From IMG/VR virus record IMGVR_UViG_3300002835_008089, positions 1 to 20,028 of that record: 20,028 nucleotides of DNA. One strand, given 5' to 3'. The notes under the pieces were generated by a model. The model saw only the letters and a list, made by a program, of their open reading frames with translations, had not been told where the DNA came from and searched no databases. The stretch comes from a virus. Of this stretch, positions 1-20,028 are shown piece by piece; positions within the stretch are counted from its first letter, which is position 1, and each line of letters begins with the position of its first letter. A program made the translations under genes and the position numbers.

Positions 1-1664
1 AATCCTGACCAACACGTCCAATTTGTTGTCGTGTCGGTAGAGTTCAAGATGCCGTTGCTCGCACTCGCCTCAACCAACAAGGCAGGGCAAGACTGCCCCA
101 GCCAGTCAATTCGAGGTATATTTGCTGCAATAGTGCCATCGACAGTTACCCCAGCGAATCTTGTCCTCGCAACCGTTGTCGTAGGAATGTATTCAGAAGC
201 AGATGAGCCCACTTCGAGTTGTGCGCCCCAAACGTATGCACTATTTCCGTTGTCGCTTTGAATGACAGCACTTGTCATCGTTCCGTTACTTGTGTTTGCA
301 CGGATATTCCCAGCAACCGAAACGCTCATAAGAACAGTCATTCTGCAACGATACCATCCATTTCCGTAGTTTTCAATGCCCTGCGATTGCAGTGTATATC
401 CGCTGCCAACGACTCCGCTAACCGCAAATGCGCCAGTGTTCAAATTCCAGATGACTGCCACGCCACTCGCAACACCTCCGTTCTCCATCGTTAATCCAAA
501 GAAACCACTGCCTGCTTTCGCAAAAGCTGAATATGTGTAAGTAGTGCCTGATACAAATGAAAAAGACTGAATAATCCTTGCGCTGCCACTTGCGGTTGAC
601 GTTAATAAATCAGCATCAGTTGAGCCATCAGGAGCAGTAAAAGCAGTCGTCGAGCCAGTCGTTACCGTTATGTTTGTTGGCGACCACGTTCCAGAAATTT
701 GAAAGCCAGCACTCTGCAACGCCAAGTTAGTCTTAGCTATTTCAATAAGGCCGCTACTATTGACGCGTGTCGCTGAGGTATTGCGGCTCACGGTGAAGTC
801 AGGGGGAAGTCCTACTACATTCGTCGATTCATTAAGCCGAGTAACTGCTCCTGTCGAGGTAGCAATCATAGGCGTAGGTACGCTAAATCTCTCCAACTGC
901 GGAGAGCCGATGCGAATGGTGTAGTTGTACGCTGTTCCGCTTGTAAGGCCATGCCCCCAGCGGCAGGTAACGAAAGCCGTTGCACTGTCCGTAAAAACCC
1001 TCGATACATTGTACCTCTCAAACGGCCCTCCAACAGATAAAGAGCCTAATCCAGTAATATTACTCCCCTGAAGGAATCCTTGTGATGAATTTAACTCTTG
1101 AAGCTGCCATGTGGGGGAAACAGACGCAACAGACCCGCTAATCAACTGAAGGTAAACGGATGTGTTCCAAGATTGACCGACAAAGGCAGCAATAGTGCTT
1201 GAAGATAGGTTAGGTCTGATATTCAGAAAACCAGTCGCCCCTGCCGTTCCACTCACCGTAACATCAATGTAATTGACCGAAGTGCCGTCAGCAGCTACGG
1301 CAGTCCCACTTGCGCTATACGATACAGTTATCCCAGCAGGGAGCGATGCTATGCTCCAATTTGTCGGCAGCACACCACCTGTCGCCCCTGCCATCGAATT
1401 GTTGGGCAAATAGTTAGTTCGGCATATAGGCCGCTGAACAAAAAGACTCCCTGCGTTAATAATCGAAGGGACTACAACAAGAGATGGGTTGTTCTGAATT
1501 ACCTCCCGAAGATTGTTGTACCTCCCACGAAGGCATCCACCGCCAAACTCCTCTGTACCAGCAGCATTTGCACCACGACCACGAGCAAGGGCATTTTCCT
1601 CAGCATACTGCCGAAGGACATGGCGGGCATTACCACCTAATGAAGGGCCATCTAATAAGGGCAT
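1..1664 (-). CDS. Tail fibre / receptor-binding protein with tandem carbohydrate-binding-like modules (partial, 3' end outside window)
   Basis: I translated this by hand: the frame beginning ATG CCC TTA TTA, two bases after the stop of the preceding gene, stays open for 554 codons to the window edge. The N-terminal ~45 residues are charged and Ala/Gly-rich and may anchor the fibre. The rest is Ser/Thr/Gly/Asn-rich beta-type sequence arranged as repeating modules. One module starts near residue 285 with DFTVSRNTSATRVNSSGLIE and continues with NLALQS, APDGSTDADLL, NGWYRCRMT (~435) and YVWGAQLEVG followed by YIPTT (~475-494). This string of motifs is typical of the concanavalin/CBM-like jelly-roll repeats of phage tail fibres. 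A diverged copy lies before it (about 70-280, ending in IGSPQLERF). A third begins near residue 517 (RIDWLGQSCPALLVE) and is cut by the edge. Inferred role: binding host surface glycans. It is the last visible gene of the neck/fibre block. Confidence 0.85.
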   Translation of the reverse strand, partial: MPLLDGPSLGGNARHVLRQYAEENALARGRGANAAGTEEFGGGCLRGRYNNLREVIQNNPSLVVVPSIINAGSLFVQRPICRTNYLPNNSMAGATGGVLPTNWSIASLPAGITVSYSASGTAVAADGTSVNYIDVTVSGTAGATGFLNIRPNLSSSTIAAFVGQSWNTSVYLQLISGSVASVSPTWQLQELNSSQGFLQGSNITGLGSLSVGGPFERYNVSRVFTDSATAFVTCRWGHGLTSGTAYNYTIRIGSPQLERFSVPTPMIATSTGAVTRLNESTNVVGLPPDFTVSRNTSATRVNSSGLIEIAKTNLALQSAGFQISGTWSPTNITVTTGSTTAFTAPDGSTDADLLTSTASGSARIIQSFSFVSGTTYTYSAFAKAGSGFFGLTMENGGVASGVAVIWNLNTGAFAVSGVVGSGYTLQSQGIENYGNGWYRCRMTVLMSVSVAGNIRANTSNGTMTSAVIQSDNGNSAYVWGAQLEVGSSASEYIPTTTVARTRFAGVTVDGTIAANIPRIDWLGQSCPALLVEASASNGILNSTDTTTNWTCWSG

Positions 1665-1666
1665 AA

Positions 1667-2191
1667 TTAGTTATAGAAAGCGAAAACATTACCACTAACA
1701 GGCGTTACGGCTGATATTGTCCTGCCATCATTGGCACGGATAATCATACCCGTGTAACAAGTTATCCCCGAAAGATTTAACCCCGTAGGAGATGCAGATA
1801 GCAGGTTGTTGGATGCGCTATCAGTCAAAACGCTGAACGAACAGGAGGCGTTAATCATTAAAGCCGTGTACGTCTTACCCGTAACTGCACTTGTTACAAC
1901 CTCCATCTTAGAGCCTAAGCTGGCAACAGGAGAGCTGTTCGCCACATAACTGCTTAAAGTGGTTAGAAATGCCGAAATACTCGTTCCTATGGCCGTAAGA
2001 GCAGCAGCAGTAATGACTAAGGTTATCTGCCCATCTTGATATATTTTCAAGGTAATCTCCCCCGTAGTAGGGTCGTAGAGATTGCAGATGATGTCCTTAT
2101 AGTTCACATAGAAAATCCTGCCATCGGCATAAGTCAATATTAGCTGAGTAGCCCCAAATGTGCGGGCGGTTAATGCGGGTAATGCTGACAT
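1667..2191 (-). CDS. Hypothetical protein, 174 aa, probable virion or fibre-associated
   Basis: I do not recognise the family. The protein starts MSALPALTARTFGATQLIL and has a short beta-rich N-terminal part with YADGRIFYVNYKDI (~21-34), then DPTTGEITLKIYQDGQITL. A central Ala/Thr/Ser-rich stretch (ITAAALTAIGTSISAFLTTL, about 60-79) could form a helix or trimerisation stalk. The C-terminal half (GKTYTALMINA, then GITCYTGMIIRANDGRTIS) looks like a small beta domain. There is no signal peptide or clear membrane segment. The stop is two bases before the start of the large tail fibre, so it is probably co-transcribed with it and may be a fibre-base or fibre-assembly protein, but that is inference from position only. 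The 52-base gap upstream is A/T-rich and lacks a convincing ribosome-binding site, as at most starts here. Confidence 0.75.
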   Translation of the reverse strand: MSALPALTARTFGATQLILTYADGRIFYVNYKDIICNLYDPTTGEITLKIYQDGQITLVITAAALTAIGTSISAFLTTLSSYVANSSPVASLGSKMEVVTSAVTGKTYTALMINASCSFSVLTDSASNNLLSASPTGLNLSGITCYTGMIIRANDGRTISAVTPVSGNVFAFYN

Positions 2192-2243
2192 TTTATTTCA
2201 ATTTATGGTGCTAAGTTACTACAATTTGAATTATCGGTTTTGG

Positions 2244-2816
2244 CTACAACGATACCACACACATACCTGCACTCACAGCCTTCACATGGTGCGTGTCAGT
2301 CATGTTCTTAACCCTTACCGTTAAGGTGTTGCCCGTAGATAGAGAAACGAAGCACTGAACAAATACCCCCACAGCCTTACTATTCGACATAATATCCCCA
2401 GAAAGAGCCCCTGCAACAGGCGTTAAGTTCTTGGTAATAGCAACCCTTATCTCATCACCGTTTTGCCCATCTAACGAGGCGTTTACAGTAACGTGGAATA
2501 ACTTAGTCGTAGCCCCCGTATAAGTAATAACCCCTGCATTAGAAACGGTGAAATCGCCTGAATTGGCAGAGGCCGCAATAGAAGAGCCTACGTTCAGGTT
2601 TGCGTATGTATTTGATGCGAGAAAGTTAGTCTGCGGTGGCGTTATGCCCTCATCGGTAGTGCCCCACCCTGCGTATAGTGTAGCCGAGCCCCCACCGCTT
2701 ATTGAGCTAAGTGGTAGTTTCTTAGCAGCAGCATAGCCCGTAGCATCAATAGCCACAAACTCTGCCCCCGTAGTCGAGGAGGCTAAATCCAAGTCTTTTA
2801 TTCTCTTTCGTGCCAT
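2244..2816 (-). CDS. Short fibre protein, probable trimeric tail or head fibre (190 aa)
   Basis: The first ~40 residues (MARKRIKDLDLASS, then EFVAIDATG and KKLPLSSI) follow the pattern common at the N-termini of phage fibres: a short helix-like 'I-x-D-L' segment, a 'F-V-A-I-D' strand, and a 'K-K-x-x-L-S-x-I' strand. A Gly/Ser linker (SGGGSAT, 40-46) follows. The C-terminal ~140 residues are beta-rich: NTYANLNVGSSIAAS, FTVSNAGVITYTG, TKLFHVTVNASLDG, NTLTVRVKNMTD. Their strand pattern resembles C1q/TNF-type jelly-roll knobs (ITYTG followed by a self-contained beta sandwich). No enzyme motif is visible. Inferred role: trimeric fibre involved in adsorption. Its start is one base past the stop of the preceding gene, so it is translated as part of the neck/fibre operon. 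The knob assignment is by pattern only. Confidence 0.8.
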   Translation of the reverse strand: MARKRIKDLDLASSTTGAEFVAIDATGYAAAKKLPLSSISGGGSATLYAGWGTTDEGITPPQTNFLASNTYANLNVGSSIAASANSGDFTVSNAGVITYTGATTKLFHVTVNASLDGQNGDEIRVAITKNLTPVAGALSGDIMSNSKAVGVFVQCFVSLSTGNTLTVRVKNMTDTHHVKAVSAGMCVVSL

Positions 2817-2817
2817 C

Positions 2818-3441
2818 TTAATAAGTTAAGGTTGTATCGCTATCAGAAGCTAAATCGTTATCTACATTGACTGCTATGGCGTTAATATCGCAAGGGTCGG
2901 CATTAGACAGACACTTGGCATCAATCCTAACCACAACATCCATATCCACCGCTATAATGTAATTCCCCGTGTCCCAAGAGATAGACGCACCCTCAAACTC
3001 AGAGGAGAGAATAGTCGAAATATCGTAGTCAATACCACGAACATCGACATCAATGAAAACAGCACCCACCGACTGAGCAAGAGTAGGGTACAACCCCCCG
3101 ACCTTAGCCCTAATCAGCTCACCCATCTCGAAGTTTCTATAACCCTTTCTCTTGCCAATAACCACAAGCATAAGCGGCTGAGTAATCGAAATGAGGTCTT
3201 GGCATCCAATAAACATATCATCTTCAATCTGCTCGGAAGAATCCTTCCCCGACATTCGGATGTAGGCTATGCCCTCACTCCACTCGTAGCCATCGACAAC
3301 GTGCCGATACTCGCCATTCGAGCAGTAGATAGAAGGGATTAAAGACTCGCCATCAGGGATGAGTTCCGCAAAGCCATAGTGTCTTGCAACGCCAAACTCC
3401 CGAAGCCTGTCTAAAATGCCGTTTATTACTGATAGTATCAT
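2818..3441 (-). CDS. Probable tail terminator / tail completion protein (207 aa)
   Basis: No enzymatic motif is visible. The size, a helical opening (MILSVINGILDRLREFG), mixed alpha/beta middle and a C-terminal half of long strands (GAVFIDVDVRGIDYDIS, about 127-143, and NYIIAVDMDVVVRIDAK) fit the head-tail joining proteins that cap phage tails. Position supports this: it directly follows two other connector-like genes downstream of the capsid gene and precedes the fibres. The final residues (LASDSDTTLTY) are acidic and probably disordered. The stop of the preceding gene and this start are one base apart. It could equally be another neck protein; a structure prediction compared with lambda gpU or SPP1 gp17 would decide. 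Confidence 0.8.
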   Translation of the reverse strand: MILSVINGILDRLREFGVARHYGFAELIPDGESLIPSIYCSNGEYRHVVDGYEWSEGIAYIRMSGKDSSEQIEDDMFIGCQDLISITQPLMLVVIGKRKGYRNFEMGELIRAKVGGLYPTLAQSVGAVFIDVDVRGIDYDISTILSSEFEGASISWDTGNYIIAVDMDVVVRIDAKCLSNADPCDINAIAVNVDNDLASDSDTTLTY

Positions 3442-3442
3442 A

Positions 3443-4099
3443 CTATGATATGTCCGATGAGGTTAGCTGCCATTGAGTAGCACGAAAGTTCAGGCGCATG
3501 AAAAGTCTGTTAAAGTGCCCTGTAAACATATTCTTTTCATCCAAAGAATGTTTTACGAACATAGACCTATACTGCTGCGTCAATTTAATGACCTTATTAG
3601 CATTGGTCTTGCCTTTTGGGATTTTTGGAGTGTCCCAACTTGGGTTTGATATTGTACTATTATCTATGATAACAGCCCTCCTCTTGTTCCCCTTATAAGA
3701 ATTTGCCTTCTGAGGAATCTTGCTGAAGTTCTTCTTCAACTCACCCGTATAAGTAAGGTTCACAGTGTCGCTCCTCAACCCTTGTATGGCTTTAAGCTGC
3801 TTATAACCATTCAATGTCATATAGGGTATTCTCCTGCCTTTTTCAGAAAAGTACCCAGTAGGCTTGAATTTGCTATAATTCTTAGGCAAAAAATTCCACC
3901 TAAAGAAATTCGTCTTTTTGGTGCTATAACTGCCTATTGGATTTAATTTATTGTCTAATCCGTGGTCAAAAATCCTTGAAACATAAAATGAATGAGTAAG
4001 CTTAGATGCGGCATCTAAGGCAACTTCAGCAGCTTTATCAATACCCCTCGCCTGATATTCAAGGGCTAATATAAAGTCATATAAGGTCATGTTTCTCAT
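3443..4099 (-). CDS. Probable head-tail joining / minor tail protein, HK97 gp10-like by position (218 aa)
   Basis: A strongly basic protein with many Lys, Asn and Tyr residues. An N-terminal helix (YDFILALEYQARGIDKAAEV, residues 7-26) is followed by a basic, aromatic middle (KKTNFFRWNFLPKNYSKFKP) and a segment KAIQGLRSDTVNLTYTGELK. This 'T-G-x-L' type segment is common in HK97 gp10-like proteins, which sit at the head-tail joint. The start ATG overlaps the stop of the upstream connector gene by four bases (ATGA), indicating translational coupling. Met4 is a possible alternative start. The identification is weak and rests largely on gene order (capsid, connector, this gene, terminator-like gene). 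It is more A/T-rich than its neighbours by eye. Confidence 0.75.
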   Translation of the reverse strand: MRNMTLYDFILALEYQARGIDKAAEVALDAASKLTHSFYVSRIFDHGLDNKLNPIGSYSTKKTNFFRWNFLPKNYSKFKPTGYFSEKGRRIPYMTLNGYKQLKAIQGLRSDTVNLTYTGELKKNFSKIPQKANSYKGNKRRAVIIDNSTISNPSWDTPKIPKGKTNANKVIKLTQQYRSMFVKHSLDEKNMFTGHFNRLFMRLNFRATQWQLTSSDIS

Positions 4100-5100
4100 G
4101 GTATTCTGCTAACCTGTCTAACCCTCTGCCTACAAGCAAAACACCCCGTGTCGGGCATATAAGCCTGCTCAAAATACCTTGACATATAGGCATCATATTG
4201 CTGTTGGTAATATTCAACTAACTGCCCATTTCGCTCTCGGTTGTAAGATATGATGCCATTCAGCCTCTTAGAAAACTCCATTTCCTTCATAATGAGCATA
4301 CCAGCCTTGTAGAGAAGTGGGTAGCCCAACTGCCCAATATGGGCGCACAAAAGGCTCTCAAAGGAACACGCTACTTGGTACTCAATAGAAAGCCCACCAG
4401 TCCACGAGCCGCCAGATATGTTCTGCTCAATAACAGCCCCCGAAGTGGGGAACTCCAACGTGCGCTCCAAAACATTATTCTGCCACCTCGAACCACGAGA
4501 GCATCCGCCACAGCCATAGACAGGGTAAAGACCCGTTTGGTAAGACGGAACGGCAGTGGCATTGTAGAGGAAGGCGAGATTAAGCAACTGCCCATTACTT
4601 GTGAACTTCTTATTCACCACAACCCTCGATGGAGTTCCTGCGGTTGTCTGAACGGGGATAGCCTGCAATACATCACCCGTAATCATATCGTAGACACGAA
4701 CGGTAACAATCCCCGTGTAGTTCACCAATAGGTTTACTGCGGTCAAAGTAACGGCTATGTAGTCGGCCTGCCTATATCTTACCCCTATGCCCCTAAAAAC
4801 AGCACTCTGAGGCAACGCCTGTAAGCTCTGAGGCCAAAATCCAACCTGCCCATCCCAACTGCTCGTAGTGTAGTTCCACCGATTGTATAAGTAGGCAAGG
4901 CTTTCCGCCTGAATCATGTTGGCAGCTTGGTCTATCTTGCGCTCAATAAGGGTGAAGGCGGTCTTATCCTCCTCATTAACACCCGAATCAATATCACGCA
5001 TAGATATACCCGTGAGGTCGTTGATATACAACCCACTCGAGGGTGTTGTGTTAGGGTCGCACAAACCCCGTACACCGATTACGTTATTCCAGCAACTCAT
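4096..5100 (-). CDS. Connector / head-tail adaptor-like protein (334 aa), cysteine-containing
   Basis: This first gene after the capsid terminator probably makes a head-tail connector. The N-terminal part (CDPNTTPSSGLYINDLTGIS, then a helix with ERKIDQAANMIQAES near residues 53-67) and C-terminal helices (KAGMLIMKEMEFSKRLNGII, then NGQLVEYYQQQYDAYMSRYF) flank a beta-rich insert (VRVYDMITGDVLQAI). It has eight cysteines: Cys3, Cys14, a C-G-G-C pair mid-protein, two in a VACSFESLLC segment, and a C-F-A-C pair near the end. The paired Cys-x-x-Cys motifs could bind metal or form disulphides. The ATG lies only four bases after an exact TAACTTTG -7 box, so the mRNA may be leaderless. The adaptor role is inferred from position and helical ends; I see no diagnostic motif. 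Confidence 0.85.
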   Translation of the reverse strand: MSCWNNVIGVRGLCDPNTTPSSGLYINDLTGISMRDIDSGVNEEDKTAFTLIERKIDQAANMIQAESLAYLYNRWNYTTSSWDGQVGFWPQSLQALPQSAVFRGIGVRYRQADYIAVTLTAVNLLVNYTGIVTVRVYDMITGDVLQAIPVQTTAGTPSRVVVNKKFTSNGQLLNLAFLYNATAVPSYQTGLYPVYGCGGCSRGSRWQNNVLERTLEFPTSGAVIEQNISGGSWTGGLSIEYQVACSFESLLCAHIGQLGYPLLYKAGMLIMKEMEFSKRLNGIISYNRERNGQLVEYYQQQYDAYMSRYFEQAYMPDTGCFACRQRVRQVSRIP

Positions 5101-5104
5101 ACGA

Positions 5105-5112
5105 CAAAGTTA
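5105..5112 (-). promoter_or_regulatory. Bacteroidota-type -7 box TAACTTTG upstream of the connector gene
   Basis: On the minus strand TAACTTTG matches the TAnnTTTG -7 consensus of Bacteroidota sigma-ABfr promoters exactly. Only TCGT separates it from the ATG at 5100, so a start site a few bases downstream would fall on or beside the start codon. No TTTG -33 element is visible; that position is occupied by the terminator hairpin of the capsid gene. Confidence 0.5.
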
Positions 5113-5117
5113 GTAAT

Positions 5118-5145
5118 AAAAAAGGGGATGCTTTCGCACCCCCTT
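5118..5145 (-). terminator. Intrinsic terminator after the major capsid gene
   Basis: Reading the minus strand from 5145, arm AAGGGGGTGC is followed by the GNRA tetraloop GAAA and arm GCATCCCCTT. All ten positions pair (one G-U wobble), and a run of U follows directly (arm UU plus four more). On the plus strand the wobble becomes an A-C mismatch, so the signal is oriented with the genes. It lies about 20 bases past the capsid stop codon and should insulate or attenuate transcription into the neck genes. Confidence 0.88.
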
Positions 5146-5148
5146 ACC

Positions 5149-5158
5149 CACACACACA
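5149..5158. repeat. Short (CA)5 dinucleotide tract between capsid stop and terminator
   Basis: Five CA units on the plus strand (GU repeats in the mRNA) fill the space between the capsid stop codon and the terminator stem. It is too short to imply more than low complexity, but replication slippage could vary it between isolates. Confidence 0.6.
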
Positions 5159-5165
5159 CCACAAA

Positions 5166-6236
5166 TCAAGGGTTTGTAATCTTACCGTTGAAGATGTAGT
5201 TAACACCATCAAGGGTATCACCATTAAAGAACATATCCGTAGGCATAGTTACATACTTGTAAGATAAGCCGAGGAAGAACTTCCATTGGTTACAGTCAAG
5301 TTGAGCGTAGTAATCGAACTCTAAGCCAGTCTCAGGGTCTACAATAGTACCCTTTTTGATAGCCTGGTCGTCAATTACACGGATGCCGTTAGCACCTTTG
5401 AAGGCGTTGTAACGAATCATCTGAACAGCACCTGGGGCCATAAAAGCGAACTCCGTTGCACCGAAGGTAGAATCAGCTCTTGGCTCAAAGAAGTAGTAGC
5501 TCTGAGCATCAGAAGCCATCATAGCTTGAAGGTCTACGTTAATCGTAGCGCAACAGCTTGAACGAAGGGCAGTCATGTACTTGTGTACCAACTCACCACC
5601 GATAATGATAGGTCTGTCCCAACCCTCAGCCAACTGATATTGGTAGGTTACGTCAGACATAAAGTCATCGAGGTACGTTCCAACAACAGAGCCAGTGGAA
5701 GTGTTCTTAGTCGCAGTGGTCAAAAGATTGCCACCCGTTACAGTAGAACCTGCATTTGCAGCGAAGTTGCCGAAGTTAGACCCAATGAAGGTAACAGCCT
5801 CGTTGTTCATGTAACGCTTAATAGCCTGCATATGCATAGCTAATTGGCGGGCAACATAGTTCTCATCACCCTCACAACGTGGGGCAAGGTCATCTAAGTT
5901 GAAAGACCACTTGCGTGAAGCACCAACCGTAGGGTCGATGTTATACAACTGAGAGGTTTCGCCATAAACAGAGCCAGCAGCACAATCGAGTTCGGCAGAA
6001 GAAGTAGTCCCCGTGTCAGTCATGCGAGGCTGATAAACAACCTCAACGGCACGATAATGGCCATTCTTAGTGTCGATTTGATTTTGCAGGATGCCCTGCT
6101 CGTTAATTGGTGAAGTTACGGCACGCAACGTATTGATGTGCCCTGGAAACATTTGAGGGTCGCCCTTAAAGTAGCCATCCTCGAGCCTGCCTTGTATGTC
6201 GGGGCAGGAGATAAAAGAAGAATATCCGTAAGACAT
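5166..6236 (-). CDS. Major capsid protein, HK97-fold type
   Basis: This 356-aa protein forms the icosahedral shell. The assignment rests on size, composition and position directly after a coiled-coil scaffold gene. Typical features of Bacteroidota-phage capsid proteins are an N-terminal arm followed by a spine-helix-like region (ENYVARQLAMHMQAIKRYMN, about residues 121-140). After that come Gly/Ser/Thr-rich strands (SNFGNFAANAGSTVTGGNLL), a segment RPIIIGGELVHKYMTALRSS, and a C-terminal strand region ending in FNGKITNP. It has at least six cysteines, including adjacent Cys-Cys (SSCCATINVD), unusual for a cytoplasmic capsid protein. The leader is ~95 bases long and the start is preceded by A-rich sequence (CTTTAACCAAA) without a Shine-Dalgarno. 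A strong terminator follows, consistent with high expression. The fold is inferred, since sequence motifs of HK97-type proteins are weak. Confidence 0.9.
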   Translation of the reverse strand: MSYGYSSFISCPDIQGRLEDGYFKGDPQMFPGHINTLRAVTSPINEQGILQNQIDTKNGHYRAVEVVYQPRMTDTGTTSSAELDCAAGSVYGETSQLYNIDPTVGASRKWSFNLDDLAPRCEGDENYVARQLAMHMQAIKRYMNNEAVTFIGSNFGNFAANAGSTVTGGNLLTTATKNTSTGSVVGTYLDDFMSDVTYQYQLAEGWDRPIIIGGELVHKYMTALRSSCCATINVDLQAMMASDAQSYYFFEPRADSTFGATEFAFMAPGAVQMIRYNAFKGANGIRVIDDQAIKKGTIVDPETGLEFDYYAQLDCNQWKFFLGLSYKYVTMPTDMFFNGDTLDGVNYIFNGKITNP

Positions 6237-6306
6237 TTTGGTTAAAGATTAAAAAAGGTTTTGGAAGTTTTTATCTGCCTACCCCTTCGGCACATTTAGC
6301 ACTTTA

Positions 6307-6328
6307 TGTCTGCCAGACACAGCGTGTC
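6307..6328. repeat. Two overlapping inverted repeats between scaffold and capsid genes
   Basis: TGTCTGCCAGACA (6307-6319) is a perfect odd-length palindrome. GACAC, loop AGC, GTGTC (6316-6328) is a second inverted repeat sharing GACA with the first, so the two RNA hairpins exclude each other. They sit just after the scaffold stop and about 75 bases before the capsid start. No U-tract follows on the minus strand, so neither is an intrinsic terminator. A processing site, operator or translation control element is possible. Confidence 0.4.
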
Positions 6329-6331
6329 GTG

Positions 6332-7144
6332 TTATTCCTTGCTCAACGCCTCTCGGTGTCCTTCAAGGCGTGGATGAGCATATCTCATCGGTCTGTCGGG
6401 CGAAGGCATCCTCACCTGAGTCGTTTTGGTCTGAGAGCCAGCTTCTCCAGCTTTCTTAACCAACCCTGCCTTCTCAGCCTCTAAACGATAAAGCTCCTCA
6501 GCCGTTAAGTACCCAGTACCCTTATCGTTCTTAATCTGATTACCCGCCTTGTCCGTTACAATCAACTTATCATCGGACAGTGCAAAGATATACTTTTCTT
6601 TAATATCCATTTCAAAGCCCTTACGAGCATATTGGTTGGCAGTATCACTCCAAGGGATAGAGTTCTTAACCTTTTCAACATTCATTGATATTACATACTC
6701 CTGAAACTTAGCCGATGAAGATTGCTCCGTTTCTTCAAGTTTCTTCGTCAATGAACTCGACAACTCCTCCTGCTCCTTAGCCCTTCTGCGAGCCTCCGCC
6801 AACTGCTCACGGATTTCATTCAGCTCTTCAGTAGAACCTGCACTCTTAGCCTGTGCCTGCAACTGCTCAATGGTTGCCTTATTCTTAGACTCGGCTAACT
6901 CAAAGAGTTCAGATAGCTTCTTGCCCTTCACCTCATCCTCAGATAAGCCAAAGGAACGCTTAAACTTAGTTTCCAAAGCACCAAGCGTCTTGCCCGTTAC
7001 CCTGTTCTTAATATCCTCATCGTCAGCAGCGACCTCACGGCTCACATACTTCTTGGATAGCAAATCCTTGAACTCATCAAGGCTTTCAAACTCCTGCTCT
7101 TTGTCAAAGAGCCACTTAGACATTTCTTTGTGGTCAATAGCCAT
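6332..7144 (-). CDS. Capsid scaffolding protein (270 aa)
   Basis: A highly charged, largely helical protein directly upstream of the capsid gene, as expected for the scaffold that guides procapsid assembly and is then lost. Residues ~90-145 form an obvious coiled coil (ATIEQLQAQAKSAG, then ELNEIREQLAEARRRAKEQE and SLTKKLEETEQ). The N-terminal region (KWLFDKEQEFESLDEFKDLL) is acidic. The C-terminus is basic and Pro-rich (TTQVRMPSPDRPMRYAHPRL), a likely capsid-binding tail. No Ser-His-Asp protease signature is visible, so it seems to be scaffold without a fused protease. The ATG overlaps the stop of the upstream gene by one base (TAATG), so the two are probably translationally coupled. Confidence 0.85.
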   Translation of the reverse strand: MAIDHKEMSKWLFDKEQEFESLDEFKDLLSKKYVSREVAADDEDIKNRVTGKTLGALETKFKRSFGLSEDEVKGKKLSELFELAESKNKATIEQLQAQAKSAGSTEELNEIREQLAEARRRAKEQEELSSSLTKKLEETEQSSSAKFQEYVISMNVEKVKNSIPWSDTANQYARKGFEMDIKEKYIFALSDDKLIVTDKAGNQIKNDKGTGYLTAEELYRLEAEKAGLVKKAGEAGSQTKTTQVRMPSPDRPMRYAHPRLEGHREALSKE

Positions 7145-7464
7145 TATTCTTCAGTTTTAGGTTTTCTTGTTCTTTTGGGCTTCTCCTCCTCAGTCAACTC
7201 ATCAGCAGATTCAACCTGCGTTTCCTGAACAGGCTCTTCCGTTAACTCAGGGACTTCGGGCAGTTCAGAGGTGTCATTCGTAGATGCAGTTAATATTTTA
7301 GCCCTACGAGGCTCATCAGGCGTTGGCTCGGGGACAATAGGGCCGCTAAAAGACTCATCGTCAACACGGATGTTGTACTTGTTCAAAAACGCCTGATTCT
7401 TAGCAATAGCCTCACTTATCCAAATGATGTTGCCCTTGCTATACGCACGAATTTTGTTTGCCAT
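7144..7464 (-). CDS. Small acidic protein with basic C-terminal tail (106 aa), unknown
   Basis: I do not recognise it. The first ~40 residues (MANKIRAYSKGNIIWISEAI, then FLNKYNIRVDDES) look like a small folded unit. The remainder is Pro/Glu/Thr-rich and probably disordered (VPEPTPDEPRRAKIL, then ELPEVPELTEEP), ending in a basic run KPKRTRKPK. Its place between the MuF-like and scaffold genes, with a one-base overlap to the scaffold start, implies co-expression with head-assembly genes. It could be a head-assembly accessory, an internal head protein or a scaffold partner. A short A-rich stretch (CCCCAAAAAAT) precedes the ATG, without a Shine-Dalgarno. Confidence 0.75.
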   Translation of the reverse strand: MANKIRAYSKGNIIWISEAIAKNQAFLNKYNIRVDDESFSGPIVPEPTPDEPRRAKILTASTNDTSELPEVPELTEEPVQETQVESADELTEEEKPKRTRKPKTEE

Positions 7465-7475
7465 ATTTTTTGGGG

Positions 7476-8285
7476 TTAATTGGTTTCATTTTTAACAGGG
7501 ACTAACCAATGCCTGCACCTATACCCACCTAAATAGTAGAATATGGTTTGAGCATTTGTACCTGGCATCCTCCCCCTCCAATCGGGAAGGTCAGCCCATG
7601 CTTGTATCTGATAGTCGGTATAAGTGTTCCCATTACGCTCAACACAAAACGGCCTTGAATCAGCAATAAGACCGCCCTCGTATCTAAAATTATCATACCC
7701 AAGTGCAGTGTATATCATCATAGCGTAAGAACGAACTACTGATGAAAACATAATATCCGCCTTAGTATTCAGTAGAGATGATACTAAGCCAAGTTTAGAC
7801 TGATTTCCGACTATAAGCTCTTCCAAGGAATCTTCTATCAATGTTTTTGAAGCCCCCGCAACCAATAAAAACGCGAAGGCGTTTAGTATCTCTGAAGAAA
7901 TTTCAACGGAAACATCCCCCAAAGACTCTAAAATAGTTTCTTCAATAGAAGATTGCCCATCGTTTATCTCTTCTATTGTGGCCTTAGATATAGAACGGGT
8001 ATTCAGAGAGCTGTCAATGAACCCCTTCATAAACTCAATCCTCTCCATAAGGAAAGTTGTGGACTCAGATAGACCAGCACTATCTACTAACTCTCTTATC
8101 TTTGAGCGTAGCGTAGCCAACTTAGCGAAGTTCTCCTCCGATTGGTCTATATCCCCATCCGTATAGGAGAATGTCGATAGAAGAACTAATATCGACTCAA
8201 AAAGATTGCTCTCTGTTTGCTCATTCTGAGCCGCTATCTCCTTCGGGAGGGAGTCCAGCTCTTGAATTATTCTTTCGTAGTCCAT
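7476..8285 (-). CDS. MuF-like minor head protein (phage head morphogenesis family)
   Basis: The N-terminal ~200 residues are helical and acidic with little identity to anything I recognise. The C-terminus carries the family signature: ADSRPFC (Cys214), a polar segment, WADLPDWRGRMPGTN (~231-244), then GGYRCRHWLVPV with Cys257 and His259. This D-S-R-x-F-C, W-x-G and C-R-H pattern is typical of the MuF/SPP1 gp7-like proteins bound to the portal in Bacteroidota phages. It probably joins a few copies to the portal and may be ejected or help assembly. The start overlaps the portal 3' end by 65 bases in another frame, which is long; no other Met occurs before about residue 80, so the true start could be a downstream non-ATG codon. 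It is followed by the small acidic gene. Confidence 0.85.
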   Translation of the reverse strand: MDYERIIQELDSLPKEIAAQNEQTESNLFESILVLLSTFSYTDGDIDQSEENFAKLATLRSKIRELVDSAGLSESTTFLMERIEFMKGFIDSSLNTRSISKATIEEINDGQSSIEETILESLGDVSVEISSEILNAFAFLLVAGASKTLIEDSLEELIVGNQSKLGLVSSLLNTKADIMFSSVVRSYAMMIYTALGYDNFRYEGGLIADSRPFCVERNGNTYTDYQIQAWADLPDWRGRMPGTNAQTIFYYLGGYRCRHWLVPVKNETN

Positions 8286-10065
8286 TAGATGTGAATAAGT
8301 TTGGCAAAGTTAAGCCTTTTTCCTTTGGTACAAGTGATTTTGCCACATCTTCTATCTTTTTCTTTTGCTCTAAGTATTCTAAGTTTAAGAACCCCTCATC
8401 CTCATAGACTAAATCACGGATGATAGACTCAACCTTAAAGTGCATAATAGCCTCCCACTTCTCAATAATGCCAGATGCAGATAGCATCATAACCTCCTTA
8501 GCATCCAAATTGAAGTAAGGGTCAACCTTAACGGATAGCTTCATAATGGCACTCTTAACCTCCTCAATAGGAAAGCGAGTGTCCAAATACTGCTGAGCCA
8601 ACATAGCCCTTGAAAACGAAGGTGCGTTCTTGATTTCGGTGGTCAGCTCTGCATCAGTCCTCATCTCAAAGTTCTGAGGGTAGCGCATAGCAGGCTGTTG
8701 CCAAGAGTCGCCATAACGCATCCTGCCAATCATATTGATAGCAAACTGAAAGTCAGAGAACACAACGCCCGAAAAACTCAACAGAAAGCTATACAACTCC
8801 TCCCTATCAATAGCCTTACCCGTAGCCGTTTCCCTGCCCGAAATCTTCTCATTGTTCATTACGTCAATGCTCAAAAGCTCGAAAGCCATCTGAATATTAG
8901 TAATGACCTGTTTGTTTAAGAAGTCAAGGATTTCGTGTTTTACGTCAATGAAGCCAGCAGGCGGTATCTGAATCTTGGTTTCAGTTTCGGTAGTAAACCT
9001 ATTCGGTGCTTGAACCTGATAGACGGATAGAGGACCAAACATCCTGCGTGTGCCCGTGCCTCCACAATTTGAACAAGCAATAGCAACCTTATCCTCAAAG
9101 CCCAATGCCTCTTCTACCTGTCCCGAACCATTACACTTGTCGCACTCATCTACATACTCCCACTTCTGCAAGAAGGCATGAGAGAACTTACTCATCTGCA
9201 AGGTCGAAAAGTCATTTACGGCCTGGTCTAATGCAGGGATAGCAGGGGTGTAAAACGAATGGTAGTAGTAATCACCATCCTCTTGAACCGAAATGCCGCC
9301 AAGTCTTACACAAGGCAAAACACCCATGTTGTGTCGGTAGTACAACTCAATATCGAAGGTGTAATCGCTCTTTTTACCTACCTGAGTGGCTATCAGAATC
9401 TCATTCTTATCGAAGATATAAAACACAAGGCCATCCTCAACCTCTTTCTTCTCCGAGCCTAAGTGAACCTTTGAACTGTGTTCCGCACGGATGATAGCAT
9501 ACTCCTCATCCTTCCACCCCCACACCTTCTTACTCTTGAAGCAATATGCCGTTGGCTTAACCTCAACAGTATCATTGAACGTTCCATCCTCAAAATATTC
9601 CAAGCCTACGGGCATAATGCCCAACACAGCGTTGGGGTCGGTAAGCGTAACGAAGGTTACTATCTGCTGAAAGTAGGTTTCAATACTGCCAAAGCGAGGG
9701 TATTCCTCATTGAAGTAACGCTCCTGCTCAATATTTCCGAAGCGTATTTCATAGTTCTGCCTGTTCCAAACCCTACCAGCAACGTTTACCGCCTTGTGGA
9801 AGTACGGAACAGTAATCGGCCTATAAATCTGCTTACGATAGTTGAACTCGTGCGGAAGCTCATTAGGGGCTTTCTCTTTGAGTAGCTTTTCGGGGAAGGC
9901 ATCATAGTCCGAATGTACCTTTAGGCGAGCAGCCATATCGACACAAGCCCGATATGTTGGGTAAAAGTCAGGCACATAGAACTTGTCCGAGCGTTTCTTA
10001 ACCTCGTAAATAGCATACTCCTTCGAGATATGGGCTAACAGCTCGGTAGCCTTTTCGAGGGTCAT
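8221..10065 (-). CDS. Portal protein with an inserted Cys4 zinc-ribbon-like motif
   Basis: This is the 614-aa dodecameric ring at the DNA-packaging vertex. Characteristic portal parts are the N-terminal wing (ITVPYFHKAVNVAGRVWNRQ, about 84-103), a long beta/alpha middle, and the stem-region signature ISGRETATGKAIDREELYSF (about 409-428), a hallmark of Bacteroidota-phage portals. Between about residues 305 and 337 lies an insert with two C-x-x-C-x-G-x-G knuckles (Cys308, Cys311, Cys331, Cys334; CDKCNGSG and CSNCGGTG). This is a DnaJ-like zinc-binding arrangement. The leader of about 50 bases contains a purine-rich stretch (AGAGGAAGAAGAGGGGG) seven bases before the ATG, the only Shine-Dalgarno-like site I see here. 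The 3' end overlaps the MuF-like gene. No terminase gene is seen upstream; a glycan cassette takes that place. Confidence 0.92.
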   Translation of the reverse strand: MTLEKATELLAHISKEYAIYEVKKRSDKFYVPDFYPTYRACVDMAARLKVHSDYDAFPEKLLKEKAPNELPHEFNYRKQIYRPITVPYFHKAVNVAGRVWNRQNYEIRFGNIEQERYFNEEYPRFGSIETYFQQIVTFVTLTDPNAVLGIMPVGLEYFEDGTFNDTVEVKPTAYCFKSKKVWGWKDEEYAIIRAEHSSKVHLGSEKKEVEDGLVFYIFDKNEILIATQVGKKSDYTFDIELYYRHNMGVLPCVRLGGISVQEDGDYYYHSFYTPAIPALDQAVNDFSTLQMSKFSHAFLQKWEYVDECDKCNGSGQVEEALGFEDKVAIACSNCGGTGTRRMFGPLSVYQVQAPNRFTTETETKIQIPPAGFIDVKHEILDFLNKQVITNIQMAFELLSIDVMNNEKISGRETATGKAIDREELYSFLLSFSGVVFSDFQFAINMIGRMRYGDSWQQPAMRYPQNFEMRTDAELTTEIKNAPSFSRAMLAQQYLDTRFPIEEVKSAIMKLSVKVDPYFNLDAKEVMMLSASGIIEKWEAIMHFKVESIIRDLVYEDEGFLNLEYLEQKKKIEDVAKSLVPKEKGLTLPNLFTSNGLRKNNSRAGLPPEGDSGSE

Positions 10066-10119
10066 TTACTACCCCCTCTTCTTCCTCTACACTTGCACAT
10101 AGTAATAAGGTTTATCGTA

Positions 10120-10127
10120 CAAAGGTA
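10120..10127 (-). promoter_or_regulatory. Bacteroidota-type -7 box TACCTTTG upstream of the portal gene
   Basis: TACCTTTG matches TAnnTTTG exactly on the minus strand and lies between the end of the glycan cassette and the portal. It would give a leader of about 50 bases. A TTTG -33 element is not present at the usual spacing, so strength is uncertain or a phage activator may be needed. There is no hairpin terminator between the cassette and this box, so read-through from the cassette is likely too. Confidence 0.5.
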
Positions 10128-10136
10128 ATACTTTCC

Positions 10137-10751
10137 TTAACTTTCCTTTGGAGTAACAAAACGGCAGTTGTAGAGCAATATGTCGGCATCCCACAATCCT
10201 AATATATTCCAATCATCGCCTAACAAATCGAGTATCCTCCTGCAAACAGGCTTTCCATTTGTATCTATCAGGTTGCCCCAACGAACAAAGATTAAGCTCG
10301 TATTAGAGGTATGGGGCAGGATGTTTTTGAGCAAGGTCAGCTCCGCATTGTACCAGTCAATCCATAATAGGTCGATGTAGGTGAATTGCTTATGCAGGAG
10401 ATAGCTATCAAGACTTCGGGTGGGCACTTCAACCATGTGCCTGTATGTAACGCTCGGAGGCATAGAGCCCTCATAAGTTGTCGTGGTGTTGTAGGCATAA
10501 CGCTCACCCTTTGTAGGCCTCCACATCGTCATCCTCGAATCCTTATCCGTAATAGCACAATAGTTCATCTGAACATTGGTGGGCAGGTTGGGTATGGGGC
10601 TTTCTGCCAGCGGCTCGAAGGCATGAACCTCTGAGCCAGGTATCTCGGCAAGCTTTCTCGTAACCGAGCCATCCCTTGCGTTTATTTCGATTATCAGGCT
10701 TTCCTCAACGGACTCTAAGCACTCTTTAATGTACTCAATGGGCTGTTTCAA
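10137..10751 (-). CDS. FkbM-like protein with altered methyltransferase motifs (204 aa)
   Basis: The layout follows FkbM-family SAM-dependent O-methyltransferases. It has a first strand-loop (LIIEINARDGS, 19-29), an acidic turn (HAFEPL, 43-48), the conserved VPTRSLDSYL (109-118), and a strand-helix LLWIDWYNAEL (128-138). Key positions differ from the family. D-x-G-A-x-x-G has become E-x-N-A-x-x-G, in fact EINARDG. The usual I-K-x-D-V-E-G-x-E is I-D-W-Y-N-A-E, losing Lys, Glu and Gly. It may be a catalytically weak or non-catalytic relative, or have another substrate. It is the last gene of the glycan cassette, starting four bases after the GT10 stop. It is shorter than many FkbM proteins (~220-280 aa). 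The reading frame is intact, so it is not a simple pseudogene. Confidence 0.7.
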   Translation of the reverse strand: MKQPIEYIKECLESVEESLIIEINARDGSVTRKLAEIPGSEVHAFEPLAESPIPNLPTNVQMNYCAITDKDSRMTMWRPTKGERYAYNTTTTYEGSMPPSVTYRHMVEVPTRSLDSYLLHKQFTYIDLLWIDWYNAELTLLKNILPHTSNTSLIFVRWGNLIDTNGKPVCRRILDLLGDDWNILGLWDADILLYNCRFVTPKES

Positions 10752-10755
10752 GTTT

Positions 10756-11637
10756 TTATGGTTTAATGGTTTGTTTTATTTTCTCGTAAATATTGCACTT
10801 AGTAATATATTTTTTCTTCCAAGCTTTTATCGGCTGAATAAAGTCATCATAGTTAGTGGACTGCAAGATATGCTCTATCTCCTTTACGGCATACTTAGAG
10901 TTCCTGAAATTCTCTAATGGAATAGCAAAAGGTATGTGATTAGCAATATTTTTAGACCCTACATAAATGGGGATACAAGAGCATAAGGCCGCATCAATAG
11001 CCTTCTCGGATATATAATCATCCCAAATGCCACTCTCAATGCACACCGAAAATTGAAACGGCAAAAGCCCCGTAGCCTTGTTGGATAACTCCCCCTTAAC
11101 GCCCTTGAAGTTTAAGCCCCTGCCATAGACCGAACACCACCCTGTTTGGGCAAGCTCACGAGCCAAGCGTATGCGGTATTCGTAAAAGCCTCCCGATATG
11201 TTGGAAGTTATCATGCTTATCCGTGCTGTCTTTTTTGGGGCGGGCATAAACTCCTCGAGTTCCCCCTCGAGGTGATAAAACATCCCCATCGGGAAGCCCA
11301 CAAGATTGCCCTCTATGCCGTATGCATAAGGCTCTGCACAAGTGTAAACAACCGAACAATATGAGCCGATATTCCTGTCAAAGAAGTTGTGGTCAGGAGG
11401 CTCTTGAATAAAGCCAATCACCCTTTCTTTGGGCACTTTAATATCGAAGTCCCCCTTTGAATTAAAAACCACAAGCCATTCGTAAGAGTCGTCAACAACG
11501 AACTCTACATTGTCCTTGAAGTGTTTTGCCGTCATAAATTGGTCAATAATCCTGTCGTGGATAGAGAAACTATCCGAATAGTTGGATACTGCCCTTATTT
11601 TTATTGAGTGGGTCAATGGATTTACTTTGGCAGACAA
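10756..11637 (-). CDS. GT10-family glycosyltransferase, alpha-fucosyltransferase-like (293 aa)
   Basis: Predicted to transfer a sugar, probably fucose from GDP-fucose, to a glycan acceptor. The C-terminal donor-binding signature of GT10 is visible from about 196 to 224: FSVCIES (Glu201), WDDYISEKAIDAAL (Asp207-Tyr208, Glu211-Lys212), then CIPIYVGSKNI. This matches the family pattern F-x-x-x-x-E-N-S, D-Y-x-T/S-E-K, A-x-x-x-x-x-x-P-x-Y-x-G. The N-terminal half holds an acceptor-side Rossmann-like region (ERVIGFIQEPPDHNFF, about 72-87). No signal peptide or membrane segment is seen, so it should be cytosolic. The ATG overlaps the stop of the upstream FkbM gene by 16 bases. The codons for Leu-Glu-Gly-Glu-Leu-Glu at 11253-11272 form a short inverted repeat. 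Fucose specificity is inferred; other GT10 members use related donors. Confidence 0.83.
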   Translation of the reverse strand: MSAKVNPLTHSIKIRAVSNYSDSFSIHDRIIDQFMTAKHFKDNVEFVVDDSYEWLVVFNSKGDFDIKVPKERVIGFIQEPPDHNFFDRNIGSYCSVVYTCAEPYAYGIEGNLVGFPMGMFYHLEGELEEFMPAPKKTARISMITSNISGGFYEYRIRLARELAQTGWCSVYGRGLNFKGVKGELSNKATGLLPFQFSVCIESGIWDDYISEKAIDAALCSCIPIYVGSKNIANHIPFAIPLENFRNSKYAVKEIEHILQSTNYDDFIQPIKAWKKKYITKCNIYEKIKQTIKP

Positions 11638-12293
11638 AGAATGTCGAGTTGTTTGCCCGATAAACCTTGCCCTTTGTAAACATTTCTATAATAATATTGA
11701 TTGTTTTTAAGCCAACCGAAAACATCTTCATCCGTAACCCCCTGCCTTATAAGTGCCCCGCGGTTAATTTCTAAAAGCATAGTTGGCCTGAACATTGAAA
11801 TTGTTTTTTGCGCGCCAATCAATGCCCTTAACTCCATCCCCTCGCAATCCATTTTAATAAAATGGCACTCATTAAGTTTTAATGAGTCCAAGTCTATGCA
11901 CTTAATCTCATCACCCTCAATAGCATGACTTGCGCCTACGTTAGGGTCTAAAGCAATGCCTATTGTATGGCTGCTATCACTTGCCCCGTAGTTTAGGCAA
12001 AAAACCTGAGCGTGCTTAGTCATATTGTATTTTAAACACTCAAATGCAGGTGGGTTTGGCTCAAATGCATAAACTTTACCTGAGCTACCCACACGGTTAG
12101 CATAATATTCCGTGTGGTCGCCAATGTAAGCCCCAATATCAACAACGGTAAACCCACTTTGAATATGCCCATTTAATAACGGGAGCATATTTTGGTCGTG
12201 GTCTAACCTGCCCGACTGCTTCACCCATTTGCTTATGTGGGTGTCATTTTCAATGACAGCAACAGAGCCCATTTTTAGTCTTAATATTTTCAT
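11622..12293 (-). CDS. FkbM-family SAM-dependent methyltransferase (223 aa)
   Basis: A methyltransferase probably acting on a sugar hydroxyl. The SAM-binding motif I is intact: VVDIGAYIGDHT (Asp52, Gly54, Gly58). It is followed by the acidic loop VYAFEPNPPAFECL (Glu78-Pro79) and the FkbM hallmark FIKMDCEGMELRAL (Lys147, Asp149, Glu151, Gly152, Glu154). RPTMLLEINR (~170-179) gives the usual late strand. The length is normal for the family. The start overlaps the stop of the preceding glycosyltransferase by four bases, and the stop lies inside the GT10 gene. In context it probably O-methylates a sugar added by the adjacent transferases, which would cap or diversify the glycan. Contrast the second FkbM-like gene of the cassette, whose corresponding residues are changed. 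Confidence 0.87.
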   Translation of the reverse strand: MKILRLKMGSVAVIENDTHISKWVKQSGRLDHDQNMLPLLNGHIQSGFTVVDIGAYIGDHTEYYANRVGSSGKVYAFEPNPPAFECLKYNMTKHAQVFCLNYGASDSSHTIGIALDPNVGASHAIEGDEIKCIDLDSLKLNECHFIKMDCEGMELRALIGAQKTISMFRPTMLLEINRGALIRQGVTDEDVFGWLKNNQYYYRNVYKGQGLSGKQLDILCLPK

Positions 12294-12982
12294 CCTATGT
12301 ATTGTTTTATTTGCTCTAAGTCCTTTGAGTCAAGGCCAGACCAACTCCAAAATTGATGAACCTTATTTTTAGGCAACTCAACAGTGTCCGTATCGATAAA
12401 CTTATATCTATCGCACTCAAATTTCTCAGCGTAAGCACCTATTGCATTAAATTCGCTAAAAGACCTATATGGCTGTGAGTTTAAGTATCGTTTAAGTGTG
12501 ATGCCGTGCTTATCCTCAATCCATTTAGATGAGGCCGCAATAGTATCGGTAAAATAAACGAGAGGCATCCTTCTCATATACTCCCACTCAACGCTAAATC
12601 CAACGGCCTTTTCTGTAATTGGCTTCCACGGAGTTTCAATAGAATTGTATGATGTTTTATAGACTATCGGCCTCCCATTGAAAAACCACTCGGATACATC
12701 GACAGGCTCACAAGCAATAACATCGCTATCCCAAAAAACAATAGCATCAGCATCGGTGTATAGGTTGGCAGTCATTTTGGTGAGCTGCTGCCCTAAATAC
12801 CCATCTTTCAAATCCTTAACCTGAATCACTTTTTCAACAGAACACCCAGATAAAAGACTCGCATTTGGGATTGTTATAACTATGTTTCTGTACCCAGTTA
12901 CATGAAGATGAATTGATTTTAAGGCATATTTCAGCCATTCTAAATCTTTTTCATAAGTTCTTATGAAAATATCTACGTTCAT
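12290..12982 (-). CDS. GT-A-like glycosyltransferase, DUF6492-like (230 aa)
   Basis: The protein begins with a nucleotide-sugar-type first strand (MNVDIFIRTYEKDLEWLKYA) and contains an acceptor/donor segment GYLGQQLTKMTANLYTDADA (61-80). The metal-binding Asp-x-Asp-type motif FWDSDVIA (Asp85-Ser-Asp87) follows. Later segments AVGFSVEWEYMRRMPLVYF and SFSEFNAIGAYAEKF fit the middle and C-terminal parts of DUF6492-type transferases, whose hallmark is the Q-Q-x-x-K, D-S-D and E-F/Y arrangement. There is no membrane segment, so it is a cytosolic enzyme. ATGA overlaps join it to both the upstream and downstream genes. Donor and acceptor cannot be told from sequence. Confidence 0.8.
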   Translation of the reverse strand: MNVDIFIRTYEKDLEWLKYALKSIHLHVTGYRNIVITIPNASLLSGCSVEKVIQVKDLKDGYLGQQLTKMTANLYTDADAIVFWDSDVIACEPVDVSEWFFNGRPIVYKTSYNSIETPWKPITEKAVGFSVEWEYMRRMPLVYFTDTIAASSKWIEDKHGITLKRYLNSQPYRSFSEFNAIGAYAEKFECDRYKFIDTDTVELPKNKVHQFWSWSGLDSKDLEQIKQYIG

Positions 12983-13707
12983 TTTAGATTTTGTCTTATT
13001 GTGTTATAAACTTGTCTTGTTAATTGCTGAGGAGCTGTCGGTCTATAATGCCTTGAAGTAGATATGCTGCTGTTAAATTGCTCCATCCATCTAAAATATT
13101 CAGTCATTCTTACCCAATCATAGTTGTCATATTGAGTGTCGTGTACTTGGTGGAAAAACAACGGCTCACGAACCTCTATTACAGAAACCTGATGCTTTAT
13201 AAATCTATACGGAATCCAATAATCCCACCAAGTCTGCCCCATACAAAACATAGACTGCGGAATCAAATGGTAATTCATGGAGTTTATAATGAACACATCA
13301 AACCCCAGTAAATATCTATTCCAATTAGTGAACGTTCCATCGTGTTCCTCTCTATTTGAAATTACAAGACCATTAACAGCCCAATCCCAATATTTATCAA
13401 AATCATTGGATTCATCTCGAAGAACTATATCCGAGTTAATGAGCATGACCTGTTCTAAGCTATGTTCTTTTGCATAGTCTATGAAGGCAGAAATAGGAAC
13501 GTAGGGAGCTTTAAATACGCCCTCCATAGTTCGATAGCAGGGAATAAATTCAACGTCAGGAAAGGCTTCTTTTAGAGTTAAAATCTCACTCGGGCAGTTG
13601 AACGATATAACCTTAAACCCTGCGTCAGCCCAAGACTTAGTGGCCATCGGCTGAACGTGTCCCATAATGTGCTTAGGGCTTATAGATGTTAGTGCATACT
13701 TATTCAT
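12979..13707 (-). CDS. Putative GT-A-like glycosyltransferase (242 aa)
   Basis: The segment LEQVMLINSDIVL (Asn91-Ser-Asp93) looks like the metal-binding D/N-x-D loop of GT-A transferases. It is followed by RYLLGFDVFIINSM (about 123-136), an aromatic GQTWWDYWIPYRFIK, and FFHQVHDTQYDN. The W-D-x-W and H-Q-x-H-D combination occurs in a group of GT-A-like proteins associated with surface-glycan loci. The first residue of the usual D-x-D is Asn here, so the metal site may be atypical. The ends overlap both neighbours by four bases (ATGA), so it is firmly within the operon. Family assignment is by motif pattern only; no substrate can be assigned. Confidence 0.7.
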   Translation of the reverse strand: MNKYALTSISPKHIMGHVQPMATKSWADAGFKVISFNCPSEILTLKEAFPDVEFIPCYRTMEGVFKAPYVPISAFIDYAKEHSLEQVMLINSDIVLRDESNDFDKYWDWAVNGLVISNREEHDGTFTNWNRYLLGFDVFIINSMNYHLIPQSMFCMGQTWWDYWIPYRFIKHQVSVIEVREPLFFHQVHDTQYDNYDWVRMTEYFRWMEQFNSSISTSRHYRPTAPQQLTRQVYNTIRQNLK

Positions 13708-14585
13708 TGAGCGTTTTTTGGCGGCCTGCCCTCTTGTAACTTAGCGTTAGATGCGTGTTTGGCGGAATGTATCTTATGCCACTTATACTCGTGGTTCAGC
13801 CCCATATCCTTGTGATATTCATAGAGAAGCTGGTCGCAGTTTTCCCATATTGACCTACTCAGATACCCTGCCCCGCCAAAGAGAGAAATAAAATGGCAGT
13901 CTGCCGCTTCACTCATCATATCACTAATATTCTTATGGTGTTGGCCAAAGAATTTTACAGGGTCAAAGCCTCCATCTGGATTTACGTTAAGCTGAACGCA
14001 GGCTACATTAAGAGCAAGTTCATCGGGATATGTTCTGCCCCACTTCATAGATAGCTTATTGAGGGGGACTCCGTTCAGAGCATTTTCCCTTGCCTGAGCA
14101 TAAAAATGGCTTAACTGCTTCCCCTTCTTCAATATAAGGAAAGATGAGTTTATCGTTGGGATTTCTGCGTTTTTAGGCATCTCGTGGTAATGCCAAATGG
14201 TTTCTTTTGTAGCCCACCAATGGTTAGAAATGAGCGCATAGAAATACCCTGGTGAATTTTGAGCTTTTAGTATGATGTCATCAAATGGCTTAATGCAAAT
14301 CCCATCTACATCGAGGTATATGTTCACATTGTGTACTAAATACCTGTCTATGTTTAGCTTAGCCATTCCTGGGCTAAACGAGCCATTTTGATATAAATCC
14401 CTTTCATCAATCGGTGTTCTTATACTGAAAACCCAAGACTTGTAATCGGGGAGGCTGTACTTATCATCGTGAATGAGATGAATCGGAATGTCGTTGTTAA
14501 ACCTTCGGATAGATAAGGCCATATTATAGGCCATCTGATAGTATTCCTTCTTACCGAAGGCCATAAGAACGATTGCTGTACTCAT
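13704..14585 (-). CDS. GT-A-like glycosyltransferase, first gene of the glycan cassette (293 aa)
   Basis: A nucleotide-sugar transferase with the opening strand STAIVLMAFGKKEYYQMAYN and helix, the IHLIHDD strand, then FSPGMAKLNIDRYLV and the metal-binding NIYLDVDGICIKPFDD (Asp92-Val-Asp94). Later WATKETIWHYHEMPKNAEIP and RTYPDELALNVAC correspond to the acceptor side of GT8/GT-A-like folds. I choose the ATG at 14585. An upstream in-frame ATG at 14639 would add 18 residues read through the terminator hairpin and -7 box, which makes it unlikely. The basic, Ala/Asn/Lys-rich C-terminus (HSAKHASNAKLQEGRPPKNA) may be disordered. The stop overlaps the next start (ATGA). It probably acts early in glycan assembly, but gene order is not proof. 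Confidence 0.8.
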   Translation of the reverse strand: MSTAIVLMAFGKKEYYQMAYNMALSIRRFNNDIPIHLIHDDKYSLPDYKSWVFSIRTPIDERDLYQNGSFSPGMAKLNIDRYLVHNVNIYLDVDGICIKPFDDIILKAQNSPGYFYALISNHWWATKETIWHYHEMPKNAEIPTINSSFLILKKGKQLSHFYAQARENALNGVPLNKLSMKWGRTYPDELALNVACVQLNVNPDGGFDPVKFFGQHHKNISDMMSEAADCHFISLFGGAGYLSRSIWENCDQLLYEYHKDMGLNHEYKWHKIHSAKHASNAKLQEGRPPKNAQ

Positions 14586-14590
14586 AGGGA

Positions 14591-14598
14591 CAAAAGTA
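14591..14598 (-). promoter_or_regulatory. Bacteroidota-type -7 box TACTTTTG at the head of the glycan cassette
   Basis: TACTTTTG matches TAnnTTTG exactly. Five bases (TCCCT) separate it from the ATG at 14585, so the cassette mRNA may begin at or next to its start codon. The U-tract of the preceding terminator lies immediately upstream and no TTTG -33 element is visible. Confidence 0.5.
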
Positions 14599-14601
14599 AA
14601 C

Positions 14602-14628
14602 AAAAAGAGCCGCCATAAGGCAGCTCTT
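14602..14628 (-). terminator. Intrinsic terminator after the 195-aa virion gene
   Basis: On the minus strand arm AAGAGCTGCC, loop TTAT and arm GGCGGCTCTT form a ten-pair stem with one U-G wobble. Further U residues follow directly (five in all, then G). It lies about 20 bases after the stop at 14649 and separates the tail genes from the glycan cassette. The same design ends the capsid gene. Confidence 0.88.
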
Positions 14629-14648
14629 AATGTTACCAAACTCTAAGA

Positions 14649-15236
14649 TTAAAGAGTGGAGAAGAAAGTTGGAGGCGCAGGGTACTTCTGAATACAATCT
14701 CCTACGGGGATGTAGGCAGAAGCCGTTACCTCAAACATCTGCAACGCACGGTCATTATCTGGAACCATCAAAGCCGCACGGTAGTTCGTGGGATTTGTAA
14801 TCACCATCACTTCATCGCTTCCGCACAAGTACAGAATCAAGTAAGTGGTCTGAGTATTCAGGTCGCAGTAGAACTTAGTGTTTCCGTCAGAAGAGCCTGA
14901 ACCTACTGATTGATAGCCCGTAGCATTAGCATCCTGCCAAGTACAAGTCCAGTTAAAGCCTACGAGAATGTTCTCAGGGCCACAAGCAATCGGATTGGGC
15001 ACTTCAACGGCAGCAGGAGATGCAACAGTCCCCTTAATACCAGCAATACGGAATAGCTGGTCGGCAGCAACGGTATCTTCGTACCAATCATCGGTACTCC
15101 AATCCGCAGCAGTAGCGGGAAGTTCAGCGTCGCAAAAGACGATAGCAGCAGCGGAAATACCGCCAAGTTTATAAGCTCCGCAATCCACAATTTCGTGTGG
15201 GGGTAGCTCGGAGCATCCTATTGAGCAAAAAGCCAT
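14649..15236 (-). CDS. Probable abundant virion protein, major tail protein candidate (195 aa)
   Basis: No clear family. The protein opens MAFCSIGCSELPP and has nine cysteines, Ala/Thr/Ser-rich beta-type sequence (GGISAAAIVFCDAELPATAA), a Trp-rich part (VGFNWTCTWQDANATGYQS) and a C-terminal NDRALQMFEVTASAYIPVGD. The size (about 20 kDa) and beta-rich composition fit a major tail tube protein. It is the only gene here with both a -7 box upstream and a terminator downstream, which suggests independent, strong expression, as for a protein needed in many copies. Against a simple tail-tube call, it lies after the tape-measure and baseplate-like genes rather than before them. A capsid decoration protein is the main alternative. 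The start is preceded by A-rich AATTATAAAAAA. Confidence 0.82.
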   Translation of the reverse strand: MAFCSIGCSELPPHEIVDCGAYKLGGISAAAIVFCDAELPATAADWSTDDWYEDTVAADQLFRIAGIKGTVASPAAVEVPNPIACGPENILVGFNWTCTWQDANATGYQSVGSGSSDGNTKFYCDLNTQTTYLILYLCGSDEVMVITNPTNYRAALMVPDNDRALQMFEVTASAYIPVGDCIQKYPAPPTFFSTL

Positions 15237-15306
15237 TTTTTTATAATTGAAAGGGTCTATGAACTTTTATATGGCAAGTCCTCGCCACAACATCACGACA
15301 ACAGTG

Positions 15307-15314
15307 CAAATATA
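15307..15314 (-). promoter_or_regulatory. Bacteroidota-type -7 box TATATTTG upstream of the 195-aa virion gene
   Basis: TATATTTG matches TAnnTTTG exactly and begins immediately after the stop codon of the 472-aa gene. It would give a leader of about 65 bases, ending in A-rich sequence before the ATG at 15236. No TTTG -33 element is visible at normal spacing. Confidence 0.55.
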
Positions 15315-16733
15315 CTAAATGCACATATTCTTTTTTAGGTTCTGAGTCTTAGCCTCAACATCCAATTTAACGGGCGCAAGCCTGCTCATACGCACATAAG
15401 TAGGGGAATAGTCCGTAGAGCGCGTGAAGAAGTTGTCGCTAACTCCGAACAACTCATCTTCAAGGAAGAAATTGTCGTGCCTGCAAGCTAAGCTCAAAGC
15501 GTCGTGGACAAACTCGGGGAGTAGGTCGGTGTTCAGGCTTAGAGATTTCCTCCTCTCAGCATAAACAACCCTTTTGCGCCCCAAAGAATCCTGATATGAC
15601 ACCATAGCCCCATCATACTTAGCATCCCTCACGTTGGCCTTAAACCGCATATATTGCTTAAATGGGCTTCCACTGATAAAATATGCTGGATATATAAATC
15701 CAAATCCTAAAACATCTGGCTCTTCCCCGTAATAATCAACTATGATGTTTGAGTCCTGATAATATGTAACCTTAACCGTTCCGCAAGGGTCAGTTATCGG
15801 CTTAATACAAGTAGAGGTAAAAACATTTTGCTCGCACGATTCACAGCAGTCAGTAGCCCCAAGATTTATGTTTAAGCAATTTTTAACGAATGTTTCAAAT
15901 GCAGATGCTCCTACTACGGCCTCCTCTGGTATCCCTGTTATCTGCCAAGCACCAGAAATGGCATAATGAGTTTCATTGTAATAAGAAATATTGCTATAAA
16001 TAGGCTGAAAAACGCCATCCCATTCACTCGGAGTCCCATTGGCAGTAGTTATGTTTATTGGCTCATAGTTACAGCCAACATAATTACTAATGGTGAGTTG
16101 AGCAGTACATTCGCATAATGGGTCATCTCCTGGGCAGTCATTACCACAAGGAACGGCTTGTGTTGCGTTTATGCTCATAGTAACGCCATTGTCCTTAATG
16201 TTCCCAAAAATGAACGTGCCGCACTTTGGGAATGTGTCATTTTCATTAACGACAATTTGATAGTCATGGGCATCAGTGTTGTTCCCGAAAATAGAAATGG
16301 TTATAACTATGGGATATTCCCTTTCGCCCTCACACACAGAACCCCTGTCCCACTCTAAACAATATTTTATAATTAAAGGACAATTTTCAAACGTTTTAAA
16401 GCTTTGATATAGCACACTGGACTGCTCATCGCACGGTCTGCCACCAAAAGTTATTGTTATTGAACCATCGTCATTTAGAGTTGTTTTTGAGTTATCCTCT
16501 CTATCTATCTCAAATTGAGATGGATAAAAACAAATGTCCTCATTAGCTAAACTTCCTAATATTTGATAACTAAAATAATCAACAGAACGATAGTAGTATA
16601 ACCCCCCACTTTCGTATCGCTCGAATAACATCGGGCTGCAATAGTCGGCAGGTGGGCAGTCAGGGCAGTCTGATTCAGGCAGAGGTAGTAACTGCCAGTC
16701 TAAGGGCTGATTAGGTACGGCTTGTATGCTCAT
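15315..16733 (-). CDS. Cysteine-rich tail-associated protein, unknown (472 aa)
   Basis: I do not recognise the family. I count 22 cysteines in 472 residues, many in close pairs: DCPDC and DYC (23-32), CGNDCPGDDPLCEC in the middle, and DCCESC after it. Such spacing suggests metal binding or several disulphides. The N-terminal 300 residues are beta-rich and Asn/Thr/Tyr-rich (GSITITFGG, YPIVITISIFG). From about 370 there is a different part with basic segments (KQYMRFKANVRDAKYDGAM, then RKRVVYAERRKSLSLNTDLL), ending MCI. It starts with an ATGA overlap to the upstream 647-aa gene, so it belongs to the tail operon downstream of the tape measure, where baseplate or fibre-attachment proteins usually lie. 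Its role is inferred from position only. Confidence 0.85.
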   Translation of the reverse strand: MSIQAVPNQPLDWQLLPLPESDCPDCPPADYCSPMLFERYESGGLYYYRSVDYFSYQILGSLANEDICFYPSQFEIDREDNSKTTLNDDGSITITFGGRPCDEQSSVLYQSFKTFENCPLIIKYCLEWDRGSVCEGEREYPIVITISIFGNNTDAHDYQIVVNENDTFPKCGTFIFGNIKDNGVTMSINATQAVPCGNDCPGDDPLCECTAQLTISNYVGCNYEPINITTANGTPSEWDGVFQPIYSNISYYNETHYAISGAWQITGIPEEAVVGASAFETFVKNCLNINLGATDCCESCEQNVFTSTCIKPITDPCGTVKVTYYQDSNIIVDYYGEEPDVLGFGFIYPAYFISGSPFKQYMRFKANVRDAKYDGAMVSYQDSLGRKRVVYAERRKSLSLNTDLLPEFVHDALSLACRHDNFFLEDELFGVSDNFFTRSTDYSPTYVRMSRLAPVKLDVEAKTQNLKKNMCI

Positions 16734-18673
16734 TCTGTTAAAAGTTCAAATTTAGTCATTCCCGAAGTAATGTTGTATTCAAGGCTCATTACCCATCCCG
16801 TTTCGTAAAGACCCGTGCCAAAACGTATCTTCTGATATGGGTTGGCTTGAATGAGGTTAAACTGCTCAACTGTTATAGGGGCTTCAAATGTAACCCTATT
16901 CCTAATCTTCGGACCACTATTGTTTGGGATGAAGTTGCCGTTCCAAGAAAAGCCATCACCTGACCTATGAGCGTATGCCCTCGCTATTTCGGGGTGGTTC
17001 ACAATGCCCGCGACCATATCACCACGGAATAATGCAGGGCAATATGATGCCCCTGGGTCTCTCCGTACATAAGTTGCTAAATGGGAGGCTATCTTATAAT
17101 AGTTGCCTACAATCGCATTATTATATTGAACGGGGTCTTTCTCGGCCACATAAAGCTGGTCATCGCTTAGGCTTATAATCCCATCTAAGGTTACAAGGTT
17201 TTCAACCGTTGGTATCTGAAATCCTACCGATGCATCGAAATCCTGCTCACTACATACGTTACTCACATAGCTCGCCTCCTCTTGAATACCCGAATTAAAT
17301 GATGGATTAGTATTGGTTCTCCCTATTTTCAATGAAGAGATGCCAAACTTATTATCTTTTACGAGCATAACCTCGTATGGCATATCAATGGCGAAAGCCT
17401 CTGTCGTTTCATACAAGTCGCTCTCCTTGCCGATAGTCATCGTGTAGTTGCCCGTTCCCGTAATCCCAAACTTTATGCCTAAGTTGAACAACTTACCGAA
17501 TCCAGACATAAGGTCGGCAAACGAAACGTTAATTTGTGCGCCACGAGCAAAAGAGCCGTTCATTACCGATGATGCGGGATTAGCCCAATTCTTCAATATT
17601 TTGCCCGAAGTTACCCTCGCATAATACGGGCCGTAGTTGTAAGCGTTCACTTTTGTTATCGTAATCGCCCCCGTAGTTATATTCTGAAAGTTACCAACAG
17701 TTAAATTGCCTGCATCCCAAGGGAAGTAAACATCCATAATTCTTGTACCAGCAGGACCGCTTCCAGGATAATATATATCCCCAACAGCCATAGCCCTATT
17801 GCAATAGTTATCCTGCCACTCACCGTCAAAAGGATTTAGGCTCGTTATCAAAAAATATTCTTGAATACCCTCTCTTATGTTGGTTAAAGTCCTAAGTGGA
17901 CTATATCCAAATGAAGGGTCGCACGGAAATAGATTTATGGTTCTGGTTATTTGATTGCCAAAGGCATCGTTATAACTAACATCGCAAGTTGGCGTTCCTA
18001 TACCCGAATAAGTAACCGTTGGGTCTATTTGTATTGTCCAATGGTCGGGCTCAAAATATGTTGCTGAATTAGTTAGGTATCCATTTAAGTCCGAGACCGT
18101 AAAACTGTCATCATTTAGAAAGTATTTAGAGATATACTCATAAAGCTCCAAAATGCCAAACCACTTAAACGCCCCATCAACACCCTCGGGATTTAACGGG
18201 TTTTCATTAGGAGGCCACGGCCATCCCGTTCCACCTGCCGCATAGTTTGGGTTGAACAACAACTCTCCAATACCAGTTAGCGGAGTCCCGTTTAAGCTAA
18301 CGTTTGAGTGAACAGGAACTTGAACATCATAATTCCTGCCTATCAGCGAAGAAAGAGAGTTGTCGGATAACGTACACTTCGCTATGCACCTGCTTATATC
18401 CAACTCTATGTCGGCAAGAAAGATTATGCCCTCAAAGATGAATCCTAAGCAATCCGTTTGCTCAATCCTTATCGGAATATCCAAACATCCCGTAGTGCCT
18501 TGAAAAAGGCTATAAATGATGTCATAGCCATCGCCCCAAAAGGAAAGGTCGCTAACAATGTTGCTAACTATGCCAGAGAACTGCTCATCACGCATAATCT
18601 TAACGGTAGCATCCGTTAAGCCCATAGGCTCATCGTTTATGGCAATATTGTTCACATAGACCTGAAAGCTCAT
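16730..18673 (-). CDS. Distal tail / baseplate hub-like protein (647 aa)
   Basis: This is the gene after the tape measure, the usual place of distal-tail or hub proteins. The N-terminal part (MSFQVYVNNIAINDEPMGL, then TDATVKIMRDEQFSGIVS) and the following strands (PIRIEQTDCLGFIFEGIIFL, about 88-107) resemble the start of large baseplate proteins of Bacteroidota phages. There a domain with two facing beta layers is followed by a long central region. The C-terminus (YETGWVMSLEYNITSGMTKF) matches a strand pattern also common there. A central part (SFADLMSGFGKLFNLGIKFG) recalls the hub helix-strand element. No peptidase or lysozyme motif was seen. Four-base ATGA overlaps on both sides couple it to the tape measure and the cysteine-rich gene. 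Confidence 0.82.
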   Translation of the reverse strand: MSFQVYVNNIAINDEPMGLTDATVKIMRDEQFSGIVSNIVSDLSFWGDGYDIIYSLFQGTTGCLDIPIRIEQTDCLGFIFEGIIFLADIELDISRCIAKCTLSDNSLSSLIGRNYDVQVPVHSNVSLNGTPLTGIGELLFNPNYAAGGTGWPWPPNENPLNPEGVDGAFKWFGILELYEYISKYFLNDDSFTVSDLNGYLTNSATYFEPDHWTIQIDPTVTYSGIGTPTCDVSYNDAFGNQITRTINLFPCDPSFGYSPLRTLTNIREGIQEYFLITSLNPFDGEWQDNYCNRAMAVGDIYYPGSGPAGTRIMDVYFPWDAGNLTVGNFQNITTGAITITKVNAYNYGPYYARVTSGKILKNWANPASSVMNGSFARGAQINVSFADLMSGFGKLFNLGIKFGITGTGNYTMTIGKESDLYETTEAFAIDMPYEVMLVKDNKFGISSLKIGRTNTNPSFNSGIQEEASYVSNVCSEQDFDASVGFQIPTVENLVTLDGIISLSDDQLYVAEKDPVQYNNAIVGNYYKIASHLATYVRRDPGASYCPALFRGDMVAGIVNHPEIARAYAHRSGDGFSWNGNFIPNNSGPKIRNRVTFEAPITVEQFNLIQANPYQKIRFGTGLYETGWVMSLEYNITSGMTKFELLTE

Positions 18674-20028
18674 CTTATTCTCCTCCTGTTAGTTATTTTG
18701 GTGTAGGAACTCTTTGAAACAATGGCATCGGCAATCTCATCGGGGTTCTTAATAGCAACAGCCCCATTCCTGCGTATGGCATCAACCAATTCAGCGTTCT
18801 GAAAAGCCAGTTCAAGTGAAGTCTGCTCCTTAGCCATTCGGTACGGCTCATCCATAGAACGATGGTAGGCAGGAGCAGTATATCCCTTCATAATATGCGA
18901 GGGCAGAGAGTCCTCACGAATAGCCTTCAACACATCCTTGTACTTGGCCGTTTCCTCACGAGTCATCACCGATTCACCCTCTAAAAGCTTGGCATAGAAC
19001 TCCCCACTTTTCAGCCCCCTATTAGCCTTTTTGTTGTCGTTCTTCTTAATGTCTAAACCGCCCTCGTGGAACTCAGGAAGTGGGGCAGAGTTAATAGCCG
19101 AAAGCTGAGTTGCACCAACGGCAACGACACCTGCGGCTAATATCGTTGCAGTAATAGCATCGAAGTCGGTGTATAGCTTCACGATAGCTTGGGCAGTGTT
19201 GATTAGAACACCGAACCTTGCGGCATCCCTGTCAAGCTTAGCCATCTCCTCTTTATTCTTTTTCGTTTCCTCGTTGTACTCATTCTCGCGGATAAGACCT
19301 GCCTCGAGCTTTTTGTCTAATAGTGCCTGCTCTTTTTCGATGGCGTTCTTGGCTATCTCGGTGCGGGCATCATAGTAGTCTTGAAATAGGTCGATAGCTA
19401 CGTTGAGTGCCTTTTTCAGCTTTTCGAGTTCGTCTGAACTCAAACCTAAAAAGTCGCTTTCTTTATCGCCTTCCCTCAATTTTTGCAGTGCTTTATCTCT
19501 GGCTATTATCAACTGAGAAATTTCTTTTTCAAGCTCTTCCGTTGCCTTTTTAACCTTCTCTACTTGTGCTTGGTCGGCTATACCTGCTAATATGTTCGGC
19601 TCTGCAAGCATAGGGCTCGTAGTAGTTGCAGTTTGGGTTATATCAAACTGAGTAAACCCGCCTGAGCTAAGTACGTTTTTCTGAAATTTATCCCTTAACT
19701 CTTGTATTGCCTTATCATATTTTTTAATAATCTCATCGGCTTGTTTGCTGACCTCATCCATAAATGGCTCTTCCTGCAACTGCCTTACTTCAGCCATAAA
19801 ATCTTTCACCTCATTAGCTAAGCCCTGATACATCTTTTTGATTTCAGCATTAGTATCGGCAGTTATCTTCTTAACTAATTCCGAGTTCTCTTTTGCTTTT
19901 AGTATTTCTATCGCCTGATTTTTCCTTAGCAACTCTTCTCTAAGCTTGTATTCTTCAATAGAGCCCTCTTTAACTAACAAAAGCCGTTGTTGTATAATCA
20001 TTTTTTGCAGCTCAAGGTTATCTATCAT
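18670..20028 (-). CDS. Tape-measure protein, C-terminal part (5' end outside window)
   Basis: The tape measure sets tail length and is threaded through the tail tube. The visible 452 codons are mostly charged coiled coil (EEYKLREELLRKNQAIEILK, then KKATEELEKEISQLI and KEQALLDKKLEAGLI). A hydrophobic Ala/Gly-rich segment (ATILAAGVVAVGATQLSAIN, near 297-316) follows. Next comes the classic tape-measure ending LPEFHEGGLD, then KSGEFYAKLLEGESVMTREE, similar to the 'GG...GE-x-V-x-T/N-x-E' tail of many phage tape measures. The Met at the window edge is probably internal, because tape measures are usually much longer and no leader is visible. The stop overlaps the next start by four bases. Confidence 0.88.
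   Translation of the reverse strand: MIDNLELQKMIIQQRLLLVKEGSIEEYKLREELLRKNQAIEILKAKENSELVKKITADTNAEIKKMYQGLANEVKDFMAEVRQLQEEPFMDEVSKQADEIIKKYDKAIQELRDKFQKNVLSSGGFTQFDITQTATTTSPMLAEPNILAGIADQAQVEKVKKATEELEKEISQLIIARDKALQKLREGDKESDFLGLSSDELEKLKKALNVAIDLFQDYYDARTEIAKNAIEKEQALLDKKLEAGLIRENEYNEETKKNKEEMAKLDRDAARFGVLINTAQAIVKLYTDFDAITATILAAGVVAVGATQLSAINSAPLPEFHEGGLDIKKNDNKKANRGLKSGEFYAKLLEGESVMTREETAKYKDVLKAIREDSLPSHIMKGYTAPAYHRSMDEPYRMAKEQTSLELAFQNAELVDAIRRNGAVAIKNPDEIADAIVSKSSYTKITNRRRIR

Follow-up and report, generated by a model that had tools for sequence, protein, structure and literature searches.

The cassette and its borders

The window, meaning the whole 20,028-nucleotide stretch analysed here, comes from a bacterial virus for which environmental DNA is the sole source. 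Six minus-strand open reading frames run from 14585 down to 10137, and their junctions, overlaps of 4, 4, 4, and 16 bases followed by a 4-base gap, are those of the operon described in the initial annotation. Gene 1 (GT311, 13704..14585) encodes a predicted GT8/glycogenin-like GT-A transferase, proposed as the initiating enzyme from its fold, its motifs, and its pairing with D195, and gene 2 (GT242, 12979..13707) a putative transferase. These are followed by a DUF6492-like putative transferase (GT230, gene 3, 12290..12982), an FkbM-type methyltransferase (FkbM223, gene 4, 11622..12293), a fucosyltransferase-like transferase of GT10 type (gene 5, 10756..11637, TTG start), and an FkbM-like protein with an altered motif I (FkbM204, gene 6, 10137..10751, TTG start). 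Gene 1 could begin at ATG 14585 or TTG 14639, of which ATG 14585 is the likely start as conservation among relatives begins there and not at the upstream TTG. Both flanking genes are also on the minus strand. Upstream lies D195 (14649..15236), a 195-aa putative major tail tube protein and the proposed glycan acceptor, which belongs to a conserved family and has its own promoter box and terminator. The downstream border is the portal gene (8221..10065; phrog_7376, 3.5e-10), which served as a bait for relatives.

The portal bait returned 77 loci, many of them shorter fragments. Cassettes were compared in 50 loci, approximately one per contig and mainly those with the portal and the upstream tail gene. 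Setting aside two incomplete (L087, L101) and four distant loci (L054, L057, L058, L059) left 44 with D195 and GT311, namely the window and 43 relatives, referred to as near loci.

The terminator and boxes claimed at the borders of the operon are all present. An intrinsic terminator, a hairpin followed by a T run, lies after D195 (14605..14628), and TAnnTTTG (-7-type) boxes precede the cassette (14591..14598) and the portal gene (10120..10127). We take TAnnTTTG to be a Bacteroidota-type promoter box. The window contains 15 such motifs against 17.5 expected, which is not above chance, so the evidence for the boxes is their recurring position only. Hairpin, T run, and box are found between D195 and gene 1 in all 44 near loci, in which this spacer takes 21 distinct sequences. 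A box also lies within 120 bases before D195 in 42/44 and before the portal gene in 37/44. In the near clade, the terminator between D195 and GT311 points to separate transcription units for the two genes.

The remaining enzymes differ in how readily they can be named. GT242 has no Pfam or PHROG match, and its relatives in cassettes of distant phages share 51–56% identity. GT230 falls just under the cut-off for DUF6492 (E 9e-5; 22.2 bits vs 22.9) and has relatives in distant phages at 61–65% identity. FkbM223 is an intact FkbM methyltransferase, as first proposed, matching PF05050 (8e-20) and TIGR01444 (3e-24) with SAM motifs intact in 5/5 rows. FkbM204 had been called degenerate; its altered motif I, EINARDG, is common to nine of 16 aligned rows and so seems to be a variant that has been kept, not a product of decay. 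This protein matches PF05050 above cut-off (3e-11) and scores 35.7 bits for TIGR01444 against a cut-off of 37.7. The GT10 likeness of gene 5 is borne out by a C-terminal PF00852 match (8e-9; 35.9 bits vs a cut-off of 23.9), and a GT10 family member is found in 41 of the 44 near cassettes, window included. No membrane-type hydrophobic stretch was found in the six cassette proteins, the highest 19-residue mean being 1.16, where the usual threshold is about 1.6.

Pairing of D195 and GT311 in relatives

A survey of related phages for co-occurrence of the cassette with the 195-aa protein, suggested in the initial annotation, places GT311 relatives consistently downstream of D195. With D195 as bait, and without reference to GT311, 141 loci were obtained, of which four end too soon downstream. 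A GT311-family gene follows in all 137 loci with room (79/79 deep, 58/58 near), where the deep set is the best 80 of 136 matches, at 80–100% identity and mostly from one clade. The distance from D195 stop to GT311 start is at most 200 bases in 136 loci and 333 bases in one, and the two genes overlap by one base in 54/79 deep loci when longest-ORF starts are used. GT311 as main bait gave 94 loci, with D195 upstream in 85/85 of those with room (74 within 200 bases, 11 further off). Six have less than 160 bases upstream, and D195 is also present in three whose GT311 is cut by the contig end.

The D195 family comprises 227 ORFs with 140 distinct sequences, and loci of different samples can be one phage. 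At 50% identity it falls into 11 clusters, all of them followed by GT311, within 200 bases in nine and at 322–1667 bases in two. The D195-bait loci cover three of these clusters and the other eight were reached through other baits, so that the statement that D195 always has GT311 rests on 3/11 clusters. Five D195 members have no visible GT311; all are near a contig end (0–706 bases of room) and part of GT311 is seen for three of them. In two distant records, first reached via GT242, the D195-GT311 pair is more than 11 kb from the pre-portal cassette, which holds most other glycan genes.

The two proteins also diverge together. Among 35 loci with all five proteins (28 after dereplication), D195 and GT311 distances correlate with r 0.935, and with 0.739 given the portal (p 0.0005), a correlation that may partly be linkage as linked genes share ancestry. 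The partial value given the portal is 0.212 (p 0.0055) for D195 and its other neighbour T472, a more divergent control with a mean distance of 0.58. D195 and GT311 are the two-gene core to which the cassette is attached. The initial annotation lacked this core, the possible tail-tube identity of D195, and the donor-synthesis genes of some relatives.

Beyond this core, cassette content varies. GT10, GT2, FkbM, and other methyltransferase genes are exchanged among relatives, and some cassettes add GDP-fucose synthesis genes, found in distant relatives' cassettes without GT10. The reported lack of sugar-nucleotide synthesis genes is therefore true of the window but does not extend to all relatives. 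In 15 records, the matches to the FkbM (12), GT2 (15), and epimerase (5) families are located within the cassette or directly behind GT311. The simplest cassettes consist of GT311 alone, or of GT311 with an O-methyltransferase directly behind it. The latter arrangement occurs in 73/75 deep loci (80 loci less one without GT311 and four without room), while two had room and no methyltransferase match.

Predicted folds and motifs

Searches of PHROGs and Pfam gave no convincing name for D195 or GT311, and Pfam has no match for gene 1 or gene 2. The predicted model of GT311 (mean pLDDT 87) supports the earlier assignment of gene 1 as a GT-A transferase. Among the matches listed, its best structural matches are glycogenin, LARGE1, GlyE, and UGGT (Z 16.1–17.5, rmsd 3.3–4.1), with 205–246 residues aligned in the best 50 rows at 9–17% identity. 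GT311 shares the GT-A fold and DxD motif with glycogenin, Skp1 galactosyltransferase, and LARGE1. Of these, glycogenin and Skp1 galactosyltransferase have protein-linked sugars as substrates. LgtC, WbbM, and GlyE also turn up as matches, so a GT8-like fold is no proof of a protein acceptor. At the sequence level, the GT8 profile PF01501 reached an E of only 0.24 in one of nine GT311 family members, and the best PDB match of a GT311 profile was Skp1 galactosyltransferase (E 0.014), with glycogenin at 0.29.

Catalytic-type motifs are conserved. The DxD motif (D92xD94) is present in 36/36 near-cassette sequences, and both DxD and PDE (P187-D188-E189) are invariant in the D195-bait sets (76/76 deep, 56/56 near; transferases of at least 230 aa). 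A count of 93/93 for DxD in another locus set is partly built in, as those loci were found by the DxD pattern itself. PDE had no part in that search pattern, and the independent DxD counts are 36/36, 76/76, and 56/56.

The D195 model is poor (mean pLDDT 64). Nearly all of its VIA matches, among those listed, are phage tail tube, terminator, baseplate, or injection-system tube and Hcp proteins, at Z 6.5–8.5, where a Z of about 8 is often reached by unrelated models. A Foldseek search of the PDB with this model gave no match passing E 0.001 (best 0.083), and ranks 2–8 were unrelated proteins (dirigent, Mediator, PRELID, and others). On these weak fold matches, D195 is a putative tail tube protein, a class with a beta-sandwich fold in siphophages. 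A long form with an extra C-terminal domain occurs in loci L099 and L104. No acceptor residue (Ser, Thr, or Tyr) could be singled out in D195. A Gly/Ser-rich loop in the window's D195 (approximately residues 107–118) was considered and dropped, as it is absent from 23/29 aligned relatives with GT311.

Proposed tail glycosylation and known systems

The initial annotation offered virion glycosylation as one hypothesis. It is now better supported, as the loci examined keep these genes among virion genes and tie the first enzyme to one virion-type gene, the glycan itself being a prediction. That GT311 stays behind D195 in every relative that could be checked points to viruses that coat their tails with sugar. 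The reading we favour, and consider reasonably probable, is that the cassette is a tail-glycosylation module in which D195, as tail-tube subunit, receives its first sugar from GT311 and the other enzymes extend and methylate the chain. D195 would be expressed from its own promoter, and GT311 would act on it in the cytosol of the host, either ahead of tail assembly or while it proceeds. GT242, GT230, and the GT10 enzyme, which would probably add fucose, would then lengthen the chain, with O-methylation by the FkbM enzymes. Donors would come from the host, with some relatives bringing GDP-fucose synthesis genes. The benefit may be a masked or altered tail surface.

Several other roles could be proposed for these enzymes. 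The cassette might glycosylate another virion protein, such as the major capsid or a head or tail fibre protein, with D195 a mere neighbour for co-expression. Capsid glycosylation is reported for mycobacteriophages in excerpts of PMC12619734 and PMC11256854, and large tail proteins such as T472 adjoin the cassette region. However, D195 and GT311 stay paired in two records in which the T472, portal, and capsid genes are several kilobases off, and D195 and T472 show little correlation beyond the portal (0.21), leaving this alternative rather unlikely. Surface glycans are also among the substrates of FkbM and GT10 enzymes, and a change to the host surface could alter receptors or exclude superinfection. 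According to an excerpt of PMC12619734, some phage transferases convert the serotype of the host. Against such a role, which we consider improbable, the six proteins have no membrane stretch, in the relatives examined the genes hold their position among the virion genes, and GT311 is tied to a virion-type gene.

The close pairing of GT311 with a tail-type gene would also suit a tail-assembly factor that kept the fold of a glycosyltransferase and lost catalysis. The invariance of DxD and PDE in both D195-bait sets makes this very doubtful, as do its neighbours, which are transferases and methyltransferases and include the O-methyltransferase directly behind GT311 in the deep clade. Glycosylation of modified bases in phage DNA has a precedent in phage enzymes that hypermodify DNA (cited in an excerpt of PMC12619734), yet it is highly improbable here. 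Thymidylate synthase/hydroxymethylase family members were found in none of 15 relatives' records, which are possibly fragments; the genes are also located among virion genes with GT311 paired to D195.

Beyond tail glycosylation in the window, a broader proposal stands evenly in the balance: that a widespread group of uncultured phages encodes a dedicated tail-tube glycosyltransferase whose gene is obligately coupled to that of its substrate. Each lineage would then build its own glycan on a fixed first sugar by exchanging genes for transferases, methyltransferases, and donor synthesis. The outcome would be a phage counterpart, displayed along the tail, of O-antigen or flagellin glycoform variation. 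Few phages are documented to have glycosylated particles, and a substrate-enzyme gene pair that recurs consistently across lineages predicts both a modified virion protein and its enzyme. If tail glycosylation is correct, GT311 would represent a new family of protein-glycosylating enzymes, and variable tail sugars would matter for host binding and for how other molecules recognise the phage.

Isolated relatives are distant. The phage collection has no match for the window DNA, its MCP, or GT242, and GT311 relatives match either one uncultured 484-kb phage there (E 9e-4 to 5e-3) or nothing. An alignment of the portal found no relative in genome_contigs, and GT311 has one match there, on an 8.9-kb phage contig within a Bacteroidota MAG. 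Together with the TAnnTTTG boxes, this contig points to a Bacteroidota host. The nearest isolates by portal are Polaribacter phages P12002L/S (20.6% identity over 48%); P12002L has no annotated transferase cassette, and many genes there are hypothetical. The window's GT10 protein is nearest to 13 records in the phage collection, nine of them Synechococcus phages, at 32–35% identity over a third of the protein. Such GT10-like proteins come mostly from large cyanophages. Among the matches listed, open-licence literature reports no tail-tube/transferase gene pair in such phages.

Known systems resemble the cassette in part. Serotype-conversion (Gtr) clusters use a membrane flippase and a membrane-bound transferase, unlike the six cassette proteins, which have no membrane-type stretch. 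FlmG glycosylates bacterial flagellins, self-assembling filament proteins, by cytosolic O-glycosylation (PMC7591256, in excerpt), a likeness of process. Virion glycosylation is described for mycobacteriophages including Che8 and Rita (Freeman et al. 2023, as cited in excerpts of PMC12619734 and PMC11256854), with glycans reported on capsid and tail tube subunits. Phage-encoded transferases are thought to modify virion proteins there, as proposed here, and in the window, judging from its genes, such glycosyltransferases are likewise linked to virion genes. The transferases of the Che8 relative Maravista are found near the genome 3′ end, according to one excerpt, whereas here a putative tail tube gene is consistently followed by a GT8-like enzyme, the fucosyltransferase-like and methyltransferase genes are exchangeable, and the phages have Bacteroidota-type promoter boxes. 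Virion glycosylation is thus already known in mycobacteriophages, and the system proposed here is a further form of it with a fixed D195-GT311 core.

Gene content of the window and cassette

The window spans a complete virus record of 20,028 bases, with all main genes on the minus strand in the order tape measure end, the tail-side genes T647 and T472, D195 (a 195-aa putative tail tube protein, 14649-15236), the six-gene cassette (10137-14585), portal, minor head protein, scaffold, major capsid, and further structural genes. PHROG matches were informative only for the portal and one tail protein, with a weak match (E 0.0024) for the tape measure; the remaining structural names are presumed from position and the usual gene order. 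Another record, G007 (33.6 kb), has the window's genes at 99–100% identity and reaches further, taking in the complete tape measure and a candidate large terminase gene, judged by eye from its start. In both records the minor-head-protein ORF (window 7476-8285) and the end of the portal ORF (window 8221-10065) share 65 bases. Residues ~305–345 of the portal contain two CxxCxGxG-type stretches, which we take to resemble a DnaJ zinc finger and which coincide with weak PHROG antitermination-Q-like matches; C308, C331, and C334 are invariant in an alignment of 16 portals whose identity goes as low as 27%.

The six-gene cassette described in the initial annotation is correct and its reported gene overlaps agree with the ORF coordinates, while relatives reveal a richer context than first noted. 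From low to high coordinate it encodes FkbM204 (methyltransferase-type), GT10 (fucosyltransferase-like), FkbM223 (methyltransferase-type), the putative transferases GT230 and GT242, and GT311. Neither GT311 nor GT242 matched a Pfam family. The GT311 model, built on 24 aligned sequences (mean pLDDT 87.4), resembles GT8 enzymes, matching glycogenin in Foldseek (E 2e-8) and LARGE1, GlyE, glycogenin, and UGGT in VIA (Z 16.1–17.5, among the 50 matches listed). At the sequence level, its family profile weakly matches Skp1 galactosyltransferase (E 0.014) and glycogenin (E 0.29). The D92xD94 and P187-D188-E189 motifs are invariant in 36/36 near-cassette sequences and in 76/76 and 56/56 GT311 sequences at loci found with D195 as bait; a further count of 93/93 includes loci found via the DxD motif itself and is not independent for DxD.

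The D195-GT311 pair among relatives

Relatives were gathered using capsid (48 loci) and portal (77 loci) baits. Among 50 loci compared, a near-type cassette could be read in 44, counting the window itself and 43 relatives, and the first gene behind D195 is GT311 in every one of them. Of these cassettes, 41 include a member of the GT10 family; the other genes are swapped between GT2 enzymes, several FkbM kinds, other methyltransferases, and a Nucleotid_trans-family gene. The three loci lacking GT10 (L081, L082, L093) carry hexapeptide-type acetyltransferase-like genes and a DegT aminotransferase-like ORF, which is only 208 aa with its best match over residues 5-79, making aminotransferase activity doubtful. 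Phages with portals 27–28% identical to that of the window encode GT242, GT230, and FkbM223 relatives in front of the portal. GT10 is also absent from cassettes with GDP-fucose-type donor genes, namely the distant L054 (GDP-L-fucose synthase, NF047922, E 3.7e-127) and records G010 and G008 (GDP-mannose dehydratase, TIGR01472, E 1.3e-97 and 3.6e-115), all matches falling below NCBI strict cut-offs. One locus has an RNA-ligase family protein (L202:7786-8496, PF09414, E 3e-18) amid the transferase genes behind GT311.

With GT311 as the main bait, D195 lies upstream in 85/85 loci with room, within 200 bases in 74 and 322–1667 bases away in 11 (L164, L173, L191, L192, L197-L199, L202-L205), some with intervening small ORFs. 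As these counts carry ascertainment, D195 was taken as bait, and GT311 was found downstream in 79/79 deep loci (best 80 of 136 matches) and 58/58 near loci with room. The motif and pairing claims stand because the independent motif and pairing counts bear them out. The D195 family forms 11 clusters at 50% identity, each with GT311 downstream; two D195 baits reach three clusters, the other eight being reached via GT311 or GT242. G008 and G010, initially reached through GT242, have a GT311 relative (24–27% identity) immediately behind a D195 relative, >11 kb from the pre-portal glycan genes and, by eye, near a terminase-like gene; in G010 the dehydratase gene directly follows GT311. Alignments and iterated profile searches support homology within each family, and although such profiles may drift, the aligned motifs agree.

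Coevolution was assessed from protein distances over 28 dereplicated loci (2000 permutations). D195 and GT311 correlate at r 0.935, or 0.739 with the portal trend removed (p 0.0005, the lowest attainable), and linkage can explain part of this. Partial values are 0.680 for GT311-GT10 and 0.365 for D195-GT10 (both p 0.0005). For the control T472, which is more divergent than the other proteins compared, they are 0.212 with D195 (p 0.0055), 0.086 with GT311 (p 0.15), and 0.031 with GT10 (p 0.28).

In L201 and L123 the GT311-type transferase is the sole gene between D195 and the portal. The deep clade has one extra gene behind GT311, an O-methyltransferase (PF13578, E 6e-17; PF01596, 2e-16), in 73/75 loci with room (best 80 of 136 matches) versus one match in 61 near loci. 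The ground state could therefore be one sugar or one methylated sugar, with the window an elaborated state, an order we infer. In L193, hexapeptide, GT2, and FkbM genes precede D195 rather than follow GT311. L123 (JAKQEI010000141.1) is binned as a Bacteroidota MAG contig but is made up of phage structural genes together with the pair; it is either a provirus or a mis-binned phage.

D195 and the likely glycan acceptor

Confidence in the AlphaFold model of D195 is low, at a mean pLDDT of 63.6 and with residues 1-25, 73-93, and 108-116 below 50. The T1 tail tube is its top Foldseek match in the PDB (E 0.083, probability 0.80), with unrelated proteins at ranks 2-8 and other tail tubes lower. In VIA, nearly all 50 matches listed are phage tail tubes, terminators, baseplate or injection-system tubes, or Hcp, at Z 6.5–8.5, although, as the tool cautions, unrelated proteins often score a Z near 8. 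Of the matches listed from a viral structure library, 11 have functional names, 9 of them major tail or tail tube protein, and the remaining 39 lack a name or any characterisation. Together, these matches are suggestive of a tail-tube fold without settling it. Two loci (L099:4411-5544, L104:4376-5479) have a long paralogue in front of D195, 58–64% identical over ~190 residues and lengthened by an additional C-terminal domain of ~180 residues; comparable long forms are known for some tail tubes. D195 has a promoter box and a terminator to itself, as would suit a protein made in high copy number. A Gly/Ser-rich insert at residues 107-118 (window ~14883-14918) is shared with L051, L060, L061, L067, and L070 and missing from 23 of 28 other aligned rows.

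The cassette could instead act on phage DNA or the host surface. Both readings are weakened by 15 relatives' records, in which FkbM (12), GT2 (15), and epimerase (5) matches all fall inside the cassette or directly behind GT311, as judged by coordinates relative to the portal and the D195-GT311 pair. Against a DNA target, thymidylate-synthase-type hydroxymethylases were found in 0/15 relatives' records, which may be fragments; against a host-surface target, none of the six cassette proteins has a membrane stretch.

Comparison with known virion glycosylation

Among the best-ranked matches of the open-licence literature searched, no description of a D195-GT311-type gene pair was found. Passages of two cryo-EM papers (PMC13033339, PMC12494034) concern glycan binding, not virion-protein glycosylation, and a passage of a review treats capsid glycosylation and antibodies (PMC12691614). 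The cassette is most likely a tail-tube glycosylation module, which would be a new variant of the virion glycosylation known from phages. Capsids are described as glycosylated in Che8 and Rita (PMC11256854), and mycobacteriophage glycans are reported on both the capsid and tail tube C-termini (PMC12619734).
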